DNA of 48,559 bases. Source: Ignavibacteriota bacterium. Its GTDB lineage: Bacteria > Bacteroidota > Ignavibacteria > Ignavibacteriales > Melioribacteraceae. The notes under the pieces were generated by a model. That model did no database searches and was not told the DNA's origin. It saw only the letters and a list, made by a program, of their open reading frames with translations. The DNA lies in assembly GCA_013112585.1 (NCBI GenBank), contig JABFGH010000033.1, positions 1-48,559 of the forward strand. Direction: 5' to 3'. The first letter of the stretch is position 1. The number at the start of each line of letters is the position of its first letter. Shown piece after piece: positions 1-48,559 of the stretch. A program made the translations under genes and the position numbers.

Positions 1-121
1 ATATCAACACTATCTCTTTGGTTACTCGTTTATCTAAATCCGTGGTCAACCAGTATCTTGATTTATTGCCGGCTGACCAATAAATTTGTTCTTACACTCT
101 TTCCTTTGGTATCATTTGATA

Positions 122-3100
122 CTATTTCAGTAGCAGCATTTTCTTAACATCAACAAAACTCCCGGATTCTATTCTGTAGAAATAAACACCGCTTGATAAA
201 CCTTTGCTATTAAACATTACTTCGTGAATTCCAGATTCATAAAATTTATTTATCAATGTTGTTACTTTTTGTCCTAGTATGTTGAATATTTCGATCTTAG
301 TTAAATTCGGTTCAGGTAAATTAAATCTAATCGTTGTTGTAGGATTAAATGGATTCGGATAATTCTGCAGCAGATCATAACTTTCCGGAATTCTAAAATC
401 TTCTTTGTTAAAAGGCTGCGGTGAAGTAAATATAAATTTATCTGCAGGTGTAATTGGACTTGGATAAAATACTTGTAAAACATCACCTGACTGCCAATCA
501 TTTTCCCACCAAACCAAATTCCACGTCGCATAGTTTTGTACTTCTTCACTTTCCGGCTGAATCACATTTTCATGATAATCACTCATTACGAACGCTGTAT
601 ACATTCTTCCTTCTTTATTCCAAACATGAAATGTATCTGTTTCGGATAGGTAACCCGCTCTATCATAAACCATAAAGTTAATTTGTTTATTATCGTCAAT
701 GCTCCAAACTTCAAATGGCACTCTGATAAGAAATGGTTCGCTTGTTCCCGTATTTGGATTTAAAGGATGATCTGCAATATCATACCCCCGTGCATCATAA
801 AATGTTGCTAATTGTCCGCCTGAAATTATGTGTTCATAAACAATCCCATTGCTGCTGTCAATTTTTGTAACTCCATTAAATCTTAGTTCATAATCCTTTA
901 CAAGAAGCGAACTATCATTAGTTCCAAAACCTAATTGAGCATTCTGGGTTATTGCAATTGGAATACCAAAATCTGTGTAATCGGAAATACTAAATCTGCT
1001 TGTAGATGAATTTCTATTTATTTTTTCTCCATTAAGGTTAAGTTTGCCAAATGTCGTCGGCATTTCAAAATTAACATTTATATCAAGCTGAAAACCATCT
1101 GCAACAGGAAATTCAACTACTTCATTTGTATAAATATCTTTATTCCCTTTTACCGTTTGACCAAGAAGCAAAGTATCTTTCGTTGTTATATTCCTCAAAT
1201 TCCAATACTTTTCTGTTTTTGTTTCATACTTTATTTCATCAACTGATAAAGTATCAAATAAATCCAAAGGATCATTCTCCCATCCATCATCTTTCAGCAA
1301 ATATTGTATATTGATTGGAGGGGAAAAGTTTTGAACAATTACTTTCCATTTTTCTCCACCGTGAAAAATACCGTTTTGTGTTCGTTCATCGTTTACTAAG
1401 CCCATTAATATTTGCTGACCATTAATTTCAGGTCTAACTGTTCCGCCGCCTGCTACAAATTCAGGTGCTGATAAAATACTAATACCTATCGGGAGTGTTG
1501 TTATTATTCCATCTATCCATGCACCGTTATGTGAATTGTTTTCAAGTTCAAACTCAAGTTCAACTGTGTTTGCTTCTTCACCATATTTTGCAACTGCATA
1601 CAGCTTTGAACCTGTTAAATCCCACGCTTTTGCAAATTGATGCCATTCACCATCCTCACCTCTAAAATAATCTCTGATGGTAAAAAATATTTCGTAATCA
1701 TCTCCGGTTAATTTTGAAGGATCAACCACTGTAATGTTAAATTCCACATCATCTCCTGAACCTACAGATTGGCTGTAAAATATTGAATCGCCATAATTTG
1801 CACCTTCAAGCGTATCGAGATATGAAATACTGATATAAGCAAGTTCAGATTCTGTAGTGTTAATTTTATTCGGGGGGTTATTCTGATATGTATATGCACT
1901 CACACCAAATAAATATTCCTTTCCCTTAACTAAATTTGCTCCGTTTGAAAAATCATGGTCAATTAAAATTGATCTTTTAATCCCCGTATCAGCCCCATTT
2001 TGACGGAGACCATTAATCGGCTGCCCTGTCAGTGAATCAGGAATATCACCATAGATTTTCGTTACTCCATCAACAATATCAAATGTTGCAATTTTTGAAT
2101 CATATTCAAATCCAATTGGCGGAATGCTTTGCCAATAAACATTGTATCCTTGAAATGAATATCCATCCTCATTAAAGTTTTCAATTTGGTTAATTAACTC
2201 TTGGTTGTCATTCCATTCAATCAAAATTCCGTCTATAGTATTTTTTATTGAAACATCCGGGGCAGGCGGAGCCGCAAGTTTTTGCTGAATATCAAAATTA
2301 TTGTATGATCTCTGAATTTTTGAAGCATAATACCTAAGAAGATTAATTGACTTAAATCTATCGGAACCTAAAGCAGCAATTTGTGCAATTACAACCTCTT
2401 GTGTATCACCAATTGCCATATTAAATGGTCCCGTAGAGAAACCTCCGACTCGTTCTCCGGCAGGATAAATAAGTCCGTCAACCCATCCCGATTGAGTTAT
2501 GGGGTCACCTGAAAATGGAAATTTAGTTGGTTGGTGAGTAATTAAGTCAATATATGGATCCCCGGTTAAACTAATTCTACCCTTAAAAAGATTATAATAT
2601 TGCCAAGCGCCGAATTGAGTACCAAAATCTGGAGCGTTAAATGTTGCATCACCAGCTGAAAGAAAAAAGTAACTGGCTGTCATAGGCAAATTAATGAAAC
2701 CTGGTCCCTTCAAAGTGTTATCAAAAATTGCAAAATCATTTGCATCATCAATTCCATTCTTATTTTTATCTTCACCTTCATTTCCATTTAAAATTGGTCC
2801 CTGTAACAATTTATATCCCACAGCAGGTGTTGGATATGGATGATAAACTTGATCATATTCAACACTATTATATCCAAAAATCATGTCCCTCATTTGGTCA
2901 GTCCCAATAAAATCATTTTGGCTATTTCCAATATCGATATCTGCCCAAGATGCTATGTACATATCATGAAAATCTTTCTCTGATTTGTTGATGAATTTAT
3001 ACTTTCTAAAAAACAAATTTTTATTAATAGGATTAGTATCATAAGCCCAAACAGTAACTTGTATTTCAATTCCGAATTGATCGAAAATTGGACCAAATAT

Positions 3101-3757
3101 CCCTCCAAATATTATTCTATCATTTACAACATACCAAATTGTTTGTTTTGTATTTTCTACGCCCGGGACATCAATTGTCGGTTCATATATTCCATTTGAA
3201 TTTTTATCAATGAATGGGGCTCCATCCACCACAGGCCATTCATTCCAATCAGTGATATATTGATCTCTTATATTTTCATATGTATCATTTTCATCGGCTA
3301 TTTCTGAGGAAAGATCAATCGCAGGACTTCCCGGATAAACATCACTCCTGACTCTGTAGATTCTATTTTTCGGCAGTTCAGGATCTTCCGGCGATCCATC
3401 AGCACGTATTTTACCCGGCTGCAATCCGGAACGATAATATGAACCTCCAATTCTAACTTGCGGATCATCACCAATAAATCCCGCCCAAAGTAAACCTGAT
3501 TCAAATACTGCAGTTTTTCCGCTCCCCTTAGGATATTCAAATCCCGCATAACCAGCCCGCAGCAGATCAGATCTGCCATCATTGTAAAAAATTGTGGAAA
3601 TGTTATTAGTGTTTAAATAGGTATGTGAGATATTTTTAACGGTTGTTTTAGCAAAGCCTTTTGGAATTGATTGTCCGAAAAGACTGCCGCCCACGATTAT
3701 CAAGAAAAATATGGTTGTGATCGTTGCCTTCATACCAATACCCATGAAAGTTGCCAT
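122..3757 (-). CDS. Large secreted protein with T9SS C-terminal sorting domain
   Basis: About 1211 residues. The start at 3757 (MATFMGIGMKATITT) is preceded by GAGGTG ten bases upstream; an upstream TTG at 3775 is less likely. A hydrophobic signal peptide runs to about residue 30 and ends near FGQ. The body has no catalytic motif I recognise. It contains a Ca-binding-like stretch rich in D and N (DKNSNGIYEP) and several beta-rich segments. The last ~85 residues are a type A T9SS sorting domain: NYPNPFNPTTTIRF, then ILGQKVTTL, SGVYFYRI and a final KKMLLLK. The protein is probably exported across the outer membrane and anchored or released at the surface. Only the export route is supported; the function is unknown. 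Confidence 0.85.
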   Translation of the reverse strand: MATFMGIGMKATITTIFFLIIVGGSLFGQSIPKGFAKTTVKNISHTYLNTNNISTIFYNDGRSDLLRAGYAGFEYPKGSGKTAVFESGLLWAGFIGDDPQVRIGGSYYRSGLQPGKIRADGSPEDPELPKNRIYRVRSDVYPGSPAIDLSSEIADENDTYENIRDQYITDWNEWPVVDGAPFIDKNSNGIYEPTIDVPGVENTKQTIWYVVNDRIIFGGIFGPIFDQFGIEIQVTVWAYDTNPINKNLFFRKYKFINKSEKDFHDMYIASWADIDIGNSQNDFIGTDQMRDMIFGYNSVEYDQVYHPYPTPAVGYKLLQGPILNGNEGEDKNKNGIDDANDFAIFDNTLKGPGFINLPMTASYFFLSAGDATFNAPDFGTQFGAWQYYNLFKGRISLTGDPYIDLITHQPTKFPFSGDPITQSGWVDGLIYPAGERVGGFSTGPFNMAIGDTQEVVIAQIAALGSDRFKSINLLRYYASKIQRSYNNFDIQQKLAAPPAPDVSIKNTIDGILIEWNDNQELINQIENFNEDGYSFQGYNVYWQSIPPIGFEYDSKIATFDIVDGVTKIYGDIPDSLTGQPINGLRQNGADTGIKRSILIDHDFSNGANLVKGKEYLFGVSAYTYQNNPPNKINTTESELAYISISYLDTLEGANYGDSIFYSQSVGSGDDVEFNITVVDPSKLTGDDYEIFFTIRDYFRGEDGEWHQFAKAWDLTGSKLYAVAKYGEEANTVELEFELENNSHNGAWIDGIITTLPIGISILSAPEFVAGGGTVRPEINGQQILMGLVNDERTQNGIFHGGEKWKVIVQNFSPPINIQYLLKDDGWENDPLDLFDTLSVDEIKYETKTEKYWNLRNITTKDTLLLGQTVKGNKDIYTNEVVEFPVADGFQLDINVNFEMPTTFGKLNLNGEKINRNSSTSRFSISDYTDFGIPIAITQNAQLGFGTNDSSLLVKDYELRFNGVTKIDSSNGIVYEHIISGGQLATFYDARGYDIADHPLNPNTGTSEPFLIRVPFEVWSIDDNKQINFMVYDRAGYLSETDTFHVWNKEGRMYTAFVMSDYHENVIQPESEEVQNYATWNLVWWENDWQSGDVLQVFYPSPITPADKFIFTSPQPFNKEDFRIPESYDLLQNYPNPFNPTTTIRFNLPEPNLTKIEIFNILGQKVTTLINKFYESGIHEVMFNSKGLSSGVYFYRIESGSFVDVKKMLLLK

Positions 3758-3881
3758 AATACTTTTGCACCTCAATTCAAAATTACATTTGAATTACGAT
3801 TATAACTAACAAATATTATATTAAAATGTCAAACCATCTCACGAGTAATGGTTAAAATAAAATAACCAAAAGAAATAATAA

Positions 3882-3905
3882 AAAACCCGCTATAAAGCGG
3901 GTTTT
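3882..3905 (-). terminator. Rho-independent terminator after the C25 protease gene
   Basis: A perfect 9-bp stem (AAAACCCGC / GCGGGTTTT) with a 6-base loop lies 24 bases after the stop of the minus-strand protease gene. On the minus strand the A/T arm runs on into a T-rich stretch. The stem is symmetrical enough to work on both strands. Confidence 0.8.
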
Positions 3906-3929
3906 AATCAATACAATATTTACCAAATC

Positions 3930-6900
3930 TTATTTCATCAACATCATCTTTTTAACTGAATTAAAATCACCGGCACTTATTCTAAATAAATATACGCCGG
4001 ATGCAAAATTTGCAGCATTAAATTCTGCTTCATGATAACCAATTTCCAATTCTTGATTAATCAGTTCAGCAACTTTTTCGCCCAGTAAATTGTAAATAGC
4101 AAGATTTACCATACCTGCTTTGGGAATAGAGAATTTAATTTTTGTAGCCGGGTTAAATGGATTCGGGTAATTTTGTGATAACTCATATTTATCAGGCGCG
4201 CTAAAATTGACATTTAAAATTTCGCTGTATGCAAATGTCCCATCAAAATCAATTTGTTTTAATCTATACTCATATTTTCCCGGTTCAGTCGGTTTATCTG
4301 AAAAGTTGTAAACTGTTGCCTCAGTGGTTGTGCCGCTGCCTTTTATAAAGCTTAGGCTCTTCCAATTTTTCTCTTTTGCTTTTTTCCGCTCTACAGAAAA
4401 TCCCGAATTATTAAGCTCAGTTTTCGTTTCCCAATTTAGATAAACTTCACCTTCAACTTCACTTGCATTAAATGCCGTTAGTTCAACTGGAACATTATCC
4501 GATACAATCATTGTGATTGGAACTGTAATGCTTGCACTACTTGGATCATTACTGGTTATCACGCAATCCATTGAGTATGTTCCAAGTTCTAAATCATCGC
4601 ATGAAAAATTTAGAACGACCGAAACTGAATTGCCATTATAAAGAGTTCCGCCCACTTCATTGACTAAAAGCCATTCAGGCTCAGCCATAAATTGAAGTGC
4701 TAAGCCATCCGTAATGTAAGCTGCATTATTTGCCACCTGAAGTCCAACCGAACCGTTTGCATTTTCAATTCCGATTGTTGAAGATGTTACAGTGCCCTGC
4801 ATTGAGTTGTAGTAAATAAATATTTTTCCATTTGAGTGAAGAACAACTTGAAATGTATTCGGCTGTGTAGAATTATATTTTATCCAATTTGTAAATTGAA
4901 CTATAAATTTATTGCCAGCCTGCTGATAATAAATTTTTCCTTGTGTACCGCCTTCAAGATCATCCCAAAACGGTGCAATTATATCATTTGGCGAAGCTGA
5001 GTTAGGTATTGATGCATTTGAAAATATATTGTTTGCTATAGGCTCAAAAGTAACCAGCCCATTGGTTGAAACATATAATTGAGTTTTGGTTTCACCGTAA
5101 AATTTAAAGGGAAAACCAAGTGCAAATGGACCGGCATATCCTTCATCGCGCGGATTAAAAGATCCCGTAGCAATCCAATTTGTAATTTCTGTTCCTGTTG
5201 ATGTAATATCATTCCATATAAAATCGGGTCCGCCCGGTTCGTTGCTGTCTTTCCATTCGTAGCCGAATTCATCAGGACCGCCGCTGCCTTTAATGCTTGC
5301 ACCATACTTGGATTCAGCATTTTTATCTTTCTCATTCACAACATCCGTATTTGATTTTACGGGTATTAACTTTGCTTTTACTCTGCCCGGGAAAACATGA
5401 TTAGTAAATTCAATTGAGTAATCAAGAGTTGAACTGCCCGATGAAATATTTGAGATTACAAAAGTATCGGCAGCAGAAGTGTTTGGCAGAAGTGTACACG
5501 TCATACTATTTGGGTTAACACTAATTTCCGGTGCTTCAAAGGTAGTACCTGAAACAATATTAGATATCTGGGAGGCATTCCCCCAAACATCCATCGCTTT
5601 AATTGCAAAATAATATTCTGTTGAAAAATTCAATCCGCTCACTTCAAAAGATTTTGGAGTTCCGGCTGTATCGGAATTGCCGCCGTAGATGATTGCCGAT
5701 GCATTTTGATAATCATTATCATTTAATATTTCATTTTCAGAAAATCTAATATCGTATGAAGAAATTCCTCCGAATGTGGAATCGTAAGGTGCGGTCCAAC
5801 CGAGCTTAATTGAATTTGATGTTTGATCGATGACACTTAGATCGGCAACCGGTGTTGGTGCTGTAGAATCCGGGGGAATTAATTTCTTCGTCGGCTGAGC
5901 CGGATCGCCCATTAAATTATACATTTCTATATATCTTAAAAGATCATTACCCGGTGCAACATTGCCTCCAAAGTGTGTCGCAAAATAAATTTTTGCTTGA
6001 TCAAACATTGGTGTTACTTGTGTCAGGTCATCAACAAACATCGATTCAAATATTTTCTTTTCCAGCACATCGTCTTCATCCCAATAGGAGTTTACAGAGG
6101 AACCGTAAAATGTTGATGCACCATTTCCGGTTCTAATCCAGGTCTCACCAAAGCACTCGATTAAATGATATGAACCGGTAATACATGCAAAAGAATAAAC
6201 GAATGGGTAAACTGTATTTGTTAATGCTCTAACTTGAGGCTGACTTAATGCCGGACCATCAGCCCAGCCGGTATTTGAACCGTGACCCGAATAAATTGCA
6301 AATTGTTTGTTATCATTTAAAGCATTTATAAGCTGTGTTGTTGTTGCGTTATAAGTAACTGTATATAGCTTTAGGTTATCATATCCATCGGGAGAAAAAT
6401 AATTATCAATTACAAAATTATGTGTGCCTTCGGAAATACTTGAATTATCAGTTGAAGCCATAAATACATTATTTTTATCGAGAATGCTGATATTGTTTTC
6501 CATGTATATAGATTTTGCCAATGCGTTGCTCAGTTCAGTTTGATTCCTAACGGAAAACCTTCCGATAAAAGAATCGGCATAGTAGTCACTTCCTTCAAGC
6601 AAGGCATAATATAAATCTGTTGTAGGACTGCTTGTACCGCTGCCTGTCCATGCCTCAATTTTATCTGTGTCGCCCACCAGCAGTATAAATTCAGGTTTCG
6701 TTGCCGGATTATCATAAAGTGATTGCAGAAAAGATTTTATTGAAGTAGTATTTGTTCCGGTAGTTGTTGTATTATAAACTGAAACATTGTATCCGAGATT
6801 TTGTTTATTATTCACAAAACCGGTCAACTCTGACTCATACTCAGGCGCTGTAATAATCAAATAATTAATAATTTTAGATTTACTGCTTCTATTGTAATTC

Positions 6901-7538
6901 ACAAAAATTGAGTTTAAATAATTATCAAAACTTTCTGATTGATTTAATGAAGTTTCAATAGAACTGTTTATTGATAATTTAATTTTTGCATTTTGAATAA
7001 TCTTTAATTTTGATTCAGCCGGGTTGTATGCAAAAGGTTTAATAGTTACGGTAACACCCGCAGCACCGCCAATTATAAATGGTTCCGAGATAGAAACAAC
7101 TGAACGATTAATTGACCCGTTTGTTTTGTAATACTCCTTGTTTATTGTGAATGGTCTGTCGGCAATGGGTTTCGATTTCTCCCATGGTTTTTGAAAAGGA
7201 TAAATTTTTGAATCTAAGTTTTGAGTAATCTCATTTACTTCAAGCAGGCTAACCTCCGGTATACTTCCGTCATTCGGAATCATTAAATTAAACGAAACAA
7301 TCGGAAGTGCAGGTTCGCCGTAATCCGGCAGCACTCCATAACCATCTGCCGATAATGAAATAAATCCCTCGCCCTCAACATTCTTTGAATCTACTTCATA
7401 ATTAATTAAGCTGAAATTAATGTGATAATCATTTCCGTGTTTTTCTAATGTTATGCCGTTGGGTAAATTTACACCAAGAATAATTGAAGATTGAAAAAGT
7501 AAAAATAGCAATGCAAGAAACAAACGCATTCTTAACAT
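3930..7538 (-). CDS. Gingipain-like C25 family cysteine protease, T9SS-exported
   Basis: 1202 residues. It has an N-terminal signal peptide (MLRMRLFLALLFLLF) and a propeptide-like region to about residue 225. The C25 peptidase core spans roughly 225-550. It shows the family landmarks LLVGDTD (~287), catalytic His419 in IYSGHGS, catalytic Cys452 in YSFACITGSY, and YNLMGDP near 541. A fibronectin type III module (~565-665) and beta-sandwich modules follow. The protein ends in a T9SS sorting domain (NYPNPFNPATKIKF ... KKMMLMK). The start is preceded by AGAGG at suitable spacing. The likely role is extracellular protein degradation at the cell surface. The substrate preference (Arg, Lys or other) cannot be read from the sequence. 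Confidence 0.9.
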   Translation of the reverse strand: MLRMRLFLALLFLLFQSSIILGVNLPNGITLEKHGNDYHINFSLINYEVDSKNVEGEGFISLSADGYGVLPDYGEPALPIVSFNLMIPNDGSIPEVSLLEVNEITQNLDSKIYPFQKPWEKSKPIADRPFTINKEYYKTNGSINRSVVSISEPFIIGGAAGVTVTIKPFAYNPAESKLKIIQNAKIKLSINSSIETSLNQSESFDNYLNSIFVNYNRSSKSKIINYLIITAPEYESELTGFVNNKQNLGYNVSVYNTTTTGTNTTSIKSFLQSLYDNPATKPEFILLVGDTDKIEAWTGSGTSSPTTDLYYALLEGSDYYADSFIGRFSVRNQTELSNALAKSIYMENNISILDKNNVFMASTDNSSISEGTHNFVIDNYFSPDGYDNLKLYTVTYNATTTQLINALNDNKQFAIYSGHGSNTGWADGPALSQPQVRALTNTVYPFVYSFACITGSYHLIECFGETWIRTGNGASTFYGSSVNSYWDEDDVLEKKIFESMFVDDLTQVTPMFDQAKIYFATHFGGNVAPGNDLLRYIEMYNLMGDPAQPTKKLIPPDSTAPTPVADLSVIDQTSNSIKLGWTAPYDSTFGGISSYDIRFSENEILNDNDYQNASAIIYGGNSDTAGTPKSFEVSGLNFSTEYYFAIKAMDVWGNASQISNIVSGTTFEAPEISVNPNSMTCTLLPNTSAADTFVISNISSGSSTLDYSIEFTNHVFPGRVKAKLIPVKSNTDVVNEKDKNAESKYGASIKGSGGPDEFGYEWKDSNEPGGPDFIWNDITSTGTEITNWIATGSFNPRDEGYAGPFALGFPFKFYGETKTQLYVSTNGLVTFEPIANNIFSNASIPNSASPNDIIAPFWDDLEGGTQGKIYYQQAGNKFIVQFTNWIKYNSTQPNTFQVVLHSNGKIFIYYNSMQGTVTSSTIGIENANGSVGLQVANNAAYITDGLALQFMAEPEWLLVNEVGGTLYNGNSVSVVLNFSCDDLELGTYSMDCVITSNDPSSASITVPITMIVSDNVPVELTAFNASEVEGEVYLNWETKTELNNSGFSVERKKAKEKNWKSLSFIKGSGTTTEATVYNFSDKPTEPGKYEYRLKQIDFDGTFAYSEILNVNFSAPDKYELSQNYPNPFNPATKIKFSIPKAGMVNLAIYNLLGEKVAELINQELEIGYHEAEFNAANFASGVYLFRISAGDFNSVKKMMLMK

Positions 7539-7837
7539 GAGAACCTCTGCAGTAATTTAAGTATGCTGTATTTTTATAATAGTGCCTCGTCTCCATAAAC
7601 GAGTAAATCAACATAATTATTTTTTTCAATAATCAATAGTTTAAACTTTAATTATCGGACATTGTGTCTTATTTACTGTGATCTATATCAAACTATAAAA
7701 ACCATTGAATATGTTTTGAAAGAAGTGGTAGCGGTACTAATAATTATCTATCAGACTTAATAATTATTTTTTAAGTGGAATACATATCTGAATTATTTTT
7801 CTAAACAAATTACTAGTGCCATTTAACTTTAAAAAAG
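7539..7837. other. Intergenic region, no gene seen
   Basis: 299 AT-rich bases upstream of the protease gene. They should hold its promoter. I see no convincing ORF, RNA or strong repeat. A weak ACGAG/CTCGT inverted repeat lies near 7587-7604. Confidence 0.5.
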
Positions 7838-8218
7838 TTAGAACCATCTTCCTGTCATTTGATGAATACCAATTAAAACCAGTATTAACGGTACCGCTAT
7901 TGCCAATAATGCTATTTGATAACTTGGAGTTTTCCTCTTTTTATTTACTGCCGTTAATACATGCGCGGCGGCAAGTGCGGCAAACATATAAATTATATGC
8001 ATAAGCTGATATGAAAAATAACCTTTTACAAATAACAAAATTATCCCGAGTAAAACATTTAAGTCTAATGAGGAATTAAAAATAACTCCCAACATTCGTG
8101 CAGTTTTGTCGTAAGGTTTTTTAGTTAATAACCCATAAGCAAAGTAAACAATTGCTATTACTGCGAACAATAATACTAAATACCTAATACCGGAATGAGC
8201 GTGAAATAATGCTGTCAT
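7838..8218 (-). CDS. Small four-helix membrane protein, possibly haem-binding
   Basis: 126 residues with four predicted membrane helices (about 11-30, 46-65, 70-90 and 102-120). Histidines sit at or near the helix ends: FHAHSG at the N-terminus, LMHII, AAHVL and GIHQ. Similar short His-rich proteins occur in Bacteroidetes and are sometimes labelled cytochrome b-like; haem binding here is an inference from the histidine positions only. The start has AAAGGA about ten bases upstream. It stands alone on the minus strand and is not clearly linked to its neighbours. Confidence 0.7.
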   Translation of the reverse strand: MTALFHAHSGIRYLVLLFAVIAIVYFAYGLLTKKPYDKTARMLGVIFNSSLDLNVLLGIILLFVKGYFSYQLMHIIYMFAALAAAHVLTAVNKKRKTPSYQIALLAIAVPLILVLIGIHQMTGRWF

Positions 8219-8379
8219 TTATATCTATCCTTTCTTTTACAATTAAAAATTATTCTAAAATTATTGAAATTTGAAACACAAACAAAGTTAAATAAAATTT
8301 TACAGTCCTGTGATATTTCCGTGATAACTAAAAATTAGTTTACTCTCAAATATTTCAAACACAAAAAGGAGAACAAACT

Positions 8380-9294
8380 ATGAAAGCACTACTTTATTTG
8401 GCATTAGTCTCTTCACTAATAGTTTTCGGCTGCTCCGAAGATGATGAAAATATGAACAATCCCCCGGCGACTTCCAGTTTAACGCTTAACATAAACGGTC
8501 TAGAAGACCTCGGTACATCGGCAATGTATGAAGGCTGGATTATTGCCCCTACTCCGGGAGCAAACAAACCTGCCGCCGATACACCAATTTCAACAGGGAC
8601 TTTTTCTGTAAACTCAAGCGGTCAGTTAAGCAAAACTTCCTTTGAAATTGACACTGAAAACCTTAACAGTGCCTCTACATTTGTTTTAACGATTGAACCG
8701 GTTCCGGATAACGACCCTGCACCAAGTGCAGTGCATATTTTAGCAGGAGATTTTACTGCAAATACAGCAGCGTTAACAGTCGGGCACGGAGCCGCATTAG
8801 GTGATGCATTTGCCGCCGCAGCAGGTAAATATATTTTAGCTACACCAACAAATGGCGCTAACACCAATGAGAACAGCGGTATCTGGTTTTTAGATATTTC
8901 ATCCGGCACTCCGGCTCAAGGACTGCAGCTGCCGACACTTCCAAACGGTTGGGTTTATGAAGGCTGGACTGTGATAAACGGAACACCCGTTACCACAGGA
9001 ACATTTACCAGCACAACTATGGTTGATAATGCCGATCCGTACAGCAGCACACAAGGCGGACCTCCTTTCCCTGGTGAGGATTTTTTAGTTAACGCTCCTT
9101 CCGGATTAACATTCCCGACAAATATTGCAGGAGGAACTGCTGTTATCTCAATTGAACCGTCACCCGATAATAGTCCAAACCCGTTTACATTAAAACCATT
9201 GGTTGGCGCTATCCCGGCGAATGCAGTCGATCATGAAACTTATATGATGAATTTGAATCTTGGTTCTTTCCCAACCGGAGCAGCAACCAGGTAG
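8380..9294 (+). CDS. Lipoprotein with two RskA-like repeats
   Basis: 304 residues with a lipoprotein signal ending LIVFGC, so probably anchored in a membrane after Cys18. The mature part holds two copies of one domain. Each has YEGW.., then TGTF, then a strand containing IEP.PDN.P.P, then a small-residue ending. The pattern recalls the C-terminal domain of RskA-type anti-sigma factors, but no sigma factor lies nearby and no transmembrane zinc-finger part is present. A strong AGGAGA site precedes the start. It lies 118 bases upstream of a co-directional two-component system, so it may be co-transcribed with it or sense for it; that link is inference. Confidence 0.75.
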   Translation: MKALLYLALVSSLIVFGCSEDDENMNNPPATSSLTLNINGLEDLGTSAMYEGWIIAPTPGANKPAADTPISTGTFSVNSSGQLSKTSFEIDTENLNSASTFVLTIEPVPDNDPAPSAVHILAGDFTANTAALTVGHGAALGDAFAAAAGKYILATPTNGANTNENSGIWFLDISSGTPAQGLQLPTLPNGWVYEGWTVINGTPVTTGTFTSTTMVDNADPYSSTQGGPPFPGEDFLVNAPSGLTFPTNIAGGTAVISIEPSPDNSPNPFTLKPLVGAIPANAVDHETYMMNLNLGSFPTGAATR

Positions 9295-9412
9295 CCTTTG
9301 TTTCTCTAACTCTAAAGGCATTGCACTAATTTATAATATTTACTATTTAGGATATGAAACTCAAAACTAATCTCTTTCAAATTTTTTAGATGCAAAATTT
9401 AGGATTTACAAA

Positions 9413-10120
9413 ATGAAAAACGTACTTGTAATTGAAGATGACAAATCAATAGCCGATCTAATTGAAATTCATCTGAAGGATATGAATTGCGCCGTTACCA
9501 AATGCTACGATGGTGAGGACGGATTAAGCAAAGCATTAAAAGAAAATTATGATTTGATAGTACTCGATTTAATGCTGCCGAACCTGGGCGGACTGGAAAT
9601 TTGCAAGGAGATTAGGAAAGAAGATGACTACACACCAATATTGATGCTTACATCAAAATCGGAGGAGATCGATAAGGTGATTGGATTGGAAGTAGGCGCT
9701 GATGATTACTTAACCAAGCCTTTCAGCATTCGTGAATTTATTGCAAGGGTTAAAGCAATCTTCCGCAGGGTGGAAGCAATACAAAAAGATACTGATGATA
9801 CAGGTGATATCATTTTCGGAGATTTAGTTATTGAAGTGGAAAAGAGAAAAGTTCTTTTAAGCGGAGAAAGAATTGAACTAACGCCCAAAGAATTTGAACT
9901 TCTCCACTTACTCGCTTCCCACCCAGGAAGAACATACACACGCGAGCAGCTTCTAAACATGATTTGGGGCTACCAGTACAGCGGTTACGAACATACTGTT
10001 AATTCTCATATCAATCGGCTGAGAAGCAAAATTGAAAAAGATCTCTCCAAACCGCATTACATATTAACATCGTGGGGAGTGGGTTACCGCTTTAGCGAAG
10101 GTGAAGAGGTTACATCATGA
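9413..10120 (+). CDS. OmpR/PhoB-type response regulator
   Basis: 235 residues, the normal length for the family. Receiver domain 1-120: acidic pair at EDD 8-10, phospho-acceptor Asp52 in VLDLMLP, Thr80 in MLTS, and Lys102 in LTKPF. A winged-helix DNA-binding domain covers ~130-230, with ELTPKEFELL, REQLL and the recognition helix around TVNSHINRLRSKIE. It is expected to be phosphorylated by the kinase whose start overlaps its stop codon. The target genes are unknown. Confidence 0.95.
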   Translation: MKNVLVIEDDKSIADLIEIHLKDMNCAVTKCYDGEDGLSKALKENYDLIVLDLMLPNLGGLEICKEIRKEDDYTPILMLTSKSEEIDKVIGLEVGADDYLTKPFSIREFIARVKAIFRRVEAIQKDTDDTGDIIFGDLVIEVEKRKVLLSGERIELTPKEFELLHLLASHPGRTYTREQLLNMIWGYQYSGYEHTVNSHINRLRSKIEKDLSKPHYILTSWGVGYRFSEGEEVTS

Positions 10121-11643
10121 GTAAAAATTCTTCCTCAAATAAAATTGGATTTTTCAGAAGTTTGATCTGGAAGCTCGGCGCAACTTTCTTTCTCATTCTT
10201 TTGGTCATCTCTGCAATTTACCTTTACATAGCTGTATGGACTGCCGAAATGTACTATCAGGAAACGAGTCAAAAATTAAACGCAGAAATTGCCCCGCACA
10301 TTGCCGCAGAGAATAAATGCTTTGTTGACGGCAAAGCGAATGATGAAGTTTTGAAAGGAGTTTTTCATGATGTAATGATTATCAATCCCAGTATTGAAGT
10401 TTACCTGCTTAACACGGAAGGAAAAATTTTAACCTACTTTGCACCGAACAAAAAAATTAAGCTGGATTATGTTCCGCTTGAACCAATACATGAATTCATT
10501 GAGAATAAAGGTGAATCTTTTGTAATGGGGCACGACCCCAAAGCCGAACATGGAGAAAAGTCATTCTCCGCAGCGGAAGTTTATGAAGGCTCGGAATTGA
10601 TGGGATACATTTATGTAATTCTTGAAGGTGAAGAATTTGTAAACGCATCTCAGCTTTTGCTCGGTAGTTACATTCTCCGTCTCGGTGCCCGCTCAATGAT
10701 AATCACTTTGATAGCCGCATTACTTATAAGCATAATTGCGCTTTCATTTATTACTCGCAATATGCGTAAAATGGTAACGGTAATACGTGAATTTCAAAAT
10801 GGCAATTTGAATGCAAGAGTAAAGCTGAAAGGAAAAAGTGAGTTAAACGAATTTGCAGATTCCTTTAATGATATGGCTGATACTATTGTTCAGAATGTTG
10901 AAGAGATGAAAACAATGGATAATTTGAGAAGAGAACTGGTTGCAAATGTTTCTCACGATCTGCGAACACCTCTCGCTACAATACAAGGCTACATCGAAAC
11001 AATTATGATGAAATCCGATTCACTCTCGAAAGAAGATAAAGAAAAATATATGCACACGATTTTCAGCAGTACGGAGAGATTGAAAAACCTTGTTGCAGAA
11101 TTATTTGAGCTTTCAAAATTAGAGGCTCGGGAAACAAAACCGAATCCTGAACCATTTTCCATTGCGGAGCTTGTGCAGGATGTGCAGCAGAAAAATTTGA
11201 TTATTGCCGAACCTAAAAATATTGAGCTAAAATTGGAATTCCCTTACGACCTTCCATTTGTTTATGCCGATATTGGAATGATGGAAAAGGTGCTGCAGAA
11301 TTTACTTGATAACGCAATGAAGTTTACTCCATCGGGCGGCAGTATTAAAATTAGTTTAAAATCTAAGAAAGATGAAATCCTTTTAAGTGTTGCTGATTCA
11401 GGTCCGGGAATAAAACCCGAAACACTGCCTCACATTTTTGAGCGATATCAAAAAGCTGAACGAACAAGTTTGGATGAAAAGAGCGGACTCGGATTAGGGC
11501 TGGCAATAGTTAAAAAAATATTGGAGGTGCACGATATAAATATTTTTGTGGAAAGCAGCGAGAATACCGGAACAGTATTCTCGTTCAGCCTTCCAAAGTA
11601 TAAAGGGAAAAGTGTTTCTGATAAAAAGTTGGAATATTCATAA
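10117..11643 (+). CDS. Membrane sensor histidine kinase, partner of the response regulator
   Basis: 508 residues. The ATGA overlap with the regulator shows translational coupling. TM1 is at ~20-42, an extracytoplasmic sensor covers ~43-190, TM2 is at ~193-213, and a HAMP linker covers ~214-268. In HisKA, His280 lies in VSHDLRTPLA. The ATPase domain has an N box (QNLLDNAMKFTP), a G1 box (ADSGPGI) and a G2 box (GLGLGLAIVKK). The sensor is of no recognised type. Its stop is nine bases from the convergent stop of the VWA protein gene. Confidence 0.95.
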   Translation: MSKNSSSNKIGFFRSLIWKLGATFFLILLVISAIYLYIAVWTAEMYYQETSQKLNAEIAPHIAAENKCFVDGKANDEVLKGVFHDVMIINPSIEVYLLNTEGKILTYFAPNKKIKLDYVPLEPIHEFIENKGESFVMGHDPKAEHGEKSFSAAEVYEGSELMGYIYVILEGEEFVNASQLLLGSYILRLGARSMIITLIAALLISIIALSFITRNMRKMVTVIREFQNGNLNARVKLKGKSELNEFADSFNDMADTIVQNVEEMKTMDNLRRELVANVSHDLRTPLATIQGYIETIMMKSDSLSKEDKEKYMHTIFSSTERLKNLVAELFELSKLEARETKPNPEPFSIAELVQDVQQKNLIIAEPKNIELKLEFPYDLPFVYADIGMMEKVLQNLLDNAMKFTPSGGSIKISLKSKKDEILLSVADSGPGIKPETLPHIFERYQKAERTSLDEKSGLGLGLAIVKKILEVHDINIFVESSENTGTVFSFSLPKYKGKSVSDKKLEYS

Positions 11644-11651
11644 AAATTTCA

Positions 11652-13514
11652 TCAATCCACCAAATACGCTTCTTGCTGCTTATTCTCGCTTAGCATCGAT
11701 GCTCTTTCAACAAGAGTTAAGAACTCTTTTCGATAACTGTATTGATCCTTACCCATGGAAGATTCAGCTAGCGTTTTTATTGAATTATAGTTTGCATCAC
11801 CCTTAAATTCAGAATCTCTTAAAACCATTGCAAACTGAGCCACTGCTGATGAGAACCTAAAATTATCTGAGGTTTTTGAGAATGCTGTGCTCTCATCATT
11901 TAAAACACTTACAATTTCCTTGCTTTTTGCTCCATCAGGTTCCTTGTATCTGATCTTTACAGTTAAAACTTCATCGGAGTTGTAAGCATCATCTTTAATT
12001 TTGGTGTCCTGATATTTCAAATCATTTGAGCTTTCAGAATTGCCCTTTGCAGGAACAACTTCATAAAGTGCTGTTACAGTATGCCCGGCACCAATTTCGC
12101 CGGCATCTTTTTTATCATCGGTAAAATCTTTGTCATCCAGTTTTCTATTCTCGTATCCAATTAGTCTGTATGATTCTATCTTAGCCGGATTAAATTCAAC
12201 TTGAATTTTTACATCTTTAGCAATAGTAAAAAGAGTTGATGTAATTTCATTTACCAATACTTTTTTTGCTTCCAAAATATTATCAATGTAAGCGTGATTC
12301 CCATTTCCTCTATCTGCTAATTCCTGCAGCCTATCATCCTTGTAGTTACCCATTCCAAAGCCAAGCACAGTAAGGAAAATTCCGTCATCACGTTTTTCTT
12401 CAATAAATCTTACCAGCTCTGATGTGCTTGAAATCCCAACATTAAAGTCACCATCAGTCGCTAATATCACTCTATTGTTTCCATCTTCAATAAAATTTTC
12501 TTTTGCAATATTATATGCAAGTTGAATTCCAGCTCCGCCTGCAGTACTTCCTCCGGCTCGCAGTTTTTCTAATGAATTTATTATTGTACTTTTTTCGTCA
12601 GCTGAAGTTGATGGAAGAACAAGTCCCGCACTGCCGGCATAAACTGCAATCGCAACTTTGTCTTCAGGATTTAATTGTTCAACAAGCAGTTTAAATGATT
12701 TTTTTAGCAGCGGCAGTTTTTTCGGACTATTCATCGAACCGGAAACATCCAAAAGGAACACGAGGTTGCTCGGCTTCTGCTCTTCTTTTGAAAGCATTTT
12801 TCCCTGCAGTCCAATATGCACAAGATTGTTCTCTTTATTCCACGGGCATTCTGAATATTCTAAATTAATAGAAAGCGGGTCATCGCCATCAGGCTGCTTA
12901 TAATCGTAAGAAAAATAATTTATGAATTCTTCAGTTCTCACTGCATCTTTGTATGGAAGCTGATCCTGCATTAAAAATCTTCTAGCGTTAGAGTAAGAGG
13001 CTCCGTCAATATCTGCGGCAAATGTGGAAAGCGGTTTTTTGATAACATTGAAAAATCCGCTCTCATCGATTTTTGAGTATTCTTCTGTGTTGTGGGGTTG
13101 ATATAATTCATTAGTACCGCCGATTGTATATGCCATTGATTTATTGACTGATATGTTTGGAGAGGCCATATCAGCAATCACAGCAATTTCTTCAACCGTA
13201 AACCCCTCACCACGCAATTTAAAGTCAATAACAGTTGATTGATTCTTTTTAACAATAACTTTTTTAATTGTCATTGAAGCATAGCCAACATAACTTGCTT
13301 TTAAAGTGTAGTTGCCAACGGGAACTTTTTCAATCTTGTAATAACCGTCAACGTCAGTGGCTGTAACAAGTTTTGTATTCACGATTAAAATGTTTGCGCC
13401 AATTAAAGGGGAACCGGTTTCCAAATCTGTAACTCTGCCTTTAATAACTCCATAATCCTCAGCATTAATGCCGGTAAATAAAAGTACAAAAAGTAAAACT
13501 GTTAACTTTTTCAT
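11652..13514 (-). CDS. YfbK-like von Willebrand factor A protein with CarboxypepD_reg domain
   Basis: About 620 residues. The start at 13514 (MKKLTVLLFVLL) has GAGGTGG just upstream; the longer reading frame to 13553 is rejected. A signal peptide is followed by a carboxypeptidase-regulatory-like beta domain (GVIKGRVTDLETGSPLIGAN ... VGYAS) at ~20-105. Next come the YfbK N-terminal region (NTEEYSKI..F, then SNARRFL) and the VWA domain with MIDAS residues DVSGSMN, GGSTAGG and ATDGDFN. The typical YfbK C-terminal part closes the protein. Family members are envelope-associated adhesion or scaffold proteins; the ligand is unknown. Confidence 0.9.
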   Translation of the reverse strand: MKKLTVLLFVLLFTGINAEDYGVIKGRVTDLETGSPLIGANILIVNTKLVTATDVDGYYKIEKVPVGNYTLKASYVGYASMTIKKVIVKKNQSTVIDFKLRGEGFTVEEIAVIADMASPNISVNKSMAYTIGGTNELYQPHNTEEYSKIDESGFFNVIKKPLSTFAADIDGASYSNARRFLMQDQLPYKDAVRTEEFINYFSYDYKQPDGDDPLSINLEYSECPWNKENNLVHIGLQGKMLSKEEQKPSNLVFLLDVSGSMNSPKKLPLLKKSFKLLVEQLNPEDKVAIAVYAGSAGLVLPSTSADEKSTIINSLEKLRAGGSTAGGAGIQLAYNIAKENFIEDGNNRVILATDGDFNVGISSTSELVRFIEEKRDDGIFLTVLGFGMGNYKDDRLQELADRGNGNHAYIDNILEAKKVLVNEITSTLFTIAKDVKIQVEFNPAKIESYRLIGYENRKLDDKDFTDDKKDAGEIGAGHTVTALYEVVPAKGNSESSNDLKYQDTKIKDDAYNSDEVLTVKIRYKEPDGAKSKEIVSVLNDESTAFSKTSDNFRFSSAVAQFAMVLRDSEFKGDANYNSIKTLAESSMGKDQYSYRKEFLTLVERASMLSENKQQEAYLVD

Positions 13515-13788
13515 AACCACCTCATTGTGTTTGAAAAATAGTGACAGAGTCACAAATACGTTAAATACTTTGATGTTAAATTTTTACAACATTTAACCCT
13601 TGAATAATAATCTAATCGCATTTTTTTATAATTCAACCCCAAGAATGGGTACTTTGTTTCAATTAAAAATTTTAAAAGATATGCCGCTATGTGAAATAAC
13701 TGTAAAATCCTGCAACCATTTTACAATCTGTAAGTCTAAACTTAAATGAAGAAAAAAATTAATCTGTCAATTGAGAAGGAGAATAAAA

Positions 13789-14568
13789 ATGAAATTCAAA
13801 AGTGTATTAGTAATTTTAACGCTGCTTTTATTTTGTGCATCAATGCTTACCGCTCAGCAATTCCGTGAACGGAACGAAACTTTTGAGCTGGACAAAAACG
13901 GCAAGGTTGTAATTGACACTTATAAAGGAAGCATCAAAGTTGATACATGGGATAAGGAAGAGGTAAAGGTTTACGTTAAAATCACTGCTGATGAAAGCTG
14001 GAACGGAACCGACCCCGAGGATCAGTTAAAAGAAGTAAAAATAAAATTCAAATCAAATGATGATGCTCTTTATATTGAATCGGATTACAAAAACACCTCT
14101 TCATCATGGTTCGGTTCGCAAACGAGAGCATTAGTAAATTACGTTATTACAATGCCGCGTAACGCAAATTTATTTGTTGATGATTATAAATCCGACTCGG
14201 AAATAAGCGGATTGAATTCCGATATTAGTTTTGAGACCTATAAGGGTGATCTCGTTTTATCAAATTTTGAAGGCGCACTGGATATTGAAACTTACAAAGG
14301 CGATATAAGAATTGATGTGGATAAATTATTAGGCGACAGCAGTTTTGAAACTTATAAAGGTAGAATAACGGTTTCTCTTCCCTCCTCAACCGCATTTACT
14401 CTGGATGCCGATATGGGTCGCAAAGGCGATTTAGACTCCGATTTTGAAATAACCTATAAAGGGAAAGCTAAACGAAACCGCGATGTTGTTAAAGGTGATG
14501 TGAACGGCGGCGGACACAAAATTGAATTTGAAACTTACAAGGGTGATCTGAAACTTGTAAGTAAATAG
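13789..14568 (+). CDS. Exported beta-repeat protein, DUF4097-like, with TYKG repeats
   Basis: 259 residues from the start at 13789, which has AAGGAG seven bases upstream. Signal peptide MKFKSVLVILTLLLF..TAQ. The rest is built from short beta-strand repeats marked by TYKG: DTYKGSI, FETYKGDL, IETYKGDI, FETYKGRI, EITYKGKA and FETYKGDL, plus a decayed DDYKSD. This matches the DUF4097/adhesin-like beta-helix proteins found in many FCB genomes. It is probably periplasmic or surface-exposed. A terminator follows. It diverges from the VWA gene across a ~270-base promoter region. Confidence 0.85.
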   Translation: MKFKSVLVILTLLLFCASMLTAQQFRERNETFELDKNGKVVIDTYKGSIKVDTWDKEEVKVYVKITADESWNGTDPEDQLKEVKIKFKSNDDALYIESDYKNTSSSWFGSQTRALVNYVITMPRNANLFVDDYKSDSEISGLNSDISFETYKGDLVLSNFEGALDIETYKGDIRIDVDKLLGDSSFETYKGRITVSLPSSTAFTLDADMGRKGDLDSDFEITYKGKAKRNRDVVKGDVNGGGHKIEFETYKGDLKLVSK

Positions 14569-14594
14569 TTTATAACGCATTAGCTATAACAATA

Positions 14595-14622
14595 AAAGGC
14601 GATCAATGATCGTCTTTTTTTT
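14595..14622 (+). terminator. Terminator after the TYKG-repeat protein gene
   Basis: An 11-bp stem (AAAGGCGATCA / TGATCGTCTTT, one G-T wobble) with a one-base loop as drawn is followed by a run of T. It starts 26 bases after the stop codon. Confidence 0.85.
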
Positions 14623-14714
14623 ATTTTATTTATAAGGTCAGCAAATCTTATTTCACATTCCTTTAACAGGTAAATATTTCCAAAAATTCATATAAACGGG
14701 GTGAAATTTTTGAA

Positions 14715-14822
14715 ATGATATTTTCAAATAGATTATTTAGATTATTTTTCTTCATTATATTACTCGGAATAATAATTGCGTACAGTAAATTGTTTTTTTA
14801 TTTAACAATAAAAGGTATTTGA
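14715..14822 (+). CDS. Possible 35-residue single-membrane-span small protein
   Basis: ATG at 14715, stop TGA at 14820-14822, one base before the ATG of the next gene. The peptide begins MIFSNRLFRLFFF and has one strong hydrophobic segment (FFFIILLGIIIAY) flanked by basic residues. A GGGGTG lies about eleven bases before the start. The near-overlap with the lipoprotein gene suggests translational coupling. It could equally be a chance ORF in T-rich leader DNA. Confidence 0.35.
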   Translation: MIFSNRLFRLFFFIILLGIIIAYSKLFFYLTIKGI

Positions 14823-14823
14823 T

Positions 14824-15657
14824 ATGATTTTTATGCGAGATTTAAGAATAATTTTTATAACACTGATCACCATAACTCTTCTTATTTCATGTAAAGAAGA
14901 TGATCCAACACAACCGCAAGAACAAGCACCGGATATTCCTCCGCAATCAACATTTGTAATGGATTTTACTGCTTTCCCGGATACCGCCAGCCCTGCAGCA
15001 TTTCAAAAGGCAAATGCTGATACAATTGAATTCGGCAATTGGGGATGGGCTTATGGTAATGCTGTTGTTTGGAAAGCGGTTATAGATATTACATTAGCTG
15101 TTCCAAGACTTTCTTTTATTGCTGCGTTCAGCCAAGAGCCTGTTCAGCAGGAAGATGGATCGTGGCTCTGGTCATATAATGTAAATGTACTTGGAGTAAT
15201 ACATACCGCTAAACTTTACGGTACAACAACGACTCAAGGAGTTGAATGGAAAATGCTGCTTTCGAGAGATGGCGGGTACCAGGATTTTGAGTGGTACACT
15301 GGATTTTCAAATCTGCCTCTAACTCAAGGTTCATGGACACTTAATAAGGATCCAAATGATCCGGTTCCTTTTTTACAAATTGATTGGAACAGAAACCCGG
15401 TTGATGAAACAGCAGATATTAAGTACACAAATATAATCCCTAACGATCCTGAAAACGGCGGCTACATTTTTTACGGAAAAACAACCAACGTTCCTTTCAA
15501 CGCATTTTATGATATTTTTAATAAAGGAAAAAACAATCACACTAATGTTGAATGGAATTTAGAATCCCATAATGGAAGGGTTAACGATCCAATGCATTTT
15601 GGCGATACCGACTGGCACTGCTGGGATGAAAATTTATTGAATATTGTTTGCCCTTAA
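14824..15657 (+). CDS. Lipoprotein of unknown function
   Basis: 277 residues with a signal peptide and lipobox LLISC (Cys23), followed by an acidic/Pro linker (KEDDPTQPQEQ). The mature domain is rich in Trp and aromatic residues (WGWAYGN, SWLWSYNV, DFEWYTG, TDWHCWDE) and beta-rich. It has two Cys near the C-terminus. I do not recognise the family. It is probably displayed on the outer membrane. A small ORF ends one base upstream and a terminator follows. Confidence 0.7.
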   Translation: MIFMRDLRIIFITLITITLLISCKEDDPTQPQEQAPDIPPQSTFVMDFTAFPDTASPAAFQKANADTIEFGNWGWAYGNAVVWKAVIDITLAVPRLSFIAAFSQEPVQQEDGSWLWSYNVNVLGVIHTAKLYGTTTTQGVEWKMLLSRDGGYQDFEWYTGFSNLPLTQGSWTLNKDPNDPVPFLQIDWNRNPVDETADIKYTNIIPNDPENGGYIFYGKTTNVPFNAFYDIFNKGKNNHTNVEWNLESHNGRVNDPMHFGDTDWHCWDENLLNIVCP

Positions 15658-15684
15658 TTTATTAATTCAAATTATATTTTGAAT

Positions 15685-15728
15685 AATGCCTGCACAATTA
15701 ATTTAAATTTTGCGGGCATTTTATTTTT
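15685..15728 (+). terminator. Terminator after the Trp-rich lipoprotein gene
   Basis: Stem AATGCCTGCA / TGCGGGCATT (one mismatch or wobble) with a 16-base AT loop, followed by a T-rich run. It begins 27 bases after the stop codon and lies between convergent genes. Confidence 0.75.
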
Positions 15729-15769
15729 TTGAGCAATACTTTTACGGAAGATTAGTTATTCGAAGAAGA

Positions 15770-17134
15770 TTATTTAAGGTTACTATTTGTGTTTATATTC
15801 ATGGTAAACGTTGTGCCCTTGCCCTGCTTACTTTCAACTTTTAATTGAGCGCTATTTACATCACAATATTTTTTTACCAAAGCTAAACCAAGTCCGCTTC
15901 CTTCATATTTGCGTGAGTACCCCGCAGTTTCTTGACTAAACTTTTCAAATAATTTTGGAAGATATTCTTCTGAGATGCCAATGCCTGTATCTATTATAGA
16001 AATGATGCAGTTATTATTTACTAATTTTGTGCTAATTGTTATTCCACCGTTATCTGTATATTTAATCGCGTTATCAATCAAATTAGAAATTGCCTGCGAT
16101 AGTGCGTAGCGATCTCCCTCGAACTGAATATCGTTTTCAATATCACAATCAATTTGTAAATATAATTTTTTTGAAATTGCTGCTTGCTCAAACTCTTTAT
16201 GTAAAGGCATAATTATATCCTTTGCAACAGCAATAAACTCAAAGTGCGGTTCATAAGAACCCGCTTCAATTGCTGAAAGATTTAATATTAGATCAATAGT
16301 TCTAATTAATCTTGCAGAGGCTTTACTAATTGATCCAAAGCTGTCTTCAAGTTCATCAGGTAGTTTATCCTTAAATTCTCTTTCAAGTAACGAACTGTAA
16401 TTTAATATTGTGTTTATGGGAGTTCTAATTTCGTGAGACATTTGTGCAAGGAATTCAGATTTTAATCTATCGGCTTCTTCAGCTTTTTCTTTTGCCGCTG
16501 TAAGTGCAATGTCTTTTCGTTCAAGTTCATTTACTTTTTCTCTTAGTGATGCATTCTTTTCATAAACAGCACTTAAAAGCTTGCCCTTAATATGTTCGAA
16601 CGTATATGAAATAAAAACTATTGCTGAATAAATTCCAATATACCGCAATTGAAATTCCAAACCGAGTTGCTTATACACAGAAATTGTAAAAAGTAAAATG
16701 ACAGCAGTTATTAAAAATATTAGGGCAATTACAAGACCTGTTCTTTTTCCAAAAAAGAACAGTGCGCCTAAAGGATAGAGAAGAGTCCAGACATATCCAA
16801 AATTTGATATTCCCCCGGTTGTAATAATATAAAGCAGATGCACACCTAAAAATGAAGCATACAGATAAGAGATCAATTCCTGATTAAAGTTTTTTCTTAA
16901 ATAGATTGTTAAGATAGTATAAACAATAAACCCGGTTGCATTAAATACAGCAATATCATATACACCTTTATTAAAAGAGATAAACCCGAATGTAATCATG
17001 ACAAGTGCTGAAAAAACGAGAATCACAAAAAGTAAAATGCCGCGGCTGTTCTCAATGTAATCTTCTAATTCCTTAGAATAAATTTTAGGAATTTTAAGGA
17101 ACTTGCCGATATACTTTTTGATCAAATTTCGCAT
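15770..17134 (-). CDS. Orphan sensor histidine kinase with six membrane helices
   Basis: 454 residues. Six membrane helices lie in ~33-182 and form an integral membrane sensor with almost no extracytoplasmic loops. A coiled coil covers ~185-225. HisKA has His234 in QMSHEIRTPIN. The ATPase domain carries NLIDNAIKYTDNGG, DTGIGI and GSGLGLALVKKY. No response regulator is adjacent. It is a paralogue of the kinase at 38682-40082, with the same coiled-coil/kinase layout and similar C-terminal halves. The start lacks a clear Shine-Dalgarno sequence. Confidence 0.92.
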   Translation of the reverse strand: MRNLIKKYIGKFLKIPKIYSKELEDYIENSRGILLFVILVFSALVMITFGFISFNKGVYDIAVFNATGFIVYTILTIYLRKNFNQELISYLYASFLGVHLLYIITTGGISNFGYVWTLLYPLGALFFFGKRTGLVIALIFLITAVILLFTISVYKQLGLEFQLRYIGIYSAIVFISYTFEHIKGKLLSAVYEKNASLREKVNELERKDIALTAAKEKAEEADRLKSEFLAQMSHEIRTPINTILNYSSLLEREFKDKLPDELEDSFGSISKASARLIRTIDLILNLSAIEAGSYEPHFEFIAVAKDIIMPLHKEFEQAAISKKLYLQIDCDIENDIQFEGDRYALSQAISNLIDNAIKYTDNGGITISTKLVNNNCIISIIDTGIGISEEYLPKLFEKFSQETAGYSRKYEGSGLGLALVKKYCDVNSAQLKVESKQGKGTTFTMNINTNSNLK

Positions 17135-17318
17135 CGAGGTGTGAGTTTATTTTTTGTTGCTCAATTTTAATAATATATTTTTATTGAACAAAGACATTCT
17201 TTACTATTGAATAATTATTTTTAATTCTTGTTGCATTTTATATCAGGATTTGTTGAATTGAGTTAGTACAAAAAAAACTTGATTAAAATTTTTTAGAAAA
17301 ATAAAAACGAGTTGCAAA

Positions 17319-17717
17319 ATGAGCATTAAAGAAAAATTTCTAGGACCCAAATCCAAGTATGATGAAAGCATTCCCTACACTTATATGGCGCGTGTGTATG
17401 CACTTGAAGGCGATAATGAAATTTACAGCGATTCATTTTCCGATACTATTTGCGGATTGATTGAATACCTTGATGAGCATAAAATTGAGCCTTCTTCGGT
17501 TAAACTATTTGGAATTTACAAAAAGAAAAGTCTGCCGCTTGATGTAAAATACTGCATCGATGAAAAAAACAACTGGTTAAAACGACCGAACATCTGCCGC
17601 TCAATTGAAAACCATTACAAGGAATCTATGGAAGAGCAATACAAAGGTCATGTTGAAATTGGTGAATGCGATTATGAAGATCGTGATCGCAAGGCAAATG
17701 GTGTTTATCGTGATTGA
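17319..17717 (+). CDS. Small conserved-looking cytoplasmic protein, unknown
   Basis: 132 residues, no signal peptide or membrane segment, rich in charged residues and Tyr. It has an N-terminal MSIKEKFLGPKSKYD, a central YTYMARVYALEGD strand and a C-terminal half with three Cys. I do not recognise the family, and only weak translation signals precede the ATG. Codon use is ordinary for the region and the ORF is clean. A MITE-like repeat begins 22 bases after its stop. Confidence 0.6.
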   Translation: MSIKEKFLGPKSKYDESIPYTYMARVYALEGDNEIYSDSFSDTICGLIEYLDEHKIEPSSVKLFGIYKKKSLPLDVKYCIDEKNNWLKRPNICRSIENHYKESMEEQYKGHVEIGECDYEDRDRKANGVYRD

Positions 17718-17739
17718 GTCTCTTCGGCTTTTTGTTATT

Positions 17740-17893
17740 GAAACATTTGAATAACATATGTTTTGTCATTGCGATCCCGATGTTCTCTATGGGAGAAGCA
17801 ATCTGCCAAAAGTTAAAGATTGCCACACTCCGATATAAAGCATCGGAGTTCGCAATGACACGAACAAGTTTTGTTTAGAAATTATTTAAAGAC
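17740..17893. mobile_element. MITE-like element, copy 1
   Basis: 154 bases. The left end is GAAACATTTGAATAACATATG..GTCATTGC. The right end is GCAATGACACGAACAAG..ATTATTTAAAGAC, an imperfect inverted repeat of the left end. The interior holds a perfect 7-bp hairpin (CTCCGAT / ATCGGAG, 17828-17848). The right end abuts the stop codon of the barrel gene at 17894. The ends match copy 2 at 20038-20210 while the interiors differ. There is no ORF, so it is non-autonomous or a REP-type repeat. Confidence 0.75.
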
Positions 17894-18745
17894 TTATAAG
17901 AGTTTAAAAAACACTCCAAATCTGTAAGCAATGCCGGAAACAACATTCTCAGCTCGTGTTGCAGTTACCGCGCCTGCATTTACTCCAAGTGATTCGTTAA
18001 AACTATAAACTATTTCGGGACCAAAAACCAAATACTGCTGGTTGTTTGCGAAGAGTCCACCTGCTCCGCCCAGAACTGCATCAACACCATTTCGTAAAGT
18101 CTCTACTCCGTTTGCCTTCATAATAAAAATAAATTTTTGAAATGAGTATCCGAACTCAACATTGTAACGCACTTCATCGGAATAGCCTTCTACCCGGTTA
18201 TTAAATCCAACATCGGCAGAAAAGTAAAACGGTCCTGAAAACGAATGCCCTATACCCACAGCCAACTGCTGATTCCATTCACCGTCACCGGTGTAGAGTC
18301 CGTTCTTCTGTTCAGTATCTCCAACGGGAATTCCGAAAGATAAACTAACACTTAATACTGTTGAGCCGAATTTTGCTATGCCGTATTTCAATCCAATATC
18401 AAAATCGGAAATACCGTTTTTTGAATCGCCGCCAAACAACTCAGTACCGGAATTTATTCCTTCAACGCGGTTCAGTGTTATTCTTCTAAAAAAAGGAATT
18501 GACCCGATCACTGTTAGATCATTTGTAATTCCATATTCGCCATAAAAAGTAACAGTGTAATCACCGAGAGTCGTTATATCAATTTTATTTCCACCAGGTT
18601 CGTAAAATTGGTTTGCTCGTAATATTTGACTCCCGATTTGAAAATATCCTTTTCCCTTTTGCTGTGTCCAAGCACCTGCAGTTAAACTTTTACTAAATAA
18701 AAAAATAAATATAATTGAAAAAAGCATGACCAAATATTTCTTCAT
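17894..18745 (-). CDS. Outer-membrane beta-barrel protein
   Basis: About 283 residues from the start at 18745, which has a GGAG nine bases upstream. Signal peptide MKKYLVMLFSIIFIFLF..TAG. The mature part alternates hydrophobic and polar residues in strand-length blocks (YFQIGSQIL, YTVTFYGEYGITND, FDIGLKYGIAKFG). It ends in an aromatic/hydrophobic strand (RFGVFFKLL), as expected for an outer-membrane barrel of the transporter-like type. It lies 25 bases after the Big2-DM13 lipoprotein gene on the same strand, so the two are probably one operon. Confidence 0.8.
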   Translation of the reverse strand: MKKYLVMLFSIIFIFLFSKSLTAGAWTQQKGKGYFQIGSQILRANQFYEPGGNKIDITTLGDYTVTFYGEYGITNDLTVIGSIPFFRRITLNRVEGINSGTELFGGDSKNGISDFDIGLKYGIAKFGSTVLSVSLSFGIPVGDTEQKNGLYTGDGEWNQQLAVGIGHSFSGPFYFSADVGFNNRVEGYSDEVRYNVEFGYSFQKFIFIMKANGVETLRNGVDAVLGGAGGLFANNQQYLVFGPEIVYSFNESLGVNAGAVTATRAENVVSGIAYRFGVFFKLL

Positions 18746-18770
18746 TATTCTAAACTCCATATCAAAATTT

Positions 18771-19703
18771 TTAGTTTATTTCTGCAGAGCCGAACGAAAC
18801 AGAAAAAGGTTTACAGTGAATAATAACATAAGAAAAATCACTTAATGAATAGCCGGGGGGAACCGAATACGATTGAGCTCCTGTTGTCGAGATCAGCTCG
18901 CCTAATTCCACACTATTTGCGCCAACACTATTTACAGGTGATAAATAAACATAAAGCCCCGGTCCGCTGCTGCTTGAAAAATCACTGCCGAAATTTAACG
19001 TTAGCTGGCTGTTCGATGAAACCAATTCAGCGCTGCCCGACACAGTATAACTTGTTGCCGGATTTCCCATAAATGTACCCGACTTGCTGTTACCCGCAAC
19101 ATCCACTCGAACATTCGAACTTTGAACTCCATCGTAGGAAGCGATAATATTTGCGGAGCCGGAATTGTTGGCTGTTGCCAATCCTGTAGTAGAAATTGAA
19201 ACAACATTTTCATCCGAACTGCTCCAAACAAAAGTAAGATTGTTAATCGGCTGGTTGTTTCCGTCAAATCCTTGGGCTGTAAATTGCTGTATCTCACCGG
19301 GCGAAAGTGATGCTGAATTTGGTGTTACAACAATTGAAGCTAATTGCTGATTGTTCGACAAAACAGAAATTAGTGTTGAATCACTTTTGTAACCTGATGC
19401 ACTAACTACAATCCATGCCTGACCCGCTGATATGCCGTTCACTAACCCTGTCTGGTCAACTGTTAGGATTGATGAGTTTGTGGATGACCAATTGAATTGC
19501 ACACTTGAAATTGGATTGTTTTCTGAATCGTAAGCGCTTGCCTGCAATTGCATACTTTCATTGACCAATAGGGATTGTGAGTTCGTCATGACCGAGATTG
19601 TGCCTTCCGTATTTGAAGATTGGGGATCCAGAACAAAATCTGTTTCAACGCAGCTGATTAAAAATATAATTATAATTGAAATTATTGATATTCTTTTTTT
19701 CAT
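18771..19703 (-). CDS. Lipoprotein with two Big2 Ig-like domains and a C-terminal DM13 domain
   Basis: 310 residues with lipobox FLISC (Cys18). Two bacterial Ig-like (Big2) domains cover ~35-115 and ~120-200, each with a WSS(S/T)..ILTVD or VVSIS..GLA pattern. The C-terminal ~105 residues fit DM13: SGTFMGN, YTVSGSAEL, NFGSDFSSSSGPGLYVYLSP, LGELISTTGAQSY and YVIIHCKPFSVSFGSAEI. The DM13 Cys is present, but the usual preceding Trp appears to be His. DM13 has been proposed as a redox or electron-transfer domain; that role is not proven. It is the upstream partner of the outer-membrane barrel gene. Confidence 0.85.
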   Translation of the reverse strand: MKKRISIISIIIIFLISCVETDFVLDPQSSNTEGTISVMTNSQSLLVNESMQLQASAYDSENNPISSVQFNWSSTNSSILTVDQTGLVNGISAGQAWIVVSASGYKSDSTLISVLSNNQQLASIVVTPNSASLSPGEIQQFTAQGFDGNNQPINNLTFVWSSSDENVVSISTTGLATANNSGSANIIASYDGVQSSNVRVDVAGNSKSGTFMGNPATSYTVSGSAELVSSNSQLTLNFGSDFSSSSGPGLYVYLSPVNSVGANSVELGELISTTGAQSYSVPPGYSLSDFSYVIIHCKPFSVSFGSAEIN

Positions 19704-19860
19704 AATACTAAACCCAAATTGGGATTAAACCTTTTTAATAAGACTACTTATCTTAGAATAAATTTAATACCAGAGTTGGGGGAATTCATCACGAAAGTAT
19801 CACGGAAATATTAATTATTTAAACTATCCTCCATTAATCACAGCAAGTTTAAATTTATAC

Positions 19861-20696
19861 TTGAACTACTCCGTAGTTCATTCCCGTATTGTACTCTTTT
19901 ACTACGGATTTTATCCGCAGCTATTAAACTTTAACCCATTCGGGGTAATTTGTTTTACTACAAAGCAGCCCAATATAAATAACCGTAGGGAAGAGTGACT
20001 GTGTGAAAATTACACTAAGTTTTCTCACTTTCTATTAGAAACCATTGAATAACATATGTTTTGTCATTGCTTCCAAAGGAATCCCTTCGGGAGAATCTCG
20101 ATGTTTTTCAATCAAGATGCGGCAATCTCTCACTTTTCGGCAGATTGCTTCTCCCGCCTAAGCGGGATCGCAATGACCCGAACAAGTTTATTTAGAGGTT
20201 ATTCAAAGGCTTCTATTAATAACTTGGAAGACCGGACTACGAAAGTAGTCCAAGTTAAATAGCTATGGATGCAATCCATAGAAAAACAAAATAGATGAAA
20301 CCCAAAGAACTGCAGCGCAGTTCAAGTAAATATTTTAACTGCATTCGCAGTCCCAAAACAAATTCGACAAAAATGAGTGAATTTAAATTTTACTTTTCTT
20401 CGGGGTAACTTGGTGTGACCACAAAGCAGCCTAATAAAATTAACCGTTGGGAAGAGAGGCTGTAAGAAAAATACACTAAGTTGTATCGTAGGTTGTTTAA
20501 TATTTTTGGGAAGAAAGGACTACGAATGTAGTCCAAGTTAAATAGCTATGGATGCAATCCATAGAAAAACAAAATAGGTGAAACCCAAAGAACTGCAGCG
20601 CAGTTCAAATAAATATTTTAACTGCATTCGCAGTCCCAAAACAAATTCGACGAAAATGAGTGAATTAAAATTTTACTTTTCAAAAAAAATATTTCT
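19861..20696. repeat. Intergenic repeat block: hairpin arrays with a MITE inserted
   Basis: No gene lies between 19704 and 20696. From 20234 a segment holds four hairpins in series: GGACTAC..GTAGTCC (20234-20251), CTATGGAT..ATCCATAG (20263-20281), GAACTGC..GCAGTTC (20307-20323) and ACTGC..GCAGT (20338-20351). The same segment recurs nearly identically 283 bases later (20517-20681). The spacer starting CGGGGTAA at 20401 matches one at 19941, and a diverged hairpin pair (GAACTAC..GTAGTTC, CGGAT..ATCCG) starts at 19863. The structure is thus about three units, with the MITE copy at 20038-20210 sitting between unit 1 and unit 2. Confidence 0.85.
20038..20210. mobile_element. MITE-like element, copy 2, with 8-bp direct repeats
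   Basis: 173 bases with the same ends as the copy at 17740-17893: TTGAATAACATATGTTTTG..TCATTGC at left and GCAATGACCCGAACAAG..GGTTATTCAAAGGC at right. The ends form an imperfect terminal inverted repeat around TTGAATAAC. It is flanked by TTCTATTA at 20030-20037 and 20211-20218, as expected for a target-site duplication. The interior contains two small palindromes (20072-20095 and 20153-20166) that recur in the tRNA-like fragment at 40555-40652. Confidence 0.75.
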
Positions 20697-22250
20697 TCAA
20701 CTAGTATTCAATCGTTTCTCAATTTCTTTGGCTGATTTTGTCATTGATAGTCCGCCCAACGCCGTGCAGCGTAATGTCCGCGGCATTGATTCTGCAACTT
20801 CAGCCATGGAATCAATTACTTCATCGAGGGGAATTAAATGATTATAATTTGCAAGTGCCATGTTTGCACATGAAAGCGCATTTGTTGCCGCCATAATATT
20901 TTTACCGAGACAAGGAGCCTCAACTCTGTTAGCGATTGGGTCGCAAGTCATTCCAAAGGAATTTTGCAATGCAACCGAAGCTGCGGATATTGACTGCTCC
21001 AATGTTCCGTCTGCTAAGTAAACTAATGCCGCAGCAGCCATACCTGATCCGGAACCGCACTCAGCCATGCAGCCGCCAACCTCTGCCGCAAATGTTGAAT
21101 GCTTGGAAATAAACACTCCAATAATTGCAGAGGCGATCATTGCTTTAACAATTTTGTCTTCATTTATTTTCATTGAATCTGCAATTCCTAAAACTGCGCC
21201 CGGCAAGGCACCGCATGATCCTGCAGTCGGAGCCGCAACAATTACTCCCATTGAGCTTTTAACTTCCATAATTGCTGTTACATAGAGTATGATTCTATTA
21301 ATAACTTCTCCGCCTATCAAAGTATTGTTATCAATCCGTGCTTTAAAATTTTTAGACTGATTGCCGAGAATTCTATCTTTGTATTCCGTTCCTTTTAATC
21401 CAAGCTCGACTGAGTCTCTCATAATCTTTACAATTGCTTTCATTTTTTCTCTTACTTCATCATGATTTAAATTCCCTCTCGCACTTTCATAATGAACTGC
21501 AAGTTCCCATAGATCAAGATTTTTATCCTTGTTGTATTCCAGCATTTCTTCACAATTAGTAAAGGGGACTTCAATATTTTTTCTAGATAGAATTGGAAGC
21601 ACGGGTGAAAGTTTTTTAATTGATTTCACCTCATCCAACTTTTTTAATTCATTTAATAACTCCTCATCGGGAAATCTTTGCGCTTTAATTTCAATAAAAC
21701 TTTCTTTACCCAAGCAGATATTCAGTTCATCAAAAACAAAATTGTTTTCAAAAAACATTTTTACTTTTTCGCTATTGGAAGTGTAAACCAGTGTTTCAAA
21801 ATAATCTCCTTCAATTAATAATTCTGCGCCGTCAATTTTTATAATTTCAATCATCCCTCCGCCCGTTGATAGTGCGGTTAATCTTCTAATCTCCCTCTTA
21901 TTTCTTAATTCAATTTCGTAAGTGTTAGGATGTGATGCGGATATATCTGTAATCTCAATATTTATTTTCATTCCGGCATCGGCAATTGCACTTTTGTAGC
22001 TCGGCAGTCTTTCATCAAAAGCTTCCCAGCCTAACAGCCCTGCAAAAAACCCCATATCGGAACCCTGGCTTTCATGTGTAGTTGCAAGTGAGCCGTTCGG
22101 ATCGAACTTGATATTCATTTCATCTATTTTGCCCTCCATTAATTCTCTGCAAAGCCTGCCTATTCTAACAGCGGCGGCACAATGTGAACTTGAAGGACCC
22201 CGCATAACCGGACCGATTACATCATTGAAAATACTTGGATAATTTGCCAT
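20697..22250 (-). CDS. sdaA: L-serine ammonia-lyase (iron-sulfur L-serine dehydratase), single chain
   Basis: 517 residues. It converts L-serine to pyruvate and ammonia in the cytoplasm. The N-terminal beta domain carries GPSSSHCAAAVRIGRL (~18-33). The C-terminal alpha domain carries PTAGSCGALPGA, GGCMAECGSGSG and CDPIANRVEAPCLGKN, which supply the Cys ligands of the 4Fe-4S cluster. It is slightly longer than the ~455-residue E. coli enzymes, and the two domains that are separate subunits in some Gram-positives are fused here. The gene stands alone; its 3' end touches the hairpin repeat block. Confidence 0.93.
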   Translation of the reverse strand: MANYPSIFNDVIGPVMRGPSSSHCAAAVRIGRLCRELMEGKIDEMNIKFDPNGSLATTHESQGSDMGFFAGLLGWEAFDERLPSYKSAIADAGMKINIEITDISASHPNTYEIELRNKREIRRLTALSTGGGMIEIIKIDGAELLIEGDYFETLVYTSNSEKVKMFFENNFVFDELNICLGKESFIEIKAQRFPDEELLNELKKLDEVKSIKKLSPVLPILSRKNIEVPFTNCEEMLEYNKDKNLDLWELAVHYESARGNLNHDEVREKMKAIVKIMRDSVELGLKGTEYKDRILGNQSKNFKARIDNNTLIGGEVINRIILYVTAIMEVKSSMGVIVAAPTAGSCGALPGAVLGIADSMKINEDKIVKAMIASAIIGVFISKHSTFAAEVGGCMAECGSGSGMAAAALVYLADGTLEQSISAASVALQNSFGMTCDPIANRVEAPCLGKNIMAATNALSCANMALANYNHLIPLDEVIDSMAEVAESMPRTLRCTALGGLSMTKSAKEIEKRLNTS

Positions 22251-22544
22251 GCAGTTTTTCCTTTCATAAAAATTTCTTGTTTGAAGTTAATAAATGAATT
22301 TTTAGAATGCAGAAGATTTTTGAGAAGGTTAGGAGGTTAGGTCAAAAAAAATAGTATTTGAACTTATGATTTGCAAAAATTATCTTATGCATGCAAGATT
22401 GAGAAATGAGATAGAGTTTTCTGCATGATCTTATATGCGTGATTTTTTATCAAGATTTATTAATAGATTATTTAAATAATAAATTGTTGTCTGCTTTTTA
22501 CTGTATTCAATATTGTTAATGGTAAAAACCGGCAGGAGGTCTGC

Positions 22545-24029
22545 ATGAAAATCTTCTCAAAAAAATCGTTTGTGCTTTTTGCGATATCAGCTCTAAGTCC
22601 AATTTTATTGCTCAGCCAAACTTTTGAAAAAAGCATTTTAGTTAATATCCCCGGTGACAATTATGACCTCGATTTGCTTTCCACTGATCCACATTACGGA
22701 GCTGAAGCTTTTATCACGTGGGTAAATAAAATTGATTCAACTTACACAGTGTATTTGAAAAGAATCTCTCCCGAAATTAGTGACAGCAATATTGTCGTTG
22801 CTTCAGATGATGGGATTAAATCAAATCCTAAAATAGCTTTTAACCGATATGCGCAGGGAATTAAAATTGTATGGCAAATTTACAGCAATAATTATTACAA
22901 AATAATTAGCACTAACTATTCTAATGATTCTCTCAGCAGTCCATTTGTAATTCAAGATTCTTTAACTAACGATCCGCAGATAACTTTAAGTACTCACAGA
23001 TTAGCTTGGATATATAATGACAGCTTATTCATCAATGAGTTCTATCCAAGTCTTGGCGACCCAATATTAGTTGATAGTTCAATTTGTGCTTCACCAAATA
23101 TTTTGAAAGATGATGCTATTCAGTTTACCCAAATTCTTTATGAAAGAATTGAGAACGTTAACCATCAAATATATTTTGCAGAATTCAAAGACTTTCCAAA
23201 TCCTAAATGGACTTATGAATTGATCTCAGATGGAGATAATAGAAATCCAAATTTTGGAATAATGGGTGGTGTATCATTTGAAAAGATTGAAAATGATATT
23301 TCAAGGATAATGTATTCATCGTACGGGACTTACATGCTGGAAATAACCGAAAACACAAATTGCAATTTTAAGAATCCAAATGTTTTTTCTTACCCTGTTA
23401 CAACAAGCCCGGATGATGAACAAACAAATTTTTTTGCTGCTTTTGATACTGACTCATTAACAAATAATAATGAAGTATTTATTAAACCATTTTATTTCGG
23501 TTTGAGTTATGATCTCATTAATATCTCAAACAGTGAAGGTAATGACTACAACCCAAGAGCAGGTTATATTACGATTGATGAAACTATTTATGCGGCAATA
23601 TTTTGGCTGCATGATGATAATTCTAAAACTGATATTTGGATGGCGAAAACAGTCTTTGATCCAATTATTAACACTGTAAATGATGGAGACTTAAATTTAA
23701 GTTCATTTAAATTACAACAAAATTACCCAAACCCGTTTAACCCAACTACAAAAATTAGTTTTACAGTTCCGTTATTTACACACCCCTCAATCCCCTCTCG
23801 AGAGGGGAAGGAGCGTCGCGACAGGGGTGTGTTGGTAACACTTAAAGTGTACGACATTTTGGGTAATGAAATTGCAACTCTAGTAAACGAACCAAAAGCA
23901 CCAGGCACATACAAGGTTGAGTTCAATGGTCATTCTTACGAAGGTCAGAATCTAACAAGCGGTGTTTATTTTTATAAGTTAAGTGTTGGTCAGTTTTCGG
24001 AGACTAAGAAAATGGTGCTGCTTCGTTAA
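22545..24029 (+). CDS. T9SS-exported protein with palindromic insert in its sorting domain
   Basis: 494 residues. The start has AGGAGG at correct spacing, and the signal peptide ends near LLLSQ. The body (30-385) is beta-rich with Asp/Asn-rich repeats that suggest a propeller, but I cannot name the family. The C-terminal T9SS sorting domain starts NYPNPFNPTTKISF. It is then interrupted by ~19 residues (roughly LFTHPSIPSREGKERRDRG) before resuming with VTLKVYDILGNEIATLVNE and ending KKMVLLR. The insert is encoded by a palindromic DNA element at 23778-23832 that is also found in the amidase gene. The reading frame is intact. Confidence 0.85.
   Translation: MKIFSKKSFVLFAISALSPILLLSQTFEKSILVNIPGDNYDLDLLSTDPHYGAEAFITWVNKIDSTYTVYLKRISPEISDSNIVVASDDGIKSNPKIAFNRYAQGIKIVWQIYSNNYYKIISTNYSNDSLSSPFVIQDSLTNDPQITLSTHRLAWIYNDSLFINEFYPSLGDPILVDSSICASPNILKDDAIQFTQILYERIENVNHQIYFAEFKDFPNPKWTYELISDGDNRNPNFGIMGGVSFEKIENDISRIMYSSYGTYMLEITENTNCNFKNPNVFSYPVTTSPDDEQTNFFAAFDTDSLTNNNEVFIKPFYFGLSYDLINISNSEGNDYNPRAGYITIDETIYAAIFWLHDDNSKTDIWMAKTVFDPIINTVNDGDLNLSSFKLQQNYPNPFNPTTKISFTVPLFTHPSIPSREGKERRDRGVLVTLKVYDILGNEIATLVNEPKAPGTYKVEFNGHSYEGQNLTSGVYFYKLSVGQFSETKKMVLLR
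23778..23832. repeat. In-frame palindromic element, copy 1
   Basis: Outer arms ACACACCCCT (23778-23787) and AGGGGTGTGT (23823-23832) are perfect inverted repeats. An inner perfect palindrome, CCCCTCTCGAGAGGGG, lies at 23792-23807, and a small GTCGCGAC palindrome at 23815-23822. The element lies wholly inside a coding sequence and keeps the frame. A copy with two base differences lies at 28286-28340. Confidence 0.9.
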
Positions 24030-24112
24030 AAATAGAGAAGGATAGAGTAGACCATTAAGAAAGAGAATTAAGTTTTATACTTAAAAGAAGTATACATAAA
24101 GGAGAAATTGTT

Positions 24113-25210
24113 ATGAAATTATTGATGGTTCTTATACTAGCTGCATTTTCAACAAATATTTTTTCTCAGAAAACAACCTATTCAAAGTATGAAGAGAGAA
24201 TGATACAGTATGCTAATAATGGCTGGCTTTTTGCTACTGTTTATGATTCACTTGAGATTGCACAAAAATCATTAGATTCCTGCTGGAAGTTCATAGATCA
24301 ATACCCTAACAGTTTTGCTAAATCCAATGTATTAACATATATGCTTGAGAGCACCGTTATCTTAACTGATGACATGGATAAGATCAATCCCTTGATCGAC
24401 TCAGTTTTAACATATGATAAACTCGCAAGCACACGTTTAAGAATGGGAGAAATATTAATTGAAAGAAATTTGGATTTGCAGCGTGGGCGAGATTATGTAG
24501 TAGATGCTTTTCCAAAATTAACGGTTAAGAATCATAAATTTCGCGCATTTCTTTTAATGGCACGATCAGATATCTCCTTAGGCAAATACACCTCTGCACA
24601 AAATAATTATGAAAAAGCTATCGAACTAAAACCGGGAAGAGTTTTAGTATTATATGAATACTTGAGCTTTTTAAAAATGAGTGAGTTTCATCAAAGAGCA
24701 CAAGAAGTTACATCATTGATTGAAGAACTAGAAGATAAAGCGGCTGAAAGTTTTTTTGAAAAATCAACCAACAGTTCAAATATTAACAAGAACATAAATG
24801 ATATATCAGTATTTGATTTAGATAGTAGCGTTGTTGCTTTAGATAAATATAATGGTAAAACAATTGTACTTAATAGGTTCAATTTTTACTGTCCTGCTTG
24901 TATAAAAGAATTTCCGATCCTTCGGAAAATGATAACCGAGTTTCCAGAGGTTGAATTTATTTTTATCTATTCCGGTATATCAATAAAGGAGTTAAAAGAA
25001 ATTTACTTGGCAAGAAAACAATTTAGTTTTCTGAAAGAACAAACAGTATTATTTGTAAGCAAAAACTACTATGATAAAATTTATGGCTATTCAGTTCCTC
25101 ATACTTTGGTTATTGACAAAAAGGGTAAGATACGTTATGATTATGTAGGCTATAACGATGATCTTGAAAATTTATTAAGAATGAACTTGTCAAAACTTAG
25201 TAAAGAATAG
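24113..25210 (+). CDS. TPR-containing TlpA-like thiol-disulfide protein
   Basis: 365 residues. Strong AAAGGAG before the ATG, signal peptide MKLLMVLILAAFSTNIFSQ. Helical TPR-like repeats cover ~25-215 (LGKYTSAQNNYEKAIELKPG is a clear unit). A thioredoxin-fold domain covers ~230-360, with active-site motif Cys260-Pro-Ala-Cys263 and a cis-Pro loop (SVPHTLVIDKKGKI). It is expected to act in the periplasm on disulfides of envelope proteins. It follows the T9SS protein gene by 83 bases on the same strand and may be co-transcribed. Confidence 0.85.
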   Translation: MKLLMVLILAAFSTNIFSQKTTYSKYEERMIQYANNGWLFATVYDSLEIAQKSLDSCWKFIDQYPNSFAKSNVLTYMLESTVILTDDMDKINPLIDSVLTYDKLASTRLRMGEILIERNLDLQRGRDYVVDAFPKLTVKNHKFRAFLLMARSDISLGKYTSAQNNYEKAIELKPGRVLVLYEYLSFLKMSEFHQRAQEVTSLIEELEDKAAESFFEKSTNSSNINKNINDISVFDLDSSVVALDKYNGKTIVLNRFNFYCPACIKEFPILRKMITEFPEVEFIFIYSGISIKELKEIYLARKQFSFLKEQTVLFVSKNYYDKIYGYSVPHTLVIDKKGKIRYDYVGYNDDLENLLRMNLSKLSKE

Positions 25211-25342
25211 AGACTTTTGAAAAGCCACTACGCTTATTGAAATAATCTATAACCTATCATATTTATTCAATTAATTAAATAAAAGAAATTCGGGATGCCG
25301 ACTGAGATAAGTAAAGTATAAAGATTTTGTTCAATCCAGATA

Positions 25343-25651
25343 TTACAGTAATGCTTTGTAATTTCTAGCCCCATGTAAAATTCTGTGTATAAGAATTGTC
25401 TTTCCTTCGATGGTATAGATAAGAATATAGTTCTCAATAATTAAATATCTGTAGCCAAGATTTCTAATTTCCTCATCCCTCGGAACCCTGCCTAATTCCG
25501 GGTTGCCGGATAATAATTCCAAATTCTTTTCAATTTTATCTGCCAGTTTATTTGCATCATTAACATTATCAGCAGCAATAAATGAAACTATTTCAGTAAA
25601 ATCTTCTTCAGCAATTTTAAGATTTCTAACTTCATATTTAGCTTTAGGCAT
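25343..25651 (-). CDS. RelE/ParE-family toxin
   Basis: 102 residues. It has the ParE pattern: N-terminal strand VRNLKIAEEDF, two helices with a DANKLADKIEKNLELLSGNPELGR motif, then YRYLIIENYILIYTIEGKTILIHRILHGARN. It overlaps the antitoxin gene by 8 bases, as usual for such pairs. The target (gyrase for ParE-like, ribosome for RelE-like) cannot be decided by eye; GYRYLIIENYILIY fits ParE better. Confidence 0.9.
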   Translation of the reverse strand: MPKAKYEVRNLKIAEEDFTEIVSFIAADNVNDANKLADKIEKNLELLSGNPELGRVPRDEEIRNLGYRYLIIENYILIYTIEGKTILIHRILHGARNYKALL

Positions 25652-25910
25652 TTATTGTTTTCCGAATGTTTGTCATAACTTGTTTCAGAGTTTTCCCCTT
25701 GTCGCCGCCGGCTTTTTGTTTTTGAGCAGCTGAAAGCTTGGTAAGCAGATCGAGTTTTAATTGTAAATTTGAGTAGTGAGTCATTGACATAACAACTAAA
25801 TCACCTTCACCATTTTTTGTTATGTAAATAGGCTCATTAGAATTGTGCGCTAATTCTGATATTTCATTTGATTTATTTCTTAGATCAGATATTGGTTTGA
25901 TAATTGGCAT
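25644..25910 (-). CDS. Phd/YefM-family antitoxin
   Basis: 88 residues. The N-terminal DNA-binding part PIIKPISDLRNKSNEISELA and the strand EPIYITKNGEGDLVVMSMTHY are typical of Phd/YefM. The C-terminal tail is basic and probably disordered until it binds the toxin. It is the first gene of the pair; a palindromic operator candidate lies just upstream. Confidence 0.9.
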   Translation of the reverse strand: MPIIKPISDLRNKSNEISELAHNSNEPIYITKNGEGDLVVMSMTHYSNLQLKLDLLTKLSAAQKQKAGGDKGKTLKQVMTNIRKTINA

Positions 25911-25939
25911 TTTAACTCCTCATATTTTTATCAAAATTA

Positions 25940-25955
25940 TATCATAATTATGATA
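25940..25955. promoter_or_regulatory. Probable operator of the Phd/ParE operon
   Basis: Perfect 16-bp palindrome TATCATAATTATGATA, 30 bases upstream of the antitoxin start and overlapping the expected promoter. Antitoxins of this family repress their own operon through such sites. The assignment is from position and symmetry. Confidence 0.6.
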
Positions 25956-26072
25956 ATGTCAATCAAATATTTATTTCTTTTTGATTCGTTTTTTTAATTC
26001 CAAAATTTATATGTGGTTAATTGTTAAATAAACCTATACTTTTGCATGATTCAATTATATCAAGGTTCAATA

Positions 26073-26414
26073 ATGAAAAATTTACTGTTACTCATAATTC
26101 TAATAACAATTAGTGCATGCAGCCAATCAACAAATAAAGAGAATGATTTTCTTAAGGGACAATTTTCATATTTTGCTGATGCAGCAATTTTTATTGATTG
26201 CAACACGAACACAAAATACCCTGTTGCCAAGGAAGGCGACTACTTAAATCTTGAAATGGAGTATTTAAAAACCGTTGAAAACGGTGGTGAAAAAGTCTTG
26301 GTTGAATTAAAGGGTAAAATAGAAGAAAGAAATAAGATAGAAGGTGAAGGGAAAACGAATTTTTTAATTGTTGAAAAATTCTTAAATATACTGCCAAATA
26401 AAAATTGCGATTAA
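26073..26414 (+). CDS. Small lipoprotein with NlpE C-terminal-like domain
   Basis: 113 residues from ATG 26073 (an upstream in-frame ATG at 26046 would put ten residues before the signal peptide). Lipobox ISAC (Cys16). The mature part YFADAAIFIDCNTNTKYPVAKEGDY..LEMEYL ... LVELKGKIEER ... FLNILPNKNCD matches the OB-like C-terminal domain of NlpE-type copper/envelope-stress lipoproteins, with its Cys pair at both ends of the domain. The N-terminal NlpE domain is missing. It precedes the amidase gene by 50 bases. Confidence 0.7.
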   Translation: MKNLLLLIILITISACSQSTNKENDFLKGQFSYFADAAIFIDCNTNTKYPVAKEGDYLNLEMEYLKTVENGGEKVLVELKGKIEERNKIEGEGKTNFLIVEKFLNILPNKNCD

Positions 26415-26464
26415 AATCTATTACTATTACGAATGAAAAATTTAGTTTTGAACATGGGGTTGGT

Positions 26465-28537
26465 ATGAAAAATTTTGATAAAATAAAATACAGATTGATC
26501 TTAGTAATTTTGTTATTGCTCGTGTTTTCTGTTTCATCAAGCGGAAGTGAATTAGTTAATAAAGAAATTAATTACAGAAGTTTTGAAAACCTAACTAAAA
26601 CAGCTGCTTCAGAATTTCTATCTGAAGTAATTGAAATTCCAATTGAGAACCCTGACCCATTTATTGCAATTGGATTAAATGCTGTACAAGTAAATAAAGA
26701 TCAACCAAATATCATTTATGTTCGAGCATCGGAAGATAAAGTAAAGTGGAGTGATTGGCAGATAATCGAAGATGATAATCATGGAGATCAAGATGATGCA
26801 AAATTTGTCGGGTCACTCTCCTTCTTCAAAAAGGAGAATAAATTTGTGCAATTTAAATCTGAAACTTTCTCGAACCTGAAAGACTTAAAAATTAGCTTCA
26901 TCAGCCCGGGAAATATTCCCGAAAACCAAATAGAAGAGAACACAGTAAGATCACCAATTCTAAAAACCTCAAATAATATTGAACGACCTGAGTATGTAAA
27001 TAGACAGGGATGGGGATGTCCGCAGCCTGAAAATGTTAGCTCCCGCACTTTAACAAATGTTACTCATCTTATAATTCATCATAGTGCAGGTAATACTGTA
27101 TCGAGCAACTATGCAGCTGTTGTGCTCTCATATTGGAGCTATCATGTTAATTCAAACGGATGGGCGGATATTGGGTATAATTGGTTAGTTGACCCAAATG
27201 GTGTTTTGTATAAGGGCAGGGCTTGGAAATCCGCTGCACAAGAAAATGTTCTGGGTGCTCATAACTCCGGGTCAAACAGTAACACTGCCGGTATTTGCTT
27301 AATTGGACATTATGTTTCTAATATTCCCAGCACAAACGGTTTAGATATGGTTGCGGGAATTTCAGCATTCTTGTGCGATAAATATGATATTGATCCATTA
27401 GGTGAGAGCTATCATTCTGCAATAGGCAGAATAAACGATAATATTGATGGTCATCGTCAAAGCGGCGGTGGAACTGCATGCCCGGGAACGCAGCTTATCA
27501 ACAGACTGCAGACAATCAGAGATTTAACTTCATCAAAAATATTAGACATAACAGCCGCTCCGGAATTAGTTTCAACTTACCCGGATGCCTCGGTTGATAG
27601 TGCCTATCTCTCGAAAAGAATATCTATTGAATTCACTCATCCAATGAATCAAACTTCGGTTGAAAATTCATTTTCTATTACGCCAAGTCAACCCGGTACG
27701 TTCTATTGGAATACTGATGGAGATATAATTTATTTTGAACCTGACTCGCAATTCGCTCCGATGACAAATTATACTGTTACAATCTCTCAATCTGCGATGA
27801 GCTTTTGGGATGTTCCGCTTGCTGATAACATTGAGTTTAACTTCGTCACAAAAGCGCGGGATAATCTTTCACTCATCTCAAGCTATCCGCAAGATGGAGA
27901 CAACAATATTCCTCTTGACGTAACAATAGAATTACAATTTGATGGATATTTAGATGCCACCACATTAAATGGAAACATTCTTTTTCTTGATGCTGATTCT
28001 AATGAACTTACACTTTCTGTTGATCCAACCGGTTATCCAAATGGAATTACAAAATTTAACTCCACAGATCCGTTAATGGAAAATCAAACTTACTCGGTTC
28101 ACTTAAAAGAAGGTATTGCTACAATTGATAATTATACTTACGGGCTGAATAAAACAATTTCATTCACAACGGAATCTACTACATCAGTAAATGAAATTAA
28201 TATTCCCGAGGATTATCGTTTGCTTAATGCTTATCCAAATCCTTTTAATCCAACCACAACAATAAGATTTACAATCCCGGTTTTTACACACTCCTCAATC
28301 CCCTCTCGAGAGGGGAAGGAGCGTAGCGACAGGGGTGTGTTGGTAACTCTTAAAGTGTACGACATCCTGGGCAATGAAATTACGACGCTTGTAAACGAAC
28401 CAAAATCACCAGGCACATACGAAGTTGAGTTTAATAGTCTTTCCGGTGAAGTCGGGAACCTGTCAAGCGGTATTTACATTTACCGATTAAGTGCTTCGGA
28501 ATTTACAGCGAGTAAAAAATTAATTTTGATGAAATAA
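26465..28537 (+). CDS. PGRP/Amidase_2 N-acetylmuramoyl-L-alanine amidase, T9SS-exported
   Basis: 690 residues from ATG 26465 (residues encoded upstream are not part of the signal peptide). Signal peptide to ~27. The amidase domain lies at ~178-355 with RQGWG, LIIHHSAG (zinc His205), DGHRQ (His330) and TACPG (Cys339). Two Big_5-type Ig-like domains follow (~365-470 and ~472-575), recognisable by ISIEFTHPMN and NIPLDVTIELQF. The T9SS sorting domain (PNPFNPTTTIRF ... KKLILMK) carries the same palindromic insert as the gene at 22545. It probably cuts peptidoglycan stem peptides outside the cell, in remodelling or in attack on other bacteria. Confidence 0.9.
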   Translation: MKNFDKIKYRLILVILLLLVFSVSSSGSELVNKEINYRSFENLTKTAASEFLSEVIEIPIENPDPFIAIGLNAVQVNKDQPNIIYVRASEDKVKWSDWQIIEDDNHGDQDDAKFVGSLSFFKKENKFVQFKSETFSNLKDLKISFISPGNIPENQIEENTVRSPILKTSNNIERPEYVNRQGWGCPQPENVSSRTLTNVTHLIIHHSAGNTVSSNYAAVVLSYWSYHVNSNGWADIGYNWLVDPNGVLYKGRAWKSAAQENVLGAHNSGSNSNTAGICLIGHYVSNIPSTNGLDMVAGISAFLCDKYDIDPLGESYHSAIGRINDNIDGHRQSGGGTACPGTQLINRLQTIRDLTSSKILDITAAPELVSTYPDASVDSAYLSKRISIEFTHPMNQTSVENSFSITPSQPGTFYWNTDGDIIYFEPDSQFAPMTNYTVTISQSAMSFWDVPLADNIEFNFVTKARDNLSLISSYPQDGDNNIPLDVTIELQFDGYLDATTLNGNILFLDADSNELTLSVDPTGYPNGITKFNSTDPLMENQTYSVHLKEGIATIDNYTYGLNKTISFTTESTTSVNEINIPEDYRLLNAYPNPFNPTTTIRFTIPVFTHSSIPSREGKERSDRGVLVTLKVYDILGNEITTLVNEPKSPGTYEVEFNSLSGEVGNLSSGIYIYRLSASEFTASKKLILMK
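28286..28340. repeat. In-frame palindromic element, copy 2
   Basis: Arms ACACACTCCT / AGGGGTGTGT (one mismatch), inner palindrome CCCCTCTCGAGAGGGG at 28300-28315. It differs from the copy at 23778-23832 at two positions and sits at the same point of the sorting domain. The frame is kept. Confidence 0.9.
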
Positions 28538-28550
28538 AATTCAGAAATCA

Positions 28551-28736
28551 GAATTCATAACTCTTAAGATTTATGCTATTCTTGGAAATGAAATTGCAAC
28601 ACCTGTGAACGAACAAAAATCACCGGGTATCTATTCGGTTGAGTTCAATAGTAAAATTCTTAAAAGTGGAATTTATTTTGATAAATTAAGTGTTGGTGAG
28701 TTTACTGAAGCTAAAAAGATGGTTTTACTTCGGTAA
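28551..28736 (+). pseudogene. Orphan remnant of a T9SS sorting domain
   Basis: Reads EFITLKIYAILGNEIATPVNE, then SPGIYSVEFN, LKSGIYFDKLSVGEF and KKMVLLR, then stop TAA. This is the C-terminal two thirds of a sorting domain with no start codon and no NPFNP segment, beginning just 13 bases after the stop of the amidase gene, which has its own complete sorting domain. It is either the displaced original tail of the amidase gene or a leftover of a lost neighbour. Confidence 0.8.
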
Positions 28737-28819
28737 AAAATACAACAGGTTTTTAAACGCTAAAAAACCTGTATGTTTTGAACCTATAATCAATTAATTC
28801 AGAAGAATGAGTCAATAAA

Positions 28820-29389
28820 ATGAATATCAAGCTAGTATTATTATTTCTAATTTTATATTTGAGAGTCCAAGTTAATGGACAACATAGTGACGCTTTAAGA
28901 TACTGGTTTCCTGCGAACTATTTTTCAGGTGAAAATGCAATCGTTAGTCAAAGTGTTAAATTTCATGAGGATTATAGTGTTAATCTCTATAAAAATTTCA
29001 CTTGTGATTCTATAGTTGGTAACGCTCAAATTGTGAAGGACAGCCTTTATCTCGCGAAAAATTCATTTATTGAGATAATCCCAGGTAAAGTAGTAATAAA
29101 AAGAGATACAGTTTTAATTTGCTGGACGCCTGATGAAAAGAATGAACGTTCTCTGGAAATAAGCCGAGGCGATACAATTAACTATTTTATGTATTTTGGT
29201 GAAGGGATTTATTTTGTTGGAATTGAGGATTGTGGCGCAGAACTGAGAAATCCTTATTCAAAAACTATGAATATTCTTTCAGATCACACGAAGCTTACAC
29301 ATTCACTTTATCTCGAAAAATTAAAAGGCTGGATAAAACTCGAAGAGTATAAGGCTGAGATACAAACAAAATGGGCGAAGTATTATTAA
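28820..29389 (+). CDS. Secreted protein of unknown function
   Basis: 189 residues with signal peptide MNIKLVLLFLILYLRVQVNGQ. The mature part has two Cys (FTCDS, EDCGAE) that could pair and a lysine-rich C-terminal helix (LKGWIKLEEYKAEIQTKWAKYY). No family recognised. It follows the sorting-domain remnant by 83 bases, with only weak ribosome-binding signals. Confidence 0.6.
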   Translation: MNIKLVLLFLILYLRVQVNGQHSDALRYWFPANYFSGENAIVSQSVKFHEDYSVNLYKNFTCDSIVGNAQIVKDSLYLAKNSFIEIIPGKVVIKRDTVLICWTPDEKNERSLEISRGDTINYFMYFGEGIYFVGIEDCGAELRNPYSKTMNILSDHTKLTHSLYLEKLKGWIKLEEYKAEIQTKWAKYY

Positions 29390-29439
29390 AAAGAGCCTTT
29401 AAATAATTAGAATTTATTTTCATGTAACTTGGAAATATA

Positions 29440-30039
29440 TTATTTCAACTTCACCCCAAACGCAATTGAGTATTCATATTCATGGATTTTATAGAAGCCG
29501 ATTTTCTCATAAAACTTAATTGCACCCGGATTTGCTTTTCCAACTTCAAGATGGAGGGCGGGTACATTTAATTCCTTTAACCTGCTGATAAAAACTTCCA
29601 TAATTTTTCTGCCTATTCCCTGCCCTTGTGTTTCCGGCAGTAAGTCGATATGAAGATGTGCCGGATAATCTTTCAATTCAGGTTTAACAATATGCCCGGC
29701 ATGTATGCGCTTAATAATTTTTTCATCCATCGAATCAACACCTTCTTCACTCAAGGGATAACGCTTTCGCAAAACCGGGAACCATTCTTTCTCGCATTGC
29801 TCATAAAATTTTTGCGAGTCTTTTGTGCCGATCATATAACCGCAGGGTTTGCCGTTATTAGTTGCAACAAAGCAAACATCCGGTTCTAAAACGGCATAGG
29901 GAGCAGCGTAAAAATGTCCAAGTAATTCCGGGTCTTCATAAATATCTGTCGCATCTTTGCCGCTGTTTCCTGTTAGCAAACAAATTTTATATAGCGAGAA
30001 TAAATCGCTTGGATGATATGGGCGTATTTCAAATTTCAT
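29440..30039 (-). CDS. GNAT acetyltransferase, OGA-HAT-like
   Basis: 199 residues. GNAT motif A is clear: [21 protein letters not shown], with the acetyl-CoA loop QGQGIG; motif B is [22 protein letters not shown]. The [12 protein letters not shown] stretch resembles the acetyltransferase-like domain of O-GlcNAcase proteins. It is the last gene of a probable four-gene operon for cell-wall breakdown (29 bases after the NlpC/P60 gene), so an amino-sugar or peptide substrate is plausible but unproven. Confidence 0.85.
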
Positions 30040-30068
30040 TTTATGGTCTCAATTAATTCTGCTGCTAA

Positions 30069-30980
30069 TTAATTACGATCAGGTAAACTGCGTCTAATAT
30101 AGACTGGTCTTCGCGCTGCAAAAATGGCTAAAGCATTTTTTGCGTCCGCAGGTTTGTAGCCGTTATTCGGCAAAACTCTCCCGCCTGACTCTAAATAATA
30201 AAGTTCGTTATTAATTTTAACTATCATCCCAACATGTCCGGATCGACCTACAAGATCACCAGGCTGCAGCATTTTCATTTGTTCATCACTTGGAAACGTA
30301 CCAGCCTCAATGGTTGTAACCAATCTGCCAAGTCTAAAAATATCATAAGTATCTATACGATAATGATTGCTTGTTTTATTTCTGCCGCCGCCATCTTCAA
30401 GTCCGGTTTTCAAACTAAACTCTTTAAATCCTTTGGAAGAGAAAACCGAACTCTCTGCAAGTGAATCGAGTATTCCGTAATGAACCGCAAGTTCATACGG
30501 CATGTTTACAAAGCCGGAACAATCCAATCCGTAAAGTTTATTGTAACTCGACCCTCTTTTTTGCGGATGATCAAGATCAAAAATATCGCCGCCCCATCTA
30601 TAAAAACCCTTGCCGAAATAATTTTGATATACTTGATGGCTGAAAATTGCAAGATTATTTATTGCTTCTGTTGGACTCTGCTTTTTTAATTCTTCCACGT
30701 ACTTTTTAAGTATCAGATCCACCACCAGGGTGAAAAATTTTTTGTTGTTTGTAGCAAAGCCGCTTAGTGTATCACCATTATCGGTTACCACTGTTTTACT
30801 TATACCTTCAGCATCCAAATTAAAAATTTGTTTATCATTTTCAGTAGGAGTCGGCGCTTTAATAAATGGCTCAAATTCCTTGTATGAAATTGTTTGTACA
30901 TCATACTTTTCGCAGGCGAATAATAAAAGCAGTAATGCAATTGATACAAAGCACCTAACACATTTATTTATCTTATTCAT
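30069..30980 (-). CDS. NlpC/P60-type cysteine peptidase lipoprotein
   Basis: 303 residues from ATG 30980, which has GGAG at good spacing. Lipobox LLFAC (Cys23). A helical N-terminal region leads to the peptidase core: catalytic Cys154 in YGLDCSGFVN and His249 in GRSGHVGMIV, then a YYLESGG strand. It is expected to cut peptidoglycan stem peptides from the membrane surface. It starts 18 bases after the GHL10-amidase gene and belongs to the same operon. The N-terminal ~130 residues have no recognised domain. Confidence 0.85.
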   Translation of the reverse strand: MNKINKCVRCFVSIALLLLLFACEKYDVQTISYKEFEPFIKAPTPTENDKQIFNLDAEGISKTVVTDNGDTLSGFATNNKKFFTLVVDLILKKYVEELKKQSPTEAINNLAIFSHQVYQNYFGKGFYRWGGDIFDLDHPQKRGSSYNKLYGLDCSGFVNMPYELAVHYGILDSLAESSVFSSKGFKEFSLKTGLEDGGGRNKTSNHYRIDTYDIFRLGRLVTTIEAGTFPSDEQMKMLQPGDLVGRSGHVGMIVKINNELYYLESGGRVLPNNGYKPADAKNALAIFAARRPVYIRRSLPDRN

Positions 30981-30998
30981 TAATTTCTCCAAAAATTT

Positions 30999-33900
30999 TT
31001 ATTCCGAACTCATATAATTTACATATTCTACAATACCTTCATAAATTTTTTCAGCCATTTCCTGCCTAAAATTTTCGTCGGCTAATTTTTCTTCATCTTC
31101 CGCATTCGACATGAACGCCTGTTCAACAAGTATGGCGGGCATTTCCGTCATTCGTGTTACTGTATAATTGAATGAGCCTACAAGACCAAATTCATCTATA
31201 TCCATTTCCAAAACATTGTTATGTATCATCTCTGCCAGCGGTGCCCAAAAGGGATTGTGATAATAGTGGCTTGTTCCCGATACACCAAGATAACCGCCGC
31301 GTGACCCGCCGGAATTTGCATGAATGCTGATATGAATATCTGCACCGGAATATCGAGATGTATCACGTTTGGTACTTAAGTACATTGGTCTGTCCGTATC
31401 CCTAACTTGCAGAACTTCCGCACCCATTTTTTTACACAGCTCGCCAAGCTTTAGTGAGAGATCGAGATTTATATCTTTCTCTAAAATTCCCGATAGCCCA
31501 ACCGCACCGACATTTGCTCCGCCATGCCCTGCTTCAATTGCAATCTTTAATCCTTTCAATGGGCTGGCTGCAGTTGAATCAAGTTCAGGTGGATACTTTA
31601 TTCTAAAGATCAAACTCTTACCGGATTGGGTTATATCGTATCCCCAAATTTTTGAAGTGTTCAAATTGACGATAATTTGGTAAGTCTCCGGCGTTGTTTG
31701 CTGCCAGGTAACTTTATCAATTATTTTTCTTCCCGACTTATGCGTAAGCCAGGTACTGCTCGTTTCAACTCCGTAAAGATTTATCAAAATCCTTTTCTGA
31801 TCCGGTTCAGGTATAATTGAATAAGGAACGTTTTCATAATATGGGATTCTTAAAACATCACCGCTGTCAGTCGGAGTGCAGTATAATGAACTAATGTAAT
31901 ACCTTGGTCTCAGCGTTCCTGGCGGCAGTTCTTCAACATAATAATCTTCAATGTAAGCATCATCAACCTTACTTAATTTAACGCGGTAGTTATCGCCAAC
32001 TTTGCCGCTTGTTTGCAGAATAATTCCCGGAGGATATTCTGCACGCATTGGTCCGCCCAGCCTTATCTCCCCTAACGTATAAGTAAGCCTTGAATTATTT
32101 TTAACTGTTTTAATGAGTGGGAATTCATCAATATTTTTGACTGTGATCGTGTTGTTCGTCAGTAATTCTAATTCATCATCTTTAACAGAGCCTTCAGTCG
32201 TTTGCAAAATTAATTTAAGTTGATGCTCAATACCTTTTTCCAATTTTCTTAAAGGAATTTCAACAGCATAGAAACTGAAATCATCGCGGTCTTCGCGTGC
32301 ACAATTAAATATTAAATCGGTATCAACAATTTCAACTCTTCCTTCCTGTCCTATTGATCCCATAAATTGAACGCGGATAATGTCATCATCAAGCAGTGTT
32401 AAATCTTTGTTCGGCTGAACTGATCTTTCATTTATCCATAAAGGGAATACCGGTCTGGTTTTGTCTTCTTTTATATAATTAAATTCCTGAACATACATTG
32501 CTGTTGAAGAATCTTCTCTTTCAATTCTTGCTTCAACTCTATTAAGTCCTTCCTTAAATTCAACATCATCGAAGAAGATTCCCGTTTTATAAACTTTTAC
32601 GGGATTATCATTTATCCATGCTTTGGCAGGGTATTCTGTTTTTGCGAGAAATGGATAACTTGAACGATTCGTTTCTCCTCTCGGAGTTTTTCTAAATTCG
32701 ACCCAGGGCAATTTGCGGCTTACAGTTCCATTAGATTTTACAATGTCCCAGCGAAGTGTGTTTTTTGGTGCTCCCTCAACATGAATTACATAATTATAAG
32801 GATTTTCCCAATCACTGGTAATAATAGAAGTTTCTACCCTATCTATTTTAATAATCAAAGTATCAGGCAATTCAGAAAGAATAGTTCCAATTTTTCCTTG
32901 TGAATCTGTAATTTCAAACTTACTTGAATTCACCAACTCAACCTTTACTCCGCTAATATCTTCAGGGCTAATATATTTTGTCCATTCTTTAAGAGGAGAA
33001 CTTGAACTAAGAACATTGGTCAGGGTTGAGTCTAAAATAAGTATACCTCCAAGACTTTTCACTTTAACTAATATGTTAAATAAATCAAGTTCCATTGCTC
33101 GCTCAGGTTGTGTTCTTTTTAAACTAATTGGTAACTTGACTTTGTTTGGATAAGCATAATTGTTTATAATATTCAACTTTTCATTGTTCTCTGGCCCAAT
33201 GGAAAATAAAACAGTTCCGAGTCCGCCATTCCGCCGAACAAAATTTATCTGGTTTATTGTTTCACCGTTTTCCACCCAGTCATTATGAATTTGAAGTCCC
33301 GGAAAAATATTTTTGTAATTCGAAGTCCGTTTTTTAAAATCGTGCCATAGCTCATCAAAGTTTGGAACCGGGTCTTCCATATCCCAATATATCATCGGCA
33401 CAATGAAATCCATTATGCCTTTGTCCAGCCAATCAATTGCATCCTGGTAATAATCTGAATAACCGGAACTAAATTGGTTGTACCCTTCAATACCATCATT
33501 CTTATAAATACCCCAAGTCGCAGCTGAATTTACCAAGTAAGGTTTTACCATCATTGCTTCAACTACAATATCTTCAATAAAATCAGTTAATAAAAATCTC
33601 GCATTTTCATCTGGACGTAATCTCTTATGCATTCTCAATCCACCATACATGCTGAAATTATCTAAAATATAATTTTGTCCGGGATAACGAATTCTATCGA
33701 AATGCAATCCATCGATATCATAGTTTTCAACAAAATGTTTTATTACACTTTTTAAGTATGTTTTAACCTCAGGGTTTCCAGGATTTAAGTAATAATATTC
33801 ATTCCGCTCCATTGGCTTGTTCAGTTCACTAAAACAAAGCCAACTGCTATCGGGATTTACATTTGGTCCATGCTTGTAATAAATATGACTAGTATCAGCA

Positions 33901-34319
33901 GGCGGTTCATCTTCATTCCACATAGTTAAAAGATTGATGTATGCATAAAACTGCAAACCGTTTTTATGTGCTTCGTCAACAGCTAACTTTACAGGATCAA
34001 AACCGGGGCTTTTAAATCCAAATAATTTCGACCAGGGTTCAATCGGTGATGGATAAAGAGTTTCAGCTTGCCCGCGAACTTGAAAAAACACAGCATTAAA
34101 ATTTGCATCAGCCAGCTTTTTCATTGTACTGATTATGTTCTGCTTCATTATCTCGGCATCAGCATCAACCCATGAAAATCTTGTAACCCAAGCACCACGC
34201 AATTCATTTGGGATTGATGCTATTGGTTTGTCGGGCAGTCCATCATATCTTGTAGTTGGTTGAATGCTGCAGCCGGCAAGTATTAATGCCAATAAGTAAA
34301 CCAGCGATATATTTTTCAA
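30999..34319 (-). CDS. GHL10 glycoside hydrolase fused to Amidase_3 (MurNAc-L-Ala amidase)
   Basis: 1106 residues. The start is TTG at 34317-34319 with AGAAGGA upstream; there is no early ATG. Lipobox LAGC (Cys16). The GHL10 (DUF187) domain at ~38-380 has ELRGAWVTRFSW, NAVFFQVR, GLQFYAYINL and DGLHFDRIRYPG, followed by beta modules. An AMIN-like beta region lies at ~780-915. Amidase_3 covers ~921-1106 with zinc ligands His931 (EAGHGG), Glu947 and His1000 (SIHANSG) and catalytic Glu1066 (ILVEQAF). One lipoprotein may thus cut both glycan and peptide bonds of peptidoglycan. It lies 33 bases after the GHL10-NamZ gene. Confidence 0.9.
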   Translation of the reverse strand: MKNISLVYLLALILAGCSIQPTTRYDGLPDKPIASIPNELRGAWVTRFSWVDADAEIMKQNIISTMKKLADANFNAVFFQVRGQAETLYPSPIEPWSKLFGFKSPGFDPVKLAVDEAHKNGLQFYAYINLLTMWNEDEPPADTSHIYYKHGPNVNPDSSWLCFSELNKPMERNEYYYLNPGNPEVKTYLKSVIKHFVENYDIDGLHFDRIRYPGQNYILDNFSMYGGLRMHKRLRPDENARFLLTDFIEDIVVEAMMVKPYLVNSAATWGIYKNDGIEGYNQFSSGYSDYYQDAIDWLDKGIMDFIVPMIYWDMEDPVPNFDELWHDFKKRTSNYKNIFPGLQIHNDWVENGETINQINFVRRNGGLGTVLFSIGPENNEKLNIINNYAYPNKVKLPISLKRTQPERAMELDLFNILVKVKSLGGILILDSTLTNVLSSSSPLKEWTKYISPEDISGVKVELVNSSKFEITDSQGKIGTILSELPDTLIIKIDRVETSIITSDWENPYNYVIHVEGAPKNTLRWDIVKSNGTVSRKLPWVEFRKTPRGETNRSSYPFLAKTEYPAKAWINDNPVKVYKTGIFFDDVEFKEGLNRVEARIEREDSSTAMYVQEFNYIKEDKTRPVFPLWINERSVQPNKDLTLLDDDIIRVQFMGSIGQEGRVEIVDTDLIFNCAREDRDDFSFYAVEIPLRKLEKGIEHQLKLILQTTEGSVKDDELELLTNNTITVKNIDEFPLIKTVKNNSRLTYTLGEIRLGGPMRAEYPPGIILQTSGKVGDNYRVKLSKVDDAYIEDYYVEELPPGTLRPRYYISSLYCTPTDSGDVLRIPYYENVPYSIIPEPDQKRILINLYGVETSSTWLTHKSGRKIIDKVTWQQTTPETYQIIVNLNTSKIWGYDITQSGKSLIFRIKYPPELDSTAASPLKGLKIAIEAGHGGANVGAVGLSGILEKDINLDLSLKLGELCKKMGAEVLQVRDTDRPMYLSTKRDTSRYSGADIHISIHANSGGSRGGYLGVSGTSHYYHNPFWAPLAEMIHNNVLEMDIDEFGLVGSFNYTVTRMTEMPAILVEQAFMSNAEDEEKLADENFRQEMAEKIYEGIVEYVNYMSSE

Positions 34320-34352
34320 AATTTCCTTCTGCTTAATTTTTTTTCAAAAACA

Positions 34353-37148
34353 TTATTTATAAAGAAGATATTTTCTCCGCAGCTCAATAAAATCTTTAAC
34401 CTGCTCCTGGCAATTTTCAATAACCTTTTCAACGGTCATTCCCGGTTCATCAAGCTGTTTAATTATTTCCGGCGGTGACCAGTTAAGTGAATCGGGATTT
34501 GTTTTTCTGTATGCATCGATTATATGCAATGCGGCTTCCACCGATCTATACTTGCTGTAATCGGTCAACATTATTTCAACACCGCCGCACATTTGGTTCC
34601 AGGGCTTACCACGCGGATTCGAACCGGGAATTAGTTTTCGAGGAATAAAATGAACTGGACGAAATATTGCACCTTCAATCCCGCGGCTGTTTAAATCATC
34701 TGCAGCTTTTGCGGCATCAACCCATGATGAACCGGAGAGCAAGAATGGTTTTGTTGTTCCTCTAGCTTCAGTCATGTTCATTCTTTCAAACAGGCATTGC
34801 CCCGGATATACGACAGCGGTTTCAAAGGTTCCCATGTTCGGCGAAGGCATAATCCAATGCAAGCCTGTTTCATCCCACATCATACTTCTATTCCAGCCTT
34901 TCATTTTTATTACAGTTAGATCCGCGCCGAAATTTTCAGTTTCATTCCACATCTCAGCAAGTTCGCCGTAAGTCATACCGTGCCTAAACGGAAGCTGATG
35001 CCTGAAAATACTTTTGAGATCAAGATAAGGTCCCTCGACAATTCTTCCGCCGAGAGGATTTGGTCTATCTAAAACAATAAACGGAATGCCCGCTTTTGCG
35101 CAAGCCTCCATCGCAAACGACATTGAATACTTAAACGTGTACCAAGCCGAACCGACTCCCTGAATATCAAAAATCAGCACATCGATTTTCTTCAGCCATT
35201 CTTGTTTAGGCGCAAAGGAATCGCCATAAAGACTGTAAACCGGAATTCCGGTTATCGGGTCAACTTCACCCTCCTGTTTTATTCTTCCCTGCTTTGCACC
35301 TCTTACTCCATGCTCAGCGCCAAATAGTGCAGCTAAATTTATTTCCGGGTTATTAGCCAAAATATCAATACTGCTTTCTAAATTTGCGTTTACTGCGGAG
35401 GGATTAGTGATCAAACCAACACGTTTATTTTTCAGTAAATCAAGACGATCTTCGACGAGCACATCAATTCCTAATTTTACTGCAGCCGGCTTTACAGTAG
35501 ATTTCTTTTTCTTAGAATTTAATTCTGCTAAAACCGTTTCAATAGACGGAGCATTATCTAATGATAAATTTTCAAATTCAATTATTGAATGTAAACTTTC
35601 ATTTCCAGTTCTATCAACAGCCGTAACACTAATTTTTGAAAGGGGGATAAATGCTTCTTCTTTTTGAATTTGTTCCGGTTTTGTATTCCGCAAATATGAA
35701 AAGTTCTTTTTGAATGCGTCAAGATTTGCTGATCTTATTTCTGATGTAAATATTTCATACTCCCAATTATCACCATATTTAGAATAAACCACATACTTGG
35801 TAATATCGCTCTTCTTTGGGTGATCTAAGGTTAAATTAATTTCATCAAAATTAATTTTTGAATTTACGATCGGCTTCTCCGGAGCGGTATTATCAAGCCA
35901 GGGCGAAGATGGAACGAGTGCTTGATTGTTATAAGGACCCTTTTTTATAGCGCGCGCTAAATTCAAATCACGTACAAGCGGACCAATACTCCAATGTACA
36001 TTACCGGGACTTTCGGGCAGCATTCCGCGCGTTACCATTATTTGATTTATAACTTCATCAATATTTTTTTCACTGTCGCGCCTTCCTATATTTATCCCGG
36101 GCCAAAAATGTCTGTTCATCGTGTTTTCACTTTTCCACCAGCCGAGCAGCACGGGATAGCTTTGCGGAATTTTATTTATTGTCCAGTAAAGCTGAGGAGT
36201 CCAATAATCAATCCAGCCTTTGTTAAGCCAAAGTTTTGCATCGGCGTAAAGCTTTTCGTACTGGTCATACCCTTTTATAGATTCCGGATGGTTTGGGCGC
36301 CAAATGCCGAATGGACTTAATCCAAATTTTACATGGGGCTTTTCTTTTTTGATTTCATCATACAGCCGCTCAATAAAAACATTAACGCTTTCTCTTCTCC
36401 AATCCCCTCTTGATAATTTACCGCCGCTATTTAAATATGCCTGCCAGCTTTTATCATCGGGAAAATCTTCACCGTTATTGTATGAGTCGTACGGATAGAA
36501 ATAATCATCGAAATGCACGCCGTCAACATCGTATCGTTTAACAATATCCATTACAACATTTGTTGAGTGATCTTGCGTACCCTTTAAACTCGGATCAAGC
36601 CACCAGTAGCCGTTCTTCAATTCAACGACCAATTCCGGTTTAGTTTTAACAATAGAGTATTCAGAAACTTCGCCGCCTACTGAATGATGAGCGCGATAAG
36701 GATTGCACCAAACATGAAGCTCGAGTCCGCGTTTATGTGCTTCATCAATCCAAAATTCCAAGGGATCATAAAAGGGCTCCGGTGCTTTGCCCTGCTGCCC
36801 GGTTAAATAATATGACCACGGCTCGTAAGTACTTTGATAGAGTGCATCACATTGCGGACGAGCCTGAAAAACTACAGCGTTAAAATTATTTTCTTTCAGC
36901 AGATCAAGCAGTTCAATTGCTTCCCGTTTTTGATCTTCGGTGCTTAATCCTTTTTTACTGGGCCAATTTATATTTGCTACAGTTGCCACCCAGGCTGCTC
37001 TAAATTCACGCATAGCAGTTGGAGTGTCTTCTGTTTGTTCAACAACTTCATCAACACGGGCAGTATCGGTAATTGTTGAACTGCAGCTATTATAAATAAT
37101 TACAAGTGAAAGAATTAAGATGGACGAGAAAAATGTTTTTTTGATCAT
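34353..37148 (-). CDS. GHL10 glycoside hydrolase fused to NamZ-type exo-N-acetylmuramidase
   Basis: 931 residues with a lipoprotein-like signal (YNSCSS). N-terminal GHL10 domain at ~45-400: EFRAAWVATVANINWPSK, NAVVFQARPQCDALY, LELHVWCNPYRAHH, DGVHFDDYFYPY and YWTPQLYW. A Lys-rich linker lies near 530. C-terminal DUF1343/NamZ domain (GH171) at ~540-931: VGLITNPSAV, FGAEHGVRGA, DIQGVGSAWYTF, LDRPNPLGG, PSPNMGTFETAVVYPG and EARGTTKPF. NamZ removes MurNAc from the ends of glycan chains. It is the first gene of the cell-wall operon. Confidence 0.92.
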   Translation of the reverse strand: MIKKTFFSSILILSLVIIYNSCSSTITDTARVDEVVEQTEDTPTAMREFRAAWVATVANINWPSKKGLSTEDQKREAIELLDLLKENNFNAVVFQARPQCDALYQSTYEPWSYYLTGQQGKAPEPFYDPLEFWIDEAHKRGLELHVWCNPYRAHHSVGGEVSEYSIVKTKPELVVELKNGYWWLDPSLKGTQDHSTNVVMDIVKRYDVDGVHFDDYFYPYDSYNNGEDFPDDKSWQAYLNSGGKLSRGDWRRESVNVFIERLYDEIKKEKPHVKFGLSPFGIWRPNHPESIKGYDQYEKLYADAKLWLNKGWIDYWTPQLYWTINKIPQSYPVLLGWWKSENTMNRHFWPGINIGRRDSEKNIDEVINQIMVTRGMLPESPGNVHWSIGPLVRDLNLARAIKKGPYNNQALVPSSPWLDNTAPEKPIVNSKINFDEINLTLDHPKKSDITKYVVYSKYGDNWEYEIFTSEIRSANLDAFKKNFSYLRNTKPEQIQKEEAFIPLSKISVTAVDRTGNESLHSIIEFENLSLDNAPSIETVLAELNSKKKKSTVKPAAVKLGIDVLVEDRLDLLKNKRVGLITNPSAVNANLESSIDILANNPEINLAALFGAEHGVRGAKQGRIKQEGEVDPITGIPVYSLYGDSFAPKQEWLKKIDVLIFDIQGVGSAWYTFKYSMSFAMEACAKAGIPFIVLDRPNPLGGRIVEGPYLDLKSIFRHQLPFRHGMTYGELAEMWNETENFGADLTVIKMKGWNRSMMWDETGLHWIMPSPNMGTFETAVVYPGQCLFERMNMTEARGTTKPFLLSGSSWVDAAKAADDLNSRGIEGAIFRPVHFIPRKLIPGSNPRGKPWNQMCGGVEIMLTDYSKYRSVEAALHIIDAYRKTNPDSLNWSPPEIIKQLDEPGMTVEKVIENCQEQVKDFIELRRKYLLYK

Positions 37149-37443
37149 TTTATATCCCTTTGTTTAGCGGTTTTAAAAGAGCGGCTCTTCAATATATAAA
37201 GAAGAATTTCTTATACAAATATCAATAATTTATTAGATGTTTGTTACTTAAAAACTTAACAGCAAATAAATATATGTTATTGATTTTTGACTTTTAAAAT
37301 CTATTCTCAAAAATTTAATAAATCTAATTGAATAATTTGAAGTTGAAAAATCTCTAATAAAATTCGACCGGATATCTTTTGAGTTAAACAGATTATTACT
37401 ACTTTTAAAACACACATCAACAACTCAAATTTAGGAGGCAAAA

Positions 37444-38367
37444 ATGTTCGGCTCCGAAATACTTGAAATAGCAATTGGGCTAATTTTTATTTACATGCTG
37501 CTAAGTTTATTTGCCAGTACAATCAACGAAATTATCGCCAAGCTGTTTTCTTTAAGAGGTAGAAATTTAAGAAAAGCTATTCACTTTATGTTCGATGAAG
37601 AGGATACTCAATTTCAGATACAAAGATTTTTTAACGATCCATTAATTAAAAAGTTAAGTGCACGCCCGATTTTAGATAAGCTGGGCATAAAATCGCCGAC
37701 AGATTATTTACCTAAGAATACTTTTTCAAAAATTTTAACTAAGGCAATATTTAAAAGTAATGAGGATAATATTCCAATTGAGACCCTTGAAAAACATATT
37801 GATGAGATGTTCCCTCAAAAGGGAGATTCAAACAGGATATTAAAAAGACTCGTTCGTGATTCAGCCGGCAATATTGAAAAGCTGAAAAATAATCTTGAAA
37901 ACTGGTACGATGATATTATGGATGTAGCAACAGAATGGTACAAAAGTAAGGTAAGAGTAATTCTGTTTTTTATCGGGTTTGCGTTCTGCATATTGTTTAA
38001 TGCCGATACAATAAAAATTGTTAATTCACTTTCCGTAAATCCCGAAGTAAGAAAAGCATTAGTTAGTCAAGCTGAAGAATTGAGCAAAAATTATGTCGAA
38101 GCAGATACAAGTAAAACTCTTGACGAACTAAAAGTTGAAATGCAGAATCTAAACATGCAGATCAGTGATGCCTCTTCATTACTCGGACTCGGCTGGAGCT
38201 TTGAAAGCGGAATGAGTTTTTGGGGTAAACTTGGTTTTATATTCCAAAATATTCCAAACAGAATTTGGGGCTGGATCATCACTTCACTTGCAATTTCACT
38301 TGGGGCATCCTTTTGGTTTAACTTTTTGCAGAGGGTTATTAATTTGAAGAGTAGTGTTAAGAAGTGA
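37444..38367 (+). CDS. Multi-span membrane protein, unknown
   Basis: 307 residues; strong AGGAGG before the ATG. Membrane helices at ~8-28, ~175-195 and ~275-300, with long charged cytoplasmic stretches between. The N-terminus MFGSEILEIAIGLIFIYMLLSLFASTINEIIA is of a type I recall from conserved FCB and proteobacterial proteins without known function. It is monocistronic, between a divergent operon and a convergent kinase. Confidence 0.75.
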   Translation: MFGSEILEIAIGLIFIYMLLSLFASTINEIIAKLFSLRGRNLRKAIHFMFDEEDTQFQIQRFFNDPLIKKLSARPILDKLGIKSPTDYLPKNTFSKILTKAIFKSNEDNIPIETLEKHIDEMFPQKGDSNRILKRLVRDSAGNIEKLKNNLENWYDDIMDVATEWYKSKVRVILFFIGFAFCILFNADTIKIVNSLSVNPEVRKALVSQAEELSKNYVEADTSKTLDELKVEMQNLNMQISDASSLLGLGWSFESGMSFWGKLGFIFQNIPNRIWGWIITSLAISLGASFWFNFLQRVINLKSSVKK

Positions 38368-38681
38368 TTATATAGAAGTTAATTGTACTGCAGTATATAC
38401 TGCAGCTCATGATATGTAAAAAGAAAAATGCTTTATAAGTTATTATCTTACAAGGCTTTTCTGAAGTATTCTAAGCGGAGGTGAAAGAAGATAGTTGAAT
38501 CGGTGGAGTAAAAATTTATTAGTAAAATTATTTATCTGAATGGTTCTTAGAAAAAGTATTCTTCTGTTCAGTAAATTGCAGAACTATTTACTTCTAAATT
38601 GGCAATGCAATAACATCAGATTTACCAATAGTTTACATCTTGAAAATCTAAACTAGTATATCTGTTAGAATCTATTTTTCT
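38368..38681. other. Intergenic region with an 18-bp perfect palindrome
   Basis: 314 bases between convergent genes. CTGCAGTATATACTGCAG at 38388-38405 is a perfect palindrome 21 bases after the membrane-protein stop, but it has no T-run and so is not a classic terminator. Nothing else is recognised. Confidence 0.55.
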
Positions 38682-40082
38682 TTATTTTAGAATAATACGA
38701 AATGTTGAACCAACTCCCTTCTCGCTTTCAACTTTTATAGAAGCATTATTTATATCGCAGTATTTTTTTACTAGTGCCAATCCTAAACCATTACCATCAA
38801 AATTTCTTGTATAACCTTGTGTTTCTTGCGAAAATGGTTCAAATAGTCCTGGTAAGTATTCTTTTGAAATCCCAACGCCAGTATCCTTAACTTCAACTAT
38901 GATCTTTGAATCATCTGAAAACAAGTTGACATTTATACTACCTTCTTTTGTATACTTAATTGCGTTATCAATTAGATTAGTGAATATTTGAGTAATGCTA
39001 TACTCATCTGCAAAAGTATATGCATAGTCAGTACTAAAACTAAATGACATCTTTATTCCTTTTGACTCTGCTAATTTTATAAATTCATTCTTTAGTTTTT
39101 TTAATACATCATTTATTAAATCTATATTTTTTGGTCTATAGTCATAAGTACCCGTTTGGATTTCAGACATGTTCAAGATTAAATCTATTGATCTAGTTAT
39201 TCTTGATCCTGCTGAGCGAATGACTTTAAAACTTTCCTGAACTTCATCATTGTTTTTTTTTATAAAATCCGATTCCAACAGAGAGGTAAAGTTTAATATT
39301 GTATTAATTGGGCTTCTTATTTCGTGAGACATTTGTGCTAAAAATTCTGACTTTAGTTTGTTAGATTCTTCCGCTTTTTCTTTCGCTTCATTCAATTCTC
39401 TAGTGCGAGCTTCAATTGTCTGTTCAAGATTAGCATTGATGCTTTCAATCTCTAGTTGTTTTTTTTGAAGATTTTCTTGTTGAGAAAACTCCTGTCGTTC
39501 GAGGCGCTCAATGTTATATGATGCTGCTACTCCGATTATTATTGTTGTAACATAAAAAGGGATTGAAAGTAAAAGATAATTTGATTCCGTTGCATGTTCA
39601 GGTCCAAAAATATTCAAGAAAGCAATGTATATCACCATGATTAAGATGCTTGATATGGTGGCGGCAAAAAAACGCAGCCGAATAAAGAAAAAGCCGGCAA
39701 GAAGAATAAGAAACAAACCACCATAATAGAACAGGTTGTCCGGTATTTTTACTAACATATAAATAATGCCTGTTCCGCCTACAATAAAACATAAAACGAG
39801 TAACCCTTGCCATATTTTTTCGAATAGGTTAAAAAATGACATTATGAAGACGGTTGTTAATATTGGTAATACCAGAACAAACCGGATAAATAAAAATTCA
39901 TTTAGATATTCAGGAGCTGCTATGCTATCCAAATATCCAAACGATAAATATAGTATTGATACCGTAACAAAGGATATTCGAAAAATTACTAGCGATTTTT
40001 TAAAATATGCCTGCCTGAATTTTTTCTCATCTTCCCGATTTTCAAAATTAAGATTTAACCAATTTAATTTATATGTCATCAT
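38682..40082 (-). CDS. Orphan sensor histidine kinase, paralogue of the one at 15770-17134
   Basis: 466 residues. About six membrane helices in ~33-190, a coiled coil at ~195-250, and HisKA with His255 in QMSHEIRSPIN. The ATPase domain has NLIDNAIKYT, DTGVGIS and GNGLGLALVKKY. No response regulator is adjacent. Its overall plan and kinase sequence closely follow the other orphan kinase in this window, so the two probably arose by duplication. ATG at 40082, or 40079 (MM). Confidence 0.92.
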   Translation of the reverse strand: MMTYKLNWLNLNFENREDEKKFRQAYFKKSLVIFRISFVTVSILYLSFGYLDSIAAPEYLNEFLFIRFVLVLPILTTVFIMSFFNLFEKIWQGLLVLCFIVGGTGIIYMLVKIPDNLFYYGGLFLILLAGFFFIRLRFFAATISSILIMVIYIAFLNIFGPEHATESNYLLLSIPFYVTTIIIGVAASYNIERLERQEFSQQENLQKKQLEIESINANLEQTIEARTRELNEAKEKAEESNKLKSEFLAQMSHEIRSPINTILNFTSLLESDFIKKNNDEVQESFKVIRSAGSRITRSIDLILNMSEIQTGTYDYRPKNIDLINDVLKKLKNEFIKLAESKGIKMSFSFSTDYAYTFADEYSITQIFTNLIDNAIKYTKEGSINVNLFSDDSKIIVEVKDTGVGISKEYLPGLFEPFSQETQGYTRNFDGNGLGLALVKKYCDINNASIKVESEKGVGSTFRIILK

Positions 40083-40217
40083 TTAATTCATCGAATTCAT
40101 AATTTCTCGTTATATCTTTTTAATTGTTTCACTAAAGCTTCACTTAAATGTTCAGAGTACAAATAATCGTTTTCGCTATTTATCACTCTATTTGCTTTAA
40201 TTTTCAATAAATATAAA

Positions 40218-40487
40218 TTACATCAAATTAAACAAAAAAGAAATTTTAAATGTTTTCGATGAATTTGTGCCATCTGTATTAGGGTTAACTATTTCTGAAT
40301 CAAGATGAATTTTTATAACATTTTCAGCATTGTTTGTGGAAATGTTTTTTAGAATCGAGTATGAATATCTTTCCTCATGATTAATAATAAGATTTACTGA
40401 AATTGAGAAAGTGGAATGAGTCCATATTGAAGATAAGACGCAATAATAAAACTTAATTATATAATTTTTAATAAGATTACTCCCTTT
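40218..40487 (-). pseudogene. Truncated reading frame at the edge of the accessory region
   Basis: About 89 open codons with no usable early start, ending in stop TAA at 40218-40220. The readable part includes HSTFSISVNLIINHEERYSY, then ILKNISTNNAENVIKIHLDSE and a final KISFLFNLM. It opens inside the 19-base direct repeat at 40477-40495, as if a gene had been cut there by insertion. No family is recognised, and it could be chance in AT-rich DNA. Confidence 0.3.
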
Positions 40488-40495
40488 TTACTCCC
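40477..40495. repeat. 19-base direct repeat, copy 1
   Basis: TTACTCCCTTTTTACTCCC, identical to 41073-41091, which is the 3' end of the integrase gene. The two copies frame the GIY-YIG/tRNA-like cassette. Confidence 0.85.
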
Positions 40496-40516
40496 CTCGA
40501 TTTTCTTTAAAATAAC

Positions 40517-40549
40517 AAACCCTCATAAGACTGAGTCCTATAAGGGTTT
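40517..40549 (-). terminator. Terminator-like hairpin after the tRNA-like segment
   Basis: On the minus strand AAACCCTTATAGGAC pairs with GTCTTATGAGGGTTT (15 pairs, two of them G-U) around a 3-base loop, followed by GTTATTTT. The G-U pairs form only in minus-strand RNA, so the hairpin is matched to that direction. Confidence 0.75.
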
Positions 40550-40554
40550 ATCCA

Positions 40555-40652
40555 GTGAGCGCGGCTTGTCCCGTTTAGCGGGGGGTGGTCTCTGCCAAAG
40601 GCATCCCCTTGGGAGAACCACCGACCCCTCCGACTCAATCGGAGTGCTCTAC
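40555..40652 (-). other. tRNA-like 3' segment with two palindromic insertions
   Basis: Read on the minus strand: GTAGAGC (D-arm 3' side), anticodon stem CTCCG / CGGAG with loop ATTGAGT, variable GGGTC, T-stem GGTGG / CCACC, and an acceptor strand ending CGCGCTCAC. Compared with the clean segment at 40948-40992, ~22 bases are inserted in the T-loop and ~19 at the T-stem/acceptor boundary. Both inserts are small palindromes. The 5' acceptor strand and most of the D-arm are missing. The loop would read TGA (Ser), yet there is no long variable arm, so it is not a normal tRNA-Ser. Confidence 0.7.
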
Positions 40653-40654
40653 AT

Positions 40655-40912
40655 CTAAGCTTTAATACGCTTGATATATTCGATAGCCTTTTTAGAATTT
40701 TTCATTCTTTTTAACTTAAGTTCCATTTGATAAGCCTCCTTCTTCGAGTTGAAGATTAATGTTTCCACTAAATTCCATGGTCCCTTCCCTTTAGTGTATT
40801 TACTTCTGTTTTTATTGTGACGCTTTAACCTGTCTTGTAAATTGGAGGTATGACCAATGTAATATCGGTCAGTTGATTGGGAATGGATAATATATACTGT
40901 GAATTCTTGCAT
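40655..40912 (-). CDS. GIY-YIG endonuclease-like protein (UPF0213 type)
   Basis: 85 residues from ATG 40912; the longer frame to 41035 reads through the tRNA fragment and terminator and is rejected. The family signature is complete: VYIIHS (GIY strand), YYIG (18-20), LKRHN with Arg31, and a Glu near 64 in the helix YQMELKLKRMK. Family members are single-domain nucleases, often free-standing. The gene sits between a tRNA-Lys 3' fragment plus terminator upstream and another tRNA-like segment downstream, which begins two bases after its stop codon. No Shine-Dalgarno sequence is evident; the start is only five bases after the terminator stem. Confidence 0.88.
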   Translation of the reverse strand: MQEFTVYIIHSQSTDRYYIGHTSNLQDRLKRHNKNRSKYTKGKGPWNLVETLIFNSKKEAYQMELKLKRMKNSKKAIEYIKRIKA

Positions 40913-40917
40913 AACAA

Positions 40918-40947
40918 AAAAAATCCCGAGGTTGATCGGGATTTTTT
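40918..40947. terminator. Perfect 12-bp terminator-like palindrome
   Basis: AAAAAATCCCGA / TCGGGATTTTTT with a 6-base loop, symmetrical and therefore usable on both strands. On the minus strand it follows directly the 3' end of the tRNA-Lys fragment, as terminators follow tRNA genes. It also lies just before the GIY-YIG start. Confidence 0.85.
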
Positions 40948-40992
40948 GTGAGCGCGGGTGGTCTCGAACCACCGACCCTCTGCTTAAAAGGC
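40948..40992 (-). tRNA. 3' fragment of tRNA-Lys (TTT), probable attachment site
   Basis: The minus strand reads from the anticodon loop CTTTTAA through stem 3' side GCAG, variable AGGGTC, T-arm GGTGG-TTCGAGA-CCACC and acceptor CGCGCTC, then A and C. Upstream of the anticodon loop the match to a tRNA ends: the 5' anticodon arm, D-arm and acceptor 5' strand are absent. Such half-tRNAs mark integration sites of tyrosine recombinase elements. An integrase gene ends 81 bases upstream. Confidence 0.75.
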
Positions 40993-41072
40993 TTAAAAAT
41001 GATTCAAATATGGCGTTTTTTGGCTGTTTTCGCACCTTTATTGTTCCGCTTTAACCCTATAAACACCCAATT

Positions 41073-41091
41073 TTACTCCCTTTTTACTCCC
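41073..41091. repeat. 19-base direct repeat, copy 2
   Basis: TTACTCCCTTTTTACTCCC, the same as 40477-40495. Here it encodes the last integrase residues and includes the stop codon. Confidence 0.85.
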
Positions 41092-42146
41092 TTTTTCATT
41101 CCCTCCTCCTCAACAAATTTTAACTTATTAACATCTTTAGATAGTTTCTTTTGATTTGCATTTGTGTAGTATTTCATAGTGGTAGATATATTCTTGTGCC
41201 CCAACAATTTTGCTGCCGACATTAAACTTACATCATTTTCATAAGCTAGTGTTGCAAAATGTTTTCTAAATGTTCTCAGGTTATATCCCTTTCCTTTCAG
41301 TTCCAAATCATCAAGAAATCTTCGGAATGCTCTTCCGACTTCACCAATGGTTGAATAACTGAATATTCTGCCTGTCCCCACTTCATCAATCCTCTTTAGT
41401 AAAGAGTTCTCCAAGTCATCGTGCAGTGGAACTCTTAAATACCTTTTAGATTTAGTAGAATAATATTTTAGCATCATATCTTCTACATCAATATCTTCAA
41501 CCTTGCATTTCAATATATCACTTGGCCTAAGCCCAGTATAAATCATTAAAAGTATTATTGTTCTAAAATTACTATTCTTCTTTTCAAGACCTTCCATAAT
41601 CTTTTTTATATGCTCTTTCTTAAATACTACAATTTCTTTTATCTCCGGTTTAGGTTTTAGATTTTTATTAATTCTAAAAACCGGAACATATGAGTATTCA
41701 AATAAAAAGTTTAGAAATTTATTAAAAACTTTGAAGTAATTATAAATCGTGTTTTCAGCCCTATCCAATGTTTTTATTTTTATTATCCATTCTTCTGCAG
41801 ATAGTTTATCAAGGACTGTGCATGGTTGGCTAATATCAAAGGATTGTGAAAATAATTTTAGAAATCTTTCATAATCTCCAATTGTTTTTTCATGCTTGTC
41901 ACTATTTAAGTTCAAGAATCTTTTGAAAGCATCAGCAATACTTGCTCTTTTAATATTATGGTTAGTGTATAAATCTTTTTGATTTTTTATCACTTCTTCT
42001 ATTTCTTTAACAATTTCTTGTGCTTTTTTAAGATTCTTTGTTGTTGCCTTCAGGCCAGTTGATCTATTTCTAACCTTACCTGAATCTGGATCTACAAAAC
42101 TGATATACCAATATTTTTTGTCCTTTGGTTTGTAAATAGATGCCAT
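41073..42146 (-). CDS. Tyrosine recombinase (phage/ICE-type integrase)
   Basis: 357 residues. An N-terminal SAM-like core-binding domain covers ~65-165 and the catalytic domain ~170-335. Catalytic residues: Arg207 in YTGLRPSD, a Lys near 233 (STKSKR), Arg294 in RTFRKHFAT, His317 in LLGHKN, and Tyr326/327 in TMKYY. The usual first His of HxxR is Arg291. The last codons are formed by the 19-base direct repeat. The start directly follows the stop of the excisionase gene. It is expected to integrate at the nearby tRNA-Lys fragment. Confidence 0.93.
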   Translation of the reverse strand: MASIYKPKDKKYWYISFVDPDSGKVRNRSTGLKATTKNLKKAQEIVKEIEEVIKNQKDLYTNHNIKRASIADAFKRFLNLNSDKHEKTIGDYERFLKLFSQSFDISQPCTVLDKLSAEEWIIKIKTLDRAENTIYNYFKVFNKFLNFLFEYSYVPVFRINKNLKPKPEIKEIVVFKKEHIKKIMEGLEKKNSNFRTIILLMIYTGLRPSDILKCKVEDIDVEDMMLKYYSTKSKRYLRVPLHDDLENSLLKRIDEVGTGRIFSYSTIGEVGRAFRRFLDDLELKGKGYNLRTFRKHFATLAYENDVSLMSAAKLLGHKNISTTMKYYTNANQKKLSKDVNKLKFVEEEGMKKGVKRE

Positions 42147-42458
42147 TTATTGCTCCCCTCTAATTTTATTAAAAACTTTATTTATCTCATCAATGGAACT
42201 ATCATTTGATGAGTGCTTGTGTTTTTTTACTATAGATTCAATTCCCTTGCTGTAGGTTTTAAATTTAGGATTTAGCTTAATTGTATTTGATTTTATGAAC
42301 TGAATCAATTCTAGGTGAGGAACTTTTCTTCGTTTTCCTAATTCTATGACACCAATCTTACCGGTCTCTATTAAATTTATAAGTGCAACTTTTCGAATTG
42401 TTAATTCTTTTGCTGCTGCAGAGATTGAATATAGTTTTAGTTCATTATTTTCTTCCAT
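42147..42458 (-). CDS. Excisionase-like helix-turn-helix protein
   Basis: 103 residues. YSISAAAKELTIRKVALINLIETGKIGVIELGKRRKVPHLELIQFI is a MerR/excisionase-type winged helix. A basic tail (VKKHKHSS) follows. The stop codon TAA is immediately followed by the integrase ATG, so the two are translated together. It is the likely Xis or directionality factor of the element. A hairpin lies 22 bases before its start. Confidence 0.8.
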   Translation of the reverse strand: MEENNELKLYSISAAAKELTIRKVALINLIETGKIGVIELGKRRKVPHLELIQFIKSNTIKLNPKFKTYSKGIESIVKKHKHSSNDSSIDEINKVFNKIRGEQ

Positions 42459-42480
42459 TTGTTAACTCGTTATAAAATAT

Positions 42481-42504
42481 GGGAAGTGGATTTTCACCCT
42501 TCCC
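42481..42504 (-). promoter_or_regulatory. Leader hairpin before the excisionase gene
   Basis: GGGAAG / CTTCCC inverted repeat with a 12-base loop, 22 bases before the excisionase start on the minus strand. It is one of several hairpins placed this way in the element. Confidence 0.5.
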
Positions 42505-42618
42505 GTTAGTTCTTGATTGAGCATTAGCCCAACTCTTTCTTTTATTGATCATTTTATTACCATTATTTATTTTTATTGTGATAATCTTCTGTTACTTATT
42601 TCTTATACCAAATAAATA

Positions 42619-42641
42619 CCCCACACCGATTTGCTGCAGGG
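42619..42641 (-). repeat. 23-nt intergenic hairpin, G-U-paired variant
   Basis: The minus strand reads CCCTGCA..9..TGTGGGG. Two of the seven pairs are G-U on the minus strand but would be A-C mismatches on the plus strand, so the structure is kept only in minus-strand RNA. It lies 7 bases after the radical SAM pseudogene and has the same 23-nt size as the hairpins at 43645 and 44349. Confidence 0.6.
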
Positions 42642-42648
42642 TGAGTGA

Positions 42649-43617
42649 TTATTTTAAATATCCCCAATCAACATTGTTAATCATTGAATATCCCATTTCT
42701 ACTTTATCAATTGAAATTGATTCTAATCCAGTGACGGGGTGAATTGCCCAGTTTATGAACTTGTCACCTCTTTTTCTGGATTTGGGCATTAAGAGGTTAA
42801 CACTAGATGCAGGCTCAACGGCCTCACCGCTATTGATAATTAATTCTGTAATGCGCTGATTGGTTTTCAATTTTGTTCTTGCCAGGTCATCAATTGCAGA
42901 AATGTTTTCAAATTGAGCCCAGTCATAATAATTTAAAGATTTATTTTTGAAAGCCTTTGCGCCGGCAATAATTTAAATATCCTTAAGTGTTTTCACATCT
43001 TTATCATTACCATAAAATGGCATTGCCATCACTCTAACAAAAATATCTTTATTACTAAGTTGAGTAATTGCGTTTAGTCTTTTTGTAATAGAACTTGTGT
43101 AAGCTTCATACTTTCTAGAAATAATCTCGTCATGATGGATAAAACTAAATTCTACCTGCACCATCCCCCTCATGTTTTTCAACTGATCAATGTATGGTGT
43201 CACATTATGATTCTTTGTTAAGATGTGCAGCATCCACTTGTTGTCTTCATGCCATTCAGTTTGGAAGACATCAAGTAATTCTGCAATTAAACCTCTTCCA
43301 AGATTTTTCTTCATATAATTAATTACTTTTGGTTGGAAGATCTCAGTTGTAACACCAAACTGAACTCTTTTAAGATGCTGAGGAAGATTAGAATATTTAT
43401 TCAACTCCTTTTTCAGCAGGTCTACTATATTCTCTTTTATTTGAACTTTTTCAAAAAAGTCTTTCCGGGTAGATTTTATTACGAGTCCAGGTACAAAGCA
43501 ATATTTGTACTGCATTTGGCAACCGATAAAAGGATTGAGTGTAAATGGATAATCAAATATCCCAACCTTTTTCTGAGGACTTAAAGCATACGTTGATTTT
43601 TTATTTATTGAAATCAT
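42649..43617 (-). pseudogene. SPL-like radical SAM gene, decayed
   Basis: One reading frame of 323 codons from ATG 43617 (GAGGAG upstream), interrupted by a single TAA at 42973-42975. The frame then continues as IIAGAKAFKNKSLNYYDWAQ, ENISAIDDLARTKLKTNQRI and on to 42649. The N-terminal part, TLNPFIGCQMQYKYCFVP, corresponds to the CxxxCxxC cluster motif of SPL-family radical SAM proteins, but the middle Cys is Tyr. Both defects could come from single transitions. The gene is therefore probably inactive. The intact relative would bind a 4Fe-4S cluster and S-adenosylmethionine. Confidence 0.75.
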
Positions 43618-43644
43618 TATTTTCTCCTCTAAATTTTATATTTC

Positions 43645-43667
43645 CCCCGCGCTTTCCATACGCGGGG
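43645..43667 (-). repeat. 23-nt leader hairpin before the radical SAM gene
   Basis: Perfect stem CCCCGCG / CGCGGGG with a 9-base loop, 27 bases before the ATG at 43617. On the plus strand it is followed by ATTTTTATG, so antisense termination is also possible. Confidence 0.65.
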
Positions 43668-43707
43668 ATTTTTATGAAAAATAAAAAACAACAAAAGACT
43701 GAAGCAT

Positions 43708-44322
43708 TTACGGCTGCTTCGTGCCGTTTAAGTTTTTAAGTTGCTGAATAACCGTACGTTCCATCTTATGGATTATTTGATCCACCGCTAGATAGATTTC
43801 ACCATAAGTATTAGCTACAATTTTAGTTTCGAAATAAAATGTTAGCGGTGATGCTGGTCTCATTCGAAACCCATCAGGCATTAAATGCATATCGTAATTG
43901 TTTTTTCCGTATGGGTGAGCAACTATTTTTAGTGTCGGACAGTTTAAGATATATTCCTTCGCAGCTGTCATATAATCGATATCAATAATGCCGGCAGCCA
44001 CATCCGGTGGATCAAAGTATTTCAGCCTAACCCGGGATTTGGTATCTGATAAGGCTTTTGTTAAAAAGTAATAATTATCATGTCTAAGTAACATTTGATT
44101 ACCATTACTGCCGGGGACAACTTCTGCTGATACAAATTCATAATTACTTGTTTTTAATTCAGCAATAGGAATTGTATAACCTAAGTCCCTCGAAAGCACA
44201 TAATGATTTCCTATTTTCGTCAGCTCAACACCATTACAATTCAACATCCAGTGACTTTCAGATACGTTCCAAGATTTAGTAAATGAGGAGTTTATGGTTT
44301 TCACTTGTTTTGTTTTTTTCAT
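43708..44322 (-). CDS. Accessory-element protein, paralogue A of an unrecognised family
   Basis: 204 residues, no signal peptide or membrane segment. Shared with the 185-residue neighbour: L.C.GV.L near the start, VLSR.LG, KYFD.P, an A.EY(I/V).N motif, PYG, and FYFET.I...TY(G/A)EI...VD.II near the C-terminus. It has an extra Lys-rich N-terminus. It appears to be a tandem duplicate restricted to this element in the window. Function unknown; no catalytic signature seen. Confidence 0.7.
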   Translation of the reverse strand: MKKTKQVKTINSSFTKSWNVSESHWMLNCNGVELTKIGNHYVLSRDLGYTIPIAELKTSNYEFVSAEVVPGSNGNQMLLRHDNYYFLTKALSDTKSRVRLKYFDPPDVAAGIIDIDYMTAAKEYILNCPTLKIVAHPYGKNNYDMHLMPDGFRMRPASPLTFYFETKIVANTYGEIYLAVDQIIHKMERTVIQQLKNLNGTKQP

Positions 44323-44348
44323 AAGATTCCCAAAAAAGTTTTAGAATT

Positions 44349-44371
44349 CCCTGCACCAGTAAAGTGCAGGG
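44349..44371 (-). repeat. 23-nt leader hairpin before paralogue A
   Basis: Perfect 8-bp stem CCCTGCAC / GTGCAGGG with a 7-base loop. It lies 10 bases after the stop of paralogue B and 26 bases before the start of paralogue A. Confidence 0.7.
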
Positions 44372-44381
44372 TTTAATTAGA

Positions 44382-44939
44382 TTATTTAATGGCATTAGCA
44401 TCAATGTCATTTATTATTTCATCAACTTTGATCAGAATTTCGGCATATGTGTCACCAGTAATTTCTGTTTCAAAGTAAAATGAAGTTGGTAATGGCTCCC
44501 GTGTAATTATCCCGCCTGGAGCGAGCCTCAATTCCGGATCTTCTACTCCGTATGGATTTGTTAATACATTTAACCCAAGAGAGTTGACCACGTATTCTTG
44601 TGCATCAAAACAATGATCTTCTAGCTCATTTCCATAAAGTTTAATGGGGGCATCAAAATATTTTACAAGTACAAATGCTTTATCATTTGATGCAGCATGC
44701 ACTATACTATAGTAGTGTTTTTGATAATTCATGTCAGTGTTTGTAACGTCCGTTATTGTGTTTTCCGCTGACATAAAGGGGATACCAATTGAGAACAATT
44801 CGGCGGTTGTAATATCCCCGCCAAGTCCTCGCGATAATACCGGCATAACGCCGGTGAGGGTATTCAAAACTACTCCTTTACAGAGTAATTGTTTTTTCCC
44901 CTCATAAGCATCATGTCGGAATTCAAGATTTATTTTCAT
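44382..44939 (-). CDS. Accessory-element protein, paralogue B of an unrecognised family
   Basis: 185 residues with an AAGGAG before the ATG. It shares with paralogue A the motifs LLCKGVVLN, VLSRGLGG, VKYFDAP, AQEYVVNS, NPYG and TSFYFETEI..DTYAEI..KVDEIIND. The spacing of these blocks is nearly the same in both. It could be a structural or surface protein of the element, but nothing in the sequence proves a role. A dense hairpin cluster lies upstream (44971-45128). Confidence 0.7.
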   Translation of the reverse strand: MKINLEFRHDAYEGKKQLLCKGVVLNTLTGVMPVLSRGLGGDITTAELFSIGIPFMSAENTITDVTNTDMNYQKHYYSIVHAASNDKAFVLVKYFDAPIKLYGNELEDHCFDAQEYVVNSLGLNVLTNPYGVEDPELRLAPGGIITREPLPTSFYFETEITGDTYAEILIKVDEIINDIDANAIK

Positions 44940-44970
44940 AAATACTCCTTTTTTATTTTATAATTTATCT

Positions 44971-45128
44971 AGTGGTCTGAGAATCTCAGATCCACTCAGT
45001 CAAAATTTCAAAGAACGATTTTGTGTCGTTCGAATTATTTAACATTTTCGAAAATGTGAAAACAATCTAATTTGTTTAGAGGCTAATTCGGATTAGCAGT
45101 TGGCTAATTCTCAAACTTTCGAATTAGC
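44971..45128. repeat. Cluster of five consecutive hairpins
   Basis: AGTGGTCTGAGA / TCTCAGATCCACT (44971-44996, one bulge), GAACGA / TCGTTC (45013-45031), the perfect palindrome ACATTTTCGAAAATGT (45042-45057), GCTAAT-TCGG-ATTAGC (45082-45097) and GCTAATTC / GAATTAGC (45103-45128). They fill most of the 253-base gap between the 606-residue-class gene and paralogue B. This may be a leader RNA, a replication or transfer site, or a protein-binding array. Confidence 0.75.
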
Positions 45129-45192
45129 AGTATTGAATTGATTTTTAGGATTGGGAATGTCGGTGTCGAGTGTGCTGGTTTACGATGAATAA

Positions 45193-46908
45193 TTAATCAT
45201 ACTTTTCTTGAGATTCAGATAAGTCCATAAAAAATGTTTCATCAATAATTTGATTAAACTTAATTTCAAATTTGAATTTTTCAACATTCATTAATTTTAC
45301 CCTATCATATTCATCTTTAACATGATTTAAAGTAAAGTTACTGAATGCTTCTTTAAATGGGGAAGCGGCAAATGAAGATTTCTTTAAATAATTTTTTTGC
45401 CCTCTCCAAGCACCGGATTTTTGGGCGTTTTCTAATTCTTTTTTGTAGTCATCACCCTGGTATTTCAAAACTGCCCTTTGAAGTTTTGTGCCGTCTATTG
45501 ACTCTCCATTAAAAAGCTCATGGTATCTAATGATTATTGCTAAATATGTGAAAGCATTACTGTCCTTGGAAAGTTGAAATGCATCGTTATAGAATACGCT
45601 CCAATTACTTTTACCTGTATCGACAAATTTCCAGACAACTTTCTGCACCTGTGCAATATTCTTTTCGTCACTCAAGGAACTATTTTTATTTATTCGTTTG
45701 ATTTCCTGTTGTATGATTAACCAAAAAATGGGATTTGTTAGATCTTCGATTTTTAGTCTGGAAAATTTTTCTATAATGTTATCTAAATCTTCTAAATTCT
45801 GAAGGTCCCGGAGAAGTTTCTTAAACCCATTCGAATCGATAATTGAATAAAGATTTCTTACTTCTTTCTTAACAATTTTTCCATGCTCTATTAATAATGC
45901 AATAAATAGTTTCGTAATTAAAGATTTGATTTCAGCATTATCCGGGATTGAAAAAGAGCGGTAGAATTGTAAGTAAAAATCTAGATCAATCTTTAATCCC
46001 TGAATAGCAATTTTATTTCTACTAATTTCTAGCGGTCTAATTTTTTTACTGAACAAATCTAACTGTTCATCATTTAATGAATCTATATGGGCGAACATAA
46101 TTTTACTACTATCAGGATTAAATTCCTTTACACCTTTACGAAGATCATAGCTAACAATATCATGCCCGTACATATAATGGTAAATCGATTTTTTGGCTAC
46201 TAAAAAATCTTCACCATGAAAGTAGCCTTTATTAATACTATTATCTTCCCTAATCGTATTTAGTTCATTAATATAGTTTTCATTAAAATTATTTATGAAA
46301 CGAGGGTGTTTGTAACTGTACTCCTCATACGTAACCGTTTCAGATTTTTTTAAATGCTTTTTTAGTTCCTTGTTAACTGCAGAATATTCAGTATTTGAAA
46401 ATTTAGTATTAGTTTGTGATGTCCATCTTTTTACTTTACTATAGTCTTCTAATAGAGATATATTATTAAATTGCCGGCATTCGTTTCCTATGGTTTTCAC
46501 AAATGGCAGATAACACAAATAAGATTTATCAGTATCAAGCTCATTAGTAGAATGCAATATCTTTCCCTTGTGAATCAAGTCTTCAATTTGAAGTTTCTTT
46601 GACGCCTGAATTTTCTGTAGTTCATCTTCTACTAAAAACTTATCATAAATATCAAAGACAAATACTTCATTTTCATCAACATACTTTTTATAACTCATAT
46701 CAAAATTCTTTAATATTCTTATTGATGTTTTTTGAAAAATTGATTCTTTGATTACTATGCAAATAGATTTTAGTTCTTTGAAATCTTTTTCATTGAGAGT
46801 TGATAACAAATTAGAAATCTCGACTAATCTGGAGAGGATAATACTTTTTTGCCTTAGAGTTTTATCTTCCGAATGTTTATTTGAAGTTATTTCTGCTAAA
46901 AGTATCAT
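45193..46908 (-). CDS. Large, mostly helical protein of unknown family
   Basis: About 571 residues from ATG 46908 (MILLAEITSNKHSED). A GTG-started extension to 47013 would overlap the divergent gene and is rejected. No signal peptide. It is largely alpha-helical and rich in Lys, Ile and Asn, with very low GC. Short basic/aromatic stretches such as GAWRGQKNYLKKSSFAASPF lie near the C-terminus. No nuclease, ATPase or other motif is recognised. It diverges from the gene at 46947 with only 38 bases between the start codons and no Shine-Dalgarno sequence on either side. The composition suggests recent acquisition. Confidence 0.65.
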   Translation of the reverse strand: MILLAEITSNKHSEDKTLRQKSIILSRLVEISNLLSTLNEKDFKELKSICIVIKESIFQKTSIRILKNFDMSYKKYVDENEVFVFDIYDKFLVEDELQKIQASKKLQIEDLIHKGKILHSTNELDTDKSYLCYLPFVKTIGNECRQFNNISLLEDYSKVKRWTSQTNTKFSNTEYSAVNKELKKHLKKSETVTYEEYSYKHPRFINNFNENYINELNTIREDNSINKGYFHGEDFLVAKKSIYHYMYGHDIVSYDLRKGVKEFNPDSSKIMFAHIDSLNDEQLDLFSKKIRPLEISRNKIAIQGLKIDLDFYLQFYRSFSIPDNAEIKSLITKLFIALLIEHGKIVKKEVRNLYSIIDSNGFKKLLRDLQNLEDLDNIIEKFSRLKIEDLTNPIFWLIIQQEIKRINKNSSLSDEKNIAQVQKVVWKFVDTGKSNWSVFYNDAFQLSKDSNAFTYLAIIIRYHELFNGESIDGTKLQRAVLKYQGDDYKKELENAQKSGAWRGQKNYLKKSSFAASPFKEAFSNFTLNHVKDEYDRVKLMNVEKFKFEIKFNQIIDETFFMDLSESQEKYD

Positions 46909-46946
46909 AAATATTTGGTATCTTGAAAAAAACAATATTACAATAT

Positions 46947-47756
46947 ATGAAAATTGCAGCAGTATATATCGGTGAACAAATAACCCATATCTCCGTGACG
47001 GATTCGTCCCCACACAATAACTCAGGATTTCTCTCTGTAAATAGTATATTTTTATTTAAGGAGCCTAGATATTTTGCTGATAGACTTAAAGATCTACTAG
47101 AAAGTAAATCAATATTTGAACGAAATAGTTTTGATTTGTTAGTATTTTGTTTAAACGACTCTTTTGATAAAAATTCAAATAAACTAATTCATAATGAAGA
47201 CCTTGATTATTTATCATATTCAAGCAGCTTCGACGGATTTGACTTTAATAGCAACTTTAACGAGTTTTTAAAAAGTGACGGGCAAATAAAATTATTAAGC
47301 TACTTTGAAGTTTTTTCAAATTGTGATTTAAATTTTTATAATAGTAAGCCGACTATAGAGCCATCGGCTGTACTGCTATTATATAAGGATTATCAATGTG
47401 GTTTTATCTCGGAAGATGGTTCAACTGAAATATTTGATCTTGATTTGGAAAACAATAAATCGCTGTCAGATTATTTAGGTGATGAAGCAATATTTAATAT
47501 CGTAAATGAGCCTGTAAATAAAATAACTTATGAATACACCGAAAGAATTAAATATGTTCTTGGAAAACTAATATTAAAAGCACACTCAAAAGAATATGTT
47601 TTCAGAAAAATAAAAATAATTGTTGATGGAATAGGCATCATAAATCAAAATAAAATTGAATTAAGAGATTTTGAGATAGAAAGTATCCAACCTTTTTTCA
47701 CAAGGGCAATGTTTGGCATAAGCAATGTGCTTTCAGTTCCCATCATTGTAATATAA
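46947..47756 (+). CDS. Unknown protein, possibly a degenerate ROK/ASKHA fold
   Basis: 269 residues from ATG 46947 (a TTG at 46923 is less likely). The order of segments resembles ROK-family sugar kinases and repressors. There is an N-terminal strand pair (IAAVYIGEQITHISVT), a strand FDLLVFCLNDSF, then PSAVLLLYKDYQCGFISEDG where ROK proteins have their second phosphate-loop strand. Near the end come KIKIIVDGIGI and LSVPIIVI. The DxGxT phosphate loop and the ROK zinc motif are absent, so enzymatic kinase activity is unlikely. The fold call is inference only. It is divergently paired with the large helical protein. Confidence 0.6.
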   Translation: MKIAAVYIGEQITHISVTDSSPHNNSGFLSVNSIFLFKEPRYFADRLKDLLESKSIFERNSFDLLVFCLNDSFDKNSNKLIHNEDLDYLSYSSSFDGFDFNSNFNEFLKSDGQIKLLSYFEVFSNCDLNFYNSKPTIEPSAVLLLYKDYQCGFISEDGSTEIFDLDLENNKSLSDYLGDEAIFNIVNEPVNKITYEYTERIKYVLGKLILKAHSKEYVFRKIKIIVDGIGIINQNKIELRDFEIESIQPFFTRAMFGISNVLSVPIIVI

Positions 47757-47819
47757 TATTTAGTAATTATTGGTATAAGAGACTTAGACATCTATTTTTA
47801 ATTAACTATGAGGTTTCTT

Positions 47820-48548
47820 ATGTCACTAACACTCGGCTGCGATCCGGAACTAATCTGCCGGATCAACGGACAATTTACATCAGCAAGTAATTATTTCAAA
47901 TCAAACTCATCAATGGGATTAGACGGCAACAATTCAGTAGCTGAACTGCGTCCCGGTTATTCAGAATCACCAATTGATCTAACTTCTAAAATTAGAACAG
48001 TACTTGAATACGGACACGAATGCAACGAGGAGTTGGAGTTCTACTCCGGTCATTATGTTGACGGTTATCCTATCGGCGGACATATACACGTAGCCGCCAA
48101 ACCAACTTCTGAACTGGTAGATTCATTGGATACCGTTCTTACCGCTCTATCAAATTGTATTGATGATAAAGTGCAGAGAGAAAAACGTGAACACACCGGT
48201 TACGGACAGCGCAAGCAATACCGCTGCAAGCAATACGGAATGGAATACCGCACACCGGGTAGCTGGCTGCTCTCTCCTTCTACATCACTTGTAACATTAA
48301 CTTTAACAAAACTCGTAACTGTGGGCGTTCAGGAAGACGGATTAAACTTTACCGATCTTAAAGGCAGGTCCCATAGCTGCACATTTCTACGCAATCTTAA
48401 GTCTATGCTTAAAACTATTCCGGAAGATTGCGCCGAAGGATTATCTGAGTTGGGGCTTTTGTTGAGTAGAAGCTGCATCGACTGGAATCAAAACATCCTC
48501 CCTAACTGGGGAATCGGAAATGCTGAACAAATAAGGGAGGCAGCATGA
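47820..48548 (+). CDS. Phage-type COOH-NH2 ligase (amidoligase, phiEco32-like)
   Basis: 242 residues from ATG 47820, chosen because GAGG sits 6-7 bases upstream; ATG 47808 has no such site. Family landmarks: LGCDPELICRINGQ near the N-terminus, LDGNNSVAELRPGYSESP, YPIGGHIHVAAKP and YGMEYRTPGSWLLSP. The COOH-NH2 ligase type 2 family has a glutamine-synthetase-like fold and is thought to join amino and carboxyl groups in peptide or wall modification. The gene is visibly richer in G and C than its neighbours. Its stop overlaps the next start (ATGA). Confidence 0.8.
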   Translation: MSLTLGCDPELICRINGQFTSASNYFKSNSSMGLDGNNSVAELRPGYSESPIDLTSKIRTVLEYGHECNEELEFYSGHYVDGYPIGGHIHVAAKPTSELVDSLDTVLTALSNCIDDKVQREKREHTGYGQRKQYRCKQYGMEYRTPGSWLLSPSTSLVTLTLTKLVTVGVQEDGLNFTDLKGRSHSCTFLRNLKSMLKTIPEDCAEGLSELGLLLSRSCIDWNQNILPNWGIGNAEQIREAA

Positions 48549-48559
48549 CACATTGTGAT
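48545..48559 (+). CDS. Start of a further gene, cut by the window edge
   Basis: ATG at 48545 overlaps the TGA of the amidoligase gene, with GGGAGG just upstream. It reads M-T-H-C-D and then the window ends. Too short to identify, but the coupling suggests a partner of the ligase. Confidence 0.45.

Follow-up and report, generated by a model that had tools for sequence, protein, structure and literature searches.

Single-domain GIY-YIG nuclease genes beside tRNA genes and hairpin-disrupted tRNA copies in the chromosomes of Bacteroidota and other phyla

Phage SegB is the closest known case to the genes described here, though no close relative of them. It is a free-standing GIY-YIG nuclease of T-even phages and its gene, like ours, adjoins tRNA genes on the same strand. 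The enzyme cuts within tRNA genes, has the cleavage motif RAWTSGAAC and is required for the tandem amplification of tRNA-Tyr and segB (PMC13096335). The same paper reports no preference of SegB for particular isotypes, whereas the lineages of the present family are tRNA-specific. SegB is phage-borne; the unit considered here is chromosomal and differs in sequence, size and anatomy. T4 SegB has 222 aa (by translation, with the stop sign counted) and a long part beyond the GIY-YIG domain, whereas the protein of our locus has 85 aa and no such part. T4 SegB gave no match to the profile of the family, so that no relation is detectable beyond the superfamily, and a search for partial tRNA copies beside T4 segB gave none at the threshold applied.

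The single-domain proteins of the UPF0213 or YhbQ–YazA group share the domain and have a similar size (PDB 1zg2, E = 1.6e-15; 1ywl, 3.7e-13); we know of no link between the solved members and tRNA. Integrative elements and phages that insert at tRNA genes restore the tRNA 3' end, so that the tRNA stays functional, and the end that they displace is left behind. The present unit is unlike them in comprising only 300–450 bp without an integrase, in copying either end of the tRNA, in carrying a tRNA copy that is disrupted by hairpins and in forming tandem arrays. The double-hairpin elements of fungi are paired hairpins that insert into loops. Mitochondrial double-hairpin elements and GC clusters are described as short GC-rich palindromic elements (PMC4478555). 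The hairpins reported below are likewise short, GC-rich and palindromic, but they sit in tRNA copies beside a nuclease gene and are not dispersed through the genome, few being present in 334 kb of flanking DNA. A search of open-access full texts gave no description of chromosomal bacterial GIY-YIG units with tRNA copies, and in that literature only SegB comes near.

The tRNA-Lys locus of the window

The window, by which we mean the whole stretch of 48,559 nt of an Ignavibacteriota genome that was analysed, contains one copy of a widespread unit of ~300–450 bp: a single-domain GIY-YIG gene, an adjoining tRNA and, on the far side of the gene, a partial copy of that tRNA, here called psi. On the minus strand, at 40992–40517, the order is a 3' part of tRNA-Lys(TTT) (40992–40948), a terminator (40947–40918), the GIY-YIG gene (40912–40655), psi (40654–40555) and a second terminator (40549–40517). 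These coordinates bear out the order given in an earlier note made from the letters of this DNA, and the T-arm and acceptor sequence that the note had seen in both tRNA parts is indeed common to them (GGTCGGTGGTTC, GAGACCACC, CGCGCTCAC). Its description of two segments resembling tRNA 3' halves is right in that both derive from a tRNA, but psi exceeds a 3' half and starts in the D-arm.

The upstream tRNA part (positions 29–73 of the tRNA, 45 nt) adjoins an integrase gene and is 100% identical to intact tRNA-Lys. The intrinsic terminator between it and the nuclease gene, a perfect hairpin AAAAAATCCCGA..TCGGGATTTTTT, is part of the unit. The nuclease frame runs from an ATG at 40912 to a stop at 40655 and encodes 85 aa, of which residues 3–72 of the 83 scanned form the Pfam domain PF01541 (E = 4.8e-17). 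The residues Y7, Y18, G20, R28, H32 and E64, invariant in 17 members of the family and presumably catalytic, are all present, and an invariant Y, Y-x-G, R, H and E fits an intact GIY-YIG active site. A longer frame of 126 aa that translates the upstream tRNA exists, as had been noticed, but it is a mechanical extension, and we take the ATG at 40912 to be the true start of the gene.

Psi, 100 nt long, is a partial copy of tRNA-Lys that begins in the D-arm and extends to the 3' end of the tRNA; relatives share its anatomy. It holds the D-arm, T-arm and acceptor sequence and has been altered by hairpins at three places: the anticodon arm, the T-loop and the region before the acceptor end. The anticodon arm is replaced by a foreign hairpin, CTCCGATTGAGTCGGAG at 40628–40644 (CTCCGA-TTGAG-TCGGAG), similar to the hairpins of tRNA-Lys relatives. 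A 22-nt double hairpin is inserted between GTTC and GA of the T-loop at 40593–40614, where 17 other loci have insertions at the same place; two adjacent GC-rich hairpins set precisely into a loop are also a trait of double-hairpin elements. Before the 3' strand of the acceptor stem there is a 20-nt insert ending in CGGGACAAGC (40564–40583); a similar insert, a hairpin plus GGGACAAGC, recurs near the 3' end of psi in loci L015 and L163, which are from different genera. Psi and its terminator together fold more stably than shuffled sequences (z = -4.85), much of this signal coming from the terminator. That terminator (40517–40549) resembles those of unoccupied tRNA-Lys genes in some relatives and that of the tRNA-Lys on contig C19 of the same genome. 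The argument that it is native was dropped, since the stretch behind the C19 tRNA-Lys matches in 86 of 90 bases, and the terminator may be either native or an element end. A group I intron was also rejected: neither the window nor any of 10 loci has an Rfam intron that reaches the gathering threshold, and the adjoining tRNA is intact in those 10.

ARAGORN and Rfam found no intact tRNA in the window. Among the matches listed, the only intact tRNA-Lys(TTT) of this genome lies at G000:C19:93086-93158, ~250 bp from the end of contig C19. The window in turn has a tyrosine integrase gene (41073–42146, minus strand; PF00589, 1.1e-18), part of an element at tRNA-Lys and separate from the unit, with the 45-nt tRNA-Lys repeat beside it and the matching tRNA-Lys near the C19 end. 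We infer that the upstream tRNA is truncated because the element with this integrase ends there. The fragment at 40948–40992 is best read as attR, the right-hand attachment scar of a putative integrated element that spans the window and C19, and the ends of the two contigs are apparently the two ends of one such element at tRNA-Lys(TTT) (41073–48559 and G000:C19:93086-93405). If so, the intact tRNA that belongs before the nuclease gene is visible in relatives only. Repeats of GGGAGTAAAAA lie beside the integrase (41072–41097), behind the C19 tRNA-Lys at the contig end and behind psi (40477–40497), and may represent arm sites of the integrase or the end of an older element.

This genome has two further small GIY-YIG genes, L001 (G000:C3) and L004 (G000:C44), with no tRNA in their stretch. 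On either side of them lie short repeats that look dispersed, of the ACACTTCGACGGGGCTCAGTGTGAC and the GCTTCATCCGTCGGCTGACGGGTTCGCAATGAC type. Repeated perfect palindromes occur elsewhere in the window, at 20234–20323, 20517–20606, 23791 and 28299 (GGACTACGAAAGTAGTCC and a variant, GAACTGCAGCGCAGTTC twice, TCCCCTCTCGAGAGGGGA twice).

tRNA genes and their partial copies in other genomes

The window protein as query has matches in at least 52 of 58 related genomes, and a profile of 17 members, chosen from the first loci and mostly tRNA-linked, has matches in at least 196 of 296 genomes of the phylum search. Relatives, phylum loci and 43 named loci were pooled and freed of duplicates to give 209 distinct loci, which are best-scoring matches and no random sample. 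A tRNA or tmRNA lies within 300 bp of the nuclease in 171 of the 209 (98/115 in the set of relatives, 50/55 in the phylum set and 23/39 among the named loci), whereas among 262 random positions in these stretches the figure is 4. None of 30 control loci with HNH genes in the same genomes has a tRNA within this distance, the single tRNA-bearing one having it ~480 bp away. The enrichment of tRNA sequence around small GIY-YIG genes that the earlier note had suggested looking for is thus found. The remaining 38 loci, the window among them, have no tRNA within 300 bp, and 13 of these are cut by the end of the sequence.

Nuclease and tRNA or tmRNA lie on the same strand in all 171 linked loci; an exception outside the 209 is L260, where a partial GIY-YIG frame lies ~255 bp from a tRNA-Lys on the opposite strand. 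The undisturbed arrangement in relatives is an intact tRNA, a terminator or short gap, the GIY-YIG gene and psi, so the tRNA itself is kept, as had been supposed. The supposition that insertion is confined to tRNA 3' ends fails, as the tRNA is upstream of the nuclease in 130 linked loci and downstream in 41. Among relatives, it is downstream in 20 of 99 tRNA-linked loci, typically in the mirror image of the usual order, with a 5' partial tRNA copy, the nuclease gene and then the intact tRNA; at L065, one of these 20, the tRNA called is psi-like and a tRNA-Lys lies upstream. In at least L029, L065 and L199 the nearest tRNA called by ARAGORN is itself psi-like, judging by eye or by an undetermined label.

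By ARAGORN labels, the linked tRNAs cover 17 of the 20 amino acids, and tmRNA is found at 4 loci. GIY-YIG genes of one sub-branch lie behind tmRNA genes (L096, L103, L106 and L122). The unit occurs in Bacteroidota, Verrucomicrobia, candidate phyla and others; hosts with both tRNA and psi include Melioribacter, Mesonia, Neolewinella, Pedobacter, Verrucomicrobiales, Spartobacteria, Victivallis, a Moranbacterium, a Parcubacterium, Magasanikbacteria and an Uhrbacterium, although single assignments may be wrong because many hosts are metagenome bins. No match of the window protein was found in 50,697 phage records, and none of 600 candidate stretches of viral contigs was confirmed for alignment A2; a phage origin was rejected on these grounds. 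No close plasmid carrier was found, a plasmid yazA match having 33% identity.

Across the nuclease gene from the tRNA, 148 of 165 loci have a partial copy of that tRNA, as called by short-match BLAST with approximate boundaries, and the flanking tRNA fragments expected around related genes are thereby confirmed. The same search found none in 165 loci with shuffled tRNA and 2 in 152 windows farther out; 17 of the 165 loci have no psi. The end that is copied follows a rule of polarity: when the tRNA is upstream, psi reaches the tRNA 3' end (88/110), and when it is downstream, psi reaches the 5' end (29/38).

Most psi carry a perfect hairpin, 6 bp or longer, which is absent from the tRNA (109/148, versus 9/138 control windows and 8/148 shuffled psi). 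Hairpins present in the tRNA were excluded from this count because 45 of the 148 intact tRNAs hold one that passes the threshold, and in the 73 psi with one matched piece the search extended 30 bp past that piece. Three psi have only terminator-like hairpins, and without these the count is 106/148 against 9/138; 39 of the 148 have no hairpin at this threshold. The hairpins are GC-rich and sit mostly in the anticodon arm or the T-loop; typical examples are TCCCGA..TCGGGA, TCCGCC..GGCGGA and CCTGCC..GGCAGG. In 75 of 148 psi a hairpin has TCC among its first four bases, and a similar style recurs in loci of Bacteroidota, Verrucomicrobia and candidate phyla. In psi with two or more matched pieces, 78 breaks relative to the tRNA were counted: the T-loop and the anticodon arm have 29 each, the D-arm has 9, the T-stem 7 and the variable region 4. 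The 17 T-loop insertions that lose no base are all at one place, 13 of them being 18–23 nt long and several, by eye, double hairpins. Both arms are intact in 9 of 148 psi, a number that includes same-size hairpin swaps that BLAST aligned through. Dispersed genomic palindromes were rejected as the source of psi hairpins, being rare in the flanks (334 kb hold 49 whose stems have 7 bp or more, 6 of them of the TCC type).

Nuclease lineages, arrays and unoccupied genes

The phylogeny of the nuclease follows tRNA identity. On a tree of 197 nuclease domains, of which 163 have a labelled tRNA, the anticodon label changes 60 times, compared with 120–136 times in 200 shuffles, and the isotype label 44 times, compared with 107–121. 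The nearest protein relative lies beside a tRNA of the same isotype in 126 of 163 cases (11% expected) and of the same anticodon in 107 (6% expected). Each lineage is specialised for one or a few tRNA genes; the proteins nearest to that of the window mostly adjoin tRNA-Lys, and the tRNA-Val and tRNA-Met types are close to them. When a lineage shifts between tRNAs, the two tRNAs resemble each other more than random ones do in every domain compared, most of all in the acceptor stem, so that no single recognition site stands out and the attempt to pin one down by this comparison was abandoned.

At least two full nuclease copies are present in 40 of the 209 loci, and the matches comprise 250 full-length and 45 partial nucleases. 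Arrays of constant period occur, one of five copies at 315 bp beside a tRNA-Asp and one of five full copies at 450 bp, with a remnant, beside a tRNA-Leu. Other arrays consist of psi without nuclease between the copies (L021, L110, L250 and L011, the last being G000:C19), with periods of ~73–124 bp. Six such psi lie upstream at a tRNA-Met (L021) and three at the tRNA-Lys of the window genome (C19); four lie behind a tRNA-Val (L110), and the array at L250 is also behind its tRNA. Arrays of this kind suggest that psi may arise or spread by another process. At L163 there is a tandem duplication of the tRNA itself.

Occupied and unoccupied genes for the same tRNA both exist, as the empty sites envisaged in the earlier note required. 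Among 30 tRNA-Lys loci, 5 have the gene beside the tRNA and 23 have no match, leaving L260 and L240, where the contig ends just where the nuclease gene seems to begin; two of the 23 (L243 and L250) have psi alone. Among the matches listed, an identical 73-nt tRNA-Lys is found in several occupied and unoccupied genomes. At a tRNA-Asp, G051 lacks the unit and psi(5'), and its congener G044 has both; the upstream flank, 90% identical over 1.5 kb, abuts the tRNA in G051 and psi(5') in G044, and the downstream sequence differs. At a tRNA-Pro, G056 lacks ~308 bp that are present in G053 and retains an apparent short scar of the start of the unit, so this 'empty' site records loss rather than absence before insertion.

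A proposed cycle and its alternatives

The observed anatomy, the association with tRNA, the rules of strand and polarity, the tRNA-specific phylogeny, the arrays and the occupied and unoccupied genes point to a tRNA-specialised, homing-like selfish unit whose insertion is driven by repair and leaves one intact tRNA; we put the probability of this reading at roughly 0.55. The nuclease would cut the DNA of an unoccupied tRNA gene in an arm, either the anticodon arm or the T-loop. One broken end would pair with an occupied copy, at its intact tRNA, and be extended through the nuclease gene into psi, and the other would anneal to the tRNA end of psi. The product would comprise an intact tRNA and the unit, followed by the original tRNA end in its displaced position. 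Repair begun from the left end would produce tRNA-GIY-psi(3'), and from the right end psi(5')-GIY-tRNA; the mirror arrangements, the polarity, the intact tRNA and the displaced end would all follow from repair on an occupied template begun at either broken end. Repeated cutting and repair would build tandem arrays, and the hairpins may prevent psi from being cut or from working as a tRNA.

We read the SegB motif RAWTSGAAC as the reverse complement of the tRNA T-loop, with the single place of T-loop insertion falling inside the motif match, and the motif may thus be linked to the interruption of psi in that loop. Against cutting in these arms stands the finding that the acceptor stem gains most similarity when lineages shift between tRNAs. 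The intact tRNA is not visibly immune, the tRNA-Lys of occupied and unoccupied genomes being identical, and immunity by recoding of the occupied tRNA was rejected for this reason. The nuclease would then be expected to attack its own host, unless it cuts the donor weakly or under some control. Inefficient cutting of the donor allele is typical of free-standing GIY-YIG enzymes (PMC13096335), and a similar inefficiency would ease the main problem, that posed by the intact tRNA of the unit.

A system acting on RNA, in which the GIY-YIG protein attacks tRNA or invading tRNAs and a transcribed psi serves as decoy, antidote or regulatory tRNA mimic, seems unlikely to us. Psi does lie on the same strand as the tRNA and the gene, is strongly structured and keeps tRNA-like arms, and arrays of several psi occur also without a nuclease gene. 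It is, however, incomplete in varied ways, being a 5' or a 3' part and starting anywhere from D-arm to T-loop, and terminators part the tRNA from the gene in many loci. Among solved structures, UPF0213 proteins and the structure-specific endonuclease SLX1 come closest, and we know of no GIY-YIG ribonuclease. Similarity of the profile to SLX1 would fit a nuclease that recognises hairpins or cruciforms, the TCC..GGA hairpins being the mobile entity and tRNA arms their preferred landing sites, much as RAYT proteins recognise REP sequences. The recurrent hairpin style in Bacteroidota, Verrucomicrobia and candidate phyla, the TCC near the hairpin start in half of the psi and precise insertion in loops agree with this, but such hairpins are rare away from psi and a target consisting of a hairpin alone leaves unexplained why nuclease lineages track tRNAs; we consider it quite unlikely.

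That both tRNA fragments are merely duplicated attachment sites of the integrase element is very improbable. This had been named beforehand as an observation that would tell against a tRNA-inserting unit, and it probably holds for the upstream fragment, which is best read so and has the GGGAGTAAAAA repeats for company, one of them behind psi. It fails for psi (40555–40654), which unlike an att repeat has a D-arm, a replaced anticodon arm and T-loop inserts, and which recurs in relatives as one block with the intact tRNA and the GIY-YIG gene, adjoining the nuclease. Ordinary duplication and decay of tRNAs, with a nuclease gene merely tolerated at such loci, is hardly credible: tandem tRNA duplications occur, L163 being an example, but the invariant strand (171/171), the polarity, the hairpins in 109 of 148 psi and the tRNA-specific phylogeny already disfavour it.

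Returning to the homing-like unit, we regard it as a variant of the free-standing GIY-YIG homing endonucleases, with a real chance that it forms a class of its own. In that somewhat less likely reading, units of 300–450 bp would each address a GIY-YIG nuclease to one tRNA gene. The hairpin-swapped half of the tRNA would serve both as a portable homology arm and as an uncuttable copy of the target, the unit could pass between unrelated bacteria, into the same tRNA gene each time and with the tRNA kept, and the nuclease-free psi arrays would be non-autonomous relics.

If the proposed cycle is true, a large family of minimal selfish elements that live in essential and highly conserved tRNA genes would have been overlooked. 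This would explain many small GIY-YIG genes beside tRNAs and frames that seem to translate tRNAs, and also why tRNA copies are broken and assemblies break at tRNA loci. The family would offer a natural series of nucleases that each have one particular tRNA gene as their address, and a direct test of homing when the target cannot be interrupted. It would be a cellular counterpart of the phage system in which SegB amplifies tRNA genes.
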